From positions 1-64,000 of the forward strand of contig NZ_RHOD01000005.1 in the NCBI RefSeq assembly GCF_003946095.1: a stretch of DNA of 64,000 nucleotides, written 5' to 3'. Each line of letters starts with the position of its first letter. Position 1 is the stretch's first letter. Under the pieces are notes generated by a model. The model made no database searches, was not told the DNA's origin, and saw only the letters and a program-made list of their open reading frames with translations. Source of the stretch: Levilactobacillus lindianensis. Lineage in GTDB: Bacteria > Bacillota > Bacilli > Lactobacillales > Lactobacillaceae. Both the position numbers and the translations under genes were made by a program. Shown here piece after piece: positions 1 to 64,000 of this stretch.

Positions 1-36
1 ATACCGTGGTGAAGCCGCTTGAGTAAAGACGCTAAA

Positions 37-66
37 ATTATAGTATTTCATCTGTCAACTTGACAG
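37..66 (-). promoter_or_regulatory. possible minus-strand promoter with 15-nt palindrome
   Basis: A perfect inverted repeat CTGTCAA-C-TTGACAG occupies 52-66. On the minus strand it lies just upstream of a TATAAT box (37-42 on the plus strand reads ATTATA), so it would overlap the -35 and spacer of a promoter firing off the left edge of the window. The target gene is not visible, so the operator role is inference. Confidence 0.35.
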
Positions 67-112
67 GGACTAGTACACAATGGTCTTCGTGGGACTTTCG
101 TTAAATCAAGGT

Positions 113-1099
113 TTAATAGCTGTCACCATTCATGATGGAGCTCTTGACGATGACGTAGTCCACCGTTTGGATGTCGAGCAGGTTACGCCCACCGGCGTAA
201 GAGATGGAAGACTGCAGGTCTTCGTGCATGGCATTTAAGGTATTGGCAATGTCGCCACGGAAAGGCACCAGCATCTGCTTTCCCTCAACGTTACGGTAGG
301 CCCCTTTTTGCTTCTCGGAAGCGGATCCCCAGTATTGCTTGAAGGTCCGGCCGTCGATCGTTAGGAGACTACCAGGGGACTGTTCGTGGCCGGCGAGCAT
401 GGAACCAATCATCACCATGCTGGCACCGAAGCGCACGGATTTGGCAATGTCCCCGTTGTAGCGAATCCCGCCATCGGCGATGATTGGTTTACGGGCAGCC
501 TTGGCACAGAGACGTAAGGCTGCCAGTTGCCAGCCTCCAGTCCCAAAACCAGTCTTGAGCTTCGTGATGCAGGCTTTACCAGGACCAATCCCAACCTTAG
601 TGGCGTCCGCACCGGCATTCTCTAGTTCACGTACGGCTTCCGGCGTCCCCACATTACCAGCGATCAGGAAGGTCGTAGGCATAGTTGTCTTGATCTTCTT
701 GATCATTCGAATCACGGAGTCACTGTGACCGTGGGCAATGTCGATGGTGATGTATTCGGGAACCAGGTCGGCTTCCGCCAGTTCATCGATGAAGGCTTGT
801 TCATCAGGCTTAACGCCGACACTGATGGACGCAAAGAGTGATTTGGCATGCATCCGGGCAATGAATCCGCGCCGTTCTTCTGGCTGGAAGCGATGCATCA
901 CATAGAAATAATCGTTTTGGGCGAGCCAAACGGCTAAGGGTTCGTTAATGACCGTTTCCATGTTAGCAGGTACGACCGGAATCTTGAACCGGTGAGGCCC
1001 AAACTCAATACTGGTATCGGCTTCGGAACGGCTGTCAATGACACATTTGTTGGGAACGAGTTGAATATCTTCGTAGTCAAATACTTCGGTTGGGTGCAT
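113..1099 (-). CDS. guaC: GMP reductase (GuaC)
   Basis: NADPH-dependent GMP reductase, 328 residues, which deaminates GMP to IMP in cytosolic purine salvage. It is an IMPDH/GMPR-fold TIM barrel: the active-site loop [11 protein letters not shown] carries the catalytic Cys, and a phosphate-binding [11 protein letters not shown] segment follows. Length fits the type-2 bacterial enzyme. I chose the ATG at 1099 rather than a GTG three codons upstream, because AAGGAG sits 8 nt before the ATG and abuts the GTG. It starts 21 nt after purA ends, so the two form an operon. The pairing is logical: GuaC supplies IMP from GMP and PurA turns IMP into adenylosuccinate, moving guanine nucleotides to AMP together with PurB encoded divergently. 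Confidence 0.95.
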
Positions 1100-1120
1100 G
1101 GCAATCACTCCTTGATAAGG

Positions 1121-2407
1121 TTAGGCGTTCCAGATGGGCTGGAGCACGTTGGTTTGTTCACGATCAGGGCCAACGGACAGGGTGGCAATGTCGACGCCAA
1201 CGAGTTCGGCCAGGCGCTTCACGTAATTTTGTGCGTTAACTGGTAATTCTTCAACGGCCTTGCATTGCGTAATGTCTTCGGTCCAGCCGGGAAGTTCTTC
1301 ATAGATCGGTTCGCAAGCGTCGAGGGCCGTCAAACTTGCGGGGTAGTGGTAGATGGTTTCCTCATTTAGGTTGTAGGCCTTGCAGATCTTGACGGTCTTG
1401 AGACCGGTCAGAACATCGAGACAATTGAGAGATAGCGTAGTCAATCCAGAGACGCGCTTGGCGTGACGAAGAACCACACTGTCGAACCAACCGATTCGCC
1501 GTGGACGTTTCGTGACGGTTCCATATTCATGGCCGGTTTCTCTGATGGTGTCCCCAATTTCATCGAATAATTCGGTTGGGAATGGGCCGTCACCGACCCG
1601 AGACGTATAGGCCTTGCAGACACCAACGACGTGGTCAATCTTAGTTGGACCAACACCGGCACCGATGGTAACCCCACCGGCAACGGGGTTCGAAGACGTC
1701 ACGAAGGGGTAAGTCCCGTGGTCAATATCTAACATGACTCCTTGGGCCCCTTCAAACAGAACATTCTTCCCGGCATCGATGGCATCATTGACGACCACGG
1801 ATGTGTCGGTAACATGACTCTTAATTTGTTGGCCTAAGGCATAGTACTCGTTGAAGACGTCGTCAAAGTCGAGTGGTGCGACGTCATAGAGTTTTGTTAA
1901 GACGTTATTTTTTTCAATTAAGTTTTGGCGTAATTTATCGGCGAAAATGTCGTGATCCAATAAATCCGCGATACGAATTCCAATTCGTTCGGCCTTATCC
2001 ATGTAAGCTGGGCCGATTCCTTTATTTGTGGTGCCAATCTTGTTTTCCTTGGCCTTTTCTTGGGCCTGGTCTAACAAGATGTGGTAAGGCAGAATCACAT
2101 GGGCTCGATCGGAAATCCGTAAATTATCGGTCGAGACGCCATTTTCATGGAGGTACGTCAGCTCTTCAATCAGAGACTTCGGATTGACGACAACCCCGTT
2201 ACCAATGACGCTCAGCTTATCCGCGTAAAATATCCCTGAAGGAATCAAGCGTAACTTGAAGGTCTGACCATTAAAGACGATGGTATGACCGGCGTTGTCA
2301 CCACCCTGGTAGCGAGCAATGACATCAGCCTTCTCACTCAGAAAATCCGTGATCTTTCCTTTACCTTCATCGCCCCATTGACTACCAACTACTACTGTTG
2401 ATGACAT
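1121..2407 (-). CDS. purA: adenylosuccinate synthetase (PurA)
   Basis: Converts IMP and aspartate to adenylosuccinate with GTP hydrolysis, the first committed step to AMP. The 428-residue length is standard. The N-terminal [12 protein letters not shown]-loop-like motif, the DNAGHT segment, GIGPAY, and the C-terminal GPDREQT motif that lies near the guanine site are all intact. The ATG is preceded by a GAGGTG ribosome site about 8 nt upstream. First gene of the purA-guaC operon on the minus strand, divergent from purB. The intergenic region holds several CGAAC/GTTCG repeats resembling PurBoxes, so PurR-type control is likely. Confidence 0.97.
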
Positions 2408-2437
2408 AACAACACCTCATCGCTTTATTTTACTGAG

Positions 2438-2473
2438 CCGAACGCCCAGCAAGATTCAGTGTATCAAGTTCGG
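2438..2473. promoter_or_regulatory. putative PurBox pair 1 (purA side)
   Basis: CCGAAC at 2438-2443 faces GTTCGG at 2468-2473 with 24 nt between. In Bacillus PurR sites, CCGAAC and GTTCGG half-sites face each other with about 22-23 nt between them. The right half has the AT-rich flank expected (AAGTTCGGATTTAAA); the left flank is GC-rich and poor. It lies in the purA leader or promoter region. PurR binding is inference. Confidence 0.45.
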
Positions 2474-2493
2474 ATTTAAAAATCAAGTGAAAT

Positions 2494-2530
2494 GCGAACT
2501 ATTTTTAAATAAATAGTGATGAAAGTTCTG
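2494..2530. promoter_or_regulatory. putative PurBox pair 2
   Basis: GCGAAC (2494-2499, context AAATGCGAACTATTT) faces GTTCTG (2525-2530) across 25 nt, the same head-to-head geometry as the pair at 2438-2473, with AT-rich flanks. It is centrally placed between the divergent purA and purB starts and could serve both. Confidence 0.4.
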
Positions 2531-2591
2531 AATATTCAGTTAGGAAACGAATTATCCCCTTAAATAATAGCTAAAAGGTGGCTAAATTGGG

Positions 2592-2649
2592 ACGAACTAT
2601 GATATGATAGCTAGCGGAGTAATTCGCTAACTATAAAATAAATGTTCGT
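2592..2649. promoter_or_regulatory. PurBox-like half-sites next to the purB promoter
   Basis: ACGAAC (2592-2597) and GTTCGT (2644-2649, flanked by AATAAAT and CTTTT) face each other across 46 nt, about twice the normal gap. A -10-like TATGAT overlaps the left site at 2598-2603 (or 2603-2608). The sites could mediate PurR control of purB. Confidence 0.35.
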
Positions 2650-2682
2650 CTTTTAATTCTTTTCTGATATAGGAGGAAGCGC

Positions 2683-3978
2683 ATGTTAGAACGTTATACC
2701 CGCCCGGAAATGGGTCAAATTTGGTCATTAGAGAATCAGTATCAGTCCTGGTTGGCCGTTGAAGTTGCCATTGATGAAGCCTGGGCTCAGGTCGGTGAGG
2801 TGCCAGTCGCCGACGCCCAGAAGATTCGGGAACACGCGACGTTTGATGTCGATCGGATCGCTGAAATTGAAGCCGTGACCCACCATGATATGGTTGCCTT
2901 CACCCGCAACGTCTCCGAGTCACTCGGGGCTGAACGTAAGTGGATTCACTTTGGGGTTACGAGTACCGATGTCGTGGATACAGCCCAAGGCGTGCGGTTA
3001 AAGCAGGCTAATGTGCAAATTCGGCAGAGCTTGATGACGCTGATTGAAACATTGGGTAACCTGGCGCGCCAGTATAAGGATACGGTCATGATTGGCCGGA
3101 CTCACGGGGTTCAAGCCGAACCGACGACTTTTGGTTTGAAAGTTGCCCGTTTCTATGCGGAGATGCAACGTAATCTAGACCGCTTTGACCGGGTAGCCGC
3201 CGGTGTCGAGACCGGTAAGATTAGTGGGGCCGTGGGGACGTTTGCCAACGTGCCACCAGAGGTTGAGGCTTTTGTGTGTGATCAGCTAGGCTTGACACCA
3301 CAGCCAATCGCTAGTCAGGTGCTCCCACGGGATCTCCACGCCGATTACGTGGCCACCCTGGCTCTGATTGGCACGAGTGTGGAGAACATTGCGACGGAGA
3401 TTCGGGGTCTCCAACGTTCGGAGATCCATGAAGTTGAGGAACATTTCAATCCCGGCCAAAAGGGCTCATCAGCGATGCCTCACAAACGGAATCCGATCGG
3501 TTCTGAAAATGTGACGGGGCTAGCCCGGGTCCTGCGGGGCACTATGGTGACGGCCTATGAAGATGTCAGTCTGTGGCATGAACGGGACATCTCGCATTCT
3601 TCTGCCGAACGGATGATTTTACCAGAAAGCACGACGTTATTGGACTACATGTTGCACCGGATCAATCGTATTTTGACCAATCTGGACGTTTTCCCAGAGA
3701 CGATGCTGGCCAACATGAACCGGACCTATGGTCTGATCTATAGTCAACGACTGTTATTAAAGTTGATTGAATCCGGTTTGAGTCGCGAGGCAGCTTACGA
3801 CTTGGTTCAGCCCTTAACCGCTCAGGCTTGGGACCAACAAGTTCAGTTCCGACCACTGGTTGAGGCCAACGCGACCATTACCGCTCGGCTGACACCGGAC
3901 CAGATTGCCGATGCCTTTGACTACCATTATCACTTGCGCCGAATTGATTTGATTTTTAAACGACTGGGTTTAGACTAA
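2683..3978 (+). CDS. purB: adenylosuccinate lyase (PurB)
   Basis: Fumarase/aspartase-superfamily lyase, 431 residues, cleaving SAICAR and adenylosuccinate in purine synthesis. The signature GSSAMPHKRNPIGSEN loop, carrying the catalytic serine, lies near residue 263. TSTD and RTHGVQAEPTTFG, with the catalytic His, lie upstream. AGGAGG is positioned 7 nt before the ATG. It stands alone on the plus strand, divergent from purA-guaC with PurBox-like repeats between, and ends in a strong terminator shared with the convergent gene downstream. No anomaly seen. Confidence 0.97.
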   Translation: MLERYTRPEMGQIWSLENQYQSWLAVEVAIDEAWAQVGEVPVADAQKIREHATFDVDRIAEIEAVTHHDMVAFTRNVSESLGAERKWIHFGVTSTDVVDTAQGVRLKQANVQIRQSLMTLIETLGNLARQYKDTVMIGRTHGVQAEPTTFGLKVARFYAEMQRNLDRFDRVAAGVETGKISGAVGTFANVPPEVEAFVCDQLGLTPQPIASQVLPRDLHADYVATLALIGTSVENIATEIRGLQRSEIHEVEEHFNPGQKGSSAMPHKRNPIGSENVTGLARVLRGTMVTAYEDVSLWHERDISHSSAERMILPESTTLLDYMLHRINRILTNLDVFPETMLANMNRTYGLIYSQRLLLKLIESGLSREAAYDLVQPLTAQAWDQQVQFRPLVEANATITARLTPDQIADAFDYHYHLRRIDLIFKRLGLD

Positions 3979-3990
3979 GTCCGAGATTAC

Positions 3991-4043
3991 GAAGGGTAAA
4001 CAAAAAACGAACCCCTTAGGAGTTCGTTTTTTGTTTACCCTTC
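3991..4043. terminator. bidirectional terminator between purB and the convergent gene
   Basis: A 22-bp perfect inverted repeat runs from GAAGGGTAAACAAAAAACG to its complement, around a 9-nt loop, with A/T runs inside the stem. It overlaps the last codons and stop of the minus-strand secreted-protein gene, so it serves both convergent genes. Confidence 0.85.
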
Positions 4044-4868
4044 ATAGGCTTGAACCGTGACCTTCTTCTGACCTGAGAGTAAATGGAAGATATAAACGAT
4101 CTTGCCGTTCTTTTTGATGACCTTGCCATGTTTCGTTTTCTTCGTATAGTAGCCAGCCCGTGCCCAGGTTTTCTTGGCCTTAGGAGCTTTGATTGTGGCT
4201 TTAAAGGTCCCACGTTGATTTAAGCGAGCGAACTTGTAACCTTTATAAGTGGTAATCCGTGCCCATTTGGCGTGATGTTTCTTGGCATTGGCGTGATTGT
4301 GAATGGCAACGGTCCCTGTGACCTTCACTGCCTGATTGGACTTGGTTTTCGTCGAGGTCAGCTTAGAAACCTTGTAAGCATAGGCGGCTTGTTTTACTTT
4401 GAAGGCTTTGACCGCTTGATTGACCTCGGGGGACACCGCAGCCGAGACTTGCGCCGCGGTGGCGGCATTCTTCAAGGCCGCTTTGGACTTCGACCGGTCG
4501 ATAGCGTTTGAACCGTTGACATAGTCGTTGCGGATAATTTTAAATTTTACGCCGGTGTAGCGCTTGACGGTGGCCATCATGGCAATCAGGGCCGCTCGCG
4601 GTGACTTGGTCTTGGCGTAGGTATTGTTGTAAGCCACGTCTGCCTTGACAATAATGGCTTTCGCTACCTTATTGCTGAAGGTGGCATATAGCCAGGCCGC
4701 CATGCCGACTTCAACATCGGCATTGGCCCAGTGTTTGATTTTGACGGTCACGACCTTGGTGGCTGCCTGCGCCGTGACGGGGTGGTTAATAGCGGGGATG
4801 GCTGGTGCGATGATACCAAATCCCAAGATGGCGATTAGGGTGAGAGTGGTGGCTTTTAACTTATTCAT
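4035..4868 (-). CDS. secreted lysine-rich protein of unknown function
   Basis: A 277-residue protein I do not recognise. It begins with a typical Sec signal peptide (basic MNKLK start, hydrophobic core to about residue 28, then an Ala-rich region with a probable cut after TAQAA near 35). The mature part is strongly basic with many Lys, Ala, Thr and Tyr residues and no visible catalytic motif. The C-terminal 90 residues (KWARITTYKGYKFARLNQ, then KKTWARAGYYTK) contain two loosely repeated W-A-R/Y-K blocks, resembling the lysine-rich wall-binding modules of lactobacillus surface proteins. A wall-associated role is inferred from composition only. AGAGGCG precedes the ATG. It is monocistronic, converging on purB. 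Confidence 0.75.
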   Translation of the reverse strand: MNKLKATTLTLIAILGFGIIAPAIPAINHPVTAQAATKVVTVKIKHWANADVEVGMAAWLYATFSNKVAKAIIVKADVAYNNTYAKTKSPRAALIAMMATVKRYTGVKFKIIRNDYVNGSNAIDRSKSKAALKNAATAAQVSAAVSPEVNQAVKAFKVKQAAYAYKVSKLTSTKTKSNQAVKVTGTVAIHNHANAKKHHAKWARITTYKGYKFARLNQRGTFKATIKAPKAKKTWARAGYYTKKTKHGKVIKKNGKIVYIFHLLSGQKKVTVQAYEG

Positions 4869-5254
4869 GGGGAACGCCTCTTATCTCGGCTCATCCAACG
4901 CGGAGGACCGTTAATTAGTTTCGTCTAATAACGATTTACTCGACTGATAAGTTAAGTATACCACCCGACCCACGCAAAAACCGCCACACCTTCCGAAAAG
5001 AAGGATGTGGCGGTTTTTATTGAGGAGTGAGGTCACTTAGGGGGAGTGACACTCAGTTAGAGGAGTGGCTAGGCTTGAGGGAACCTAACCAATGATCGGA
5101 TTCTCTTTGGGGAAGAGAATCTGTAAGGGATTGGATATAGAATTTGACTAGTAACAGCTCTTGGCTAATTACTATGATGATAACTATACCCGGACTTTGT
5201 GACGAGAAAAGGGGGCAGACTGTGATGACTTTTTGATCATTTGTTAAAGGAAGT
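4869..5254. other. intergenic region, 386 bp
   Basis: Holds the promoter side of the secreted-protein gene and, at 4976-5020, a hairpin terminator. An apparent minus-strand ORF at 5053-5289 overlaps the end of the hydrolase gene and has no family resemblance, so I treat the rest as non-coding. Confidence 0.5.
4976..5020. terminator. terminator hairpin
   Basis: CCGCCACACCTTC and GAAGGATGTGGCGG form a 13-bp stem around a short A-rich loop, with T5 on the plus side and a matching A5 on the left, so it can act in either direction. It lies about 235 nt downstream of the minus-strand hydrolase, the likely user. Confidence 0.75.
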
Positions 5255-6214
5255 CTAAACCTGTGAATTTTCTTCGACGGGGTCGTCAAAGTAGGTCTTT
5301 AAGAACTCCGTCACGTGGGCGCGGTAGCGACTTGGGTTGATCCAGAAGCTCTCGGCATGCGAGGCGTTGCGGACGATCCAGAGTTGCTTGGGCGCGTGGG
5401 TGGCGGCGTAGTTCTCATAGGCCATGCCTACCGGCACATAGACGTCCTTTTCTCCGTGGATAAAGAGAATCGGGCGCTTGTTCTTCTTCAGCTGTTCGGT
5501 AGCCGTGACGTCGCCGAGGTAGTAGCCGAGCCGGCGCTTAGAGATCGTGCTGACCAGGGGCTCGAGCGGATACTTTTGTAAATGAAATTGGCGTTTGAGC
5601 AGGTAGGTCAATTCCGCTTCAATGCTGGAGTAGCCGCAGTCGGCGATAATCGCCTTGACCTGAGATGGCAGGCTTTCACCGGAGAGCATCTCCATTGTGG
5701 CCCCACCCATGCTGACGCCGAAGAGGAGAATCTTAACGTTGGTGTTGGCACGGTCGATGACCTGTTGAATCCATTGGAGATAATCCAAGCGGTCGAGCCA
5801 GCCGAAACTGATGTACTTACCGGCACTCTCCCCGTGACCGCGGTCGTCGGGTAAGAGGACATTAAAGCCTAGCTGGTGGTACATCTGAGCGAAGTTCGCC
5901 ATGGTTTCTCCATTTCCCTTATAGCCGTGGGAGATGATAACGGTCTTGTGGCTCGGCGTTTCCGCGGGGATGTATTCGGCCACCATTCTATTTTTAGGAT
6001 CGTGTTCGTGGAGATACCACTTTTCCTTCTTAACCTGCTTAAACCAGTCGACGTAGGCGTAGTAGGCATCCGCGTACTTTTGCTTGTCGGCGGAGGTTTC
6101 GGGAACGTAATTGACCCGTTTGAAGGCAAAATTAAACAGGCGTTCACTGGCGACTAAAGAGGTTGCGGCCAATCCGACTAGGGGAAGTGCCCAAGTCAAT
6201 GTTTTCTTTTTCAT
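5255..6214 (-). CDS. membrane-anchored alpha/beta hydrolase
   Basis: A 319-residue alpha/beta hydrolase of the lysophospholipase/peptidase S9-like type. Residues 1-25 form a signal-anchor (MKKKTLTWALPLVGLAATSL), so the enzyme is probably tethered at the outer face of the membrane. HGYKGNG forms the oxyanion turn, FGVSMGG is the nucleophile elbow with catalytic Ser, HGEKDVYVP carries the acid Asp and NASHAES the His. Substrate cannot be read from the sequence. ATG with AAAGGA upstream. The next gene on the same strand, the tyrosine phosphatase, ends 73 nt upstream with its own terminator, so the two are probably separate units. Confidence 0.85.
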   Translation of the reverse strand: MKKKTLTWALPLVGLAATSLVASERLFNFAFKRVNYVPETSADKQKYADAYYAYVDWFKQVKKEKWYLHEHDPKNRMVAEYIPAETPSHKTVIISHGYKGNGETMANFAQMYHQLGFNVLLPDDRGHGESAGKYISFGWLDRLDYLQWIQQVIDRANTNVKILLFGVSMGGATMEMLSGESLPSQVKAIIADCGYSSIEAELTYLLKRQFHLQKYPLEPLVSTISKRRLGYYLGDVTATEQLKKNKRPILFIHGEKDVYVPVGMAYENYAATHAPKQLWIVRNASHAESFWINPSRYRAHVTEFLKTYFDDPVEENSQV

Positions 6215-6242
6215 CTAATCAGGTCCTTTCTGGCGAGGGGGT

Positions 6243-6279
6243 TAAAAAACCAGACTACCCGTAACTGCGGTTAGCCTGG
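6243..6279 (-). terminator. terminator of the tyrosine phosphatase gene
   Basis: On the minus strand CCAGGCTAACCG and CGGGTAGTCTGG pair around a 6-nt loop and are followed by T6. It lies just after the phosphatase stop. Confidence 0.75.
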
Positions 6280-6286
6280 CGCTCGT

Positions 6287-7081
6287 TTAGTCTAAATAGA
6301 GTTTCTTCAAATCCTTGATATCTCCGTTGGAAACATTGAGGACATCGTGCAAGTAGTCTTGCGTTCCACCATACTGGGTGTTAATAATCTTCATGGCGGC
6401 ATCGAAGTAGTCGGCATGCACCGTGTACAGGGCGCGCATGTTCGTGACGAAGGTCTCGTTTAAGCCTTGGGCCTTGGCCTCGGCAGCCTGACGGTCCACG
6501 CGAGGAGCGACAGCCCGATTGGTTAACAGGTAGTCTTGACGAATGACCTGAGGATCAACGCCTAAGGCACTCATCGCAAAGAAGGCACCGATCCCGGTGC
6601 GGTCCTTACCGGCCGTACAGTGGAAGAGGACAGCCTGGTCGGTGTGATCGTTTGCCAGTAGCGTGGCAAAGAAGTCGTGATAGGCATCTTGGGCAGTTTG
6701 CAAGGTAATCATCTGGCGGTAAACATCTAACATGTGTGTGTGACCAGCCTGATCGTTTTTGGAAAAGCGGGCCGCCAATTCTTCCTGACTAGCGGAAGCG
6801 TCGGTCTCGTCATCGGCTGGAAAGACTGGCAAGAAACGATAGGTGACGCCAGCCGGGACCTTATCGGGTGCCTGGCGTTGCTCATCCTTGGAACGAAAAT
6901 CAACGTCGGTAATGACCCCATAGTCACTGAGGTGCTGTTGGTCAGCGGGGGTGAGATCCGCTAAGCCGGCGGTTCGAACTAATTTATGCCATTTAACGGT
7001 GTGCCCATCAATCGTGGGGTACCCTCCCAATTCGCGGAAGTTAATCCCTCCGGTCACATCCAGCATTCGATTATTTGTCAT
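6287..7081 (-). CDS. tyrosine-protein phosphatase (Y_phosphatase3 type)
   Basis: 264-residue protein phosphatase of the atypical dual-specificity or PTP-like family. The N-terminal INFRELGGYPT motif is the family hallmark, and the P-loop HCTAGKDRTG carries the catalytic Cys and Arg. Such enzymes in Gram-positive bacteria dephosphorylate phosphotyrosine or phosphoinositides; the physiological target is unknown. The start is the ATG at 7081: GGGTGG lies upstream, and that Shine-Dalgarno sequence falls inside a longer reading frame opened by an upstream TTG. A copy of the structured element at 7243-7430 lies about 160 nt upstream in the same orientation, so it could be part of the leader or a separate RNA. 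Confidence 0.9.
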   Translation of the reverse strand: MTNNRMLDVTGGINFRELGGYPTIDGHTVKWHKLVRTAGLADLTPADQQHLSDYGVITDVDFRSKDEQRQAPDKVPAGVTYRFLPVFPADDETDASASQEELAARFSKNDQAGHTHMLDVYRQMITLQTAQDAYHDFFATLLANDHTDQAVLFHCTAGKDRTGIGAFFAMSALGVDPQVIRQDYLLTNRAVAPRVDRQAAEAKAQGLNETFVTNMRALYTVHADYFDAAMKIINTQYGGTQDYLHDVLNVSNGDIKDLKKLYLD

Positions 7082-7242
7082 GTGTTCCCACCCTTTCAAA
7101 TATTGTTTGTTACCCGTCCTATTCTACCGGTTTTTCAAGAAATTACCTAGTAATTGATTCTGGGGGAGGCACTTTGACCCCAAACGCTGTATACTGACAC
7201 TATGAGTTCAGATAAATTTTGCTGTAATGGGGCTGAGAAATT

Positions 7243-7430
7243 GGATCGCCTCCAGCGGTCGTGGGGTGTCATCCTATGAGGCACGCCTGAAGCCAAAGGG
7301 CGGTCTTCGGGCTCAGCTTCAAGCCCCACAAGGGGCGTGGGTCTTAAAACTGGCCTATGCTGTAAGACCGGATAAGTCGCCGGCCTAACAGCATCGACAC
7401 AGGATGGCGTCTGCTGGCCGCAGGCGCTCC
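7243..7430 (-). ncRNA. candidate structured RNA element, copy A (about 188 nt)
   Basis: No plausible protein is encoded here. Read on the minus strand, a terminal stem (GGAGCGCCT with AGGCGATCC, then CCAGC/GCTGG, then CATCCT/AGGATG) encloses three hairpins. Hairpin III at 7357-7394 pairs ATGCTGT with ACAGCAT and CCGG with CCGG. Hairpin II at 7314-7352 pairs CAGTTTTAAG with CTTGAAGCTG, then CCCAC with GTGGG. Hairpin I is at 7285-7312. A second copy at 39218-39403 keeps the layout with compensatory changes. Across both copies, G-U pairs favour the minus strand about five to one. I do not recognise the class. It sits between divergent genes. Confidence 0.7.
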
Positions 7431-7498
7431 CAAGTACTAGCAATGCATACAAGAGAGTTTTGAGAATTAATGAAGGGTTAAAGATAAGGGTGATAGTC

Positions 7499-8386
7499 GT
7501 GAGTTTGCGTGGGAAATGGCTACTCTTCAAAACCAAGCATAGTCAACTCAAGCAACAGATGCAGCAGGCATTTTTACAGCCTAGCCGGCGCAACCAAGCC
7601 GTTGTTCCCCAAAAATTTCCGGCTAATATTGTAACCAAGGAGCGGACCCTCTTCGGTGGCCGTCTCTTAACTGCGGGTTCCGGGGCGCCCCAGCCACAAC
7701 ACATCCTGTTATTTCATGGCGGGGCGTATACAATGCAGGGAACCAAGAGCCATCGGCAAATGATGGTGTCTTTAATTGAACAAGCTAACGTTCGGATAAC
7801 CTATGTGGACTATCCCTTGGTGCCAGAAGCCACAGTTGAGGAAACCGTGGTGTTTGTCATGAATGTTTATAGCTACTTGTTGGCACAATATCCAGATGAC
7901 GAGTTCTTCCTAATGGGAGATTCTGCTGGGGGTGGACTGGCGTTAACGCTACTGCAGCAGCTGGCGTTACGCCAAGATCCAATGCCAGTGGGGACGATTT
8001 TAATCTCGCCGTGGACTGACTTAAGTATGATGAATCCCGATCTGACGGCCGCCGCCAAGCATGATCCCTTCCTAACTCTGGAAACCTTGAAACGCATTGG
8101 TTACGAGTATGCAGGAGCGTATCCTGTCACGGATCCCTTGGTTAGCCCAATCTATGGGAACTTCGATCACTTAGGAAAACTCAAGTTGTACTTTGGGACC
8201 AATGAACTCTTGCAGGCCGACGATGAGCGACTCTTACAGAAGCTCTCGGCTGCGGAAGGGACACCGTTTACCGCCCACGTCATGGCGTCCATGCTTCATG
8301 ACTATATTCTCTGGCCGCATCTGCCGGAAACCAAGCAGACACTAAAAGAGATCAAGCAGTTCGTGTTAACAGGAAAATTAAATTAA
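7499..8386 (+). CDS. alpha/beta hydrolase, hormone-sensitive lipase-like
   Basis: A 295-residue cytosolic carboxylesterase of the HSL/family IV type. FHGGAYTMQ is the oxyanion-hole HGG motif, GDSAGGG the nucleophile elbow, a TDPLVSP segment carries the acid Asp, and MLHDYILWP the catalytic His. No signal peptide. I place the start at GTG 7499, with AAGGG 9-13 nt upstream; a TTG 39 nt earlier would add 13 residues without a good ribosome site. The substrate is probably a short acyl ester, as in relatives. It is monocistronic, with a strong terminator directly after it. The structured element at 7243-7430 lies in its upstream region but probably in opposite orientation. Confidence 0.85.
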   Translation: MSLRGKWLLFKTKHSQLKQQMQQAFLQPSRRNQAVVPQKFPANIVTKERTLFGGRLLTAGSGAPQPQHILLFHGGAYTMQGTKSHRQMMVSLIEQANVRITYVDYPLVPEATVEETVVFVMNVYSYLLAQYPDDEFFLMGDSAGGGLALTLLQQLALRQDPMPVGTILISPWTDLSMMNPDLTAAAKHDPFLTLETLKRIGYEYAGAYPVTDPLVSPIYGNFDHLGKLKLYFGTNELLQADDERLLQKLSAAEGTPFTAHVMASMLHDYILWPHLPETKQTLKEIKQFVLTGKLN

Positions 8387-8395
8387 GACTAATAA

Positions 8396-8426
8396 AGCCA
8401 TCCGGAAAATCCGGATGGCTTTTTCA
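8396..8426 (+). terminator. terminator after the esterase
   Basis: AGCCATCCGG and CCGGATGGCT form a perfect 10-bp stem with an AAAAT loop followed by T5. The convergent YczE-like gene ends 12 nt further on and may share it. Confidence 0.85.
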
Positions 8427-8437
8427 ATCAAATTAGT

Positions 8438-9094
8438 TTAGACGTCAATGTGGTGTTTCAGCCGGGGGAAGACGTGGAAGTCCGCCCAGGCCATGACAAT
8501 GCCTTGCGTAACGAGAGCCCAGACCGTTCCGAAGCCGATGGCGTGAAGGTCCCCAGTAAATAAGTAGGACAGGACGATAATTGTCAGCGGTGGCAGGTAG
8601 CTGACCCACTGCGCCAGAACCGCCGATCCTCGCAGGTATTTGAAACGTAGAATGTAGGCCAGGTCGTCGTTAGGGTGCATGATGATATTGCATCGTTGGT
8701 AGATGGATACGGCGAAGGCCACCCCGAAGAGGCCGATAATGTCGAAAATGACACGGCCGGTCAGGTTGAGCTGATTGACACCTAGCCAGTTCCACAAGTA
8801 CCCGAACCACTCGACTAGGTAGCTAAAGGGGAGAATATACAGCAGGTTGGAGATGAAGCGTCGCCGGTCGAACTTGCCTAACAGGATTTGATTTAATAGG
8901 GTCACCGCAATCCCATAGAGGAAAAGGGTGGTTCCCAGTGGCACGTGAATCCAGTTCGATAGGTTGACCGATGACCCCGTCCAAACGGCACTCCCCAGGT
9001 TAGTGGAGATAGTCAGTGCGTTAGCGGCAGAGTTTAGCAGAATGGAGAATCCTAAAAAACGCATTCGTTGCCCGTAATCCTTCATCTTTGCCAC
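8438..9094 (-). CDS. YczE/YyaS/YitT-family membrane protein
   Basis: 218-residue polytopic membrane protein, about five or six hydrophobic segments. The family hallmarks are visible: a first helix followed by NLGSAVWTGSS, a GTTLFLYGIAV segment, and MHPNDDLAYIL near the C-terminal third. Members such as Bacillus YczE are implicated in export or activation of membrane and secreted products, but no transported substrate is established. GTG start, with GGGTGA 4-5 nt upstream; the ATG three codons later is too far from it. Monocistronic. Confidence 0.8.
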   Translation of the reverse strand: MAKMKDYGQRMRFLGFSILLNSAANALTISTNLGSAVWTGSSVNLSNWIHVPLGTTLFLYGIAVTLLNQILLGKFDRRRFISNLLYILPFSYLVEWFGYLWNWLGVNQLNLTGRVIFDIIGLFGVAFAVSIYQRCNIIMHPNDDLAYILRFKYLRGSAVLAQWVSYLPPLTIIVLSYLFTGDLHAIGFGTVWALVTQGIVMAWADFHVFPRLKHHIDV

Positions 9095-9172
9095 AAACTC
9101 ACCCGCTCTTCATTCAGTCTATTCTCTAGTGTAGTGGAAGTTGCGGGGAAGTGAAAGCCCTTTACTGCAATT

Positions 9173-9907
9173 TTACAATTTGGGCATCCGTTTAGCGGCT
9201 CGCTGGATGAAATTCACGAAAATCTGGCGGGACTCTTCGTGGTGTTTGTACATATTCTCTGGGTGCCACTGAACGGCCACGATCTGGTCACTAGTGGTGG
9301 ACTCTAGGGCCTCGATGACCTGGTCGTCGGCCTTGGCAATGGCGGTCAGCGTGGGAGCCACGTCTTTGACGGCTTGATGGTGCCGGGAGTTGACGTAGGG
9401 CCGGACGCCCATCAGATCACTCAGAATACTAGTGGGATCAACCGTGATGTGATGGCTGGGTTGGTTGCCCATGGCGGCCTGGCTATGTTTTAATTTAGCG
9501 GTTGGGTCTTCGCTGAGATCCTGGTAGAGGGTACCGCCCAGCCCCACATTAATCAGTTGCAGGCCCCGGCAGATGCCGAGGATCGCTTTATTTTGAGCGA
9601 CAGATTGGCGCAACAGCTCGATTTCAAAGAGGTCACGCTTGCGGTAAGTCTTACCCAGTCGCAAGTGTGGCTCTTCGTTATAGAAGGTCGGATCGACGTC
9701 AAACCCACCGAGAAAGGCCACGCCATCGAACAGCGGCAGATAGTCCGCCACGTCACTAGGATCGACGCTGGGAAGAATGATGGGTAAGCCACCGGCCTTG
9801 ACGATCGCCTCGACAGCGGGGCGGGGGGCGAAGGCGGCGTTTCGTTCATTAATGATATTGGTAGCCTCGTCGAGAGTGTCGGCGGGTAAAGCAATTCGTG
9901 GGCGCAT
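9173..9907 (-). CDS. class I glutamine amidotransferase-like gamma-glutamyl hydrolase
   Basis: 244-residue peptidase C26 family enzyme, like PuuD (gamma-glutamyl-GABA hydrolase). GICRGLQLINV holds the nucleophile Cys and the C-terminal VQWHPE holds the catalytic His-Glu. No partner synthase domain is fused, which agrees with a free gamma-glutamyl hydrolase. No puu genes surround it, so whether it acts on gamma-glutamyl-GABA or another gamma-glutamyl amide is open. ATG with AGGAAG upstream; it stands alone on the minus strand. Confidence 0.88.
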   Translation of the reverse strand: MRPRIALPADTLDEATNIINERNAAFAPRPAVEAIVKAGGLPIILPSVDPSDVADYLPLFDGVAFLGGFDVDPTFYNEEPHLRLGKTYRKRDLFEIELLRQSVAQNKAILGICRGLQLINVGLGGTLYQDLSEDPTAKLKHSQAAMGNQPSHHITVDPTSILSDLMGVRPYVNSRHHQAVKDVAPTLTAIAKADDQVIEALESTTSDQIVAVQWHPENMYKHHEESRQIFVNFIQRAAKRMPKL

Positions 9908-10065
9908 GGCGTCGCTTCCTTTCAGACAGTTAGTTACCGCCCAGTATACCCATTTCGCTACTTATTTGTCATCATTAGGTTACCTAACCTTGACGAAATA
10001 GTTCACAAAATCGCGGTTTAATCTTATAGTAGAGAAGTGGAATAAAATAAAGCGAGGTAAACAAG

Positions 10066-10311
10066 ATGACAGAACGGCAATTGATTCAAGAAATTTTGAA
10101 TTCCGAAGCGATTGAATACAGCTTTGAAAACGTCGATGAAGATTCTAAGGAATACACGCTTTTATTAAAGAAACAAGACAAAGACGTGCGGCCAATCGAA
10201 ACACTCAATGAAGAGATTAAGAAGTACTTCCAGAGCGCTGATTTCGATTATCATGAAGACATCAATCCTGATGGCGACGGTGATATCCGTTTGGTCATCA
10301 AGCGGAGCTAA
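10066..10311 (+). CDS. small acidic protein of unknown function
   Basis: 81 residues, strongly acidic (many Asp/Glu) with a Lys-rich middle, no membrane segment and no Cys. It looks like a compact alpha-beta cytosolic protein (helix at 1-16, then alternating charged strands). I do not recognise a family. GAGGT sits 9 nt before the ATG, and promoter-like AT-rich sequence precedes it. It is followed on the same strand by the DNA glycosylase gene 73 nt on, with only a weak hairpin between, so the two might be co-transcribed. Confidence 0.7.
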   Translation: MTERQLIQEILNSEAIEYSFENVDEDSKEYTLLLKKQDKDVRPIETLNEEIKKYFQSADFDYHEDINPDGDGDIRLVIKRS

Positions 10312-10384
10312 GCGTCACAGAACTAGAAGTTAACGGCCGGTCACTCAGGTGGCTGACCTTTTTATTTGGGAAGGAGATCCGGAC

Positions 10385-11032
10385 ATGACCCTGATGGAAC
10401 TCTATCAGTTGATGGCTAAAGAAATGGGCCCCCAACCTTGGTTGCGGCCCGGAACACCGTGGGCGGTGACACCGGTGGAAATCATGCTGGGAGCGATTCT
10501 GGTTCAGAACACGAACTGGCGAAACGTGGAACCAGCACTGATTAAGATCAAAGCAGCTACACAATTTAAGCCGGCTAAGCTACGGACGTATACGCCAGAA
10601 ACGTTGGTGCCATTAATTCAAACCAGTGGATTTTACCATCGTAAGAGCGAGGCTATCCTGGCCTTAGCCGATTGGCTGGGAACCGCTAACGATAATCTGA
10701 CAGCCCTGCGCCAGCGTGATGGGGCTAGCCTACGTCAGGATCTTTTGGCCATCACTGGGATCGGCAACGAGACCGCCGATTACATTTTGATGTATACACT
10801 GGATCATGGGACTTTTATGGTGGACACCTATGCTCGGCGACTCTTTACCTGGTTGGGGGCAACCATGCCCAAGACTTATCCGGCTTTTCAGCGGCGAGTT
10901 CTTCCCCAGTTAGATTTTGCCCTCACAGATTTTCAGGAATTTCATGCGCTGATTGATGAGTTTGGTAAACGAATTAAGTCCTCAGCAGACTTCGAACAAT
11001 CCTTCTTAGCGGGTAAACATCTTAATGTTTAA
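10385..11032 (+). CDS. endonuclease III-like DNA glycosylase (HhH-GPD)
   Basis: 215-residue base-excision-repair glycosylase of the HhH-GPD superfamily. The helix-hairpin-helix ITGIGNETADYIL and the following catalytic Asp in MVDTYARR are intact. Two differences from classical Nth: the hairpin Lys used for beta-lyase chemistry (GRKTA in E. coli) is Glu here, and the C-terminal four-Cys iron-sulfur cluster is absent (no Cys at all in the protein). This resembles the monofunctional 3-methyladenine or mismatch glycosylase branch (MagIII-like). Start is ATG 10385, with AAGGAG 7-8 nt upstream; a longer reading frame opening 36 nt earlier has no ribosome site. Confidence 0.85.
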   Translation: MTLMELYQLMAKEMGPQPWLRPGTPWAVTPVEIMLGAILVQNTNWRNVEPALIKIKAATQFKPAKLRTYTPETLVPLIQTSGFYHRKSEAILALADWLGTANDNLTALRQRDGASLRQDLLAITGIGNETADYILMYTLDHGTFMVDTYARRLFTWLGATMPKTYPAFQRRVLPQLDFALTDFQEFHALIDEFGKRIKSSADFEQSFLAGKHLNV

Positions 11033-11043
11033 AGCTTAAGAAT

Positions 11044-11089
11044 CTGCCAAATCTAGGCGTGGCTGGGCAAAATTTGCGGGATTTGGCAG
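11044..11089. repeat. 10-bp inverted repeat upstream of glpK
   Basis: CTGCCAAATC (11044-11053) and GATTTGGCAG (11080-11089) are exact inverse complements 26 nt apart, ending 10 nt before the probable -10 box (TATGAT, 11099-11104) of glpK. No T-run follows, so an operator is more likely than a terminator. Confidence 0.5.
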
Positions 11090-11117
11090 GGAACATGCTA
11101 TGATTAGTGCATTGAAA

Positions 11118-11132
11118 TTGAAACCGCTTTCG
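11118..11132 (+). promoter_or_regulatory. cre site (CcpA) in the glpK promoter
   Basis: TTGAAACCGCTTTCG matches the catabolite-responsive consensus WTGNAANCGNWNNCW at all but the last position. It begins 14 nt after the TATGAT box, so CcpA bound here would block early transcription of glpK. Confidence 0.75.
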
Positions 11133-11169
11133 ATTTTAGCGGTGTTTTAGTTGGAGGGAGACATTACAT

Positions 11170-12684
11170 ATGGCATTAAAACAGCCAGAAAATTACCTCT
11201 TGGCGATTGACCAAGGGACCAGTAGCACGCGGGCACTTATCTTTGATCACACCGGCCGTAAGGTGATTGAGGCCTACAAGGAAGTTCCCCAATATTATCC
11301 GCATACGGGTTGGGTTGAATCCGACGCTAATGAGATCTGGAACAGCGTCCTGTCGGTGATTGCGAGCGCTCTGATCGACGCGTCCATTCATCCGGAAAAT
11401 ATTGACGCCATTGGGATTAGTAGCCAACGGGAAACCACAATCGTTTGGGATAAGATTACCGGTGAGCCTATCTATCACGCCATTGGGTGGCAAAGTCAAC
11501 AAACAGCCTCGATGGCTAAGGACTTAGTTGCCGCGGGCAAGGCCGAAACCATTAAGGACAAGACCGGCCTCGTGGTCGACGCCTATTTCAGTGCGACTAA
11601 GGTACGTTGGATTTTGGATCATGTTCCGGGAGCTCAGGAACGCGCCGAGAATGGCGATCTGTTATTTGGGACTGTTGACAGTTGGTTGGCCTGGAAGCTT
11701 TCCGGTGGGAAGATTCACGTCACCGATTACAGTAATGCCAGCCGGACCATGCTCTTTAACATTCATGAGTTAAAGTGGGATACGGACATTTTGAACTGGC
11801 TCAACATTCCGGCGGCCATGTTGCCAACGGTAAAGTCCAGCTCCGAAGTCTACGGTGTGACCCAGAACTTCCAGTTCTATGGGGTGGAAGTGCCGATCGC
11901 CGGGATTATTGGTGACCAATCGGCAGCGCTCTTGGGACAATTGGCTATCGAACCCGGGAAGGTTAAGAACACGTACGGGGATGGGGCCTTCGTTATGATG
12001 AATACCGGGAAGGAACCCCAGACCTCTAAACACAATCTCTTAACGACGATTGCTTATAAAATGAATGGTGAGGTTACCTATGCTCTTGAAGGGTCAATCC
12101 TGGTAGCCGGGACCGCATTGGCTTGGTTACATGAAAGCATGCAGATTATCAATAACGTGCCAGAGTCTCGACAGGCGGCGATGGCGTCCACGGATAATGA
12201 TGAAGTTTACGTGGTACCAGCCTTTAACGGTCTCGGGGCACCATACTGGGATCCCGATGCCAAAGGGGCGGTCTTCGGTCTCTCCCGGGGAACCAACCGG
12301 AATGACTTCGTGAAGGCAACACTCCAGTCGATTGCCTACCAGACACGAGACGTGCTTCACACCATGAAGCAGGATACCGGGATTGACATCTCGGAACTGA
12401 TGGCTGATGGTGGGGCCTCCCGGAACCGTTATCTGATGCAATTCCAAGCCGATATCCTGGCAACCCCGGTTCAACGGGCGGCCGATGAAGAAACGACGGC
12501 CATGGGGGCGGCCATTGCGGCCGGCCTAGCCGTTGGTTTCTGGCAGAGTCTCGATGAGATTAAGGAAATTCGCAGTGCCGGTCGTTTGTTCACGCCAAAT
12601 ATGGCAGAAGATCGTCGGGCCCGGTTGTATGCGGGTTGGCAACAGGCTGTTGCGGCAACGCGAGCATTTAAACCGGATCTTTAA
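11170..12684 (+). CDS. glpK: glycerol kinase (GlpK)
   Basis: FGGY-family kinase, 504 residues, phosphorylating glycerol to glycerol 3-phosphate. The [14 protein letters not shown] loop, QRETT (glycerol-binding Arg87-Glu88), GDQ with catalytic Asp249, and the [10 protein letters not shown] and DGGASRN motifs are present. GGAGGGAG precedes the ATG. Odd point: the activation-loop His that HPr phosphorylates in enterococcal GlpK (H232, motif YHFYG) is Gln here (FQFYG, residue 235), so PTS activation by His phosphorylation should not occur. A cre site lies in the promoter. The glycerol facilitator gene (54887-55594), also with a cre site, is 42 kb away, so the glycerol genes are dispersed. Confidence 0.96.
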
Positions 12685-12740
12685 AACAAGTGTGTGACGA
12701 GCTGTTTGTCACATGGTTCAGTTAAATAGAATTGGAAATT

Positions 12741-12775
12741 AAAAGAGTCGGGGATTTTCTCCTCGGCTCTTATTT
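12741..12775. terminator. bidirectional terminator glpK / DUF368 gene
   Basis: AAGAGTCGGGGA and TCTCCTCGGCTCTT pair around a T-rich loop with T/A tracts on both sides, between two convergent genes. Confidence 0.75.
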
Positions 12776-12779
12776 TGAT

Positions 12780-13637
12780 CTATTTGTATTTTGCTTCTAA
12801 TTGACTCATCCAGTAGCCTAAGACTACGCCAGCCACCAGGGCCGCTGCACTGGCTAATAAGGTGCCAATAGTGGCGCCTGCGTAAGAGATGCTTTCAGCG
12901 GCGTGGCTGTTAGGAATCAAGATCAGAGCGGTGCTGGCGACCACGATTCCTAGAATAAAGTGGTACACGCGTGAATGAAAACGGTGGATCAAGTAGTCCA
13001 TCCCCTTAGAGAAGAGGGCCATCGAGAGAATCCCACCAATGGCGATCGGTAAGTAGACACCGAGTAGATCAAAGTTTTTGAAACCGGTCAGCATGGGTGT
13101 GAAGAGTCCGAGAATCAGTAGCAGGTTAGAAGGGCTCAATCCTGGAACCAAAACACCCAAGGCAATCAGGGCACCAGCCACCATGAAGCCCCCAAAGTTA
13201 GCGGGCAGGGGACCAAAGAGGTCGCTCATGAAGTACAGTAGGCCGGCACTGATAATCAGGGTGTCGAAGAACCAGATCAGATCGATCCCGTCACGGGGTG
13301 TCTTGGAGCTAGCTGTCTGGGTCAATGCGGGTAACGTACCAATGATGGCTCCGGCGAAGCCCCAGAGGACCACGACTTGAGCGTGAGCTAAGAGGAACTC
13401 TAGTGGAGCAGACAGCAGGGCAATCCCCACGATCCCGCCGATGCCGACCGGGACGAAGTACCAGAAGTCGCGTTTGAAATTCTGGCGGAAGTGGGCCATG
13501 AAGCCCAGTAGACGTTCATAAATTCCCAGGATGGCGGCGAGAACCCCACCGGATACACCGGGGAGGATAAAACCTAATGCAATAATCACGCCCTTGAAGA
13601 AACGCTTCATCGGGGTGTCGGATCGAGTTGTTGGCAT
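12780..13637 (-). CDS. DUF368 polyprenyl-phosphate transporter
   Basis: 285-residue integral membrane protein with about eight hydrophobic helices arranged as two halves, each with a re-entrant P-G-x-S motif: ILPGVSGG near residue 25 and LVPGLSPSN near 165. These are the DUF368 hallmarks. Family members (PopT) have been shown to recycle undecaprenyl phosphate across the membrane for wall synthesis, which I take as the likely role. AGGAGA lies 6 nt before the ATG. Monocistronic, converging on glpK. Confidence 0.85.
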   Translation of the reverse strand: MPTTRSDTPMKRFFKGVIIALGFILPGVSGGVLAAILGIYERLLGFMAHFRQNFKRDFWYFVPVGIGGIVGIALLSAPLEFLLAHAQVVVLWGFAGAIIGTLPALTQTASSKTPRDGIDLIWFFDTLIISAGLLYFMSDLFGPLPANFGGFMVAGALIALGVLVPGLSPSNLLLILGLFTPMLTGFKNFDLLGVYLPIAIGGILSMALFSKGMDYLIHRFHSRVYHFILGIVVASTALILIPNSHAAESISYAGATIGTLLASAAALVAGVVLGYWMSQLEAKYK

Positions 13638-13793
13638 ATGGCTCTCCTTTTATGAGGGTTAGTCGTTAGGTATCAAATTAGCAAATCCCACTGGAAAAGG
13701 CAACTAAATCGGAAGGTAGGGTCAAAACCTTAAGGATAACTTGAAAAAAGTGCGTTAAGTATCTTGGATTAGATCCCTTACCGCACAAAATAA

Positions 13794-13818
13794 AAACCCA
13801 CTGGGTTACAGTGGGTTT
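13794..13818 (-). terminator. terminator of the DUF2628-like gene
   Basis: AAACCCACTG and CAGTGGGTTT pair perfectly; on the minus strand the stem is followed by TTTTTATTTTG. Confidence 0.8.
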
Positions 13819-13823
13819 CAAAG

Positions 13824-14282
13824 CTAATCTTTACTTTTAGGTTGAGACCAGTAGTGTGCGCGTCCTAGAAGATCGCGAGACCGCACGTCAGCTGGGACAA
13901 AGCCACGGCTGAACAGGTGCTTAAAATACATCAGGTTGTACAAAGACCCCCACAGGACACTCCGAACAACTGGCCATAGGGCGATGAACTGCGTGAGTTG
14001 TGTAGGTGTCAGGACCATGGTCAGGAGCATCGCGCTTCCGAGCTCGATTCCCATGATACATAACAAGTTGTACCAGTCGGCCCGAAAGATCGTCGGGAAC
14101 GGGGGGAAGAAGAACATGGTCCAAGAAAAGCCAACCTTGGCAATTCGCATGTTCCCCGTCTCTGGGTTAACGACGGTTGCGTAGTTCGGCGGTAACGGCA
14201 GTCCTTGAGGGCCGTTACCATTTTGGTTATTTTGATCATCATCGTTAAAGCCCTTGAAAGGATCTTGCATGTCATTTGCCAA
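13824..14282 (-). CDS. DUF2628-like membrane protein
   Basis: 152 residues. An Asn/Gly/Asp-rich soluble N-terminus of about 45 residues precedes KVGFSWTMFFFPPFPTIFRA, a motif typical of DUF2628 proteins, then two further hydrophobic segments, and a short basic tail. Function unknown. Two starts are possible: the TTG at 14282, or an ATG four codons later; neither has a convincing ribosome site. It follows the rRNA methyltransferase gene by 73 nt on the same strand and may be co-transcribed with it. Confidence 0.75.
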   Translation of the reverse strand: MANDMQDPFKGFNDDDQNNQNGNGPQGLPLPPNYATVVNPETGNMRIAKVGFSWTMFFFPPFPTIFRADWYNLLCIMGIELGSAMLLTMVLTPTQLTQFIALWPVVRSVLWGSLYNLMYFKHLFSRGFVPADVRSRDLLGRAHYWSQPKSKD

Positions 14283-14355
14283 CTTTCTACAGAATTAAAA
14301 GCCAATTTATCGTTAGTTAAAAGTCTAACACGAAAACCGGGACCTGCCTATTAAT

Positions 14356-15801
14356 CTATTGACGCCGGGTAAGTTTCACGACGGCTTCACAACGGGCGGT
14401 CTGGGGCATCATATCAACCGACTGAATGTAGTCGACGTGATAATCGTGAACCAACGCCACTAAGTCCTTGGCCAGCGTGGAAGGGTTGCAGGAGACGTAG
14501 ACCAACTTCGCTGGTCGAACCGCTAAAATCGTGTCGATCAGGGTGTCGTCTAGGCCAGTGCGGGGAGGATCGACCACAATGGCATCCGGATGAAAGCCAG
14601 TCATGATCCACTTAGGCAGCAGGTCTTCGGCGGTTCCCAGTTCGTAATGTGCATTGGTAATACCGTTGGCTTCCGCGTTAGCGTTGGCATCTTCGACGGC
14701 TTCGGGAATGACATCCATCCCCCGAACCTCTTCGGCGACGTCAGCCAGTGACAAGCCGATCGTTCCGATACCGGAGTAGGCATCGACGACCGTTTCGCCC
14801 GGTTGTAAATCCAAAGCCTTCTTAGCCTCGGCGTAAAGCACTTCCATTTGTGCCGGGTTGAGTTGCAGGAAGGCCCGAGCAGAGAGCTTGAAGGACAAGC
14901 CGTCCAGCTTTTCGGTAATCGCTTCGGCACCGGCTAAATGTTTGGTTTCCTCACCCCAGACTAAAGAAGTTTTGCCAGGGTTAACATTTTGCATAACGGA
15001 AGTGACCTGAGGAAGTTCCTTAGTGATCCGTTCGAGCAATTCCCGTTTACGAGGTAACTTCTGAGAATTCGTAATGAAGACCAGTTGAACGTCGTCGGTA
15101 TTGGCGGCGGCCCGGACAACCAGAGTCTTCACGATTCCGGATCCTTGTTCTTCATCGTAGATTGGCATGTCCAAGTCCTGCAGCAGGCCCACAACGGCCC
15201 GCATAACGGTCATAACGACCGGCATTTGAACGGAACACGTTGGGAGATCCACCAGATCGTGACTCCGTTCGGCGTACAGGCCGGCTTCAATCTGGCCGTC
15301 GGCGTTACGGCGAACCTGGAATTGGGCCTTGTTACGGTAGCCGTAAGGATCGGCCATGCCTAAGGTTGGACGGAGGTCGAAGTGTTTAAAGCCCACGGGT
15401 TGATACCGTTCCAGTGATTGGCTGACGATGTCTCGTTTGAATTTCAATTGTTCAGGGTAGGCTAGATGTTCCAGCTCGAAGCCCCCAACCTCATCGGCAT
15501 AGCTGTCACGAGGTTCTACTCGGTGAGGACTGGCTAGACGAATCCGGTGAATCTTAGCACGCAAGAACCGTTGAGCGACACTGGTCACCTCGGCGACGAC
15601 TTCTTCGCCGGTCAGGGCGCCAGGAATGAAGACGGCCATGCGTTTGTAATAGCCGATCCCTTCCCCGTTGATCCCCATGCGCTTGATGGTTAAAGGAAAG
15701 CGTTGGCCAACCTCGACCTGCACCTTAGGTTCTTCCTGGCGGGGACGACGGTTGTTTTGGTGGTACTGATTAGAATGATTTCGTGACTCGTAATTTGCCA
15801 T
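14356..15801 (-). CDS. rlmD: 23S rRNA (uracil-5-)-methyltransferase, RlmD/RlmCD type
   Basis: 481-residue SAM-dependent m5U methyltransferase. After an Asn/Gln/Arg-rich N-terminus comes a TRAM RNA-binding domain (about 28-88), then the central domain and a Rossmann methyltransferase domain with VDAYSGIGTIGLS, VVDPPRTGLD and VSCNPSTLA, whose Cys is the nucleophile. The 4Fe-4S Cys cluster usual in this family, between the TRAM and central domains (C..CGGC), is replaced by Asp/Ser, Val and Phe at residues 98-108 (DSYADEVGGF), so the cluster is lost. ATG at 15801 has AGGAGA 5 nt upstream; the reading frame opens 69 nt earlier without such a site. Confidence 0.9.
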   Translation of the reverse strand: MANYESRNHSNQYHQNNRRPRQEEPKVQVEVGQRFPLTIKRMGINGEGIGYYKRMAVFIPGALTGEEVVAEVTSVAQRFLRAKIHRIRLASPHRVEPRDSYADEVGGFELEHLAYPEQLKFKRDIVSQSLERYQPVGFKHFDLRPTLGMADPYGYRNKAQFQVRRNADGQIEAGLYAERSHDLVDLPTCSVQMPVVMTVMRAVVGLLQDLDMPIYDEEQGSGIVKTLVVRAAANTDDVQLVFITNSQKLPRKRELLERITKELPQVTSVMQNVNPGKTSLVWGEETKHLAGAEAITEKLDGLSFKLSARAFLQLNPAQMEVLYAEAKKALDLQPGETVVDAYSGIGTIGLSLADVAEEVRGMDVIPEAVEDANANAEANGITNAHYELGTAEDLLPKWIMTGFHPDAIVVDPPRTGLDDTLIDTILAVRPAKLVYVSCNPSTLAKDLVALVHDYHVDYIQSVDMMPQTARCEAVVKLTRRQ

Positions 15802-16037
15802 ATTTTCTCCTATAGAGTTGTCTTGAGTGTAGCTAAATCGCCATTGAATTGATCTGCTTAAGGTGGCCAAAAGCCACGCTACCGAATGAGTACGGTCCTG
15901 AACATTATACCAAACTTTATGGCGTCTCGGGAGCCTGTGAATTTTTGCCTAAATTGAAGTCGCTTCCATAGGCAAGGCTGTGGGATTTGAGTACAATAAT
16001 GGTATGCAACGACTTTTATGCGGAAGGGGCGCTAATC

Positions 16038-16691
16038 GTGAGTCTATTGACCTTGGAAAACGTGGGGTATCAAGTCGGACAACAGCAGATTTTACGGGGT
16101 ATCAGCTTGGCTATTGATGCCGGCGAGTGGGTCACCTTTGCTGGACCGTCCGGTGGTGGGAAGTCCACCTTGGCACGCATCATCGCGTCACTTTTGAGTC
16201 GAACCAGTGGGGAGCTGACCTTCGATGGCCAGCCGATTGACAGCTATGATCCGATTGCCTATCGCCGGCGAGTCTCCTACAGTTTCCAGCAACCCACGCT
16301 GTTTGGGGAGACGGTCAGAGACAACTTGGCCTTTCCTTATCAGATTCGGCAACTGCCTTTCGACTCACAACGCGCGATTACGGCCCTCGAGTATGTGGGC
16401 CTCGCTGGGGCCGACCTGGATAAGGCCGTGATTGACCTCTCCGGGGGACAGCGTCAACGGGTAGCCCTGCTACGCAATGTCATGATCTATCCTGAAGTGT
16501 TGATATTAGATGAAGTGACAGCTGGTTTGGACGCTGAAAATAAGGCCTTCGTTTGGTCTCTAATCGATCACTTTAACCAGGAGGATGGGATCACGATCCT
16601 CACAATTACCCATGATCAGTCTGAAATTACTGCGGCTAAACGGTTGGTGACCGTCGTCGACGGCCAAATAGTTCCGGGAGGTGCCTCATGA
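16038..16691 (+). CDS. fetA: ABC transporter ATP-binding protein (FetA/YbbL-like)
   Basis: 217-residue ABC ATPase with Walker A GPSGGGKST, Q-loop SFQQPTLFG, signature LSGGQRQR, Walker B VLILDEVTAGLD and H-loop His. Small size and pairing with a UPF0014 permease identify the FetAB type, described as an iron exporter linked to oxidative-stress tolerance in E. coli. The GTG at 16038 follows AAGGGG by about 9 nt. Its stop overlaps the next start (ATGA at 16688-16691), so the subunits are translationally coupled. Confidence 0.85.
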   Translation: MSLLTLENVGYQVGQQQILRGISLAIDAGEWVTFAGPSGGGKSTLARIIASLLSRTSGELTFDGQPIDSYDPIAYRRRVSYSFQQPTLFGETVRDNLAFPYQIRQLPFDSQRAITALEYVGLAGADLDKAVIDLSGGQRQRVALLRNVMIYPEVLILDEVTAGLDAENKAFVWSLIDHFNQEDGITILTITHDQSEITAAKRLVTVVDGQIVPGGAS

Positions 16692-17455
16692 ATCTAGCAG
16701 TGAACAATCAATCTCTGGTACTTGCGTTGGGGCTCGTTATGATTGCCCTAGCGATTGGCTGGAAGGAAAAGTTAGGTATCGACCGCGATATGATTATCGG
16801 GGTTGTCCGGGCAGTCATCCAACTCTTTGTGGTGGGGTATCTGCTGAAGTATGTCTTTCGAATTGCCAACATTTGGCTAACAGCCATCTTGATTTTCATT
16901 ATTATTTTTAATGCCGGCTATAACGCAAAACAACGAAGCGGTGGCATTCCGAAGGCACTTCCGATCTCGGTTGGCGCGATCCTCATCAGTACGGGTGTGA
17001 CGTTAGGGGTGCTGATGCTGGCGGGAGCCATCAAGTTTATCCCGTCGCAGATGATTCCGATTTCTGGCATGATCGCGTCGAATTCCATGGTGGCGATTGG
17101 CCTGTGCTACCGCAATCTCAATGCGCAATTCAAGCAAGAGCGGCAGGCGGTGCTGGAAAAACTGGCATTGGGAGCTGATCTCAAGGATGCTTCCCGAGAT
17201 ATCGTTCGTGCCAGCATCAAGACGGGAATGCAGCCGACGATTGATTCCGCTAAAACCGTGGGAATCGTGAGTTTACCGGGGATGATGTCTGGCTTAATCT
17301 TTGCCGGTGTTGACCCAGTCCGTGCGATCAAGTATCAAATCATGGTGACATTTATGCTGATGTCGGCCACCAGTATCGGGTCGGTTTTGGCCTGCTACTG
17401 GGCTTACCGCGGCTTTTATAACGAACGCAAACAGTTACAGGTTCCATCAAATTAG
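16688..17455 (+). CDS. fetB: ABC transporter permease (FetB/YbbM-like)
   Basis: 255 residues, UPF0014 family, about seven transmembrane helices. The conserved central block PISGMIASNSMVAIGLCYR and the C-terminal GMMSGLIFAGVDPVRAIKYQ segment are visible. It forms the membrane half of the metal (probably iron) exporter with the preceding ATPase. Start overlaps the ATPase stop by 4 nt. The SDR gene follows after 15 nt, so transcription continues into it. Confidence 0.85.
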   Translation: MNLAVNNQSLVLALGLVMIALAIGWKEKLGIDRDMIIGVVRAVIQLFVVGYLLKYVFRIANIWLTAILIFIIIFNAGYNAKQRSGGIPKALPISVGAILISTGVTLGVLMLAGAIKFIPSQMIPISGMIASNSMVAIGLCYRNLNAQFKQERQAVLEKLALGADLKDASRDIVRASIKTGMQPTIDSAKTVGIVSLPGMMSGLIFAGVDPVRAIKYQIMVTFMLMSATSIGSVLACYWAYRGFYNERKQLQVPSN

Positions 17456-17470
17456 GAGGGTGTAAAACTT

Positions 17471-18307
17471 ATGACACAACGAAAAGTAGCACTGGTTACG
17501 GGAGCCTCATCGGGGATTGGCAATGCCATCGCTCGAAGTCTGCATCGCAATGGGGTCACCGTCTATGCCGGGGCCCGGCGAGTTAGTCGGATGAATGATC
17601 TGGATGATCTAGGCATCACAACGCTGGCATTGGACGTGACGGATGCTAAGAGTGTGGAGTCCGTGGTCAATCGGATTGTCAGTGAGACCGGGCGAATTGA
17701 CATCCTGGTCAATAACGCTGGGTACGGGCTGATGGGGGCCATTGAAGACGTGCCGTTGAAGCAGGCCGAGGATCAGTTTGCCGTGAACCTCTTTGGGGTG
17801 GCTCGGCTGATTCAGTCGGTGCTACCGATGATGCGCCAGCAACATGCCGGCCGGATTATCAATGTGACGTCGGTAGACGGCAAAGTTGCGCAGCCCCTAG
17901 CTGGATGGTACGTTGCGTCTAAATTCGCCTTAGAGGGACTCTCAGATACCCTCCGGCTGGAGTTAGCTCCCAAGGGCGTCCACGTGGCCGTTATCGAACC
18001 CGGGGCGATCCGGTCTGCTTGGGCGGATATTGCCACCAATCACCTTAAGGCAACTTCCGCGGACGGTCCTTATCAAGAAGCGGCCGCCGATGCGGGGCGA
18101 GTTCTGCAAGTGATTAAACGTTTCTCCAGTGAGCCTCGCGTGATTGCCAGATTAGTGGACCGCGCTGCTCTGTCACGGCGGCCCAAGACACGGTACTCGG
18201 CTGGGGCCGGGAGTCAAATCCTCTGGGTCCGCCGTTTTCTCTCGGATCGGACGATCGATCGGATGTGGGGATTAATTAGTATGGCTGCCAAACAAGTCAT
18301 CCGATAA
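17471..18307 (+). CDS. SDR-family oxidoreductase
   Basis: 278-residue classical short-chain dehydrogenase. TGASSGIG is the nucleotide loop (TGxxxGIG), NNAGYG the central motif, and Ser (NVTSVDGK) with YVASK form the Ser-Tyr-Lys triad. Arg residues after the second strand (ARRVSRM) suggest NADP preference. The C-terminal basic tail exceeds the minimal SDR size. Substrate unknown. GGAGGG lies upstream of the ATG. It is the third gene of the fetA-fetB run; a functional link with metal export is not evident. Confidence 0.85.
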   Translation: MTQRKVALVTGASSGIGNAIARSLHRNGVTVYAGARRVSRMNDLDDLGITTLALDVTDAKSVESVVNRIVSETGRIDILVNNAGYGLMGAIEDVPLKQAEDQFAVNLFGVARLIQSVLPMMRQQHAGRIINVTSVDGKVAQPLAGWYVASKFALEGLSDTLRLELAPKGVHVAVIEPGAIRSAWADIATNHLKATSADGPYQEAAADAGRVLQVIKRFSSEPRVIARLVDRAALSRRPKTRYSAGAGSQILWVRRFLSDRTIDRMWGLISMAAKQVIR

Positions 18308-18360
18308 TCTAAGAAGCGTTGACGATTGGGTATTTCCTGTTATGCTGGAAGTAACCAGAA

Positions 18361-18451
18361 CACTAGGGGTGTCCGTTAATTGGGCTGAGATGCGTGTTGC
18401 ACGCGATCCCTTGGAACCTGTCAAGTTCACACTTGCGAAGGGAATGTGTCG
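18361..18451 (+). promoter_or_regulatory. TPP riboswitch (THI box)
   Basis: CACTAGGGGTG, GGGCTGAGATG, CCCTTGGAACCTG and the closing GAAGGGAATG are in canonical order for a thiamine pyrophosphate riboswitch. It precedes thiM-thiD-thiE and is followed by a terminator hairpin, so TPP probably stops transcription of the operon. Confidence 0.93.
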
Positions 18452-18460
18452 TGATACCGT

Positions 18461-18507
18461 AACGGGTCACCGGTTCACCCACATTGTGAGCTGGTGACCC
18501 GTTTTTT
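18461..18507 (+). terminator. riboswitch-controlled terminator
   Basis: AACGGGTCACC pairs with GGTGACCCGTT, the stem extending inward through TTCAC/GTGAG, followed by T6. It lies about 60 nt ahead of the thiM start and is the probable expression platform of the TPP riboswitch. Confidence 0.88.
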
Positions 18508-18569
18508 AGATCCTTAAGGAACCGGGGTGTAGGGAGTGGCCCGATCAGACCTAAGGGGGAACAAGACTT

Positions 18570-19370
18570 ATGAAATTAGCCTTGCTAGAAACGCTGCGTC
18601 AACAGAATCCAATTGTGTTTAATATCTCGAATTTTGTCACGGTTCAGGACGTGGCGAATGGGTTGAATGCTTTGGGGGCGTCACCTATTATGTCCGAAGA
18701 GGTCGCCGAGGCCGATGAAATGGTTGGCTTAGCCGGGGCCGTTTGCCTGAACTTAGGGGCGTTTACGCAGGGACAAATCGAACAGATTCGCACCGTGGGT
18801 CGGATCGCCAATCAGCAGCAGAAACCACTCGTGATTGATCCGGTAGCCGTCGGGGCAATCGCCTATCGGCGCGAGGTGGCCGAGGGCCTGTTGACCGATT
18901 TCCACCCCGATGTGATTCGGGGGAATGCCGGTGAGATTGCGGCCTTAGCTGGGGTAGCTTGGCAAGCTAAGGGGATCGACGCTGGTGAGGGTGACGGGGA
19001 TCTCGTTGCCATCGCCACAGCCTGTGCCCAAAAGTTAGCCTGTGTCGTGATTCTTTCGGGACCTACCGACATCATTACCGATGGTGAGCGGGTGGTTAAG
19101 GTGACGAATGGCACCCCGTTATTTCAAGTTCACGTGGGATCCGGTGATATGTTATCAAGTATCGTTGCGGCCTTCTGTGCCGTGACTACGGATTACTTCG
19201 AAGCGGCCCAAACTGCCTGCATGGTCTTCGCGGCCATCGGTCAGTTAGTGGTCCAGCGGCAACCTCAAGTGGCGGCCGGCAGCTTTACCATGCATTTAAT
19301 GGATGGGTTACAAATGACAACGGTGGCTGAGATTGAGACGATCGCGGCGTACCAGTTGGAGAAGGGATGA
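18570..19370 (+). CDS. thiM: hydroxyethylthiazole kinase (ThiM)
   Basis: 266-residue ribokinase-like kinase that phosphorylates 4-methyl-5-(2-hydroxyethyl)thiazole in thiamine salvage. The N-terminal NPIVFNISNFVT and ALGASPIMS motifs, PLVIDPVAVGA, VIRGNAGEI and the C-terminal HVGSGDMLSS motif with the catalytic Cys replaced by Ser-Gly-Asp context are typical. First gene of thiM-thiD-thiE under the TPP riboswitch. A GGGGGA ribosome site precedes the ATG. The cluster has no thiC/thiG, so it serves salvage of thiazole and pyrimidine moieties. Confidence 0.94.
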   Translation: MKLALLETLRQQNPIVFNISNFVTVQDVANGLNALGASPIMSEEVAEADEMVGLAGAVCLNLGAFTQGQIEQIRTVGRIANQQQKPLVIDPVAVGAIAYRREVAEGLLTDFHPDVIRGNAGEIAALAGVAWQAKGIDAGEGDGDLVAIATACAQKLACVVILSGPTDIITDGERVVKVTNGTPLFQVHVGSGDMLSSIVAAFCAVTTDYFEAAQTACMVFAAIGQLVVQRQPQVAAGSFTMHLMDGLQMTTVAEIETIAAYQLEKG

Positions 19371-19376
19371 GTTAGT

Positions 19377-20189
19377 ATGGCAAATGAATTTCCACAGACC
19401 CTAACGATTGCGGGGACGGATAGTGGTGGCGGTGCCGGTGTGATGGCCGACCTTAAGACGATGCAAGAGCGCAACGTTTTTGGGACCGCCGTTATCGTTG
19501 CCGTAACCGCACAAAATACCTTAGGGGTTCAGGACTTCATGGCACTCCCCCAAAAGCTAATTGACGAGCAATTTGCGTCGCTGGCCGCGGATTTTAAGAT
19601 TCGGGCTTGCAAGACGGGGATGCTGGCGGATGCCAGCCACGTTCACGGCGTTGTGGAAAATTTGAAAAAAGTTGATTTTGGACCATTAACAGTCGATCCG
19701 GTTATGATTGCCAAGGGTGGCGCGGCCTTGTTGGCTGACGATGCCGTGGAGACGGTTCGCGACGAACTGATTCCATTAGCAGACGTTTTAACCCCTAATT
19801 TACCGGAAGCGGAACGGCTGACGGGGATGACGATCACCGATGAGGCGGCGATGGAAGCCGCCGCAGTGGCCTTACAAGATTTGGGGGCCAAGAATATCGT
19901 GATCAAAGGTGGTCACGGTGAATCCGAGGTTGCCCGTGACTTCGTATTGCTCATGGATGGCCGTTCATTTTGGCTGGAAGCACCGCGTGTCACGACGGTG
20001 CGGACCCATGGGACGGGTGATACACTGTCGTCCTGTATCACGGCAGAACTGGCTAAGGGCCAGGACTTTGAAACGGCGATTCGGATCGCCAAGAAATTTG
20101 TGACCGCGGCAATTGTTCATCCGATTGCGGTTGGCAACGGTCACGGCCCACTGAATCACTGGGCTTATCGGCAAGGAGGCGCTGAATAG
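19377..20189 (+). CDS. thiD: hydroxymethylpyrimidine/phosphomethylpyrimidine kinase (ThiD)
   Basis: 270-residue ribokinase-family enzyme that makes HMP-PP from HMP in two phosphorylations. Evident motifs are IAGTDSGGGAGVMADLKTM at the start, VDPVMIAKGG, TPNLPEAERL and the GTGDTLSS anion hole with the catalytic Asp. It starts 6 nt after thiM, with GAAGGGATG as ribosome site. Middle gene of the thiamine salvage operon. Confidence 0.94.
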   Translation: MANEFPQTLTIAGTDSGGGAGVMADLKTMQERNVFGTAVIVAVTAQNTLGVQDFMALPQKLIDEQFASLAADFKIRACKTGMLADASHVHGVVENLKKVDFGPLTVDPVMIAKGGAALLADDAVETVRDELIPLADVLTPNLPEAERLTGMTITDEAAMEAAAVALQDLGAKNIVIKGGHGESEVARDFVLLMDGRSFWLEAPRVTTVRTHGTGDTLSSCITAELAKGQDFETAIRIAKKFVTAAIVHPIAVGNGHGPLNHWAYRQGGAE

Positions 20190-20191
20190 CG

Positions 20192-20848
20192 ATGTCAGTA
20201 ACGTTTGAACCAGGATTATTACGCGCTTACTTTGTGGCGGGCAGCCAAGATGTGCCCGGACGAGATCTGCGAGAGGTACTTGCCACCATGCTTAAGGCGG
20301 GAATCACGGCCTTTCAGTTCAGAGACAAGGGAACCAGTAGCTTAACGGCAACGGAACGGGTGGCCTTGGGGCGGGATCTGCGTGAGCAGTGTCGCGCAGC
20401 CAGTGTGCCTTTTATCGTTGATGACGATGTTGACTTAGCTCTGACGTTACATGCCGATGGCATTCACGTCGGCCAGAGTGACGCCGGGGTTCAACAGGTT
20501 CTGGATGCGGTTAAGCCGCGTGACATGTTCGTCGGACTCTCGTGTTCGACCGCCGAAGAAGTTGCGGCGGCCAACCAGGTGACGGGGATTGCCTACCTGG
20601 GGAGTGGCCCCATCTTTCCGACGACCTCCAAGGCCGATGCCGACCCCGTGATTGGGGCGGCCGGCTTAGCAAAATTGGTGACTCAGTCCCACGTGCCGGT
20701 CGTGGCAATCGGAGGACTTACGGTAGACACGATGCCTGAAGTAGCGGCAACGGGTGCGGCTGGCGCGGCGGTGATTACGCTACTGACGCGAAGTACCGAT
20801 CCGGTGGCTGCTGTGGCTCAGATGCGCCAAGCTTTTGCTACTGATTAA
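20192..20848 (+). CDS. thiE: thiamine-phosphate synthase (ThiE)
   Basis: 218-residue TIM-barrel enzyme joining HMP-PP and thiazole phosphate into thiamine phosphate. FQFRDKG, FIVDDDVDLAL, DGIHVGQ, GPIFPTTSK and AIGGL are the classic motifs, including the pyrophosphate and Mg-binding residues. Starts 2 nt after thiD, last gene of the operon, followed by a strong terminator. AAGGAGG lies within the thiD end. Confidence 0.95.
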   Translation: MSVTFEPGLLRAYFVAGSQDVPGRDLREVLATMLKAGITAFQFRDKGTSSLTATERVALGRDLREQCRAASVPFIVDDDVDLALTLHADGIHVGQSDAGVQQVLDAVKPRDMFVGLSCSTAEEVAAANQVTGIAYLGSGPIFPTTSKADADPVIGAAGLAKLVTQSHVPVVAIGGLTVDTMPEVAATGAAGAAVITLLTRSTDPVAAVAQMRQAFATD

Positions 20849-20866
20849 ATCATTATTTTAATAAAA

Positions 20867-20901
20867 TAAAGGGCGGTTGGAATTTTTCCGACCGCCCTTT
20901 A
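20867..20901 (+). terminator. terminator of the thiamine operon
   Basis: AAAGGGCGGTTGGAA and the complement GACCGCCCTTT form a long stem with a T-rich loop and an A/T-rich flank. Confidence 0.85.
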
Positions 20902-20921
20902 TGATGTGAGACAAGTGTTCA

Positions 20922-21084
20922 TTGACCCGAACATGGTTAATACATATATGTATAACGATTGATAACAATAAGATTTTAGTTACACATGAGCCTAGCTGTA
21001 ATAGTCCTGTAACAAATTAATTTCTAACCAAAAAACAGAAACAGTCTAACCGTTTTTAAGTGCGGCAAGACTGTTTCTGCTTTT
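20922..21084 (+). other. possible small-RNA transcription unit in a 550-bp gap
   Basis: TTGACC (20922-20927), 17 nt, TATATG (20945-20950) form a promoter-like pair. ATACATATATGTAT (20940-20953) is a perfect 14-nt palindrome over the -10. At 21036-21084 CAGAAACAGTCT and AGACTGTTTCTG form a perfect 12-bp stem with A-rich and T-rich flanks, a terminator in either direction (the T6 run is on the minus strand). A transcript of about 130 nt between them is possible but unproven. The rest of 20902-21338 shows nothing else. Confidence 0.25.
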
Positions 21085-21338
21085 AAAGTTGAGGAAGCTA
21101 GTTGACTAGGGCTAACTTCACAAATACATTCTAACACGTTGGTGGGGTAAAAGCTACCTGATTAGCGAAACAAATTTAATTAAGTTGTCAGAGAATTTAG
21201 GGGCTGAACTGTGAGTGGCTTGATAGCGGTTTGTTAGGTGAACTAGTTTACAGGATGAGATTAATTTAGACGCCCCCGTTGAAAGTGTGAGATACGTTGA
21301 AATTGATCAGATCACGATTGAATTTTTTTAAAATATAC

Positions 21339-21367
21339 TTGCACTATCGAACAAACGTTCGTATAAT
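21339..21367 (+). promoter_or_regulatory. LexA-controlled promoter (SOS box)
   Basis: TTGCAC and TATAAT are separated by exactly 17 nt, and the spacer contains CGAACAAACGTTCG (21348-21361), a perfect match to the Gram-positive LexA box CGAAC-N4-GTTCG. It drives the Y-family polymerase cassette. Confidence 0.93.
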
Positions 21368-21397
21368 AAAAGCAATCATTGATGGGAGGTGATGGCG

Positions 21398-22696
21398 ATG
21401 GATTATCAACAAGAACCACATGGCATGTTCCTGATGATTGATAACAAATCTTTCTATGCCAGTGTTGAGAGCATGGAACGGGGATTGAATCCCTTGGAAT
21501 CTGTTCTGATTGTGATGTCGGAAGCGGACAACACGGGGAGTGGTCTGGTATTGGCGGCATCGCCAATGGCCAAGAAGGAGTTTGGTATCAGTAACGTCTC
21601 GCGACAGTACGAAGTTCCCGATGATCCACGGATCTTAGTCGTTCCTCCCAGAATGAATCTGTACATTCAAAAGAATTTGGAAATCAATAAGATCTTTCGC
21701 CAATTTGTCGCAGATGACGATCTGTTTCCCTATTCAATTGATGAATCAATTCTAGATATGACCCACTCTTGGCGGTTATTTGGCAAGACGCCAGAAGCGG
21801 TGGCTCGGCGTATTCAGCTGAAGGTACGCCACGAATTAGGACTCTATACGACGGTTGGTATCGGTGAGAATCCGATTCAGGCTAAGTTGGCGTTGGACTT
21901 GCAGGCTAAACACGATCACGAGTTGATTGGTCGGCTAACTTACGAATCATTTCCCCAACATATCTGGCCGATTACGGATCTGGAGAAGGTTTGGAGCATT
22001 GGTCATCGCACAGCCGTTCATCTGGAACGACTGGGTATTCATAGTATGGGTGATCTGGCTCACGTGAATCCCTATGAATTGCGATCCGAGATGGGGATGA
22101 TCGGGGCCCAACTCTTCGCCTTAGCGTGGGGAATTGATCGAAGCCAACTGCATCAGGTGCGACCACCTAAGGAGAAGAGTTGGAGCAACTCACAGGTCTT
22201 GCCACGTGACTATCGGGTACAGGCCGAGATTGAGTTGGTAATTAGAGAGATTGGCCAGCAGGTCACTTCGCGGATGCGGCATCATCGCCAGCAGGCCGGT
22301 TGTGTCAGCCTGTACGTTGGTTTTGCTCGCGCCGATACGGAGAACGACGGGCGAACCGGGTTCGACCATTCTTGTCGGCTCGCACCTACCGATAACGCGC
22401 AGACAATTATTATGACACTGTTACGTCTCTTTCGGAAAAACTGGGCGGACCAGCCGGTGCGAAATATTGGCGTGGGGCTTTCACGCCTCAGCCATTGTCA
22501 AAATCTCCAGTTGGATCTGTTTCAAGACCCCGACCGGCAGATTAAAAACGATCAGTTCGATCGGGTCATTGACGAATTACGTGATAAATTTGGGAAGACT
22601 GCGGTCATTCCAGCCAGTAGTCTGATGCCCGGCGGCACCATGTTGCGGCGGGCGTCGCTGGTTGGTGGCCACAATGGGGGGAATAGTTTTGATTAA
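21398..22696 (+). CDS. Y-family DNA polymerase (UmuC/UvrX-like)
   Basis: 432-residue translesion polymerase. MIDNKSFYASVE supplies the first catalytic Asp, PYSIDESILDMT the Asp-Glu pair. A helix-hairpin-helix follows (VWSIGHRTAVHLERLGI), then the little-finger domain, and a clamp-binding motif QLDLF near residue 370. GGGAGG is optimal for the ATG at 21398; two upstream in-frame starts overlap the ribosome site. It is the first gene of an SOS operon behind a perfect LexA box. Relatives are often carried by plasmids or prophages, but no phage genes are seen here. Confidence 0.93.
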   Translation: MDYQQEPHGMFLMIDNKSFYASVESMERGLNPLESVLIVMSEADNTGSGLVLAASPMAKKEFGISNVSRQYEVPDDPRILVVPPRMNLYIQKNLEINKIFRQFVADDDLFPYSIDESILDMTHSWRLFGKTPEAVARRIQLKVRHELGLYTTVGIGENPIQAKLALDLQAKHDHELIGRLTYESFPQHIWPITDLEKVWSIGHRTAVHLERLGIHSMGDLAHVNPYELRSEMGMIGAQLFALAWGIDRSQLHQVRPPKEKSWSNSQVLPRDYRVQAEIELVIREIGQQVTSRMRHHRQQAGCVSLYVGFARADTENDGRTGFDHSCRLAPTDNAQTIIMTLLRLFRKNWADQPVRNIGVGLSRLSHCQNLQLDLFQDPDRQIKNDQFDRVIDELRDKFGKTAVIPASSLMPGGTMLRRASLVGGHNGGNSFD

Positions 22697-22997
22697 TTGT
22701 GATCAAGAGGCAGAGATTATTGCGACTAGACTTGATCCTTTATTTACGGCGCAGTGGCACTGTCAATATCGCATTGACGTGGTGAACAACCAGTACGGGT
22801 CGGCCTTTAATTTCTTTTTAGATATTCGGCGTAAGAATCATCGTGAACGCTCAATTCCCTTGCACACCGTACACACCACGGAGTTAGCCGTCTTGGAAAA
22901 AGTTGTGGGGGCGTTGAAGACACATACACAGTTGTCGCTTAATTTTGTCAATTTTGGTCGTGTCCGTTGGCCAGAGAGCCACCGGTGGATCCGCTGA
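22674..22997 (+). CDS. small protein in the SOS polymerase operon, unknown
   Basis: About 107 residues if the ATG at 22674 is used; a TTG at 22689 behind GGGGGG is an alternative (102 residues). It overlaps the end of the polymerase gene and precedes the YolD-like gene by 14 nt, so it is part of the SOS cassette. The sequence looks like a folded alpha-beta protein with an FNFFLDIRRK segment and a His/Arg-rich C-terminus; no motif or signal peptide is visible. I do not recognise a family. Its position suggests an accessory or regulator of the polymerase. Confidence 0.7.
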   Translation: MGGIVLINCDQEAEIIATRLDPLFTAQWHCQYRIDVVNNQYGSAFNFFLDIRRKNHRERSIPLHTVHTTELAVLEKVVGALKTHTQLSLNFVNFGRVRWPESHRWIR

Positions 22998-23011
22998 GGA
23001 AGTGAAAGGTC

Positions 23012-23401
23012 ATGCATTTACATCATGTGGATAACGATCGCTTGGCCAATGACTTTTTTCAGCGGGACTATCACGATCGTGGGATGTTGAAGTGGGGGGG
23101 ATTCTATCTGTCGGACCACACGAGTGCATTGGCAAAGATGCATGCGGCCGAACGGGTGGAGGCTCTTCGACCCCAGCAAGCGCAAGACGAGGTTAGCCGT
23201 CGCTTGGCCAGTGCTTGGCGGCACAAACGGCCGGTGCATCTCCAGCTAAATGTATGGGATGCCAATCAGGTAGCCGCGACGATCGATGGTCAAGTGGCCG
23301 GAGTGGATGAGGACCAAATTGTCATTCGGCTAGCGTCCGGGCGCTACCGATTTTTACAATTGGCCGACATCCGCTGCGTGTCAACCGGGGATGGGGTATG
23401 A
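23012..23401 (+). CDS. YolD-like protein
   Basis: 129 residues. The N-terminal DRGMLKWGGFYLSDHTSAL motif is the signature of the YolD-like family, whose members accompany UmuC/UvrX polymerases in Firmicutes and mobile elements and are regarded as UmuD-like partners without the protease. The C-terminal half looks like an Sm-like or beta-barrel fold (VHLQLNVWDANQVAATI, IRCVS). GAAAGG ribosome site before the ATG. SOS-regulated by its position third in the operon. Confidence 0.82.
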   Translation: MHLHHVDNDRLANDFFQRDYHDRGMLKWGGFYLSDHTSALAKMHAAERVEALRPQQAQDEVSRRLASAWRHKRPVHLQLNVWDANQVAATIDGQVAGVDEDQIVIRLASGRYRFLQLADIRCVSTGDGV

Positions 23402-23427
23402 TGAAGTAAAATGAGGAGGTTAGTCAG

Positions 23428-23808
23428 ATGGATTTTGTTGATCTGAAGCCGATTGCGTTGCGTCATACACCGTTAGGCACACGGGGACAGACCCCGAAGG
23501 AACACGATTGGCAATTAGACTGGGATAAATTGGCGGCTCTGATTCGGGATAATCAGGACGTCATGGCGGTGGTTCAGGCTGGTTTGGCCGAGGACTGGCT
23601 GAATACGCAAGGTACTATTTGGGATGAGAATTTAGGCTATTACCGCTATCCAAATGACAACCGTGAACCGGACGACACCGTATTTTGGGCGGCGTCTACC
23701 TGGGCAACACCGGCGATCTTGGTGACTTTCCACAATGAACTGACGGCATCGTTTGCCTGTTACCGGGAAGGCCGCGATCCGGATTTTCATTACTTGGGGC
23801 GAAATTAA
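23428..23808 (+). CDS. hypothetical protein at the end of the SOS operon
   Basis: 126 residues, acidic and Trp-rich (about seven Trp), no signal peptide or membrane helix, no motif I recognise. It starts 26 nt after the YolD-like gene, with a perfect GAGGAGG site, on the same strand and without a terminator between, so it should be LexA-controlled too. A terminator lies about 105 nt beyond its stop. A role in damage tolerance is inference from position alone. Confidence 0.7.
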   Translation: MDFVDLKPIALRHTPLGTRGQTPKEHDWQLDWDKLAALIRDNQDVMAVVQAGLAEDWLNTQGTIWDENLGYYRYPNDNREPDDTVFWAASTWATPAILVTFHNELTASFACYREGRDPDFHYLGRN

Positions 23809-24256
23809 GTTCTGATAATGGTATTTTGCCAGTCTCCAGGCGGTTTGATCCCAGTCGGTCAATCTCAGTTACGAGTCATGGTTTCTGGAATGAAAAGCCT
23901 AGTAAACGAGAAGAAGCCACCGAGAGATCCCGGTGGCTTCTTTTGTGGAGATTGAGTTATGGTAGGTTATGCCAGACGAACTGGTCAGACAATCAGTTCG
24001 TCTCGGGGCCAGTATAACATTGCCGTTGCCATTTGAGCAGTGTTTCGTCTAACTTATTCGTATGGACTAGGCATAACATAATAAAATTTTTAAGTGTTGA
24101 GACGTCCATTGTCGTGCGAAGCTCGTATAATAAAAACAAAGTGAACGGTGCGTGGGCCTTGCTGGTCATGCGATGAAATTTTGGTCGGCGGTTGACGATA
24201 AGTGTTGTGAGCGTCGTTATCGGCGACCCGACCGACGTGTTTTAGGGGGAGTAAGT
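23809..24256. other. intergenic region, 448 bp
   Basis: Contains the terminator at 23913-23944 and a TATAAT (24126-24131) in the context GCTCGTATAATAAAAAC, almost identical to the context of the SOS promoter -10 (GTTCGTATAATAAAAGC), but without an intact CGAAC half-site or a good -35. Nothing else seen. Confidence 0.4.
23913..23944 (+). terminator. terminator of the SOS cassette
   Basis: GAAGCCACCG and CGGTGGCTTC form a 10-bp stem, followed by TTTT. Confidence 0.85.
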
Positions 24257-25552
24257 ATGCGGGCATTATGGCGGTTTAACCAACGAATCAACCAATGGCG
24301 GGCCATGCGCGCCATTACGGAGGCTTTGCGGGTGGCTTATCCGTTTATTTTAGTCATGGCTTTGCTCGACTTTTTGGGCCAGGGTTGGCTGACTAAGACG
24401 GGTTTTTTTTATCAAATTTATCATGTCAAGCAGTGGTTGCCTGCCGTGGATCTGTGGCAACAGCTGATCCAAGCGATTAGCATTGTGATTAATGGTTTGG
24501 TGGCGGTCATGGTGGCCTTTACCACGGGGCATTACTTGGCGCGGACCTATCAATCCGACGCTTTAGCGGTGGGGATGACCAGTGCGCTAGCTTTTCTGAC
24601 ACTGAACGTGAATTACATTGCGTTGGGTGATCCTAATCGAAACAGTGCTACTGGCCCATCACAATTTCTCGAAGCTAACCTGGGTCCGCAAGGGATCTTT
24701 CTAGCGATCGTCGTTGGTCTTGCGGTCGGGTGGCTAGCGAGTCACCTGATGAAGGGCCTCGGCCGCTGGTGGCTGGCACATCGCCAAACGCCATTGTCTT
24801 GGACTGGACGAATTGCCTTGCCCCTCAGTCTCATTCTCCTGGTCACCGTTAGCATCGGGTATGCGCTGAGCTGGTTAAATACCGGGGGCTTAAATACCCT
24901 GGTTTACCTGAGTTTTCAGGCGTTAAACACGAATCTTGGGCACCACGGGTTACGAATCTTGGCTATGACCGCTATCAGTAACGGACTGTGGTGGTTGGGC
25001 TTGATCGGTCCGATTGATGTGGCCGGGAACAGCTCGGTGACGTCGCTACAAAACCTTGCGTATGCCGTGCAACACGGTTCTGGGTGGGGCGCGCCCCATC
25101 CCATTACCCTGCATACGTTAGGGGACGCCTATGCTAACTTTGGGGGTGCCGGGATGACACTGGCACTTCTCATTGCCATTGGGATCGGGTCGCATCAGGC
25201 CCGCTATCGGCGTGTCGCTGGGCAGACGTTGTTACCTAATCTGGTGAACCTTAACGAGGCAACCTTGTTGGGGTTACCCGTGCTCTACAATCCCATCTTG
25301 CTGATTCCGTTTGTCCTTGCACCAGCGGTCAATATTGCTGTAGCGTGGACCGCAATTTCGTGGAAATTAGTGCCACCGATCGTCTACCCGGTGCCGCGGA
25401 CCACTCCGGGACCACTTGTCGCCTTTCTAGGCACAGGGGGTGACTGGCGAGCTCTGGCCTTGAGCCTGCTTTGCCTAGTCCTATCGGTTCTCATTTATCT
25501 CCCATTCGTCCGGTTACTGAACCTGGAAGGGGGTGCGGACCATGCGGCATAG
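24257..25552 (+). CDS. PTS EIIC-like sugar permease
   Basis: 431-residue polytopic membrane protein, about ten hydrophobic segments, of the lactose/cellobiose-type EIIC superfamily. The NEATLLGLPVLYNPILLIPF block near residue 335, with the conserved Asn-Glu and N-P-I, is typical of the sugar-site region. No EIIA or EIIB is fused or adjacent, so it must borrow them or act in another way. ATG 24257 has GGGGGA 7 nt upstream; the reading frame opens 105 nt earlier with no support. The next gene, an exported hydrolase, overlaps its last 11 nt. Confidence 0.82.
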   Translation: MRALWRFNQRINQWRAMRAITEALRVAYPFILVMALLDFLGQGWLTKTGFFYQIYHVKQWLPAVDLWQQLIQAISIVINGLVAVMVAFTTGHYLARTYQSDALAVGMTSALAFLTLNVNYIALGDPNRNSATGPSQFLEANLGPQGIFLAIVVGLAVGWLASHLMKGLGRWWLAHRQTPLSWTGRIALPLSLILLVTVSIGYALSWLNTGGLNTLVYLSFQALNTNLGHHGLRILAMTAISNGLWWLGLIGPIDVAGNSSVTSLQNLAYAVQHGSGWGAPHPITLHTLGDAYANFGGAGMTLALLIAIGIGSHQARYRRVAGQTLLPNLVNLNEATLLGLPVLYNPILLIPFVLAPAVNIAVAWTAISWKLVPPIVYPVPRTTPGPLVAFLGTGGDWRALALSLLCLVLSVLIYLPFVRLLNLEGGADHAA

Positions 25553-26441
25553 TTGGTGGCGTTGGCTTATCTTAGGGATGGTCATTGTAGCTGTTTTTAT
25601 GCCTAGTCAAGCGTGGCTATCCCGGCGGATCAGCCAGTATAAATCAGATTATCAGACCCCGTTGAATCCAATTATTATGGTGCCAGGGTCGAGTGCCAGT
25701 CAGAACAGATTCGACACACTCATTACGCAGTTGCGGCAAGAAACTAAGGTACCGCACAGTGTTCTTAAGGTCAAGGTCCTGGAAAACGGTCAGCTATCTT
25801 ATACCGGGAGTATCAAGCGGGGAGACAATCAACCCTTCATCGTGATTGCTTTTGAAAACAATCGGGATGGGTATTCAAATATTGTAAAACAGGCGGCCTG
25901 GTTGAATCTGGCCTTCAAGGATTTAGTCAAGACCTATCGTTTTAATCATTTCTCTGCGTTGGGACACTCCAATGGTGGGCTGGCATTGAGTCTCTTCATG
26001 GAAGATTACTTGCCCAAAATCAAGTCGGTCACGGCCGACAAACTCATGACAATTGCCACGCCATACAATATGGAGACGGACAGTACGACTGAGAAGACGC
26101 CGATTCTAAAAGACCTGATTGATGGCCGGGAAAACCTACCAAAGAAGCTAGTGGTTTACTCCGTTGCGGGTTCCGAGACGTATTCGAGCGATGGAACGGT
26201 TCCTGCTAATAGTGTCAATCAAGGCAAGTACGTCTTTCAAAATCAAGTTGCGCATTACACGCAGATCACGGTGACCGGGGATAATACGACTCACTCGGAC
26301 CTGCCGCAGAATCGACAGATCGTTCTGCTCATTCGGCAGTACATCTTGCAAGAAGTCTTACCCGCAAAGGATCGTTACACGCCACCGACTAAACAGTCTC
26401 GGAATGCAAACTCGGATCCTGGTGAAACGGGGCTACCATAG
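25542..26441 (+). CDS. DUF915-type alpha/beta hydrolase, exported
   Basis: 299-residue secreted or membrane-anchored hydrolase. A basic start and a hydrophobic stretch (residues 6-22) form a signal-anchor. MVPGSSASQNRFD is the oxyanion region, LGHSNGGLAL the nucleophile elbow, a SDGTVP segment carries the acid, and a C-terminal THSDLPQN the His. The family is common in lactobacilli, usually as cell-surface proteins of unknown substrate. The ATG (AGGGGGTG 6 nt upstream) overlaps the end of the EIIC gene, implying coupling. A frameshifted paralogue exists at 49344-50158. Confidence 0.85.
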   Translation: MRHSWWRWLILGMVIVAVFMPSQAWLSRRISQYKSDYQTPLNPIIMVPGSSASQNRFDTLITQLRQETKVPHSVLKVKVLENGQLSYTGSIKRGDNQPFIVIAFENNRDGYSNIVKQAAWLNLAFKDLVKTYRFNHFSALGHSNGGLALSLFMEDYLPKIKSVTADKLMTIATPYNMETDSTTEKTPILKDLIDGRENLPKKLVVYSVAGSETYSSDGTVPANSVNQGKYVFQNQVAHYTQITVTGDNTTHSDLPQNRQIVLLIRQYILQEVLPAKDRYTPPTKQSRNANSDPGETGLP

Positions 26442-26483
26442 ACTTTGTTATAATGATTGTAAAATGAAACGGATGTGATAGTG

Positions 26484-27341
26484 GTGAATTTTCGGCAACT
26501 CACTTATTTTTTGACGGTGGCGCAGACCGGTCAGATTACCGCAGCGGCTCAGCAGTTACACATTGCCCAGCCACCGCTTAGTTACCAGATTAAACAGTTG
26601 GAAACGGAACTAGGGGTCACCCTGTTTAACCGATCCGTCAATGGTGTGACGTTAACCCCGGCGGGCCAACTGTTGCAGGATTACGCGCAACAGCTATTGG
26701 ATCTGCGCGCGCAGGCCGATAGTCAGGTTAAAGCCTTGGGACAAGGCCTGGCAGGAACGCTAGCCGTGGGGATGGTGTCTTCATCCATCGGAGCTACACC
26801 TAATGCCAAGCTACGAACTTTGACGCGCCACTATCCCAAACTTCAGATTCGCTTAGTGGAGGACAACACCTATGGCCTCTTAGACCAGCTACGAAAGCGG
26901 CTGATCGACGTGGCAATTGTCCGGACACCCTTCAGTGCCCCAGATCTGGCGAGTAAGTCACTGGCCAGTGAGGCCATGGTGGCGGTCGTGCCCCACAAGT
27001 ACGATCACTTTCAAGCGACCACGCTGCGGGTCGAAGACGTGGCTCAGGTGCCCTTGATTATTTACCGGCGTTTCACGCACATCTTTGAAACAACTTTTGC
27101 CGAGAAGGATCTGACTCCCTTCATCGCTTGTACCTGTGACGATGCCCGGACGGCCGTTCAGTGGGCGGACGCGCGGATGGGGGTGGCACTGGTTCCGCGC
27201 TCCGTTGCCGAACAGATCAGTGGGGTACAGACCGCCATTTATCCGATAAACTATCGGCCTTGGCGAACGACGCTTCAGGTGGTCTGGCCAGCTAATCGGG
27301 AGCCTAGTCCGTTGGTTCAGCGCTTCATTGACAGTTACTAA
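26484..27341 (+). CDS. LysR-family transcriptional regulator
   Basis: 285-residue LTTR: N-terminal winged helix (FRQLTYFLTVAQTGQITAAA, QPPLSYQIKQLE) and a periplasmic-binding-like effector domain from about residue 85. The GTG at 26484, 8 nt after GGATG, gives the standard MNFRQL start; other GTGs lie 3 and 9 nt upstream. It follows the EIIC-hydrolase pair on the same strand by 42 nt and could be co-transcribed, so these are possible targets. No divergent partner gene is present, unusual for a LysR gene. Confidence 0.87.
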   Translation: MNFRQLTYFLTVAQTGQITAAAQQLHIAQPPLSYQIKQLETELGVTLFNRSVNGVTLTPAGQLLQDYAQQLLDLRAQADSQVKALGQGLAGTLAVGMVSSSIGATPNAKLRTLTRHYPKLQIRLVEDNTYGLLDQLRKRLIDVAIVRTPFSAPDLASKSLASEAMVAVVPHKYDHFQATTLRVEDVAQVPLIIYRRFTHIFETTFAEKDLTPFIACTCDDARTAVQWADARMGVALVPRSVAEQISGVQTAIYPINYRPWRTTLQVVWPANREPSPLVQRFIDSY

Positions 27342-27361
27342 CCATATCTGAAATACAAATT

Positions 27362-27403
27362 ACACGGCATTCCCATATTTATTTTGTATGGGAATGCCGT
27401 GTT
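27362..27403 (+). terminator. terminator after lysR
   Basis: ACACGGCATTCCCATA and TATGGGAATGCCGTGT form a perfect 16-bp stem with a TTTATTTTG loop. Confidence 0.85.
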
Positions 27404-27667
27404 TGACTGTAACCGTTTTATTTCAAGCAGTGACGAGTTTCCTGGGTGACTGTGGATTGGGAGGCGTGAACAGACGAGCCAGCATAAGATTAATAATTAA
27501 GTCACAAATAAAGATAGACTCAATTATAAACTCCTTAGTACCAGCAATTTACCTTGTGAAAAGTATTCTTACAATTCGTCTATAGCCCGTCACACCGGCT
27601 TGCCTCGGGGTCAATAAAGGTTGATAATCAAGGGCGTAGATTGATTGACGAGGAGGAAATAGAGATC
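27404..27667 (+). other. intergenic region with probable tauE promoter
   Basis: About 260 bp, AT-rich. TTTACC - 16 nt - TACAAT around 27548-27576 is a plausible promoter for the TauE/DUF1634 pair. No other structure seen. Confidence 0.35.
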
Positions 27668-28513
27668 ATGATCCAAACAGCCTTAATTATGATGGGGGTC
27701 GGCATCTTTGCCGGGATCGCCGGGTCTATTCTAGGCATCGGTGGTGGGATGATTATCACACCCATCCTGGCCCTGGGAATGGGTCTAAATATCAAATATG
27801 CCATTGGGGCCAGCATTATCGCTGTCATTGCGACCAGTTCTGGCTCGACAATTGCTTATTTACGGGACAACGTGCTGAATTTACGAGTCGCGATGTTCCT
27901 GGAAATCGCGACAACCACCGGAGCCATTAGCGGGGCCTTGTTGACGGGAGTCTTGGATCCCAAGTACCTATACCTGTTGTTTGGTTGCCTGTTGGTATTC
28001 TCGGGGTGGAACATGTACCGCAAGTTGCGACAAGGGCAAGAGGTGCTGCAACGTGTCGAACCCGACCGGATTGCGACGAAGCTGAAGCTTAACGGAACTT
28101 ATTACGACAAGGCCGAAATGAAAGATGTTGATTACCAAGTTGAAAATGTCCCAGCCGGATTTACCGTGATGTTTGGTGCCGGTGTCGCTAGTGGCCTGTT
28201 GGGAATTGGTTCCGGGGCCTTCAAAGTGATGGCGATGGATACGTTCATGAAGATGCCTTTGAAGCCTTCTAGCTCAACATCTAACCTGATGATGGGGGTC
28301 ACCGCAGCCGCCAGTGCGACGGTGTACTTCTTTAACGGCTCAATTCTGCCAGGGATTGCGGTCCCAATGGCCTTGGGAATTCTCGGCGGTGCCGTCATTG
28401 GGTCGCGGATCATGCAGATCCTACCGGCTCGTTGGATTCGAATTGTCTTTATTCCGATTATTCTCTACATCGGATTACAGATGCTCTTTAAGGGATTGGG
28501 GGTTCACTTCTAA
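27668..28513 (+). CDS. TauE/SafE-family anion exporter
   Basis: 281-residue membrane protein of the sulfite/organosulfonate exporter family. Two homologous halves each begin with a Gly-rich helix: GIAGSILGIGGGMIITP near residue 20 and GVASGLLGIGSGAFKV near residue 180. About eight helices with a central hydrophilic loop. AGGAGG lies 11 nt before the ATG at 27668. The downstream DUF1634 protein starts in the same TAATG as its stop, so the two form a unit; in many bacteria the two families occur together. Confidence 0.87.
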   Translation: MIQTALIMMGVGIFAGIAGSILGIGGGMIITPILALGMGLNIKYAIGASIIAVIATSSGSTIAYLRDNVLNLRVAMFLEIATTTGAISGALLTGVLDPKYLYLLFGCLLVFSGWNMYRKLRQGQEVLQRVEPDRIATKLKLNGTYYDKAEMKDVDYQVENVPAGFTVMFGAGVASGLLGIGSGAFKVMAMDTFMKMPLKPSSSTSNLMMGVTAAASATVYFFNGSILPGIAVPMALGILGGAVIGSRIMQILPARWIRIVFIPIILYIGLQMLFKGLGVHF

Positions 28514-28893
28514 TGCAGGAAAAACAAGTAGCAACGGCGAAAGAAATGGCCCAAGTCGAAACAATTATCGGCCGGATTCTCCAAGTGGGTGTCATCGTTT
28601 CAGCCATTGTGATGTTGATTGGGTTAGTCATCTTTCTCGTAACTGGACAATCTGGTTATCCCGGAAGCACCATGCCACTGAGTATGGGGGCGATCCTAGT
28701 TGGTACTTGGCATCTTAAGGCCTATGCCATTATGATGTTGGGCACGTATTGCCTGATTTTGACCCCCGTTTTACGGGTGGTGGTCTCCATCTACGCGTTC
28801 TATAAGGAGCGTGACCACCTGTACGTGGCGATTACGACTTTGGTGTTGTTTATCTTACTCTTTGCCCTGATTATCGGGGTTCATGGTGATTAA
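28513..28893 (+). CDS. DUF1634 membrane protein
   Basis: 126 residues, three predicted helices (about 22-45, 58-85, 100-124) and a short charged N-terminus. The RILQVGVIVSAIVMLIGL start and LGTYCLILTPVLRVVVSI middle are typical of DUF1634, which pairs with TauE-type permeases. Its start shares the TAATG with the preceding stop. Function unknown; probably a subunit or modulator of the exporter. Confidence 0.85.
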   Translation: MQEKQVATAKEMAQVETIIGRILQVGVIVSAIVMLIGLVIFLVTGQSGYPGSTMPLSMGAILVGTWHLKAYAIMMLGTYCLILTPVLRVVVSIYAFYKERDHLYVAITTLVLFILLFALIIGVHGD

Positions 28894-28904
28894 ATGGGAA
28901 CTGT

Positions 28905-28940
28905 GGCGTTGGCGGAGAAATCTGCCAGCGCCTTTTTCTT
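28905..28940 (+). terminator. terminator of the tauE-DUF1634 unit
   Basis: GGCGTTGGCGGA and TCTGCCAGCGCC pair with a GAAA loop, followed by T5. Confidence 0.85.
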
Positions 28941-29126
28941 TATTCTGATTGGCTTAGCTGGATTCAGAAATGAATGATTGAATGGACTGCTTGGGATGAT
29001 GTTATGGGCCAATTGGAAAGTAGGAAAACGTGAGACAGCTAGTGATTGGTAACCATTGATCCTAGCCGGAGTCCCTGGTAGCCGTAGTGGTCAATCTAAC
29101 GCCGAAGCCATCTTTCAAGTCAAAAG

Positions 29127-29160
29127 AAAAAGGACGACCGCATTGAACGGTCGTCCTTAA
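29127..29160 (-). terminator. terminator of the R-ADH gene
   Basis: AAGGACGACCG and CGGTCGTCCTT pair perfectly; on the minus strand the stem is followed by TTTTTCTTTTG. Confidence 0.85.
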
Positions 29161-29176
29161 ATTTAAAATTATTGGT

Positions 29177-29935
29177 TTATTGAGCGGTGTAACCACCATC
29201 AACAACGAATTCTGAACCAGTAGCGAACTTGGATTCGTTAGATGCAAGGTAAACACAGATGTAGGCGATATCGTTAGGTTCACCGATGTGGCCCATTGGC
29301 GTCTTGGTACGAGCTGACATAGCAGCTTCGGCACCTGGAAGATCGTCAACTAATGGGGTCTTGATGTAACCTGGGTGAACAGTGTTAACACGAACGTCGT
29401 AGTCCTTCAAAGCACAGTCGATAGCGGCTGACTTGGACATGATCCGAACGGCACCCTTAGAAGCGTTGTAAGCACCCAAGTTAGGGTCACCAACGAAGCC
29501 TTCGATTGAAGACATGTTGATGATTGAGGCACCGAGGTTCTTGTTCTTCATCCGTTGGATACCAAGACGGGTACCGAAGAAGACACCGTCTAAGTTAACG
29601 GCCAATTGTTGCTTCCATTCGGCAGTCGTCGTGTTTTCAACACTCTTGTTAACGGCCATACCGGCGTTGTTAACGATAGTTGATACGGGGCCAAAGGCTT
29701 TTTCCGTAGCATCGAATAACTTTACCCAACCGTCTTCGTCAGTTGCATCATGTTGGAAGAACTGGATAACATCGGAGCCACCAACGCTCTTGGCTGCCTT
29801 TTCACCGACGTCAGCGTGACGACCGGTAATCATAACCTTGGCGCCTTCTTCAACGAACTTGTTGGCAACGGCCAACCCAATTCCTAAAGTACCACCCGTA
29901 ACAATTGCAACTTTACCATCTAAACGATGAGCCAT
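29177..29935 (-). CDS. (R)-specific alcohol dehydrogenase, LbADH-like
   Basis: 252-residue Mg-dependent short-chain dehydrogenase that reduces prochiral ketones with NADPH. The sequence is nearly that of the well-studied L. brevis enzyme as I remember it: same length, GGTLGIG loop, GRHADVG (cofactor-phosphate-binding Arg), Ser in NMSSIEG, YNASK with catalytic Tyr-Lys, and C-terminal GGYTAQ whose last residue binds Mg. AGGAGG precedes the ATG closely. Monocistronic, with a strong terminator; probably well expressed. This is the clearest taxonomic pointer to Levilactobacillus in the window. Physiologically it probably reoxidises NADPH on acetoin- or diacetyl-like carbonyls, which is inference. 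Confidence 0.95.
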   Translation of the reverse strand: MAHRLDGKVAIVTGGTLGIGLAVANKFVEEGAKVMITGRHADVGEKAAKSVGGSDVIQFFQHDATDEDGWVKLFDATEKAFGPVSTIVNNAGMAVNKSVENTTTAEWKQQLAVNLDGVFFGTRLGIQRMKNKNLGASIINMSSIEGFVGDPNLGAYNASKGAVRIMSKSAAIDCALKDYDVRVNTVHPGYIKTPLVDDLPGAEAAMSARTKTPMGHIGEPNDIAYICVYLASNESKFATGSEFVVDGGYTAQ

Positions 29936-30138
29936 CTGTAATTACCTCCTGAAGTGTAAGTGAATGTTGTCACATGTCTATGGCTCTATTATGTAACAAA
30001 ACGATCAAAAATGCTAGTCATTTTGTAAATTTTTTTCATTTATTTTTTGAATGGGTTAAAAGTTCGTGATCAAAAAAGGTGTGCTAAACTGGATGTCAAG
30101 GCGTTTTGAGAGCAAAAAGTAGAGAGGCGATTGACATC

Positions 30139-31359
30139 GTGGGCACACGAAAAAAGAAACAATGGCGGCGAAATTTAGCCGTTTTATGGCTAGGAACCTT
30201 CATAGCTGGCATGGGGTTCAGTGAAATCATGCCATTTTTATCGTTATATGTTGATGATTTAGGAACGTTCACCAAGGGGCAGCTGACCATGTACAGTGGG
30301 GTCACGTATGCCGTGACTTTCTTCGTGATCGCGCTAGTTTCGCCACTGTGGGGGAAGCTGGCTGACCAAAAGGGTCGTAAATTAATGTTATTGCGGTCTT
30401 CTTTGGGGATGGCCATTGTCATTGGTCTGATGGGATTTGTTAATAATATCTGGCAATTAATCGGATTGCGATTTTTGCAAGGGTTCTTTGCCGGCTATAT
30501 TCCCAATGCCAGTGCCTTGATCGCTTCGGAAACGCCGCGTGAAAAGAGCGGCAACGCGTTGGGAATCCTGACGACCGGCTACGTCAGTGGTAATCTGATT
30601 GGCCCGGTTCTGGGGGGGATCCTCGCTCAGGTTTTCTCTATTCGCTGGACGTTTATTCTGACGGGGATCTTTTTGATTATTGTCTTCTTCCTCAGTGCAA
30701 CGTTAGTTCATGAACATTTTACACCGGTGAGTCGAGAACAACAGGCACAACAGGGGAGTTGGCTTAAGCAGGTTCGAGACCCTAGACTCATCATCGTTCT
30801 CTTGGTTTCAACGATGATTATTCAAATGGGAAACAACTCTATTACCCCGATTATTAGTCTGTATGTGAAGCAACTTATGCATAATGTGGGACCAATTACC
30901 TTGGTGGCCGGGATTATTGCGGCCTTGCCGGGGTTGTCAACGCTGTTGGCGGCACCGAAGTTGGGCGAGTACGGCGACCGTCACGGAACCAGTCGTGTGT
31001 TAATCTTTGGCTATATCTTCGCGGTTCTAATGTACTTTCCACAAGGGTTCGTCAGCAGTGTTTGGTTATTGGGGATTTTGCGATTCATGATCGGGGTCTC
31101 GGATGGGGCCTTGTTCCCGGCCGTCCAAACCCTGCTAACTAAGAACTCCCCACAGTCGTTGACCGGGACCGTCTTTAGCTGGAATCAATCCTTTCAGGCA
31201 TTAGGCAGTATGTTTGGCTCCCTCTTCGGTGGGTTCGTGGCCAATATTTTTAACTATAATGGGGTCTTTGTCTTCACTGCCATCACCTTGCTCGTGAACT
31301 TCGGTTTATTGTGGTGGTTGGTCCCAGAAATCCGCCACTTTCGACAACAACGCGCATAG
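30139..31359 (+). CDS. MFS multidrug efflux transporter (DHA1 type)
   Basis: 406-residue twelve-helix major facilitator. Motif A GKLADQKGRKLML follows helix 2, and a motif C-like GYVSGNLIGPVLGG in helix 5 is typical of drug/proton antiporters. GTG 30139 lies 9 nt after GAGAGGCG; the reading frame opens 33 nt earlier with no signal. The gene for a small alarmone synthetase follows after 12 nt with its own AGGAGG, so the two are probably one operon, linking efflux with stress signalling. Confidence 0.87.
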   Translation: MGTRKKKQWRRNLAVLWLGTFIAGMGFSEIMPFLSLYVDDLGTFTKGQLTMYSGVTYAVTFFVIALVSPLWGKLADQKGRKLMLLRSSLGMAIVIGLMGFVNNIWQLIGLRFLQGFFAGYIPNASALIASETPREKSGNALGILTTGYVSGNLIGPVLGGILAQVFSIRWTFILTGIFLIIVFFLSATLVHEHFTPVSREQQAQQGSWLKQVRDPRLIIVLLVSTMIIQMGNNSITPIISLYVKQLMHNVGPITLVAGIIAALPGLSTLLAAPKLGEYGDRHGTSRVLIFGYIFAVLMYFPQGFVSSVWLLGILRFMIGVSDGALFPAVQTLLTKNSPQSLTGTVFSWNQSFQALGSMFGSLFGGFVANIFNYNGVFVFTAITLLVNFGLLWWLVPEIRHFRQQRA

Positions 31360-31371
31360 GAGGACTTACAA

Positions 31372-32043
31372 ATGGCAAACGAGAATTTACCGACATCATT
31401 TCCAACCGATCCGACTTCATTAGCGGCGGTTGATCGATTTCGCCAGCTCATGTTGAATTATCGGAGTGCTGTGCGGGTGATGCGAACCAAGATTACTTAT
31501 TTGGATCAGGAATATCAGATTCAGCACGGCCATTCATTAGTGGACAGCCTGCAGTCACGGATTAAGTCGCCAGAGAGTATTTTAGAAAAGGCCCAGCGTA
31601 AGCACCTAGACTTCAATCTGGATACGTTACCAGATGAGATGCACGACATCGCCGGCATTCGAGTTATCGTCCGCTTTGAAGACGACATCGTGGCGATGGA
31701 ACGGCGGTTGGAAAAACAACCGGACATCCGAATCCTGAAACGCAAGGATTACGTGAACAAGCCTAAGGCTAACGGTTATCGAAGCCTGCATCTGATCCTG
31801 GCCGTACCGGTGTTTTTGAACGCCGGGGTCGAAGCGGTGACGGTGGAGGTTCAGATTCGGACCATTGCGATGAACTTCTGGGCCTCGTTGGAACACGAGC
31901 TCAACTACAAGAAGAATGTCGCCCATCAGGATGAACTGCGACAAGAACTGGTGGCCAAGGCACAACTGGTTCATCAGCTCGATCAGGATATGAATGCCAT
32001 TAAGAACCAAATTCGGGCAGATAATGATGTTGCGAAAGACTAG
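31372..32043 (+). CDS. relP: small alarmone synthetase (RelP/YwaC-like)
   Basis: 223-residue (p)ppGpp synthetase with only the RelA/SpoT synthetase domain, no hydrolase domain. HGHSLVDSLQSRIKS, DIAGIRVIVRFEDD with the metal-binding Asp, KPKANGYRSLHLI and VEVQIRTIAMNFWASLEHE are the family motifs; these resemble Bacillus YwaC (RelP, SAS2) more than YjbM (RelQ). Such proteins are usually controlled transcriptionally by envelope or alkaline stress. It lies 12 nt downstream of the MFS gene. Confidence 0.88.
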   Translation: MANENLPTSFPTDPTSLAAVDRFRQLMLNYRSAVRVMRTKITYLDQEYQIQHGHSLVDSLQSRIKSPESILEKAQRKHLDFNLDTLPDEMHDIAGIRVIVRFEDDIVAMERRLEKQPDIRILKRKDYVNKPKANGYRSLHLILAVPVFLNAGVEAVTVEVQIRTIAMNFWASLEHELNYKKNVAHQDELRQELVAKAQLVHQLDQDMNAIKNQIRADNDVAKD

Positions 32044-32103
32044 TGGATGGGTGTAGTTGGGGTTGGTCACAGTAACCCGCCACGCGTGAAGTTTTGAATC
32101 CAA

Positions 32104-32131
32104 AATAAAAAACCCTGGCAAGTGCCAAGGC
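32104..32131 (-). terminator. terminator of the DUF2929 gene
   Basis: On the minus strand CCTTGGCA-CT-TGCCAGGG is followed by T6; it lies in the gap between the convergent relP and DUF2929 genes. Confidence 0.78.
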
Positions 32132-32159
32132 TGGTTTGATGATCATGTTTACACTGACG

Positions 32160-32366
32160 TTACTTGGCACTTGAAGCTTGCTTACGGCCTTCGCGGTTCA
32201 TGAACCAGATGCCGTTCACTGCAACGAATGCTGCAACGGCTGTAATGGCACCAACAGTCATGGGATCGTACGTCATCTTTTCCAGCGTACCCCCAATATA
32301 GCCAATGATTTCACCGAAAATAACGGCCCAAACAACCACGATCAAGTTAGAGAAAAACCACTTCAC
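32160..32366 (-). CDS. DUF2929 (YjzD-like) small membrane protein
   Basis: 68 residues, two hydrophobic helices (about 4-24 and 34-55) and a basic C-terminus; the KWFFSNLIVVVWAVIFGEI start fits DUF2929. Function unknown. GTG at 32366 has GAGGTG 6 nt upstream; an ATG 27 nt earlier gives a longer reading frame that runs through that ribosome site. Monocistronic. Confidence 0.8.
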   Translation of the reverse strand: MKWFFSNLIVVVWAVIFGEIIGYIGGTLEKMTYDPMTVGAITAVAAFVAVNGIWFMNREGRKQASSAK

Positions 32367-32615
32367 ACGCGTCACCTCACAATCATTATCCATTTTAACA
32401 CGGTCGCCTGCAATGCGGTAGTTAAGATTATGTAAGCGGTTAAATAATTGGCCTGACGAGGCAGTAAGGTTGCTTGTGTCAGTTGGTTTCGGTATAATAG
32501 TCTCTAATAAAATTAAAAGATGGTTGAAGCGACTGCTTTCAAGAATAGTGTTTCCCTTGGGTTGGGGAGGCCATTTTTGAAGTTGTCGCTTTTTTTGTTG
32601 AAAAGGAGGCTACTC

Positions 32616-33809
32616 GTGAACTTATTAATGAGTTTGACGCTGATTCTGCTCGCAACGACTGTGGTGGGTCACTACAGTACGCGTATTGGGATTCCGGCGG
32701 TAATTGGTCAGTTGTTGGTGGGGGTCATTATCGGACCCGCAGTCCTGGGTTGGATCAGCTTAACCCACGTATTAGAGAGCTATGCGGAGATCGGGGTTAT
32801 TATCCTGATGTTCATTGCTGGTTTGGAAAGTGACCTAAAGCTCCTGAAGCGTTATTTGAAGCCCAGTGTTTTCGTAGCGCTGTTAGGGGTCATTGTCCCA
32901 ATGATTGGGACGTATTTGGTGGGGATGATTTACAATCTTGGCATGGTTGAGAGTCTCTTTATCAGTGTGATCTTCGCGGCCACGTCGGTTTCCATTTCTG
33001 TGGAAGTTCTGAAGGAAATGAATGCCATGAGTAGCCGAGAGGGAACCACTATCCTGGGAGCTGCCGTAGTCGACGATGTCTTGGCCGTGGTGATCTTGAG
33101 TGTGTTGGTCTCGACGACTGGGACTGCCGTAGGTGGCAGCGGGGCCTCCAGCAACCTGCTCATCACCACACTAGAACAGATTATCTACTTTGCGGCCATT
33201 TACTTTGTAGTTCGTTGGGTGGCACCCTACATGGCTAAGATTGGGGAACGACTACTGATCCCTATGGGGCAAACGCTCATGGCCATTATTCTCTGTTTTG
33301 GGATGGCCTACTTGGCTGAACTTGTCGGTTTAAGCGATGTCGTTGGGGCCTTCTTCGCAGGGATTGCGATTGCACAGACGTCGGCCTTATCGACGGTTGA
33401 CCGGCACATTGAACCGATTGGGTATGCCCTCTTCATTCCTGTCTTCTTCGTCAGCATTGGGCTGAACATGGACTTCCATGGTTTGGGGCACCAGATTGGT
33501 TTCATTGTGGTTCTGACCATCGTGGCCATCCTAACCAAGTTGTTAGGAGCCGGTGGTGGCGCTAAATTGGCTGGCTATTCCTGGGACAGTTCTGCGGCCG
33601 TTGGGGCCGGAATGGTTTCGCGAGGGGAAATGGCATTAATCATTGCCCAGATTGGGTTCCAAGCCAAGCTCATGTCACCCGTCCGCTATTCAGCAATCGT
33701 AGCGGCCATTATCGTTGCCACGTTAGTCGCGCCATTCTTGTTACGGGTTACCGTTAACCGAGTTCGTAAGGGCGAAGCAGATGTCTCCAAAGTGCGACCA
33801 AGTGCTTAG
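32616..33809 (+). CDS. napA: Na+/H+ antiporter, CPA2 family (NapA/KefB-like)
   Basis: 397-residue membrane antiporter with about twelve helices. The helix-4/5 region contains FAATSVSISVEVL, and AAVVDDVLAVVIL carries the adjacent Asp-Asp ion-binding pair that marks electrogenic NapA-type exchangers. There is no RCK/TrkA domain at the C-terminus, unlike KefB. GTG 32616 follows AAGGAGG; the frame extends 96 nt upstream without support. Monocistronic, followed by a strong terminator. Likely role: sodium and pH homeostasis. Confidence 0.88.
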   Translation: MNLLMSLTLILLATTVVGHYSTRIGIPAVIGQLLVGVIIGPAVLGWISLTHVLESYAEIGVIILMFIAGLESDLKLLKRYLKPSVFVALLGVIVPMIGTYLVGMIYNLGMVESLFISVIFAATSVSISVEVLKEMNAMSSREGTTILGAAVVDDVLAVVILSVLVSTTGTAVGGSGASSNLLITTLEQIIYFAAIYFVVRWVAPYMAKIGERLLIPMGQTLMAIILCFGMAYLAELVGLSDVVGAFFAGIAIAQTSALSTVDRHIEPIGYALFIPVFFVSIGLNMDFHGLGHQIGFIVVLTIVAILTKLLGAGGGAKLAGYSWDSSAAVGAGMVSRGEMALIIAQIGFQAKLMSPVRYSAIVAAIIVATLVAPFLLRVTVNRVRKGEADVSKVRPSA

Positions 33810-33844
33810 AATGAGTCTCTGAATTTTAAAAATAAGATCTAATG

Positions 33845-33889
33845 AGGTCTAGTAACCATCCAAAACGGCTGGTTGCTAGACCTTTTTTG
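33845..33889 (+). terminator. terminator after napA
   Basis: AGGTCTAG...AACCA and TGGTT...CTAGACCT pair, followed by T6. Confidence 0.85.
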
Positions 33890-33982
33890 CGGGGACGCTG
33901 CAAGTGAACTGCTTCCAGAAACCTGGTTTAGCGGATTGAGATGGCGCTGGAAGAATAGCCCCTTGTGAGGCAACCAACACAG

Positions 33983-33994
33983 AACTAGCACTAC
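33983..33994. repeat. direct repeat, left end of the SDR/MarR island
   Basis: AACTAGCACTAC, repeated exactly at 36121-36132; after it come CGCGTTA here and CTGTTAA there. It lies about 40 bp outside the SDR gene and marks the left edge of a compositionally distinct segment. Confidence 0.45.
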
Positions 33995-34033
33995 GCGTTA
34001 CAAACGTCTAATTAACGGTTACCTTGACGCCTT

Positions 34034-34915
34034 TTACGCATTACCTTTTAGACCAACTGCCTCCATACTGAAATTCCAAAGTTCATCTTGAACCTGTTCA
34101 TCATAAGAAAGATTTGATGATGGTACAGGCTTATCACTGCTACGGTCAAAGTATCTGACTGGACCTGTTGCAAATTTATCCGCGGTAATGAGATCGGTGA
34201 TCATCTTTCCCGAGTCCTTCGCAGTACCAATGATACCTGCAAACTGGGAAAGAAATGTTGGTGTGAAGCGTGACTTATTCTTTGCCAAGCCGGTTTCAGT
34301 CATGAGGCCCGGATTAACACTATTAACGGCTATTTGTTGGGCGCTAGTTCTCAATCTTCGATCTAGTGCATATGCAAATAGGATCATGCATAGCTTGGAA
34401 AATGGATAACTTTGACTATCCACCTGTGAATTCACGCCACTATATGCAAGTACATTTGCCCCAGGCCATGCCACACCTTTAAGCAGTGCATCATGCCGTT
34501 CACTGCTGACAGTTACGATACGACCCTTTATCTCCATTAGCGGCAGCAGAAGTTGCGTAAGTAGAAAATGCCCAAGATAGTTTGTTTCGAAAATATTGTT
34601 AAAACCATCTTGCGTTTGATGAACGGTTTTGCCGCTAACGCCAGCATTACATACCAGACCATAGAGTGGCATGCTTAGCTTTTTAAACGCAGCCACAAAT
34701 GCTCTCACTTTTGCCAACGAAGATGTGTCTAACTCCAAACAAATGATGTTGGCATCAGGTATCGTCTGTAAAATTTTCTGACGGGCTACAGCAGCTTTTT
34801 TCATATTTCGGCAAGCCATGACGAGTTGATAATTGCTACCTTTTGCTACAATTTGCTTAGTTGTTTCAAATCCCAGACCAGAATTGGCTCCCGTTACGAT
34901 CACTGTTTTTGTCAT
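34034..34915 (-). CDS. SDR-family oxidoreductase in an AT-richer island
   Basis: 293-residue short-chain dehydrogenase of the retinol-dehydrogenase/WWOX-like group: TGANSGLG, CNAGVSG, Ser in TVSSERHD and YPFSK (Tyr-Lys of the triad), with a C-terminal extension. Substrate unknown. The minus-strand promoter TTGGTA - 18 nt - TATAAT (34963-34992) is clear. It is divergent from a marR gene with palindromic sites between, so the MarR protein probably controls it. Codon use and AT content look unlike the surrounding genes. Confidence 0.85.
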   Translation of the reverse strand: MTKTVIVTGANSGLGFETTKQIVAKGSNYQLVMACRNMKKAAVARQKILQTIPDANIICLELDTSSLAKVRAFVAAFKKLSMPLYGLVCNAGVSGKTVHQTQDGFNNIFETNYLGHFLLTQLLLPLMEIKGRIVTVSSERHDALLKGVAWPGANVLAYSGVNSQVDSQSYPFSKLCMILFAYALDRRLRTSAQQIAVNSVNPGLMTETGLAKNKSRFTPTFLSQFAGIIGTAKDSGKMITDLITADKFATGPVRYFDRSSDKPVPSSNLSYDEQVQDELWNFSMEAVGLKGNA

Positions 34916-35027
34916 ATATCGTTCTCCTTATCATGAATCACATTTCTAATATGTTTGAATACATTATAGTGGTGCAAACCATTGCGTACCAACCAGTTTG
35001 ACCTCACATTAAATCGTTGACAAAACA

Positions 35028-35060
35028 GTTTTAATTAAAACACTTGTAATTGAAACAATT
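35028..35060. promoter_or_regulatory. putative MarR operators
   Basis: GTTTTAATTAAAAC (35028-35041) is a perfect 14-nt palindrome, and AATTG-AAA-CAATT follows at 35048-35060. A TTGACA lies at 35017-35022. The pair sits between the divergent SDR and marR genes, the usual place for autoregulated MarR sites. Confidence 0.6.
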
Positions 35061-35094
35061 CATGGTAAACTAAACAAAGAAAGCAGGTGTGATC

Positions 35095-35526
35095 GTGCAA
35101 AATAAAACCGGAATCGTCCATTCAATTTATCAACTGGCTCAAATTGAACAACAAAATTTGAATCATCACTTGAAACAACTAGGACTTAACCCAGATCAGG
35201 CACGGGTACTGGATTATGTGCAAGCACATCCTGGAACAAACCAGCGAGCGGTGGCAACTTATTTAGGACGACAGGCTGCGAGTACTTCTAATTTATTGAC
35301 GGGGCTGAGTCAGCGCGGCTGGCTAAAGCGTCAACCAGTCAAAGAAAATGCCCGCGAAAAAGCCCTATTTTTAACAGTTGAAGGAGCAAAGGTAGCGGCA
35401 CAGATTGCGCAAACATTTAACAAATTGAATACTTTATTTGAACAGGGACTAACTGCCAAGCAACTCGATGACTTGGTAGCATTATTAACCCAATTAACTC
35501 AATATTTAGAAACGGCGGGCGACTAA
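35095..35526 (+). CDS. MarR-family transcriptional regulator
   Basis: 143-residue winged-helix regulator: dimer helix, then PDQARVLDYVQAHPGTNQRAVATYL, recognition helix ASTSNLLTGLSQRGWL and wing RQPVKENAREKALFLT. GTG 35095 lies 7 nt after AGG; another GTG two codons upstream is possible. No conserved Cys, so the ligand or redox sensing cannot be read. It is co-transcribed with the DUF2316 gene 1 nt downstream and faces the SDR gene across palindromic operator-like sites. Confidence 0.85.
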   Translation: MQNKTGIVHSIYQLAQIEQQNLNHHLKQLGLNPDQARVLDYVQAHPGTNQRAVATYLGRQAASTSNLLTGLSQRGWLKRQPVKENAREKALFLTVEGAKVAAQIAQTFNKLNTLFEQGLTAKQLDDLVALLTQLTQYLETAGD

Positions 35527-35527
35527 A

Positions 35528-35827
35528 ATGTCATTAACAGCAATGGAAAAACGGGCAACTAAGCGCGAATTACAAGAAAATTTTGAATTAAGCGGTCTTA
35601 GTTTGGCGCAAGCAGCAGCTGATTTGCAAACAACACCGGCCTATTTACAACAGGTCTTGGATTTGAATGTACGCCATATTGAAGATCCATGGATTGTCCG
35701 TAACTATTTAAATCAGGTCTTAAGACAACAACATCAGATGCCGGTTGCTTATAGTCGGTTGATTGGTTCACCGGCCAAGTATTGGTTTTTAAGCGAAGCT
35801 AGAGTTACTCGTGGTCAATTGAATTAA
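35528..35827 (+). CDS. DUF2316 protein
   Basis: 99 residues, cytosolic, helix-rich; TKRELQENFELSGLSLAQAAADL and RHIEDPWIVRNYLNQ are typical of DUF2316, which looks like a degenerate helix-turn-helix protein. Starts 1 nt after the marR stop. Together with marR and the SDR gene it makes the content of the small island. Confidence 0.82.
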   Translation: MSLTAMEKRATKRELQENFELSGLSLAQAAADLQTTPAYLQQVLDLNVRHIEDPWIVRNYLNQVLRQQHQMPVAYSRLIGSPAKYWFLSEARVTRGQLN

Positions 35828-36233
35828 GATAGGGCAACATTATGCTTGGTATCAGTTGAATCAGATAAGAATTGACAATACGTGATTGGCTACCCTTTTG
35901 ATTTCAATGGCAGTCACTAAACTCATTGGCAAAATATGACAATATTTGTGGATAATTAATAAATTTTTGTACCATGACTTGAATTAAAATTGAGTTAACT
36001 TTAAAGAGGTCTTGTATTTGCGGTTCTTCTGTCTGGTTTAGTCAGCTTAGAAGCTATCGCAAATGCGGGCTTTTTACATACCTTTGAGTCAATTTGAGTT
36101 TTATCGAGCAGTTATTGCATAACTAGCACTACCTGTTAACTAATTTATCGGGTAAAACGATTTCCACTAAAAACACGCGAAAAATACCGCAGAAATTTCG
36201 TTAGTACTAAGTAGGGGGGAGGCGATCGGCAAA
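35828..36233. other. AT-rich region with a stem-loop, right end of island
   Basis: About 400 bp. At 36014-36063 ATTTGCG and CGCAAAT close a stem that also pairs CTTCT with AGAAG and CTG with CAG, followed by GCGGGCTTTTTAC. A short open frame through it ends within 30 codons and matches nothing I know; it could be a gene remnant. The repeat AACTAGCACTAC lies at 36121-36132. Confidence 0.35.
36121..36132. repeat. direct repeat, right end of the SDR/MarR island
   Basis: Exact second copy of AACTAGCACTAC (first copy 33983-33994), 2.1 kb apart in the same orientation, flanking the SDR, marR and DUF2316 genes. Confidence 0.45.
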
Positions 36234-36268
36234 CAAAAACAGCGCCCAGCAAGAAACACTGAACGCTG
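36234..36268 (-). terminator. terminator of the YfhO gene
   Basis: On the minus strand CAGCG-TTCAG pairs with CTGGG-CGCTG around a 9-nt loop, followed by TTTTTG. Confidence 0.75.
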
Positions 36269-36279
36269 ACTAAGCAAAT

Positions 36280-38982
36280 TTATTGATGACGCTGGCGAAC
36301 GACGCGGCGCCATTCGCCCCCAAACCACAGGAGGCCAAACAGGATGGCACCGATAATTGACGTGATGATCCCCGCCTTTAAGCCAGGCGTGGTATAACGG
36401 AAGGCCACGTGATTCTGGCCCGGTTTGAGTGGCACGGCCATCATCCCCGGATAGTTTCTAATGACTGGGGTGATTGATTGTGCGTGCATGGCCGGTTGGA
36501 TCTTGACCGCCTGACCATTGACGGTGGCGTGCCAACCCGGCGTGTTTGGAACCGAAAGATACAGGTAAGATCGTTTGGAACTTCCGGTAACGGTTCCGGA
36601 TAAGTCGGTAACCCCACTCTGTTTCGAGAGGTGAAATTGTTGCCGCTTCAGACGGTTGGCGACCGTTTGATATTGGGCCTGGTTCAACGAGATAAATTCA
36701 TTGCTATAACCCGCGGCTGGGGCCGGTGTGAGGTAACTTATCGTCAGCACGTCACCCTTGTGATGGTAACCCAGGTTCATGACATAGCGGTAACCATCGG
36801 CCCGTACCGTGGGACCGGCTGCCCGACCGTTAATTCGCAAGGTTGAGTAGATTAGCGTATTGGATGGTGAAAAGCCGTGAAGCGTTCCCGTCGCGTTGAC
36901 CTTGAGCTTAAACGTCTGTTGATAACGTTGTTGTGGCATCATGGTCTTCTTGGGAACTCGGCGCAAGTCATCGACCGTTGCCCGGCGATTAGAAACATCG
37001 AGAACAGTGGCGTGTGCCAGTGTGTCATTCGGTGCGCCCAAGGCGGTGAGAATGCGTTGCTGGTTGCCCAGGGCATTCTGATCCTTGAGCTGGAGGTCGA
37101 CGAGTTGTTGTGGGACGGCAAATCCAATGCCAGCGAAGGTCGAGAGTTTCGTCACCTCAGGATCTCGATTGACATTGACCCGGTATTTGACCCCGAGGAG
37201 CGTGTCGGTCAGGCTGGTACTGCCCTGAGCACTGATTCGACGGACGTTACTGCTGAAGTAGCCAAGGTCATTTTGAAAGACCCGGGCCGGTTCCTCTAAG
37301 GTGGAGGAATAGGAGCTCAATCCGGCGTAATCAAATAATAGGGGATCGTTGTAGTGGTTATAAGCCTCATCGTAGGCCCGGCCGATGCGAGAATGTAGGA
37401 AGTCGATTCGGTAGAAGTCGGCTTTGGTTGAAGAAGCATTGAACTGTTTCAACGTCGTCGTGTCAGCCTTGAAATACTTTTCGAATTTGGTTTGGGAGCC
37501 GAAGTCCATGCCACGACTGGCCACCAGAAGATTACCCCCGAGTTCAAAGGAAATCAGAAGGCCCATTAAGCCGATGCGGATGGGACGCCACTCACTAATG
37601 AATAAGAGCATGGTGTTGAGCAACAACAGTCCCAGTGCCCACCAAACGAGGTGGAAATCTGGTTGACTCTGTTGATAGAGGCTGGCATCGTAGCTCGGTA
37701 ACATGAAGGCCCAGATCCGTGGGAAGATCCGTGCGGATAGGAAACCAATTACCAATAAACCGGCTCCCCAGACCAGCGCGAGAACCTTTTGCGGATCGTT
37801 CATGGTTTGGGCAGGGTGCGTTTGCCAGGCTCGGTAGGCGATGATCAGAGCAAGAAAAGTGAAGAAATAGACGTTACGGAATGGAAAGCCAGCTGGCTGT
37901 TGAAGCATGTGCCAGATGGTATTGAATAGCGTTAAGAAGAGTCCGAGGCCCATCGTAATCAGGAGCCACATGGCCCGGTGTTTTTCAATCGACTGAACCT
38001 TAGGGGAGACGAAGTACACGATGAGTAGCAGGAACATCAAGGTTCCCATGAATAGGCTCGGGGCATGATATAGGTGAGAAACGAAGGTTGTTGTGCCGGG
38101 ACCGAATTGGGCCAGGACTTCGGGACCGAAGAGGGGGGTCGGCAGGAAGTTGGTCACAAAGAAGTTTCCCTTACCGGTCAGGAGCATCCCCATGGCGGTC
38201 GGAATCAGCACGACCATGGCCATCATCCCCGCTAGTAACGAGCCAATAATAAATTGACGAATCGCTGGTCGGTGGACACGCCAGATTTCCTTGAAGGAAG
38301 TGACGGTTCGTTGGTGTTCGATGATGAGGTAGGCAAAGTATAAGACGGAAAAGAGGCACGTCATGTACCCAAGATAATAGTTTGCCAAAATGGTGATGGT
38401 GAGACTCAACGTATAGAGTCCGAAATGGTGCACGCTAACGATCCGATGCAGGCCTAGTGCGACTAGAGGCAACATGATGAGGGCGTCGAGCCACATGATG
38501 TCGTAATCGTACATCGCCACAAAGCCACACAGGCTAAAGGCTGTCGAGAATAGGAGTAACGACCACCCACTCTTGAGAAAGGCCCGGCGTAAGAAGATCG
38601 CCATGGTGAGACCGATCGTACTAATTTTTAAAATCATGATTAAAGCCACGGTGGTCGGTAATTGCGCCGCCGGGAATAGGAAGATGAGCACGTTGTAGGG
38701 ACTGATAACGTAGTAGGTCAGTAGTGGCACTAGGCTACTCCCCGTGCCCAGTGCGAATGAGAATAGATGGAACTGACCATGTGAAATCGTTGATCGCAGG
38801 TACTCTAAAATTGGCACATATTGTGCGCCGGTGTCGCTAAATAATAGGCTCCGATGGCCGAATGGCGTGATCTTCAAGTGCCAAAAAATGACACTGATGA
38901 TGATCATCGGGATTAAAAATGCCCCCAAATACACCCAGCGGCTGACGCGAGCCTGCGCTAGCGTGTCACGATGCTCTTTCAT
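36280..38982 (-). CDS. YfhO-family membrane glycosyltransferase-like protein
   Basis: 900-residue GT-C-like integral membrane protein with about a dozen helices in the first 500 residues, a long extracellular domain (about 500-870) and a final helix before a basic tail. The LLFSDTGAQYVPILEYLR segment after the first helix and NYYLGYMTCLFSVLYF are YfhO hallmarks. In Bacillus and Listeria, YfhO-type enzymes attach sugars to lipoteichoic acid from lipid-linked donors; the sugar here is unknown. No donor-synthesis gene (CsbB or GtcA-like) is adjacent. The second copy of the structured element lies about 235 nt upstream, in the same orientation. Confidence 0.9.
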   Translation of the reverse strand: MKEHRDTLAQARVSRWVYLGAFLIPMIIISVIFWHLKITPFGHRSLLFSDTGAQYVPILEYLRSTISHGQFHLFSFALGTGSSLVPLLTYYVISPYNVLIFLFPAAQLPTTVALIMILKISTIGLTMAIFLRRAFLKSGWSLLLFSTAFSLCGFVAMYDYDIMWLDALIMLPLVALGLHRIVSVHHFGLYTLSLTITILANYYLGYMTCLFSVLYFAYLIIEHQRTVTSFKEIWRVHRPAIRQFIIGSLLAGMMAMVVLIPTAMGMLLTGKGNFFVTNFLPTPLFGPEVLAQFGPGTTTFVSHLYHAPSLFMGTLMFLLLIVYFVSPKVQSIEKHRAMWLLITMGLGLFLTLFNTIWHMLQQPAGFPFRNVYFFTFLALIIAYRAWQTHPAQTMNDPQKVLALVWGAGLLVIGFLSARIFPRIWAFMLPSYDASLYQQSQPDFHLVWWALGLLLLNTMLLFISEWRPIRIGLMGLLISFELGGNLLVASRGMDFGSQTKFEKYFKADTTTLKQFNASSTKADFYRIDFLHSRIGRAYDEAYNHYNDPLLFDYAGLSSYSSTLEEPARVFQNDLGYFSSNVRRISAQGSTSLTDTLLGVKYRVNVNRDPEVTKLSTFAGIGFAVPQQLVDLQLKDQNALGNQQRILTALGAPNDTLAHATVLDVSNRRATVDDLRRVPKKTMMPQQRYQQTFKLKVNATGTLHGFSPSNTLIYSTLRINGRAAGPTVRADGYRYVMNLGYHHKGDVLTISYLTPAPAAGYSNEFISLNQAQYQTVANRLKRQQFHLSKQSGVTDLSGTVTGSSKRSYLYLSVPNTPGWHATVNGQAVKIQPAMHAQSITPVIRNYPGMMAVPLKPGQNHVAFRYTTPGLKAGIITSIIGAILFGLLWFGGEWRRVVRQRHQ

Positions 38983-39182
38983 GAAAACCCCTCCGTTGTT
39001 AATTGGACAGAATGTCTGACCTTAATAGAATAACACGCTCCTTGTCCTGATAAAAGTCTACTCCAATTTTCGGGCATTATATGGGGGAACGTGCTAAAAT
39101 TCGAATTAACCGTGCGTTTGGTAAGGCGAGTAACTTAAGGTTGCGTTATCGTTTATCACGTAGACTATGTTATTAATGCCAA

Positions 39183-39211
39183 AGCCTGCCTGCGGTCACC
39201 GGACGCCACCC
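39183..39211 (-). repeat. outer arm motif near structured element copy B
   Basis: On the minus strand this reads CAGGGTGGCGTC then CGGTGACCGCAGGC. It matches, with about four differences, the arm CAGGATGGCGTC-TGCTGGCCGCAGGC at 7400-7425 of copy A, where it is on the plus strand. A third weaker match, CAGGACGGCGTCTG, lies on the plus strand at 39540-39553. Confidence 0.45.
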
Positions 39212-39217
39212 TGTGGG

Positions 39218-39403
39218 GGGGTACGCGGTGCACGATCAGAAGCTTCGTCCTGTGGGGCACGTCCGAAGCCAAAGGGCGGTCTTCGAACTCGTCTTTAAGC
39301 CCCAAAGTCGTGGTCTTAAAGACGTCCCGTGCTGTAAGGTCGAAGAATCACCGACCTAACACCACCGACACGGGACTGCACTTCTGACCGTGCACCGCTA
39401 CCC
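39218..39403 (-). ncRNA. candidate structured RNA element, copy B (about 186 nt)
   Basis: Second copy of the element at 7243-7430. The terminal stem pairs ACGCGGTGCACGATCAGAAG (39223-39242) with CTTCTGACCGTGCACCGC (39381-39398) and shares no sequence with the stem of copy A. Hairpin I at 39261-39288, hairpin II at 39290-39324 (CGTCTTTAAG with CTTAAAGACG, perfect), hairpin III at 39329-39365 (AGGTCG with CGACCT). Loop and joining sequences such as CCGCCCTTTGG and TTAGG are shared with copy A. It lies between the divergent YfhO and response-regulator genes. Confidence 0.7.
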
Positions 39404-39610
39404 GCACAATGTGTTTTTGAGGAAGTTATTTGAAATCGAATTTAGTTGGAGGTAGTCAGACTGAGTCTTGTCGCGACTTAACACACGGTCAACTTTGAAA
39501 TTCGCCGATTGTGCGAAGTCTAAGGCTGGCCGGAAGCCCCAGGACGGCGTCTGATTGCCCCCAGTGAACAATCTAAAACAAAAAAGACAAATTCAAAGGA
39601 GGAATGCCCG
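39404..39610. other. upstream region of the two-component operon
   Basis: About 200 bp without a coding signal. It contains the arm-like motif at 39540-39553, which could pair GGCGTC with GACGCC at 39202-39207, enclosing copy B in a larger fold. AGGAGG at 39598-39603 serves the TTG start of the response regulator. Confidence 0.4.
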
Positions 39611-40303
39611 TTGAGTACGACTGCCAAAGTATTGGTCGTGGAGGACGAACGTGAGTTATCCGCGGACATTGTGGAATTAATTAGACCGATTTGTGAGACG
39701 ACCACCGCATTTGATGGCGAACAAGGTGAATTTTTAGCTAGTCAGGGCGTGTTTGACGCCATTATTTTGGATCTGATGTTGCCTGGCGAAAGTGGGCTGG
39801 ACCTCCTGCTACACATCCGCAACAAGGGGATCAAGACGCCGGTACTCATCTTAACGGCCAAGGATACGATTGCCGACAAGTTGCGGGGCTTCAATGATGG
39901 GGCCGACGATTACGTGACCAAACCCTTTCACCGTGAAGAACTGTTAGCCCGCATGAAGGCACTATTGAAGCGTACGGGGCATTTGAATAGCAGTGATGTT
40001 ATTACGTTAGGACAACTGGAGATTAACACCAGCAAGCATTTAGCGACCTTTGACGGCCAACCGTTGACGTTGAAGGGTCGTGAATTTGATTTACTGGCCT
40101 ATCTCGTGGCCAATCCGGGAACAATTATCACCAAGGAACAGATTTTCAATCGGCTCTGGGGCTTTGATTCTGAGACCTCACTTTCTGTGGTTGAGGTCTA
40201 TATGAGTAATCTGCGAAAGGAACTCAAGCACGCCGGCAGTGATCTTTCGCTGCGGACGATTCGCAATGCCGGTTACATTGTGGAGGCCCCTGATGAGCAA
40301 TAA
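39611..40303 (+). CDS. OmpR-family response regulator
   Basis: 230 residues: receiver domain (about 1-120) with acidic pocket VVEDE, phospho-acceptor Asp in AIILDLMLPGESG and Lys in ILTAKD, then a winged-helix Trans_reg_C domain (about 130-228, LTLKGREFDLLAYL, RLWG...VEVYMSNLRKEL). It uses a TTG start behind a perfect AGGAGG with 8-nt spacing. The histidine kinase gene overlaps its last 11 nt. Targets cannot be read. Confidence 0.92.
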   Translation: MSTTAKVLVVEDERELSADIVELIRPICETTTAFDGEQGEFLASQGVFDAIILDLMLPGESGLDLLLHIRNKGIKTPVLILTAKDTIADKLRGFNDGADDYVTKPFHREELLARMKALLKRTGHLNSSDVITLGQLEINTSKHLATFDGQPLTLKGREFDLLAYLVANPGTIITKEQIFNRLWGFDSETSLSVVEVYMSNLRKELKHAGSDLSLRTIRNAGYIVEAPDEQ

Positions 40304-41627
40304 GGTTAACCGTGCACAACAGTGGCGGTTATTTATCAGCAATTTTATCGGGTTTACAGTAATCTTTGTTTTGTTAGGGGTCATCGTCTTCGTTCTGTTT
40401 AAGCGTGCCATGCTGACCAGTACCGATCAGGCCCTTAGAGTTGAGCGAACGTCGCGCTTGTCGGGAGCACCGGTGAGAAGACGACCGCAGCATCAGCCGG
40501 ACATGACTCCCGGACAGATGCAGAAGGCCGCGATTCATCCGTTTATGACGACGACGCTGATTTACAGCGACCACGGGAAAATCATCAACCAGGCTCAATT
40601 GGGGTCACGGTATGACATGTTGAAGCGCATCACGCTCAAGCGTAGCCAAGTCGGAGAATTGCATACGGTTCGAGTGAATGGCAAGTATAGTTTCCGGACG
40701 TTACTGGTGAAGGTTCCGAAATCCAATTCCGACGCGACTGTAGCGGGCAAGTATCTTCTCATTATGGAAAATATTGATCCGCAAAAGGCCGCCATGGCCA
40801 ATTTCACGCGAGTTCTGTTGATCACGATGGGGGTCTTCTGGCTGCTGTCAATTCTGATGAGTATCTGGATGTCTCGCCTGACGATGCGGCCAATCCTGCG
40901 ATCCTGGGGTCGGCAAACGGAATTCGTAGGAAACGCGGCGCATGAATTGCGAACGCCGTTAACCATCATCCAAAATAAATTGGAATTTCTACTCACACGA
41001 CCTAACGATAAAATTATCGACCAGGCGGAAAGTATCGCCGTGGCCAACAGCGAGAGTCAGCGCCTGCAGAAGTTGACGCAAGATCTGTTGGCCTTAGCAC
41101 GGTCCGATTCTAATACCGTGCAAACGAACTTTGAGCTCACAGATATGGCCAAATTCATGCGACAAACGGTGGAACCCTATGTCGAGATTGCCGCCAGTCA
41201 GGGGAAGACGTTGGTCTTGAATCCAGTCACGCCATTTCAGGCCACGTTAGATCAGGCCCTAGTGCATCAATTGTTGAATATTCTAATCGACAATGCTTTA
41301 AAGTACTCCCCACAGGGACGATCAATCACGTTGTCTGCGAAGTTAACGGGCCGTAAGTGGCAGTTAGTCGTGGCTGACCAAGGCATTGGGGTCAAGCGGG
41401 CGGACCGGCAACGGATCTTCGATAGGTTCTATCGTGTCGACAGTTCTCGTAGCCGACAGACCGGTGGTAATGGGCTGGGCTTGTCGATTGCGCATTGGAT
41501 TGTTAACCTACATCATGGCAACATTGTGGTCAAAGGTAACCAACCGCAAGGTAGTCAGTTTGTCGCCACCCTCCCGGTCAACCCGGTAGGATTAGCGGGC
41601 CATCATGACAAAACAACTGCCAAATAA
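40293..41627 (+). CDS. sensor histidine kinase
   Basis: 444-residue membrane kinase: two transmembrane helices (about 15-37 and 168-190) flank an extracellular domain of about 130 residues, basic and without recognisable PAS features. HisKA contains FVGNAAHELRTPLTII with the phospho-His, followed by HATPase with N-box NILIDNALKYSP, G1 ADQGIGV, F-box IFDRFYRVD and G2 GGNGLGLSI. Starts at ATG 40293 inside the response-regulator end, with GGAGG upstream. The cognate pair is a clear operon ending in a terminator. Confidence 0.92.
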   Translation: MSNKVNRAQQWRLFISNFIGFTVIFVLLGVIVFVLFKRAMLTSTDQALRVERTSRLSGAPVRRRPQHQPDMTPGQMQKAAIHPFMTTTLIYSDHGKIINQAQLGSRYDMLKRITLKRSQVGELHTVRVNGKYSFRTLLVKVPKSNSDATVAGKYLLIMENIDPQKAAMANFTRVLLITMGVFWLLSILMSIWMSRLTMRPILRSWGRQTEFVGNAAHELRTPLTIIQNKLEFLLTRPNDKIIDQAESIAVANSESQRLQKLTQDLLALARSDSNTVQTNFELTDMAKFMRQTVEPYVEIAASQGKTLVLNPVTPFQATLDQALVHQLLNILIDNALKYSPQGRSITLSAKLTGRKWQLVVADQGIGVKRADRQRIFDRFYRVDSSRSRQTGGNGLGLSIAHWIVNLHHGNIVVKGNQPQGSQFVATLPVNPVGLAGHHDKTTAK

Positions 41628-41635
41628 AATTTAGG

Positions 41636-41673
41636 AACCGCATCTGCCTTATTTGAGGTGGCTGCGGTTTTTG
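41636..41673 (+). terminator. terminator of the two-component operon
   Basis: AACCGCA...TCTGCCT and AGGTGGC...TGCGGTT pair around TATTTG, followed by a T-run. Confidence 0.82.
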
Positions 41674-41773
41674 CGCTGTTGGGCCACGGGGAAAGTTTTA
41701 ATCCCAACGGTTGTATGGTAAGATCTGAGTCATTAGAACGAATTGGCAAGTGCAGTATAAGGAGCTTTCGAAG

Positions 41774-42739
41774 ATGTTAACTATCCGTGATATTGCCGCT
41801 AAGGCGGGCGTGTCGGTCTCCACGGCCTCCCGGGCATTAAATAATAATCCACGTATCAGCGTGGCGACCCGTAAACGGATCCAGGCGTTGGCAGCGGCTG
41901 AAGGCTATCGGCCCAACTACAATGCCAAAAATCTCACGGCGGGTGAGGCCAATACGGTAGGCGTTGTCTTTCCAACAGCCGACCACACTTTTTCTGAGAA
42001 CCCGTTTTACATCGATCTGCTGCGTGGTATCAATACCGAACTGATGGAACGGCAATATGTGCTGTCCGTGGCCATCAGTAAGACGGAAGACGAGCTGCTG
42101 GCCAACGTTAAGTCCATGGTGACGCAGGGAAAGATTAAACGATTCATCCTGCTCTATGCCCATCGCACCGATCCGATCGCAGACTTTTTACGGCAAAACA
42201 AGTTGCGGTTTGTCACCATTGGCCAGCCAGTCGATGAACCCACCGACCTGTTTGTTGATAACGACAATTTGAAGGCCGGGATTGGTGGCGCCTCCTATCT
42301 CTTAGACCAGTTAGCCGTCACCCATCCCGTTTTTGTCGAATCCGCCCACGACTGGGCTTACGAGCAGCAGCGGCGTGAGGGTTACGAACGGATGGCCGCC
42401 CAATTTAACGTGGAACCCCTCACGTGTAAGCTGGGCGACCTGGAGCAAGCCCGATCATTCATCAGTCGTCATCCCGAAATCAATGGGATCATGGCGACGG
42501 ATGACTTTAATGCCATCGAATTTTATCGTCTGATTCGAGAAAGCAGTGGGGCGAGTCATTTTCCAATTGTAAGTTTTAATCGCTCTTTACCGATAGGCTT
42601 GACCGATGCTAATCTGCATTCTGTTGATCTCTATCCAGAAAAAATGGGGGCCGCCACGGTGACCTTACTTTTCAGTGATCGTCAACCGCTAGAGTCGGCA
42701 ACACCCCGTCAGATTACGATTCCATATGAAATTAAATAA
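41774..42739 (+). CDS. malR: LacI-family regulator of maltose genes (MalR)
   Basis: 321-residue repressor with an N-terminal LacI helix-turn-helix (TIRDIAAKAGVSVSTASRALN, hinge AKNLTAGEA) and a periplasmic-binding effector domain. The start ATG 41774 lies 10 nt after AAGGAG. Directly upstream of malT-malP, so the probable maltose repressor. A GCAAAC/GGTTGC operator is present in the malT promoter, and a weaker version CCCAAC/GGTTGT at 41703-41714 in its own upstream region suggests autoregulation. Confidence 0.85.
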   Translation: MLTIRDIAAKAGVSVSTASRALNNNPRISVATRKRIQALAAAEGYRPNYNAKNLTAGEANTVGVVFPTADHTFSENPFYIDLLRGINTELMERQYVLSVAISKTEDELLANVKSMVTQGKIKRFILLYAHRTDPIADFLRQNKLRFVTIGQPVDEPTDLFVDNDNLKAGIGGASYLLDQLAVTHPVFVESAHDWAYEQQRREGYERMAAQFNVEPLTCKLGDLEQARSFISRHPEINGIMATDDFNAIEFYRLIRESSGASHFPIVSFNRSLPIGLTDANLHSVDLYPEKMGAATVTLLFSDRQPLESATPRQITIPYEIK

Positions 42740-42750
42740 GCGCTAGATGA

Positions 42751-42783
42751 TAGGCTGGGACGGATGTCTTGGCCTTTTTTAGC
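42751..42783 (+). terminator. terminator of malR
   Basis: AGGCTGGGAC-GGAT-GTCTTGGCCT, a 10-bp stem with G-U pairs, followed by T6. Confidence 0.75.
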
Positions 42784-42877
42784 GACAGAAATTGAAACAG
42801 CTTGTTAAGTGAAAGAGCGCCGCAGATGGTGACTTAAACGGGAAATAAAAAAAAGAAACCGAGCCAAAAATTAAATT

Positions 42878-42893
42878 TGCGCAAACGGTTGCA
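42878..42893 (+). promoter_or_regulatory. LacI-type (MalR) operator overlapping the malT -35
   Basis: TGCGCAAACGGTTGCA contains the near-palindrome GCAAAC/GGTTGC. It overlaps the -35 box TTGCAT (42890-42895). Confidence 0.6.
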
Positions 42894-42917
42894 TTAACTT
42901 GTAAGCGGTGCCATAAT
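42890..42917 (+). promoter_or_regulatory. malT promoter with cre site
   Basis: TTGCAT - 16 nt - CATAAT. The spacer and -10 carry TGTAAGCGGTGCCA (42900-42913), a perfect cre match, so CcpA would compete directly with RNA polymerase. The maltose operator lies at the -35. Confidence 0.75.
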
Positions 42918-42991
42918 GATGTCAGCACTTATTTTTTCAATTGTGATTAGTTTTCAAATGTAAAGAAAAATCCTACAGGAGGGTTCAGGTT

Positions 42992-44356
42992 ATGGCAGAT
43001 GAATCGTTGACAGCGGCTACGGCCCAGGCAAACAATGGCTTGCCGACATTACCAGCAAGTACTATTTGGATGATTAATGTGGGGTATCTCGGGGTGCAAA
43101 CCGCGTTTACCCTGCAAAGCTCACAGATGAGTCGGATTTTTCAAACGATTGGGGCAGACCCCAACAGCCTCGGATGGTTCTTCATTTTGCCACCACTGGC
43201 TGGGCTGATCGTCCAACCGATTGTGGGGTACTATTCCGACAGAACCTGGTTACCTAAATTAGGTGGTCGGCGGTTACCCTATCTGTTACTCGGAACCATT
43301 GTGGCACTCATCGTCATGTGTCTGTTACCGAACTCTGGGAGCCTGGGTTTCGGGTACGCTTCGATGGCCGCGCTACTCTTTGGGGCGATCACGGTGGCCT
43401 TTCTCGATCTTTCATCCAACGTGGCGATGCAGCCCTTCAAGATGATGGTGGGAGACATGGTCAACGATGACCAGAAGAGTTATGCCTATGGGATTCAGAG
43501 CTTCTTATCCAACACTGGGGCTGTGGTGGCGGCTATTCTGCCCTTTCTCTTTGCGATGATGGGGATTGCCAACACCGCGGCTAAAGGGGTTGTGCCCGCT
43601 ACGGTTAAGGTGGCCTTCTACGTAGGGGCGGTACTCCTGGTAATTACCAGTCTCTTTACAATTTTTCGGGTCAAAGAATACGACCCAGATACCTACGCTA
43701 AGTATCATGGGATTACCAAGGAAGACAACACGACCGGGGGTAACTGGTGGTCGTTGCTCAAGTCGGCGCCGCGGGTCTTTTGGACCGTCACTTTGGTTCA
43801 ATTCTTCTGCTGGATTGCCTTCCAATACCTGTGGACCTACTCAGTTGGGGCCATTTCCGACAACGTTTGGCACACGACCAATGCCGCATCGGCGGGCTAT
43901 CAAGCCGCTGGGAATTGGTACGGCGTGTTGGCGGCGGTGCAATCCATTGCGGCGGTTGTTTGGTCCTACGTGTTAGCTAAGTTGCCAAACGATCATCACA
44001 AACTCGGATATGCTGGAAGCCTGGGCCTTGGCACTTTAGGATTTCTCTCGGTCTTCTTCATTCACAACCAATATGTCTTGATCATTTCCTTTGTCTTGGT
44101 TGGGATTGCTTGGGCCGCGATGAACACCTACCCACTGACGATGGTGACAAATGCCTTGTCTGGGGCCCACATGGGGACTTATCTAGGCCTGTTCAATGGG
44201 TCGATCTGTTTGCCACAAATCGTGGCTTCACTGGCCAGCTTCGCCCTATTCCCACTCTTAGGGAAGGTACAGGTCAACATGTTCATCTTGGCCGGGATTA
44301 TCTTAGCCGCGGGAGCCTTCGCCGTCGGGGCGATTAAGGAAACCTACAAGGCTTAG
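42992..44356 (+). CDS. malT: maltose MFS transporter (MalT)
   Basis: 454-residue twelve-helix permease of the SLC45/glycoside-proton symporter-like group found beside maltose phosphorylase in lactobacilli. Helix 2 to 3 contains GYYSDRTW, with GGRRLPYLL in the loop, as in sugar-proton symporters. It has AGGAGGG 11 nt before the ATG. First gene of malT-malP: maltose enters unphosphorylated and is then split by the phosphorylase. Confidence 0.87.
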   Translation: MADESLTAATAQANNGLPTLPASTIWMINVGYLGVQTAFTLQSSQMSRIFQTIGADPNSLGWFFILPPLAGLIVQPIVGYYSDRTWLPKLGGRRLPYLLLGTIVALIVMCLLPNSGSLGFGYASMAALLFGAITVAFLDLSSNVAMQPFKMMVGDMVNDDQKSYAYGIQSFLSNTGAVVAAILPFLFAMMGIANTAAKGVVPATVKVAFYVGAVLLVITSLFTIFRVKEYDPDTYAKYHGITKEDNTTGGNWWSLLKSAPRVFWTVTLVQFFCWIAFQYLWTYSVGAISDNVWHTTNAASAGYQAAGNWYGVLAAVQSIAAVVWSYVLAKLPNDHHKLGYAGSLGLGTLGFLSVFFIHNQYVLIISFVLVGIAWAAMNTYPLTMVTNALSGAHMGTYLGLFNGSICLPQIVASLASFALFPLLGKVQVNMFILAGIILAAGAFAVGAIKETYKA

Positions 44357-44424
44357 CGGACCAGGAAACTCGATATGAAATGAATTTTAAACTTAAAATG
44401 ACTTAGTAAAAGGAGCGTTCGACA

Positions 44425-46680
44425 ATGAAACGAATTTTTGAAGTCCAACCATGGCATGTCATTACCCATACCTTTGACCCGCAAGATCAGCGACTACAAG
44501 AATCCATGACGAGCTTAGGAAATGGCTATATGGGAATGCGAGGCAACTTTGAGGAAGGTTACAGTGGCGACACGCTTCAAGGAATCTACCTCGGTGGGGT
44601 TTGGTATCCTGATAAAACTCGCGTTGGGTGGTGGAAGAACGGTTACCCCAAGTATTTTGGAAAAGTGGTCAATGCAGTCAACTTCATGAAGCTACCCGTC
44701 GAGATTAGTGGTCAGGCCGTGGATTTAGCCCAAGATAGCATCAGTAACTTTATGTTGGATTTGGATATGCAGCACGGAACATTGACCCGGTCATTTGTTG
44801 TGGAACGTGGGGCAATCCGGGTTAGCTTGACCTTCGAACGGTTTCTGAGTGTCAGTCAACGCGAACTGGCCGTGCAACGTGTGACGGCTAAGAACCTGGG
44901 AACTGAACCGGTGACGCTGACTCTCAAGCCTGGGATCGACGGCAACGTCAAGAATGAGGAAGCCAACTATGATGAGCGCTTCTGGGATATTCTCGCCACC
45001 GACCAGCAGGCCGATCGTGGAAGCGTTGTGGCTCAAACGACACCCAATCCATTCGGCACGCCTCAGTTTACTTCGGGGATGGAAATGCGTGTTGTGACGG
45101 CCTTAAAGCCGGTCACGACTACGCAACCAAGCGAACAAGAAGTTGCCGCGGCTTATACGGGTGAACTTGCGCCTAACGCAACGGCCCAATTGGAGAAGCG
45201 GGTTATCGTGGTAACCTCGCGAGACTACGCCGATGTGGCCGCATTGACCACGGCGATGCACCGACTGAGTGATCACGTGGCTTTGGAGAGTTATGATGAG
45301 TTGCTAGCGATGCACGAGACCGTTTGGGCCGATCGCTGGACCAAGTCTGACGTTCAGATTCAGGGGGATGATGAGTCGCAACAGGGGATTCGGTTCAACC
45401 TCTTCCAACTGTTCTCAACCTACTACGGTGAAGATTCTCGCTTGAATATTGGTCCCAAAGGGTTCACCGGGGAGAAGTATGGTGGCGCCACTTACTGGGA
45501 CACCGAAGCCTTCGCCGTTCCCGTTTATCTAGGAATTACGAATCCAGAAGTGACTCGTAATCTCTTAATGTATCGGTATAAACAACTCGATGGGGCCTAC
45601 ATCAACGCCCAGCAACAGGGACTCAAGGGGGCCTTGTTCCCGATGGTGACGTTCGACGGGATCGAATGCCACAATGAGTGGGAAATTACCTTTGAAGAAA
45701 TTCATCGTAATGGTGATATTGCCTTCGCCATTTACAATTACACGCGCTACACCGGCGATACCTCTTACGTTCTGCATGAGGGTGCCAAGGTACTGACCGA
45801 AATTTCACGGTTCTGGGCCGACCGGGTTCACTTCAGTCAACGCAAGGGCCAGTATATGATTCATGGGGTTACCGGTGCTGATGAGTATGAAAATAACGTC
45901 GACAACAACTGGGACACCAATATGTTGGCTCAGTGGACTCTGCGTTATACTCTGGAAATCTTAGGCCAAGTCGACGCGCAGACTGCTAAAAAACTCGGGG
46001 TGACACCAGCTGAGAAGACACAGTGGCAAGATATTATCGATCGGATGTATTTGCCGTACGACAAGGACCTCAATATTTTCGTGCAACACGATGGGTTCCT
46101 CGACAAGGATCTGCAACCGGTTAGTGCCATTCCAGCTGACCAACGGCCAATCAATCAACACTGGTCCTGGGATAAGATCTTGCGGTCCCCTTATATCAAG
46201 CAAGGAGACGTGCTCCAAGGGATCTGGGACTTTATTGACGACTATACCCCAGAACAGAAGAAGGCCAACTTTGACTTCTACGAACCTCTCACGGTACATG
46301 AGTCCAGTCTGTCACCCGCGATTCACGCGGTGCTTGCGGCGGATCTACACTATGAGGATAAGGCCGTCGAACTTTACGAGCGGACGGCCCGGTTGGACCT
46401 GGACAACTACAACAATGACACCAAGGATGGTCTTCATATCACGGCCATGACCGGTGGCTGGATCGCGGTTGTTCAAGGTTTTGCGGGCATGCGGGTCCGG
46501 GATGGACAGCTACACTTTGCACCATTCCTGCCTAAGAAATGGTCACGCTACTCATTCCGGCAGGTCTTCAGAGATCGGCTAATTGAAGTGAGCGTCGATG
46601 GGAGTGGGCCACACTTCAAGTTGATTAGTGGGGAACCTTTGACTATCGACGTTGCTGGGAAATCGGTGACTGTTAAATAA
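44425..46680 (+). CDS. malP: maltose phosphorylase (MalP, GH65)
   Basis: 751-residue inverting phosphorylase that splits maltose with phosphate into beta-glucose 1-phosphate and glucose, saving ATP. GH65 architecture: N-terminal beta-sandwich (about 1-270), helical linker, (alpha/alpha)6 barrel with HGVTGADEYENN, where Glu487 is the catalytic acid, exactly the number of the L. brevis enzyme, and a C-terminal beta domain. AGGAGCG precedes the ATG. It follows malT by 68 nt in the same operon. The usual partner, beta-phosphoglucomutase, is not adjacent here. Confidence 0.96.
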   Translation: MKRIFEVQPWHVITHTFDPQDQRLQESMTSLGNGYMGMRGNFEEGYSGDTLQGIYLGGVWYPDKTRVGWWKNGYPKYFGKVVNAVNFMKLPVEISGQAVDLAQDSISNFMLDLDMQHGTLTRSFVVERGAIRVSLTFERFLSVSQRELAVQRVTAKNLGTEPVTLTLKPGIDGNVKNEEANYDERFWDILATDQQADRGSVVAQTTPNPFGTPQFTSGMEMRVVTALKPVTTTQPSEQEVAAAYTGELAPNATAQLEKRVIVVTSRDYADVAALTTAMHRLSDHVALESYDELLAMHETVWADRWTKSDVQIQGDDESQQGIRFNLFQLFSTYYGEDSRLNIGPKGFTGEKYGGATYWDTEAFAVPVYLGITNPEVTRNLLMYRYKQLDGAYINAQQQGLKGALFPMVTFDGIECHNEWEITFEEIHRNGDIAFAIYNYTRYTGDTSYVLHEGAKVLTEISRFWADRVHFSQRKGQYMIHGVTGADEYENNVDNNWDTNMLAQWTLRYTLEILGQVDAQTAKKLGVTPAEKTQWQDIIDRMYLPYDKDLNIFVQHDGFLDKDLQPVSAIPADQRPINQHWSWDKILRSPYIKQGDVLQGIWDFIDDYTPEQKKANFDFYEPLTVHESSLSPAIHAVLAADLHYEDKAVELYERTARLDLDNYNNDTKDGLHITAMTGGWIAVVQGFAGMRVRDGQLHFAPFLPKKWSRYSFRQVFRDRLIEVSVDGSGPHFKLISGEPLTIDVAGKSVTVK

Positions 46681-47109
46681 ATTTGGATTGGCTGCCTCCG
46701 CGGCTGGCGCCTTGACCTCCTCAGGCTAGAATTATGAATTGCAATTACGGTGATCTTAGCAGTCTCAATCTCCCCAAGTAGTTAAAATCATGATTCTAGC
46801 TACTGTTTGCAATTTGTCGACAATTCAAACTATTGTTACAGACTAACCAAACTTGATTCAAAAATTTCAAACCAAAACAAATGGCATCATAGAAGCATCC
46901 ATTCGGATAATTTCTATGACGCCATTTTTATTTGCCAAGTCCCAGTATCTCAAAATTAACGAGGCTCCGCTACTCTCTAATTTATTGTATCAACCACTAT
47001 TAATGACTACTGATTGCAACGCTGGCAATCCCAGTTCTCTAGCTACAGTTACGTTACCTTAACTCCACAACCTTAGCTGCAGGCGGCCAATTCATCACAA
47101 CCGCTAAGT
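46681..47109. other. intergenic region downstream of malP
   Basis: 429 bp. A terminator-like hairpin lies at 46879-46932, 200 nt after malP, and a TTGTCGACAA palindrome about 46817-46826. The stretch between malP and the hairpin holds no convincing ORF; the downstream 180 bp show nothing. Confidence 0.4.
46879..46932 (+). terminator. terminator downstream of malP
   Basis: AAATGGC-A-TCATAGAA and TTCTATGA-C-GCCATTT form a 15-bp stem with one mismatch, followed by TTATTT. Confidence 0.7.
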
Positions 47110-47547
47110 CTAAAGGTCGCTAGGCATCTGCTGTTGCTGAGCCGTCTTCTGCCGAGCTAATGGCGTCTTGTCTTGCCAGTACGTCAACCATTCACCGCTA
47201 ATGGTGAGGCTTTCCAACTCGAGTTGGCCCTTGACCAGTAGCGTGTCTTCTAAGTGTTGTTTAAAAGTGGTAATCAGGCTACCGAAGATGTTTAAGTTGG
47301 CAGACAAATCGCCACCTTGTTGGTGACTCAATTGGTCTCTGAATTCTTGGCGAATGTCGTCTTCTAGAGTTCGTAATTGCCGTTCTTTTTGCCGAGCCAA
47401 ACGTGGTTGGTTACTGGTATCAAAGGTGATAGCTGGGCTCACACCCACGAACTGTGCGTGGATCTTAGGGGTGTCGATACCATAAGGGGCATCATCACCG
47501 CCACCAAAAATATCAAATTCTCGAATTACCGATAAAACTTCTGTCAT
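47110..47547 (-). CDS. hypothetical protein
   Basis: 145 residues, cytosolic, acidic N-terminus (FDIFGGGDDAPYGIDTPKIH), then a long charged helix (RLARQKERQLRTLEDDIRQE) that may be coiled coil, and a Gln-rich C-terminus. No family recognised. ATG 47547 has AAGGAG 8 nt upstream; the frame opens 57 nt earlier. It lies downstream of rpsN2 in the same direction, but 148 nt away. Confidence 0.65.
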   Translation of the reverse strand: MTEVLSVIREFDIFGGGDDAPYGIDTPKIHAQFVGVSPAITFDTSNQPRLARQKERQLRTLEDDIRQEFRDQLSHQQGGDLSANLNIFGSLITTFKQHLEDTLLVKGQLELESLTISGEWLTYWQDKTPLARQKTAQQQQMPSDL

Positions 47548-47695
47548 GCTAAACGCTCCTTCATGATTTGGGGATGGCCGATTGGCACGACCCCAGTAAA
47601 TCAAACTATCTCAAGTTTAGGTCACGAAAAAACCCACGTCAAACGAAGCCGCGGGCAGGGTTGACGTGGGTGCAGGTTTTAAGTTTTAGTGGAGA

Positions 47696-47965
47696 CTACC
47701 AGCTAGCTTTCTTCACACCGGGAATCTGACCAGCGTGGGCCAACTGACGGAAGTTCAACCGAGACATCCCGAACTTACGCATGTAGGCATGGGGACGGCC
47801 ATCCAGGTGGTCACAGTGGTGCATCCGAGTAGGGGAAGCATCACGTGGCAATAAGGCCAGTGCGGCGTAGTCACCGGCGGCCTTGAGTTCTGCGCGGCGG
47901 TCCGCGTACTTAGCAACAGTCGCTGCGATCCGCTTTGCCTTAGCAATCTTAGACTTTTTAGCCAT
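47696..47965 (-). CDS. rpsN2: ribosomal protein S14, zinc-independent paralogue
   Basis: 89-residue S14 of the longer C-minus type: [13 protein letters not shown] start, [29 protein letters not shown] and C-terminal [11 protein letters not shown]. It has only one Cys, so no CxxC zinc ribbon. In Bacillus such a copy replaces the zinc S14 when zinc is scarce, under Zur control. A strong Zur-box match lies directly upstream. The start is ATG 47965 behind AAAGGAGG; the frame opens 48 nt upstream across the Zur box. Confidence 0.93.
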
Positions 47966-47986
47966 AAATAAAGGGTCCTCCTTTCT

Positions 47987-48009
47987 TAAATGATAATAAT
48001 TACGTTTTA
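47987..48009 (-). promoter_or_regulatory. putative Zur box upstream of rpsN2
   Basis: The 23-nt site reads TAAATGATAAT-A-ATTACGTTTTA and agrees with the Bacillus Zur consensus TAAATCGTAAT-N-ATTACGATTTA at all but three positions. It lies 22 nt before the rpsN2 start, over the likely promoter. Confidence 0.72.
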
Positions 48010-48055
48010 TCAATTTAGCATAGGAGGAGGGTCCCCGTCAATAATGGCGACTCAA

Positions 48056-49087
48056 CTAGTAGCCCAGGTCGTAGGTGATCTGATAAGTCCGGGTCTCACC
48101 AGCTGGCAGACTGACGTCACAGAACTCAGGGTGATTGGGTGAATCTGGCAGGCTCTGAGGCTCTAAGGCCAATCCCATGTAAGGCTGACCGGGGCCCGTG
48201 GCGAGCTTCATCTGCGAGTTAAATGAGTTAGCCGTGAAGACCACCAGGCCATTTCGAGCGGATTTGATTGTGACGCTACGTTTGGACAAGGGGTCACTGA
48301 GTTCCGCAATGGTTTGGTCGGCGGCTGGGACGACGTGGTAAACATCATCGATGCCTTGTTCTGGAATTGTTTGGAGGCCGCGGATGGCGCTTCCCAGGTA
48401 TTGGCCGTTTGCGAAGTCGTATGGTGTACCAGCCGTCGAGAGATACCGACCAGTGGGGAGCTTCTCATCGTCCAACTCCAAGCGCTCCTGACTATTGATC
48501 TGCAAGGCTTGACCTGCGATCAATTGGTCGTCACCTAGGTTGAAATAGATGTGCTGGGTAGGATTGAACAGGGTGTCCGCCGTACTGGTGGCAGTGTAGG
48601 TCAGGGTCACGCTGTCTTCATTCGTCAGGGTGTAGGTGATGTGCACCGTGAGATCACCAGGGAAAGAGTCTTCGGAACTCTTGAAGGTATGTGTGAAAAT
48701 GATCCTCGGCGCCTGGGGGTCACTGGTGTCCAGTTGACCATCCCAGTTGACCGTGTTGAAACCGTGTGGGCCACCGTGAAGGGTGTTATGGCCTTCGTTA
48801 GTGTCGACCTGATAGGTGTGTCCGTTGAGCGGAAACTTTCCGTTAGAAATTCTCCCACCAGTCCGGCCAATACTCATTCCCACGTAAAACGGATTATCAA
48901 GGTAATCGGTCATCCTGTGGTAAGATAACACCAAGTTCTTCTCGCCGTTAGCAGTGGGTACGGACAACGTCTGAAGCGTCGCCCCCCAACTGAGAACGGC
49001 TAATTTTACGCCATGATCGTTCATAATGGCATAGCGGGTCACGACCTGATTTTGATAAGTATCCCAATTTTTCGTTGCGGTCTGCAT
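48056..49087 (-). CDS. galM: aldose 1-epimerase (GalM)
   Basis: 343-residue mutarotase interconverting alpha and beta anomers of galactose and glucose. GGRISNGKF, NTLHGGPHGF with the active-site His, TQHIYFNLGD and a C-terminal EPQSLPDSPNHPEF loop are all conserved. ATG 49087 is preceded by GGGGA; a TTG two codons earlier is possible. It stands alone, on the minus strand. Beta-glucose 1-phosphate metabolism makes an anomer-converting enzyme useful near the maltose genes, but the gene is not in their operon. Confidence 0.92.
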   Translation of the reverse strand: MQTATKNWDTYQNQVVTRYAIMNDHGVKLAVLSWGATLQTLSVPTANGEKNLVLSYHRMTDYLDNPFYVGMSIGRTGGRISNGKFPLNGHTYQVDTNEGHNTLHGGPHGFNTVNWDGQLDTSDPQAPRIIFTHTFKSSEDSFPGDLTVHITYTLTNEDSVTLTYTATSTADTLFNPTQHIYFNLGDDQLIAGQALQINSQERLELDDEKLPTGRYLSTAGTPYDFANGQYLGSAIRGLQTIPEQGIDDVYHVVPAADQTIAELSDPLSKRSVTIKSARNGLVVFTANSFNSQMKLATGPGQPYMGLALEPQSLPDSPNHPEFCDVSLPAGETRTYQITYDLGY

Positions 49088-49343
49088 GAGCAAGTCCCCG
49101 TTTCTGAATTTTTGAATTAAGCGGTTTCATTTCTCTCTATTTTATGGGTTTGACTAGTTGATTGTCAAACGATGTTCACGCAGACCCTGTGATTTGACGG
49201 GGATGCGGCCAGGGGGGATGGTGAACCTGGACGAGGGGTACCAGCAGAAATGACGACCAACAAAAATAATTAAGCACACCAATTTTAACTTGTACGCAAT
49301 CAAAAGAACTGGCATAATGGATTAGTTTAAGGGGGGAGTAATC

Positions 49344-50158
49344 ATGAACCTTAAATGGCAATGGCTTCCGATTATCTTAGGGGGTAGTTGGTTAGGGTAT
49401 CACTGGCTGGGACAACGAACGGTACCCCCTGAGCCCTTGAGTTGCCATCGTCAAGAAGTCACCTACAGTCGGACACCGACCCTCCTGATTCCGGGTTGGG
49501 CGGGCAATGCCTGGACCTTCAATGGCTTCTTGCGCTGGCTACCACGGGCGGGTTATGCCCAGAAGGTCTTGACGGTTCGGGTGAGTTGGACTGGCAAGTT
49601 ACGCTTCAGTGGTCAATGGGACGGTGCCGGTGAGAATCCGGTGATTCAAGTCCTCTTCGACCATAGTGTCACTCGGGGCTATCAACAGCAGGTCCAGTGG
49701 CTGACGGCGATTCTACGCGCTCTGAAGCAACGCTATGGGGTCGCGACTTACAACGTCGTCGCTCACTCTTGGGGTGGTAGTGCCGCCGTGCATGCTCTGG
49801 TTCGCTATGGTCACCATGCCGGCCTACCCGCACTCCACCGATTAGTCCTGCTGGGAGCGCCAGTAGATGAAGGCAGTCTCTCGGCCCCTGACGAGTCCTA
49901 CCGACGCCTGAGAGCGGCGAAACATCATTTGATGGCTCTCATCCCCAGGCACGAATCATTAACGTCTACGGGACGCTCTCAGGGCATCTGACGGATGGCT
50001 CGGTTCCAGTCAGTCAGATTACCCCGTTGCGAGGTGTTGTAAGTGGCAGTCCGGTGGGATACGTGGAAGTTCACGTTCCGGCCACCAGTCATCGTCAGTT
50101 GCACGCCACCAAGCGAATGTGGCGGCTAATTGCGACGCATCTCTGGGTTAACGCCTAA
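49344..50158 (+). pseudogene. frameshifted DUF915-type alpha/beta hydrolase
   Basis: The first 200 codons from ATG 49344 encode an exported hydrolase like that at 25542-26441: signal-anchor, LLIPGWAGNAWTFNG, VVAHSWGGSA nucleophile elbow. At a C4 run (49943-49946) the frame changes; adding one C restores ALIPQARIINVYG and continues to a natural end at 50156-50158 (THLWVNA), including SDGSVP-like acid region (LTDGSVP) and a C-terminal His. Without the repair the protein ends at 49991, lacking the acid and His of the triad. Loss of one C in a homopolymer is the simplest cause; sequencing error is possible. Confidence 0.85.
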
Positions 50159-50177
50159 CTGAAACTAGTGGGTAAAA

Positions 50178-50210
50178 TAAAAAGGGCCGGGATGAATGTC
50201 CCAGGCCCTG
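50178..50210 (-). terminator. terminator of the HAD phosphatase gene
   Basis: On the minus strand AGGGCC-T-GGGA pairs with TCCC-GGCCCT, followed by TTTTTATTTT. The pseudogene on the plus strand ends just before it and may share it. Confidence 0.8.
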
Positions 50211-50226
50211 AATAATTTAGCTAGTT

Positions 50227-51045
50227 TTAAACTTCGTCTGCTAGAATGGCATCGATGACATCGAGCACCCCATCGTGATCGTTATCTGTCTTGGTGATGA
50301 GGTCAGCGGCTTGCTTCACGGTGTCGGTTCCGTTGCACATCGCGACGCCGAGACCCACGTGGGCAAGCATTTCTTGGTCATTATCGTTATCACCGAAGGC
50401 CGCAATCTCAGCCGGCTTGATACCCCATGAATCCGCCAACTGGTGGAGGCCAATGGCCTTATTCATGTGGGGCGGGATGATATCGATACTCCCAAATCCA
50501 CTGGCTGTGGCGTGAATTTCCGTCGGGAAGCGGTCGTTGATCTTGGCTGCTAAGGCTTGGATCGACTCGTTAGGCCACTCGCCATTGACCTTGTAGAAGG
50601 TATCGTCGACTTGTGTCAGGTCATCGACCAGGACAATATTGTTGAAGAAGTAGGCTTGTGAGGCTGGATCATTAGTCTGATCGGCGCGGTTAATGTAGGT
50701 TCCATGGGCCCCAGATAATCGGAGCACCTGCGGCCGTAACGTGTCGTCAGCGAGAATGGTTCGGACGATCTCGTGGACCACGGGTGTGGGAATTGCATCC
50801 TCAAAAAGGATGCGATCACCACTCGTGATGAGCCCCCCATTCTCAGCAACGAACGTCTTAATTGCCGGAGTGGGCGCGAAAACATCGTGAAGGTGGCCGA
50901 GGCTATTGCCACTTGCAATGACAAAGTGAATGCCTGCGGCGTGAAGCCGATCGAGTTGTTCATGGAAGCGAGACTGATTATAGCGTCGCTGTGAGTTGAG
51001 AAAGGTCCCATCAACGTCTGTTGCAATAAGTTTAATTCGAGTCAT
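50227..51045 (-). CDS. Cof-type HAD-family hydrolase
   Basis: 272-residue sugar-phosphate or nucleotide phosphatase of the HAD IIB class: motif I TDVDGTFL with nucleophile Asp, motif II IASGNS, Lys in motif III (HMNKAIGL), motif IV FGDNDNDQEML. The cap domain lies between about 85 and 185. Substrate not readable. AGGAG precedes the ATG. Monocistronic, with a terminator. Confidence 0.9.
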   Translation of the reverse strand: MTRIKLIATDVDGTFLNSQRRYNQSRFHEQLDRLHAAGIHFVIASGNSLGHLHDVFAPTPAIKTFVAENGGLITSGDRILFEDAIPTPVVHEIVRTILADDTLRPQVLRLSGAHGTYINRADQTNDPASQAYFFNNIVLVDDLTQVDDTFYKVNGEWPNESIQALAAKINDRFPTEIHATASGFGSIDIIPPHMNKAIGLHQLADSWGIKPAEIAAFGDNDNDQEMLAHVGLGVAMCNGTDTVKQAADLITKTDNDHDGVLDVIDAILADEV

Positions 51046-51303
51046 ACCGGTCTCCTTATTCGTTTAGATTTTGTTAACATTAATCATACGGGCTTCTGTT
51101 TGGGATTTCAATGTTCTAAGCTGGAAGAAATATGACAAAAAGGTTGCGAATCACTAGTTTTTTCATTCGTAATGCTATAAAATATTAATGAATCGGTAAC
51201 ATAAAGACTGAAAATAAGGGCTATAATAAATGGTTAGCGGGTAAGAATAGTAACCGCTACCGCCGGCTTACCGCTAGCTCAACTGGAAAGGAAGAAAGCA
51301 GAA

Positions 51304-51687
51304 ATGACGCAAACGAACGATTTAAACCAATCCTTGGAATGGTTCTCCCAGCTCCAAAAGATCATGCGGCCAGTAACCACGATTAAAACGGAGGACATTA
51401 CGATTTCTCTGGAACAATTTAATCTGTTACATGCCATCACCACCCAACGGGAGGAATTCACGCCAACCAAGTTTGCCGGTCAGATCGGGGTTTCTAAATC
51501 CATGATCTCCGGTCAAATCTCCCGGTTGTTGCGGGCTGGTTTAATTGAAAGTATCGCCTCCACGGTTGACCGTCGTCAACACAACCTGAAGCTAACCCCA
51601 GACGGTGTTAAAGTTTACACGTCCGTTCGTGGCAAGGTTGTCGACCGTTTAAACAATTTGCACGACGATATCGCCAAATTAATGTAA
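51304..51687 (+). CDS. MarR-family regulator
   Basis: 127-residue winged-helix protein: ISLEQFNLLHAITTQREEFTPTKFAGQIGVSKSMISGQI includes the recognition helix, then the wing TVDRRQHNLKLT. AAGGAAG ribosome site, ATG start. It precedes the secreted beta-helix protein gene by 150 bp on the same strand, with no terminator seen, and may control it; this is inference from position. Confidence 0.85.
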   Translation: MTQTNDLNQSLEWFSQLQKIMRPVTTIKTEDITISLEQFNLLHAITTQREEFTPTKFAGQIGVSKSMISGQISRLLRAGLIESIASTVDRRQHNLKLTPDGVKVYTSVRGKVVDRLNNLHDDIAKLM

Positions 51688-51837
51688 CAAACTTAAATTA
51701 ATTTACAATTGAAAAGTAAAACCCCTTCACTGTAAGTTTCTTATATTCGTGTAACAATTTAGTTAAGATGATCCATTTCAGATGACGTCTTAGTTATAAT
51801 TGGTCGCGAGTAGGATACTTAAAATGGAGGGGTTTTT

Positions 51838-53655
51838 GTGAATTTGAGGGGAAGACTCAGTTTACTTATGGCAGTCGTTGTGGGGACAACGCTGTTGGGT
51901 TTGGGTTGCCTGCCCGGAACATCATCGCATCAGTCCGTTGTGGCCCATGCGGCAACGACGGTTAATGCCAAGAACCAGGGGATGGTTGGCGATGGTGGGA
52001 CGGCAAATAATGAGGCGATGCAGGCCATGTTGGATAAGTGGGATCACGATGCGTTAACGGTCCGGGTGCCGAAGGGAACCTATGTATTTGATTCCGGGAA
52101 AATTTTGCTGCATTCAAACATAACGTTTAAGTTTGATAAGGGTGCCGTTTTCCGAATAACCGATGGCCATCGGTTATTCTTCGTCTACCCTAGCCCGAAA
52201 GCGGGATATGACGGGGGTCTGAGGAATGTGACTTGGCAACGGGCCACCTTCCAAGGGGACCACGTTAAGGGACAAAGTGTCTTTGTTCAGAGTGTGCACC
52301 ACGCCCAGAACGTTAATTTTCACGACTGTGTTTTCGATAATGCCGAGTCACCAACCGGTCACTATCTCGATCTCGATGGGAGTCATCATATCAATGTGAC
52401 GGGGTCCGTCTTCACTGGATTCGATGGGTCACGGGACTATAAGGAAGCTATTCAGGTGGATTATTCCAATCTGCGCGCCATGTCCTACCAGAATCCGGGT
52501 GACCAGTACGATAACCTGCCGACTTATGGGGTAACGGTGACCGATAGTCAGTTCTTGCCAGTCCAGAAGGCCAGTGGGTCTGTGAAGGTCTATGCGCCAA
52601 ATCCGATCGGTGAGCATGCCGTTTATAATCAGGGCGTTGACGGGATTATCCACGATGTTCGTTTCAGTAACAACACCGTGGTCGATCCCAAACCTCTGAC
52701 CAGTGCTGCTGGGAGTGGCATGGCTACGATTCACTTCAAGGGAATTTCCAATCTGTGGATTACCGGGAATCGTTTCATCAATCGACATGCCTTAGGGTCG
52801 GGCGATTACATTTATCTGCGAAACACGTTACCCGATTATCAAATGACGAATATCAACATTAAGAACAATACCTTTACTGACGTTAATCCAATGCATAGTT
52901 ACGTGAACTTGGACAGTCGCCATGTCACGAACCCGATGACGCAGGTCACAATTACCGGGAATAAGGCTACAACGCAAAATGACCAGGCCCAGTTTCTCAT
53001 GAGTAACTTTGCGCTGACTGGTGACACGGTGGCCAAGAATACCATCAAGAAGGCTAAGAAATCGGGGACGGTTGTTAAGCCGCAACACACGATTAAGCCA
53101 ACGGCAGTCGTTCACGATGCTGGTCAGAAGCTCAAGAAACGTAAGTAGACCAACAAGCATGAAACTTATTTCAAAGGGATCGCTTCGCAACATGCCCAGT
53201 TGAGTAAAAACTATAAGAGCTACACACTTTACAACGTGATCAAGGGCCACAAAAACTGGAACGTCTTGAAGTTCAAGTGGAAGTCGATCAAGACTAAGCG
53301 GGTTTATATCGACATGCGAGCGGAAGCTGATACTGGGAAGTGGTATCGCATCCGTTTCAGTAAGAAAGCTAATACGAAGACCTATTGGATTCGTAAGGGG
53401 GCGCTAACCTTCGATACCTTTACCAAGGAAACCTTCGATCATGACGCGATGCTTGCCAAAGTCTACCCAGTCTACACGCGGCCGTTCAATGACCCACTGT
53501 TGGCACAACAACGGGGAACCACAGCCGATATCGCCCAGCGAGTCGTGCACATCACCGAACGGGTTCAGCGGAAGACTTCAAGTGGTTCGGTCACGACCTT
53601 CTATAGAATGAGTAATGGCCTGTGGACCAGAGCTGCTGCTTTTGAATTACAATAA
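51838..53655 (+). pseudogene. secreted parallel beta-helix protein, split by an in-frame TAG
   Basis: GTG 51838 (GGAGGGG upstream) starts a 436-codon frame: signal peptide to about residue 39, then repeated N-G-V/N-F-H/D-x-x-F turns (DVRFSNNTVV, ITGNRFINR, NIKNNTFTDV) typical of right-handed beta-helix (pectate-lyase-like) proteins. A TAG at 53146-53148 interrupts the same frame, which continues for 169 codons to 53655 with a basic, Tyr/Trp-rich wall-binding-like domain (SYTLYNVIKGHKNWNVL, WYRIRF). The downstream part has no start signal. It may be a pseudogene, a sequencing error, or read through. No catalytic residues can be assigned. Confidence 0.75.
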
Positions 53656-53670
53656 CAGACAAATTGAGAA

Positions 53671-53708
53671 GCGTGGTGAAAACGAAATTGAGTTTCACCA
53701 CGCTTTTT
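53671..53708 (+). terminator. terminator after the beta-helix gene
   Basis: GCGTGGTGAAA and TTTCACCACGC form a perfect 11-bp stem, followed by T5. Confidence 0.85.
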
Positions 53709-54138
53709 GATTATGATCAAGTTCTCTTTCAGTAGGAACATGGTATTCTGATAGGCAAGGGAAACCATGCGATTAGATTAAGTTGGTTTTATTCCCAATT
53801 GCCAACACGTGGTTTCTGAATAGGCAATAATGGTTAGCTTGCTGTGCTAGTCGTGGCGAAATTCCCGGCAGCCACAGGACCAACCTTTCAACGATAGCTA
53901 AGAAAATGAAAGCCGTACCAATGGTTTAATACCGGGAATAGTGGATCTTCGTAAAAAATTCATTTTTCGGGCGCAAAAAGGGTGGATTATCTTGCTAAGG
54001 TTAACCTAAGCCCGAGATAGTAGGGTTGTTGCCCCGCCTAGGTTAGCCGAGGATCTTGAGAAATTGTTAAAAGGTAGCCGACTGTGGGGGTAATGGGTTT
54101 CATCATTTCGGATTGTGGTGTACAATGAGAATCATAAA
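53709..54138. other. intergenic region, about 430 bp, with inverted repeats
   Basis: No coding signal. GAAACCATG (53761-53769) and CGTGGTTTC (53808-53816) pair with one G-U, and GGTTAACCTA (53999-54008) pairs with TAGGTTAGCC (54039-54048). Neither has a T-run. A TACAAT -10 (54121-54126) for the downstream gene is plausible. Confidence 0.35.
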
Positions 54139-54164
54139 TTAGCACTCAACTAAAAGAGTGCTAA
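54139..54164 (+). promoter_or_regulatory. CIRCE-like element (HrcA operator), 8-nt spacer
   Basis: TTAGCACTC at 54139-54147 and GAGTGCTAA at 54156-54164 are perfect CIRCE arms. The spacer is 8 nt rather than the canonical 9. It lies just after the TACAAT box, 44 nt before the spx-like gene, in the right place for HrcA repression. Confidence 0.85.
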
Positions 54165-54207
54165 CTCAAGTACCTCATCGAAGAGAAGATAATTGGAGGG
54201 CGATTCT

Positions 54208-54639
54208 ATGATCAAAATGTACTTTCATGCAAAAACTACCGCGGTAACGAAGGCTATGAAATGGCTTGCGAACCACGACGCCATCTTTACTGCTCGTGAT
54301 ATTAAAAAACAACCATTAACTCGTGAAGAGATTCTTTACATGTTTTCCTTAACTGAAGAAGGCACCGACGATTTAATTTCCACGCGTTCCAAGGCTTACA
54401 AGGCCTTGCCACAGTCCGTTCAGGACATGGGAATGAATGAATTAGTCGATCTCTTACAGCAGAATCCTGGGATTCTGAAGAATCCAATCGTGGTCGATCG
54501 GAATAAGTTAGCCACTGGGTTCGACCTGGAAACTATTCGGGAATTCGTGCCAGCCTCATACCGGAAGAAGGAACTTGCAAGTTTCTTCAAGATTTTAAAC
54601 GGTGGCAACAAGAACAGCCTGGGCGTTTCCCCAGCATAA
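54208..54639 (+). CDS. Spx/ArsC-family regulator lacking the redox CxxC
   Basis: 143-residue Spx paralogue. It keeps the Spx core TEEGTDDLISTRSKAYKAL, with the Gly needed for RNA-polymerase alpha-CTD binding, and NPGILKNPIVVD, plus a C-terminal REFVPASYRKKEL. The N-terminal Cys10-x-x-Cys13 redox switch is absent: residues 10 and 13 are Thr and Val. So it should be insensitive to thiol stress. ATG 54208 follows GGAGGG by 6 nt. A CIRCE-like element lies upstream, suggesting heat-shock (HrcA) control. Monocistronic, with its own terminator. Confidence 0.88.
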   Translation: MIKMYFHAKTTAVTKAMKWLANHDAIFTARDIKKQPLTREEILYMFSLTEEGTDDLISTRSKAYKALPQSVQDMGMNELVDLLQQNPGILKNPIVVDRNKLATGFDLETIREFVPASYRKKELASFFKILNGGNKNSLGVSPA

Positions 54640-54652
54640 AACTCGTCAAATG

Positions 54653-54687
54653 AAAAGTTTCGGCCAATTGGTCGAAACTTTTTTTGT
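54653..54687 (+). terminator. terminator of the spx-like gene
   Basis: AAAGTTTCGGCC and GGTCGAAACTTT pair through a CCAATTGG core, followed by T4. Confidence 0.85.
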
Positions 54688-54783
54688 GAGAAATTATGCC
54701 GGGAATGCGTGATACATCGCCAAGTAAAACGCTTTATGTAAATAACGACGGCCTTCGCTATTTATTATGAAAAGTTTACATTT

Positions 54784-54797
54784 TGAAAGCGGTGTCA
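54784..54797 (+). promoter_or_regulatory. cre site upstream of glpF
   Basis: TGAAAGCGGTGTCA fits the cre consensus TGNAANCGNWNNCA at every position. TTACCT - 17 nt - TATGGT (54801-54829) is a possible promoter just downstream. Confidence 0.72.
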
Positions 54798-54886
54798 AAT
54801 TTACCTCCGCTATCCAGAACGTCTATGGTAGACTGTTAATAGTTCAAAATTTGAGGACAAAAACTAACAAGGTGGGTGTTCGTGTT

Positions 54887-55594
54887 ATGAGTGGCTTTAT
54901 GGGTGAGTTCCTAGGGACCATGATTCTAATCGTCTTGGGTGCCGGAACTGGGGCAAGTATCAATTTAAATAAAACCTATGCCAAGGGATCCAATTGGACG
55001 TATGTGAGTTTAGCCTGGGGGATGGCCGTGACCATGGGGGTTTATGTGGCCGGTATGTTCGGGTCGGATGGACACTTAAATCCGGCCGTGACGATTGGAT
55101 TTGCCCTCTTCGGGTACTTTCCATGGGCGCACGTTGGGGCTTACCTGCTAGGGCAATTCTTGGGAGCCTTTGTCGGAGCGGCAATCGTGATTCTACAATT
55201 TTACCCACACTTCAAAGCCTCACCAGATGAAGCGTCTGGCAATTCGGTCGGGATCTTTGCAACCCGGCCAGCAATTAAGAGTCCAGCCTTTAACTTTATC
55301 TCTGAAGTTGTCGCCACCTGGGCCTTCGTCTTCATTCTCCTGAACCTAGGAGACTTCACGACGGGGCTGAAACCATTTATGGTGGGACTGCTGATTATGA
55401 CCGTCGGGATGGCCCTAGGGACCACCACTGGGTTTGCCTTGAACCCCGCTCGTGACTGGGGTCCGCGGTTGGCTTATACCATTCTGCCAGTGCCTAATAA
55501 GGGTGCGGCCGAATGGAACTATGCCTGGGTCCCAATGTGTGGGCCAATTGTCGGTGGAATTCTTGCCGCTGGCATGCAATATCTTCTAAATTAA
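54887..55594 (+). CDS. glpF: glycerol facilitator / aquaglyceroporin (GlpF)
   Basis: 235-residue MIP channel with six helices and two half-helices. Both NPA motifs are present: GHLNPAVT and ALNPARD. The Asp after the second NPA-Arg and the overall length are typical of glycerol facilitators rather than strict aquaporins. ATG 54887 has AAGGTGG about 10 nt upstream; the frame opens 120 nt earlier over the cre and promoter region. It supplies glycerol to the kinase encoded at 11170-12684. Confidence 0.9.
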   Translation: MSGFMGEFLGTMILIVLGAGTGASINLNKTYAKGSNWTYVSLAWGMAVTMGVYVAGMFGSDGHLNPAVTIGFALFGYFPWAHVGAYLLGQFLGAFVGAAIVILQFYPHFKASPDEASGNSVGIFATRPAIKSPAFNFISEVVATWAFVFILLNLGDFTTGLKPFMVGLLIMTVGMALGTTTGFALNPARDWGPRLAYTILPVPNKGAAEWNYAWVPMCGPIVGGILAAGMQYLLN

Positions 55595-55625
55595 TTAGAA
55601 ATAATCGGGCTACTTAACGTGGCCT

Positions 55626-55662
55626 CGGAGACGTGGGAACTGTCCCGCGTCTCTTTTTTTAT
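55626..55662 (+). terminator. terminator of glpF
   Basis: GAGACGTGGGA and TCCCGCGTCTC form a stem, followed by T7. Confidence 0.85.
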
Positions 55663-55929
55663 GCTTTTTGGGAACACGTAAAAATGAATTACTCAATAAT
55701 TGGCATTACTTAAGTCTGTTAAATTGTAGGCTAAAGAGTTAACTAATATAACCATAATATGATTATTGTAACACTAGAAATTGTGGCATATAAAATTGAA
55801 TTTTAAAAACTCGATTACTAAACTGAACTAACAGATTGCCTTAATGGCGGTAATTTAGTGGGTTTAACGATTAACCCATAATAATCTATAAGTAAATAGC
55901 TATGCTAATGAACTGTTTTAAGTATACGG

Positions 55930-55958
55930 TAGATTTTTTTGATAATACCCGTTATAAT
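55930..55958 (+). promoter_or_regulatory. promoter of the first surface-protein gene
   Basis: TAGATT - 17 nt - TATAAT, the spacer beginning with a T-run (TTTTTGAT). The same layout, TAGATT - T-run - TATACT, precedes the fourth gene of the cluster at 63453-63481. Confidence 0.6.
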
Positions 55959-56062
55959 GAAGCTGTGATCAGGCAACATAGTTAACTGGAATTAATAGGG
56001 ACGCTGCCGATCATTCATGCGGGTATTGAATAAAGTTGAGGCACATTTGAGGAGGGCTTATG

Positions 56063-58213
56063 ATGTTTCATTCTGAAGATCAAAACGTTCACTACAAGAT
56101 GTACAAGAAAGGGAAGACCTGGGTTTTCGCGGGGATTGTGACGACAGCGTTAGCACTGGGTGTTGCGGCACCACAGGCTGCCCACGCCGATACGACCGAT
56201 GACGGTGGCGTAACCACAACTCAGGGGAGCGAGAAGACCACGACTGGGGATGTTACGCTGACGACACCCAAGGTAGAGGCCGAAGGGGTGACTCAGCCGG
56301 ACACCACTCAGGATCAAGACGACGAAAAGGGTCAAGAAGCGACCCGAGAACCAGGAGCGCAAGCTGAACAGTCGGACGAAACGAAGCAAGAAGTGGTAGA
56401 AGAGCCAAATGAAGTAGACAAAACTGCTGAAAATGTAACCGTTCACAACGACGAGCAAAAGACGGCTACCAACGACAAGACTACGGTCGAGCCAATCAAG
56501 GACAACGAATCTGAAGAGCAAATTGAGAAACAAGTTAAGCGACTGGCCAGATCCGTCCAAGCACCAGTAGCGACCCCTAAGATTGCGGCTAAGGATCTTG
56601 AGACAATTGATCAATGGATGCCCAATCAGAAGCTCCAGCAGGTCGTCTTATTACAACTACGAAAGCAAAACCCAGGCAAGACTTGGAATAGCGTGGCCGA
56701 TATTACCAAGGATGACATGGCCTTGTTAACCAGTCTGGTGGCCTATGGGTCCAATGAATCTGGCGGAATCGACACCTACAACAACCGCAAGCCGTTCTCC
56801 ATCGAAGGGCTGCAGTACGCCGTTAACCTAACTCGGATTGAAATGGGAACCAACTTTAACTATGCGTCTCAGAAATATTATGGCGACATTGTCGACATTT
56901 CACCACTAGCGAACCTGACCAAGTTACAAACGGTCTATCTCCAACAGAACCGAATCGAAGATATTTCACCACTGGAAAATCTAACGAACATCACGAAACT
57001 CCAGTTGCAATTTAACGCGATCTCCGACTTCACGCCAATCGCTGGCCGTAAGTTTAGCACCTTCAGTGCCACAAACCAGGTGGTCTTCTTACCAACAATT
57101 AAGATCAACGCCAAGACCAGAAAGGCCCACCTTGTTTTCCAATTCAAGAACGAAAACGGTGAGATTGTGCCGCTGGAAGCACGTAATGGGATTGCTTATC
57201 CCGACCGAGTTGTGGGATCGGGAAATTCGATTTCTTTGGTTTACAAGCTGTATTGGAATGGAGGGACCGCAGCCGTCGATGGTGCAGGTGGCCTGAACTT
57301 CACTGATATACAGGATCAGATTCCAGGAATTACCGAGTATCCCGGATTTAACATTGACCCGCTCGACGAGAACTTCTATTTAACGGGTGCGGTCACGACA
57401 CAGTTCCCTGGTGGTTACACCGTTGATGTCGGGGTCATTCAGCCTTACGTCATCGGTGATATGGGCGGGACTGTAACCGCCCACTACCAAGATAAAAATG
57501 GTAAGGAATTAGCACCAGATGTGGTTCTTGACGATGGCTTCATTGGCGATGACTACACGACGACCGCAGCTGAAATTGAGGGCTATACGCTGACGAAGAC
57601 CCCAGCTAACGCTACTGGAAAGTACGTCGAAGGGACGACGGATGTCTACTACATCTATGAACCTAAGACGGATCCGGTTGACCCACCAGTGGTTAATCCG
57701 GCAGCCGACGTGACGGTCACCGTACATTATCAAACGGCGGATGGCAAGACCGTGGCTCCGGACCAGGTCTTCACGGGTAAGCAGGGGACGACGTATACCA
57801 CGAGTCCCGTCACGGTTAAGGGGTATGCCCTGGTTGAAACGCCAGGGAATGCTTCCGGTACCCTGGGTGAGGGTGATATCACGGTCACTTATATCTATGC
57901 ACCATTAGATATCGGTGGTGGTGGCGACCTGATTGACCCGGATGAGCCAGGGACGGACACCGATGAGGGTGGCGACGACGGTGATACCGCGACACCAGAT
58001 ACCGATCATGGCGGCAGTGGCGATCAGATTGTCACGGGTAAGGATCCCATCAAGGGTGGCACGACCAACTTAGCCAGTCGTCCGGCAACCAACTCAGCCA
58101 AGACCGCCTTACCGCAAACGGGTGAACAACACCGGTCCGCGGGTCTGTGGGGCATCGTCGTCCTACTAGGGTCGTTGTTAGGCTTAGCCGGTACGAAGCG
58201 GAAAGAACAATAA
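56063..58213 (+). CDS. LPQTG-anchored LRR/MucBP surface protein 1
   Basis: 716-residue wall-anchored adhesin-like protein. N-terminal KxYKxGKxW signal peptide (YKMYKKGKTWVFAG), cut near AAHA at about 40; an acidic Thr/Glu/Gln-rich region to about 180; a WMPNQKLQQVV motif opening a leucine-rich-repeat domain (LANLTKLQTVYLQQNRIEDI, ENLTNITKLQLQFN); then two MucBP-type repeats (HYQDKNGKELAPD, HYQTADGKTVAPD); Gly/Asp-rich linker; ALPQTGEQ sorting signal, hydrophobic helix and KRKEQ tail. Of two adjacent ATGs I take the second (7 nt from GGAGG). First of four tandem paralogues. Confidence 0.92.
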   Translation: MFHSEDQNVHYKMYKKGKTWVFAGIVTTALALGVAAPQAAHADTTDDGGVTTTQGSEKTTTGDVTLTTPKVEAEGVTQPDTTQDQDDEKGQEATREPGAQAEQSDETKQEVVEEPNEVDKTAENVTVHNDEQKTATNDKTTVEPIKDNESEEQIEKQVKRLARSVQAPVATPKIAAKDLETIDQWMPNQKLQQVVLLQLRKQNPGKTWNSVADITKDDMALLTSLVAYGSNESGGIDTYNNRKPFSIEGLQYAVNLTRIEMGTNFNYASQKYYGDIVDISPLANLTKLQTVYLQQNRIEDISPLENLTNITKLQLQFNAISDFTPIAGRKFSTFSATNQVVFLPTIKINAKTRKAHLVFQFKNENGEIVPLEARNGIAYPDRVVGSGNSISLVYKLYWNGGTAAVDGAGGLNFTDIQDQIPGITEYPGFNIDPLDENFYLTGAVTTQFPGGYTVDVGVIQPYVIGDMGGTVTAHYQDKNGKELAPDVVLDDGFIGDDYTTTAAEIEGYTLTKTPANATGKYVEGTTDVYYIYEPKTDPVDPPVVNPAADVTVTVHYQTADGKTVAPDQVFTGKQGTTYTTSPVTVKGYALVETPGNASGTLGEGDITVTYIYAPLDIGGGGDLIDPDEPGTDTDEGGDDGDTATPDTDHGGSGDQIVTGKDPIKGGTTNLASRPATNSAKTALPQTGEQHRSAGLWGIVVLLGSLLGLAGTKRKEQ

Positions 58214-58229
58214 AACTAATTTAATTCCT

Positions 58230-58263
58230 AAACGGTTGGAACTATAATGCCAACCGTTTTTTA
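58230..58263 (+). terminator. terminator of surface protein 1 gene
   Basis: AAACGGTTGG and CCAACCGTTT pair perfectly, followed by T4. The remaining 58264-58460 shows no further feature. Confidence 0.85.
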
Positions 58264-58452
58264 GTTTCAGTGAGAGTTAATTTTAAGGCTAATTTTTATT
58301 GTGACGTTTTTTACAAAGTGGTTAAAAAAGGTTAGTTAAAGGGTTTACGGTGCTGGGGGTGGCGGTTAAACAGAGGGTTATTAGTTATGCTCCGATATAA
58401 CCCCCCTTGAACTTTTTTCGGTAGCGGTTACAATAAAAGTGACAGTAGTTGT

Positions 58453-58476
58453 CCACATTTACTAATTTGTGGTAAT
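58453..58476. promoter_or_regulatory. conserved inverted repeat upstream of surface protein 2
   Basis: CCACA and TGTGG flank TTTACTAATT; the 16 nt ACTAATTTGTGGTAAT (58461-58476) recur identically upstream of the third gene at 60952-60967, where TACCACA and TGTGGTA form the inverted repeat. Probable shared regulator site. Confidence 0.5.
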
Positions 58477-58515
58477 CATAGCTTGATATTTAACCTATGA
58501 GCCGATTATATAAAA

Positions 58516-58536
58516 GCTACAAACACTGTTTGTAGC
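58516..58536 (+). repeat. perfect 9-bp hairpin in the leader of surface protein 2
   Basis: GCTACAAAC-ACT-GTTTGTAGC lies just after a TATATA-like -10 and 65 nt before the start codon, so it would form at the 5 prime end of the mRNA; a stabilising or operator role is possible. Confidence 0.5.
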
Positions 58537-58601
58537 CGTGGATTAACGACTGGGTGAGACAGACTAGGGCAATGTCAAACTTTGCGAGGAGGAAGTTTAT
58601 C

Positions 58602-60794
58602 ATGCGGAACAACGAACTAACAACAACTAAGGTGCACTACAAGAGTTACAAGGCAGGCAAGCGGTGGGTTTTCGCCGGAATTGCAACTGTCGCAATGGGG
58701 TTGGGCTTAACGGGGATGGACGTTACCGCTCACGCGGCTGACGTTCAAGGAACTGAAGCCACGCAAACACAGGTAGTTGATCCAGATGCAACGTCTAAGA
58801 GTGACACATTAACGACAACTACAGAAAACGAAAAGACGGTAACAGATAGTGAGACTCCGGTTGCGACGCCAGATAAGGATAAGACACCAGCGCCCACACC
58901 AGACAAAGATAAAACACCGGCACCAGTGGTAACGCCAGACAAAGACGAAACACCAGCACCAGTGACGACACCTGAAAAGACTGAAATGCCAAAGAATATG
59001 CGTAGAATGGCGGTACCGGCTGCCGCTGCGGTAAAGGCCTATGATCCAGCAGAAATTCAAGGCAAGGATGCTTCAGAATGGATGCCAGATGCAGGGTTAC
59101 GGGACATGGTCAAATCGGCTTTGTTGTTTAACCACTATATTAAAGCGACGGATTCCGATCTTTACCAGTACATTGGCGAACAGCTAGATTTGGACGACAA
59201 TAACTACACGGGCAACCTCAAGATTCAAAACCTGGAAGGCCTGCAGTATTTCACTAACTTGCACCATGTCATCTTACATTACTATCCAAAGGATGGATTC
59301 ATTAACTTTGACTTTGCGCCTAACATGACTGAATTCGCCTATGAAGGCGATGCCAATGGGGCCCCCGCTGATATTGATGCCCAGACTTTCATGAATACCT
59401 ATCTGAGTGGTAATCAGAATCTTCAATTCTTGGTAGTTCACAATCTATTGAAGGGCAACTTACCTGACCTTTCAGCTTACGATAAGCTCTATCGGTTGGA
59501 CCTGAGTTTGAACCATTTGACTGGTGATTTGACGCCACTCAAGGGATTAACGAGCGTCGTTATTATGGACGTCGCTAACAACCAGCTTACTGGAGAGTTA
59601 CCCGATCTGGTTACGGGAACTCAAATGAAAGATCTCTATGTTCAAAACAATCAGTTAAGTGGCACGTTGAACCCAGTCTATGGGAGTACGCCACGGTTGA
59701 GTGATGTTTGGGTCGGCCACAATAATATGACCGGTGACTTGCCAAGCTTCAAGGGCTTTATTGGAAACTTTGATGGCACGTATAATCACTTCAGTTCTGG
59801 TTTGAACAACATGCCAGGAGCTATCAATACTTGGTACCAGACTTTGACTGGTGGAACCTATAATCTGACGGATGACAAGAACACCTTTGATCCAATTAAG
59901 AATGTTGTCTCAGGTATTCAGGACGCGCAGACCGGGGAATTCGATCCAACGGATAGTCTCTTCCTCTATGCTTATGGTGCCGGTAAGGTCTACTACGGTG
60001 AACCAGATCCAACCTTTACGTCAGACCAACTGATCAGTTGGTTAGGCAGTCAACAGGATGTTTCATCCCAGTTTCAGAGACAAGCGACGACTGATGACCC
60101 GTTTGGCTTTAACTTAGTTGCTAGCAAGGATGTTAAGCCTGGAACTTACACCATGGGTGTGGTTAACGACAAGTACAATAACGGAGGCTACATTGCCTTC
60201 ATTACCTTCAAGATTACACGTGACGCATCGGTTGATCCGGAGACACCAGTTGATCCAGGTACCCCAGTCGATCCCGTTCAGACAGGGACCATTACCATCG
60301 TTAACGTCGATCAAGATGGCAAGACCTTGAGCACCAAGACCTTGACGGGGACCGCTGGAGATACCTACACGGCAACTGCCGACAAGTTAGATGGTTACCA
60401 GTTGACCAGTCCCGCTAGTGTTACCGGAACCTATACCCAGTCTGGATCAACGATTACCTTTACCTATGCCGCCGTTACTAATGGTGGGGATGGCGATAAG
60501 GTCGTTGTGACGCCAGACAAGCCGGGTAAGCAGACGGACAACCAGCAAACGCCAACCCACAAGGGTGGTCAGGCGGCAACTGTCACTGCTAAGTCGACTG
60601 GTAAGGTTCAAAGCCTTGGGACGAGTCATGTAGCCCAAGCTCATCAACAACAGTTAGCATCATCTGCGCAGACGACTAATGCAACCACGTTGCCACAAAC
60701 GAATGAACACCGGACGGCAGCTACCTGGGGATTAGCCTTATTGGGCACGGTTCTCAGTCTCGGTGGGCTGGCCTTACGGCGGAAGCAAGACTAA
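58602..60794 (+). CDS. LPQTN-anchored LRR surface protein 2
   Basis: 730 residues. KxYKxGKxW signal (YKSYKAGKRWVFAG), cut near AHAAD; a Thr-rich stretch and four proline-rich PDKDKTPAP-type repeats; an ASEWMPDAGLRDMV motif; an LRR domain with irregular repeats (LDLSLNHLTGDLTPLKGL, MDVANNQLTGELPDL); a domain of unknown type (about 430-560) shared with surface protein 3; one MucBP-like module (ITIVNVDQDGKTLSTKT); and a sorting signal TLPQTNEH, in which Asn replaces the Gly of LPxTG. Start is ATG 58602, 9 nt after GAGGAGG; the frame opens 48 nt upstream. Confidence 0.92.
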   Translation: MRNNELTTTKVHYKSYKAGKRWVFAGIATVAMGLGLTGMDVTAHAADVQGTEATQTQVVDPDATSKSDTLTTTTENEKTVTDSETPVATPDKDKTPAPTPDKDKTPAPVVTPDKDETPAPVTTPEKTEMPKNMRRMAVPAAAAVKAYDPAEIQGKDASEWMPDAGLRDMVKSALLFNHYIKATDSDLYQYIGEQLDLDDNNYTGNLKIQNLEGLQYFTNLHHVILHYYPKDGFINFDFAPNMTEFAYEGDANGAPADIDAQTFMNTYLSGNQNLQFLVVHNLLKGNLPDLSAYDKLYRLDLSLNHLTGDLTPLKGLTSVVIMDVANNQLTGELPDLVTGTQMKDLYVQNNQLSGTLNPVYGSTPRLSDVWVGHNNMTGDLPSFKGFIGNFDGTYNHFSSGLNNMPGAINTWYQTLTGGTYNLTDDKNTFDPIKNVVSGIQDAQTGEFDPTDSLFLYAYGAGKVYYGEPDPTFTSDQLISWLGSQQDVSSQFQRQATTDDPFGFNLVASKDVKPGTYTMGVVNDKYNNGGYIAFITFKITRDASVDPETPVDPGTPVDPVQTGTITIVNVDQDGKTLSTKTLTGTAGDTYTATADKLDGYQLTSPASVTGTYTQSGSTITFTYAAVTNGGDGDKVVVTPDKPGKQTDNQQTPTHKGGQAATVTAKSTGKVQSLGTSHVAQAHQQQLASSAQTTNATTLPQTNEHRTAATWGLALLGTVLSLGGLALRRKQD
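58865..58980 (+). repeat. proline-rich tandem repeats in surface protein 2
   Basis: About four imperfect units of 30-36 nt encode PDKDKTPAP/PDKDETPAP; the units differ in wobble bases, so the array is old rather than newly expanded. Likely a wall-spanning stalk. Confidence 0.7.
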
Positions 60795-60807
60795 TTGTAT
60801 CAATTCG

Positions 60808-60836
60808 AAAGGATCAGCCATGCTGGTCCTTTTTCT
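60808..60836 (+). terminator. terminator of surface protein 2 gene
   Basis: AAAGGATCAGC and GCTGGTCCTTT pair with one G-U, followed by T-rich sequence. Confidence 0.75.
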
Positions 60837-60945
60837 TTAGGTCGAATTTTAGTATGTTTAGTCACCGAATTAGTTGCTGCCAATAAACGATTCTATCTTG
60901 AACTTATTGTGGGGTGACCTACAATGAAGTTAAAGGGGTTACCAC

Positions 60946-60967
60946 ACTTCGACTAATTTGTGGTAAT
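60946..60967. promoter_or_regulatory. conserved inverted repeat upstream of surface protein 3
   Basis: TACCACA and TGTGGTA flank a 12-nt core; shares ACTAATTTGTGGTAAT exactly with 58461-58476. Confidence 0.5.
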
Positions 60968-61125
60968 TCAAGTTTATGAGACCAAGGGAACTCACAAAAA
61001 GGGGTGCTTGGCAGTGACTTGCCAGCGTGACTAGTAGACTGACGGTCCGTAGAAAGGTTCGTAATTGAACGTTTAGCGAGAACGGGTTGTGACGAACAGG
61101 TTGTTCTCCAGGGAGGAGCACGATT

Positions 61126-63309
61126 ATGCGTCAATTAAATTTAGGTGAAACCAAGGAACACTACAAGAGTTATAAGGCAGGCAAGCGCTGGGTTTACGCT
61201 TGTCTCACGGTTGCGGCACTTGGTTTGGGTGCTATGGGAGCTACAAATACTGCTAACGCGGCTACGAGTGCTGATCCGGCAGTCGAAACGACGCAGAGTG
61301 GCGAACGGTCGGCAACGCCGGATGACGTTGTGCCTGTGAAGACAGATGCTGAAACAGTGGCACTAGGAACGAAACCAGCAGTAACGCCTGCTCCGGCCAA
61401 GAGCGACACTGATCCGGTCAACCAAGACCAACCAGAAAAGCCGTCAGTTACGACGCCAGGACCAACAAAAACAACTGATCCGACGACATCTGAAAAAGAG
61501 GATCACCCGCAAGAACCAGAAACACCAGTCGTTACCAATGGGTCGGTTCAGGGGATGTCTCGGATGGCAAAGATCACCCCACGGGAGACCACACCCAGTG
61601 TTGTCGGTCAGGACGCCTCGAAATGGATGCCCGATGCAGGTCTACGGACTTGGGTCGAAGGTAATTTGACACGGAGCCCGGGCGTTTTTGAGAACGTGAC
61701 GGATGCCAATTTGTCGACATATCTGGATCATAATTTAATCCTGGATACTGGGGACTCTAGTTACCCCGCAGCTACTGGCGTGGCCTCATTTGAGGGCTTA
61801 CAATACTTTACGAATCTGACCTCGTTTGCGGCAACGAATCAACAGATTCCGGCATCCATTCTGCCAGACTTTTCCTTTGCCCCCAATCTGCGGTTCTTTA
61901 CTTACTTTGGTGACAGCCAACACTTGACGGATGCTGCGCAATTTATGAAAGACCACTTGAGCCAAAACACAGCCCTGACGAATTTGGGCCTTAACTATAG
62001 CCTCCAAGGAAGTTTTCCAGACTTGTCTGCTTATCAAAAGCTAGAGACTATTAACTTTAGTAATAATCAGTTGACGGGAACCTTGCCCGATCTGGGGAAT
62101 CTACCGGTTCTGGACCGTCTCAACTTGGAGAATAATCAACTGTCGGGAACGTTGCCTAACTTTGGAGATTGGCCGGTGTTAGATCAGTTGGATATTTCCA
62201 ATAATGACTTCAGTGGGGCACTACCAGACTTGAAAAACTTGAAGGTCTCGGATTTCCGGGAATACTATAACCGTCTGTCTTCGGGATTACTCACCTTCTA
62301 TAATGACAACGGCCAAGCCGGCGATAATTATAGTTGGTATCAGTTCTTAAACGGCAAGACTTATAACTTGGTTGGACCAGATCAAACCTTTGATCCCTTA
62401 ACCGGTGTGGTTGCGGGGATTCAAGACATGAAGACTGGCCAGATCGATCCCGACGAGAGCTTTATCACCTATGGCTTCTCTAATGGGGCCTGGATTGTTT
62501 CGGGTGACTTGAATGACGCTGATAGCAAAGCCGACTTTTTAACTTGGGCGGCCGGTCAGCCGAGCGCAACCGCCAACTTTGTTAAGGTGGCGGATCCTAC
62601 GAATCCATTAGGATTTAACCTGATTGCTAGTCTGGATACACCAGCTGGGAGTTACACGCTGGGGATTATGAATCAGAGTTACGACAATGACCTCGGCGGA
62701 TACGTTGGCTTTATCACCTTCAAGATTACCCATGATGCGCCGGTCACACCGGTCACACCAGTAGATCCCACACCGAGTCAGCAGACCGGAACGGTCACTG
62801 TTGTTGAAGTTAATCAGCAAGGGAAGGTCTTACATCAACGGACGATGACGGGAACCGTTGGCGATAGATACACTGCACAAGCTGATCAATTGGCTGGCTA
62901 CAAGCTTAAGGGCAAGGCCAGTGTTAGTGGAACTTACACCACCGCGGGTGATACGGTTACCTTTACCTATACTGTGGGTGATAGCGGTAATGACGGTGAT
63001 CACGTCGTGTCAGACAAGCCGGTAACCCCATCGAAGAAAGGGCAGCAGGCAGCGCTTAAGTCCGATGATGGACAAGCGGCAGGGATCGCAACGCTAGCAA
63101 AGTCGGCTAAGGCAACACCGGCTGTTAAGGCAACGAAGGCCAGTGTGACGCCGTTAAGTACCCAGCGGTCGGGTGAACCAGCCCAGAGTCACCAGGCAGT
63201 TAGCTTGCCACAGACCAATGAACAGCGGAAACTTTCACCAATCGTTTTGGGATTGGTAACGTTACTGACAACGTTGGGATTAGGTGGCTGGTTACGCCGT
63301 CACAATTAG
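61126..63309 (+). CDS. LPQTN-anchored LRR surface protein 3
   Basis: 727 residues, the closest paralogue of surface protein 2. KxYKxGKxW signal (YKSYKAGKRWVYAC), cut near ANAATS; Pro/Thr/Glu-rich region; ASKWMPDAGLRTWV; LRR domain with clear repeats (INFSNNQLTGTLPDLGNL, LNLENNQLSGTLPNF, LDISNNDFSGALPDL) of the bacterial/plant-like LxxNxLxGxLP class; the same unknown domain ending GYVGFITFKITHDAPV; one MucBP-like module; SLPQTNEQ sorting signal and RRHN tail. GGGAGGAG lies before the ATG. Confidence 0.92.
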   Translation: MRQLNLGETKEHYKSYKAGKRWVYACLTVAALGLGAMGATNTANAATSADPAVETTQSGERSATPDDVVPVKTDAETVALGTKPAVTPAPAKSDTDPVNQDQPEKPSVTTPGPTKTTDPTTSEKEDHPQEPETPVVTNGSVQGMSRMAKITPRETTPSVVGQDASKWMPDAGLRTWVEGNLTRSPGVFENVTDANLSTYLDHNLILDTGDSSYPAATGVASFEGLQYFTNLTSFAATNQQIPASILPDFSFAPNLRFFTYFGDSQHLTDAAQFMKDHLSQNTALTNLGLNYSLQGSFPDLSAYQKLETINFSNNQLTGTLPDLGNLPVLDRLNLENNQLSGTLPNFGDWPVLDQLDISNNDFSGALPDLKNLKVSDFREYYNRLSSGLLTFYNDNGQAGDNYSWYQFLNGKTYNLVGPDQTFDPLTGVVAGIQDMKTGQIDPDESFITYGFSNGAWIVSGDLNDADSKADFLTWAAGQPSATANFVKVADPTNPLGFNLIASLDTPAGSYTLGIMNQSYDNDLGGYVGFITFKITHDAPVTPVTPVDPTPSQQTGTVTVVEVNQQGKVLHQRTMTGTVGDRYTAQADQLAGYKLKGKASVSGTYTTAGDTVTFTYTVGDSGNDGDHVVSDKPVTPSKKGQQAALKSDDGQAAGIATLAKSAKATPAVKATKASVTPLSTQRSGEPAQSHQAVSLPQTNEQRKLSPIVLGLVTLLTTLGLGGWLRRHN

Positions 63310-63336
63310 TTTTATAGATGCTTAAATTGAATCTGG

Positions 63337-63371
63337 AAAAGGACGCGCTCAAACGGGCACGTCCTTTTTTG
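63337..63371 (+). terminator. terminator of surface protein 3 gene
   Basis: AAAAGGACG and CGTCCTTTT form the stem, with T6 at the end. Confidence 0.82.
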
Positions 63372-63452
63372 AACCGATCACGACCCCCAGTGACGGCTTA
63401 AAAGGTAATTGGTTAGGCCTGTTCAGCATACTATGAACTGTTTATCTTATAC

Positions 63453-63481
63453 TAGATTTTTTCGATCAGATAGGCTATACT
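63453..63481 (+). promoter_or_regulatory. promoter of the fourth surface-protein gene
   Basis: TAGATT - 17 nt - TATACT, with TTTTCGAT opening the spacer, closely like the promoter of surface protein 1 (55930-55958). Confidence 0.6.
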
Positions 63482-63578
63482 GCGCGTACACGAAAGTCGT
63501 GATGATTAATTATCATTTTCATAATAAAAACGCTGAATTTATGCGCTTATTATGAAATGAATTTTAGGAGGAAACAGG

Positions 63579-64000
63579 ATGTATTGGGGAGAAAAGGAAG
63601 GGTTTAAGCTAACGTCTAATCGTGGTAAGGGGTGGTTGATGACCGTCGCCATCCTTTCGAGCCTAGGGAGTTCGGTCGGCACGCCACTCGTGGGGCATGC
63701 GGCGACGTCAGCGACGACGGTGCAACAGGAGAGTGCGAGCGCGGCTTCTGGAGCTGCCACTACGACGGCAAGTAGTGAGGCTGTCACGGCCGAATCAGCC
63801 GAAGACACGGTTACGACGGCTACTGAGGAGCCGGCTGATAGTACAACTGAGGAGAGCGGTGAAGCCGACACAACCAGCGACGATAGTTCGGTGGAAAAGA
63901 CGAGTGACCCGGCAGATGTTCAGACCGACAAGCCACGGCAACGCAAAAAAGAAAGCGAATCCATCGATCAATGGATGCCCAATAAAAGATTACAACGGGC
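63579..64000 (+). CDS. surface protein 4, N-terminal part (runs off the window)
   Basis: ATG 63579, 7 nt after AGGAGG, opens a frame with no stop before the end of the window (140 codons seen). A signal peptide (KGWLMTVAILSSLGSSVG, cut near GHAATS) is followed by an Ala/Thr/Ser/Glu-rich stretch and then SIDQWMPNKRLQRA, which matches the IDQWMPNQKLQQ that opens the LRR domain of surface protein 1. So it is a fourth member of the tandem family, closer to the first in that motif and promoter. Its YKxGKxW motif is degenerate (SNRGKGW). Confidence 0.85.
   Translation, partial: MYWGEKEGFKLTSNRGKGWLMTVAILSSLGSSVGTPLVGHAATSATTVQQESASAASGAATTTASSEAVTAESAEDTVTTATEEPADSTTEESGEADTTSDDSSVEKTSDPADVQTDKPRQRKKESESIDQWMPNKRLQR

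Follow-up and report, generated by a model that had tools for sequence, protein, structure and literature searches.

The window analysed in this study, a stretch of 64,000 nucleotides of the Levilactobacillus lindianensis genome (contig NZ_RHOD01000005.1, positions 1 to 64,000), carries two folded elements on its minus strand, copies A and B. Copy A (7245..7427), flanked by genes for a tyrosine phosphatase and an alpha/beta hydrolase, is a type I three-hairpin element that scored 144.6 bits with the covariance model described below and was aligned with the same place in G007 (L. humaensis), G032 (L. paucivorans) and G031. Copy B (39222..39400), located between a YfhO gene and a response-regulator gene, is an intact type I element and the left member of a divergent pair, and was identified by a model score of 169.5 bits and by alignment with relatives. 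The genes neighbouring the two copies are functionally unrelated. Folding energies corresponded to z-scores of -5.1 (minus strand) and -5.7 (plus strand) for copy A and of -8.2 and -7.1 for copy B, and none of 200 shuffles reached any of these values. An earlier note on this DNA, made from the letters alone, had described both copies and their common fold; the model matches and z-scores bear this description out, and the stems that it quoted, together with the exchange of an inner stem to GTCG/CGAC, are present in the sequence.

Remnants of further copies were also found. The plus-strand partner of copy B (39443..39568, 28.9 bits, with alignment as further evidence) is a degenerate type II element upstream of the response-regulator gene at 39611, truncated in the window and whole in G007 and G032. 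Adjoining copy B is a minus-strand remnant (39188..39218) of an older type II element, namely its outer 3' end, and a short plus-strand remnant (29061..29087) retains terminal-stem ends only, with a whole copy at the same place in G032. At the place of copy A, both G007 and G032 hold a full divergent pair, and comparison with G007 traces the 5' arm of the copy A terminal stem to the 3' end of a deleted neighbouring copy; judged by this alignment, copy A is a deletion fusion of the former pair, with type I hairpins and the terminal arm of its lost type II partner. Of 30 genomes compared, 14 carry a copy no more than 130 bp ahead of the response-regulator gene that flanks copy B, always oriented like the gene, and five others carry one at a greater upstream distance; the position is therefore an old one. 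Of the same number of genomes, just L. lindianensis, G007 and G032 have a copy in the 1 kb preceding the phosphatase gene that flanks copy A.

Near window position 41668, the orthologous copies of G032 and G007 (L235 7307-7497 and L239 8152-8336) share the terminal stem and differ in the hairpins inside it, a sign of interior exchange between copies. Near position 23808, G032 has a short copy (L236 4435-4581) with a different long terminal stem, and L. lindianensis has none. The sole Rfam match of the window is a TPP riboswitch at 18355-18461 on the plus strand (68.9 bits). A BLASTN match at 12253-12282, inside an FGGY kinase gene, was discarded as chance.

Fold and covariation of the element family

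The element is about 180 nt long (about 150 nt in short forms), and one strand of it folds into a long terminal stem, with the ends AGCCGGAGG and CCGCAGGCGGC, which encloses three hairpins with fixed mismatches. Subtypes exist, and by eye they include the form of about 150 nt without hairpin 2 and a rarer form without hairpin 1. Nineteen full copies from the L. lindianensis genome were aligned, for which RNAalifold gave 51 pairs, 31 of them with two-sided changes, and the covariance model was trained on these 19 copies, copies A and B included. Because only copies from this genome entered the model, distant subtypes are under-counted by it.

A multi-genus alignment of 38 copies, including 10 from other genera, was made on sequence alone, and RNAalifold gave 65 pairs, of which 57 had changes on both sides. 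On this structure 94.6% of cells paired, versus 76.3% when shuffled, and 488 cells changed on both sides, versus 135. The covariation score was 0.555, compared with 0.199 for shuffled alignments (0 of 500 as high), which ignore relatedness, and with 0.063 to 0.102 for slid versions, a control that favours the structure because it was derived from that same alignment. All seven helices, among them the long terminal stem, contained pairs with two-sided changes. A number of unpaired positions hardly vary across the alignment; the T-T mismatch that the earlier note had called conserved is one of them and is T opposite T in all 38 copies. A wobble bias towards the minus strand, also claimed there, was recovered as well: read on the window-minus strand, 118 cells were G-U and 35 A-C, or 79 and 35 after removal of two pairs whose commonest type is G-U. 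This excess implies that one strand matters, as RNA or as single-stranded DNA, and folded single-stranded DNA could give the same bias as RNA. The earlier note had not recognised the class and had called for an Rfam search; neither copy matched any Rfam 15 family at gathering scores, and noise only was seen at E up to 10.

Copy number, distribution and layout

With copy A as query, BLASTN gave 22 matches in the L. lindianensis genome (G000, 2.33 Mb in 67 contigs), and the covariance model gave at least 87 at E up to 1, reverse-strand mirror hits counted in. In 461 kb of this genome, 82 model matches at E up to 1 corresponded to 63 places after mirror hits and one 38-nt fragment had been set aside. 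The earlier note had presented the candidate as a two-copy element; more than 60 copies in 461 kb of this genome alone replace that picture with a large, genus-wide dispersed family. When the best 45 candidates per genome were considered, the model matched at least 33 of 35 Levilactobacillus genomes, with a single match in G015, none in G021 and G031, and none in 23 genomes of the order that lie outside Lactobacillaceae. The search of Lactobacillaceae that had been proposed alongside the original description yielded matches at E up to 1e-6 in at least 80 of 397 genomes and at least 8 of 40 genera (best 6 candidates per genome), and the homologues covary as detailed above. The named holders of the exact core motif were Levilactobacillus and Lactiplantibacillus species and one Deltaproteobacteria contig (L093), where the covariance model finds nothing and the motif match is attributed to chance. 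The family is a large, dispersed, mostly intergenic folded repeat of Lactobacillus-type bacteria, apparently undescribed.

In L. brevis CD0817, at least 145 matches were obtained (145 of the best 150 of 1094 candidates), and a local search of 800 kb found 82 copies, which at roughly 175 nt each make up about 1.8% of the DNA examined and, by proportion, give an estimate of about 300 copies for the genome. The CD0817 record starts at a dnaA-like gene, as read by eye. Among the matches listed, the origin-proximal quarter of this chromosome holds 24 of 145 strong copies, where about 36 are expected (P 0.01). This scarcity near the origin, the finding of copies on chromosomes only in the collections searched and the lack of a conserved promoter or terminator would suit a DNA-level chromosome element, in which replication or supercoiling lets the strand fold as single-stranded DNA or a cruciform, to which a structural or repair protein binds. 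Such an element is nevertheless improbable, given that the uneven placement is mild, that the members of a pair fold on opposite strands and so have no fixed relation to replication, and that no protein is known for it. SbcC-like matches, a weak test, were obtained in all 35 genomes without exceeding the curated cut-off, and did not track the copies.

The position of copies relative to genes was assessed with gene calls from a simple ORF heuristic. In L. brevis, 67 of 82 copies overlapped ORFs by less than 10%, versus 10.1 expected at random, and 12 lay by more than half inside heuristic ORFs; 58 of 61 copies in L. lindianensis and 58 of 64 in G007 were intergenic. The L. lindianensis copies formed 21 divergent pairs with 5' ends facing within 1 kb (spacers measure 41-353 bp in 19 and 875 bp in one, and one pair overlaps), no convergent pair and 21 single copies, and L. 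brevis showed 24 divergent pairs with spacers of 69-326 bp, two tandem pairs and again no convergent one. Divergent pairs were seen in other genera too (loci L227, L231, L233 and L234). Pairs are not the sole layout, since 98 cross-genome matches included tandem neighbours in another genus (L224) and in Levilactobacillus (L063, L065, L075, L086 and L221). Only five matches of 16-31 bp were detected among 44 pair spacers. Terminator-like structures occurred in the spacers of 3 of 20, 3 of 21 and 0 of 24 pairs, too few for a spacer terminator to be the rule. A rule of heterotypic pairing was likewise set aside, as it was seen only in L. brevis (one same-type pair versus 6.2 expected, P 0.005) and not in L. 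lindianensis or G007.

Copies are over-represented between convergent genes, with 26 of 82 in L. brevis (where gaps of this kind number 115 of 568), 23 of 59 in G007 and 15 of 57 in L. lindianensis. Gaps between divergent genes hold 3 of 82 copies in L. brevis, a strong depletion that is weak or absent in L. lindianensis (8 of 57) and G007 (14 of 59) and was rejected as a general rule.

The divergent pairs first suggested that copies act only as 5' leaders, an idea that was dropped because neighbouring genes occur in either orientation: the downstream gene is opposite to the copy in 36 cases and in the same sense in 26 in L. lindianensis (n=62), and the figures for L. brevis are 50 and 32 (n=82). 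The consistent sense position upstream of genes that marks a cis-regulatory leader was found in neither genome, and a single effect on genes is accordingly not evident. Around 206 copies there was no conserved promoter (promoter-like sites lay outward in 11 and inward in 15) and no conserved terminator or T-run. A cis-regulatory leader, or an independent small RNA of known mode such as a riboswitch-like one, would account for the elaborate covarying fold with its nearly fixed unpaired bases and for those copies found 130 bp or less ahead of start codons, but it is very improbable in view of these orientations and flanks, the lack of an Rfam match and the unrelated genes beside copies A and B. 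What holds of the structured RNA proposed in the earlier note is the conserved, covarying minus-strand fold; the independent RNA gene of about 190 nt is not supported, no promoter or terminator being conserved.

Transcription terminator Rho had no match in any of the 35 Levilactobacillus genomes; across Lactobacillaceae it is present in 7 of 40 genera (81 of 397 genomes). Copies as a backup for missing Rho were rejected, as Rho and copies occur together in genomes of genus g55. No trans factor for the copies was found among Y1 transposase, Rho and SbcC.

Persistence, loss and mobility of the copies

Matching of 3' flanks identified 32 orthologous positions between L. lindianensis and G007, the 38-nt fragment among them. 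In seven composites the copies were 91.1% identical (88.4% counting gaps), the spacers 79.8% (67.0%) and the DNA 200-800 bp away 92.0% (89.3%). Change in the copies is about as slow as in the gene-bearing DNA nearby, and the spacer decays. Nearest paralogues were 85-88% identical at the median, with a few up to 98.7% alike, and the 22 orthologues kept averaged 93.7%, a mean raised by their selection (at least 80% identical and at most 12 gaps, 10 being dropped); homogenisation is therefore not the main cause of the slow change.

In the 22 orthologues, 18 two-sided changes were counted, versus 5.1 expected, and 13 of them keep pairing, although 10 of the 13 come from two loci about 83% identical and may represent conversion. 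In a strict set of 20 orthologues at least 90% identical, there were six two-sided changes, versus 1.7 expected (P 0.004), only three of which preserve the pair. Single changes in this set kept the pair in 32 of 61 cases and broke it in 29, where pair-keeping is expected in about 36% by a transition-weighted estimate from the larger set; G-U members numbered 34 and A-C members 17. Interiors were swapped at four orthologous places. Constraint in place is well supported by the rate and modestly by the pairing. One contig of the L. lindianensis assembly (C1) is 100% identical over 20 kb (G000:C1:40001-60000, L141) to G032:C114, aligned stretches of the two genomes being about 85-90% identical elsewhere, as a result either of recent transfer or of a mis-assigned contig in one assembly, and the comparison is for this reason partly one of L. 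paucivorans with L. humaensis in effect.

G031 is about 80-90% identical to L. lindianensis in aligned stretches, and no match was found in it among the best 45 of 355 candidates or, with laxer filters, in 103 kb. At the places of copy B and of composite C1:40201-40598, G031 has kept the outermost ends and lost the interior; copy A and C1:56314-56872 correspond to scrambled or partial remnants, which are less certain, and two other sites have no clear scar. The simplest reading is that G031 lost its copies, perhaps after the loss of a needed factor, a role for which neither Y1 transposase nor Rho is suited. Presence also differs between L. lindianensis and G032 at several window sites, and the differences include losses, since at one site L. 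lindianensis retains a remnant.

The main rival to selection in place is that of dormant parasitic repeats, MITE- or BOX-like, which spread non-autonomously in the past, used the fold for mobilisation and now merely persist. It is a realistic if doubtful possibility, for the copies are numerous and mostly intergenic, are over-represented between convergent genes, as reported for pneumococcal repeats in the available text of PMC3049150, include copy B nested beside an older copy and a few very similar paralogues, differ in presence between near species and are missing from one lineage. Against it, the copies decay far more slowly than the spacers, and target-site duplications are not in excess: none of at least 6 bp was found at 66 composites (control 1.4%), and they occurred at 1.5% of 206 single copies versus 0.9% of controls, with no excess over shuffled flanks. 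Searches of 72,556 plasmid and 50,697 phage records with copy A and an L. brevis copy found no match, a short form had none in plasmid records and the core motif had none in viral contigs, which also speaks against a parasite; plasmid coverage of the genus may be thin, as an IS200 gene taken as a control from the chromosome that carries the L. brevis copy finds 25 plasmid records of which one is from Levilactobacillus. Nor does the IS200-type TnpA track the copies: Y1_Tnp, the sole transposase family profiled, occurs in 23 of 35 genomes, with no match in copy-rich G032, three in G031 and one in G021, both copy-less, and dependence on IS200/RAYT was rejected on this distribution. Compared as candidate terminal inverted repeats, the outer ends of the 66 composites match on average at 6.8 of 14 positions, true partners being no more alike than shuffled ones.

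We tentatively favour the explanation that the repeat is an old, dispersed one whose copies are now retained by selection acting on one folded strand, which would be read by a dispensable factor. The copies would have arisen by an old, slow copying process and would now be kept where they are by selection; the folded strand, either read-through RNA or single-stranded DNA, would be bound by a putative host factor, and, this factor being dispensable to the cell, a lineage that loses it would lose its copies. The covariation, the one-strand bias, the divergent pairs without convergent ones, the old positions, the rate in place, the two-sided changes of the strict set, the scars in G031 and the lack of copies in the plasmid, phage and viral collections argue for this explanation. 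The broken pairs of the strict set, the possible conversion, the swapped interiors at four places, the polymorphic presence in near species, the mixed orientation of neighbouring genes, the small number of spacers with terminator-like structures and the failure to find a trans factor, promoter or terminator argue against it. Its weakest step is the effect, which might be to insulate gene ends, for instance by stopping or trimming transcripts that run from the gap into a neighbouring gene, a proposal we consider unlikely. A more general version, in which hundreds of chromosome-restricted, back-to-back elements would constitute a genome-wide class of folded signal, selected in place and served by a dispensable trans-acting factor whose loss erases the set, is somewhat unlikely.

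Although L. brevis and related species are bacteria commonly met in food, the structure that takes up about 1.8% of the 800 kb examined has no Rfam match. Whether dispersed folded repeats are parasites or working parts is an old question that this family allows to be tested cleanly: sister species have positions in common, a near relative appears to have lost its own copies, and pairs can be deleted one at a time. Identifying what reads the copies would open up a new RNA- or single-stranded DNA-binding system or a new mechanism of mobility.

Comparison with known systems

The attC sites of integrons are divergent in sequence, fold as a single strand with fixed mismatches and have one strand recognised. 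The present elements resemble them in divergent sequence, one folded strand and fixed mismatches, but are not tandem cassette ends, and an attC or gene-cassette nature was rejected because a 20-kb stretch with ten copies is collinear in gene order with copy-less G031. REPINs are extragenic folded repeats arranged in inverted pairs, of which one strand is recognised, and REP/REPIN systems with RAYT share with our family the extragenic, folded and inverted-pair arrangement. They differ in that the Y1 transposase is missing where copies abound (G032) and occurs where there are none (G031 and G021), and in length, REPs being 20-40 bp according to the accessible part of PMC3733652 and the present elements about 180 nt.

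No earlier description of the family was found in the literature searched, which included few subscription journals, so that one may exist elsewhere. The available portions of a MITE review (PMC10969869) and of Breaker-type RNA surveys (PMC8632094, PMC2864571) name no such family, and the available portion of the CD0817 genome paper (PMC6534642) counts 214 interspersed repeats and describes none.

In kind, the closest systems are bcr1 and the BOX, RUP and SPRITE repeats. In the accessible text of PMC2267715, bcr1 of the Bacillus cereus group is a dispersed repeat of 167 bp with a predicted shared secondary structure, similar in dispersal, length and predicted fold; going by the table description given there, the pairing layout and multi-genus spread set the present family apart. 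BOX, RUP and SPRITE of Streptococcus pneumoniae were judged parasitic and slow to move by their describers, and the accessible sections of PMC3049150 present them as high-copy, folded, intergenic repeats that are frequent between convergent genes, nested and slow to move. Our family shares with them high copy number, intergenic position, folding and low mobility, and is set apart from these descriptions by its length of about 180 nt, its three-hairpin fold that covaries across genera, its divergent pairing, the lack of an excess of target duplications and its gene-like conservation in place.
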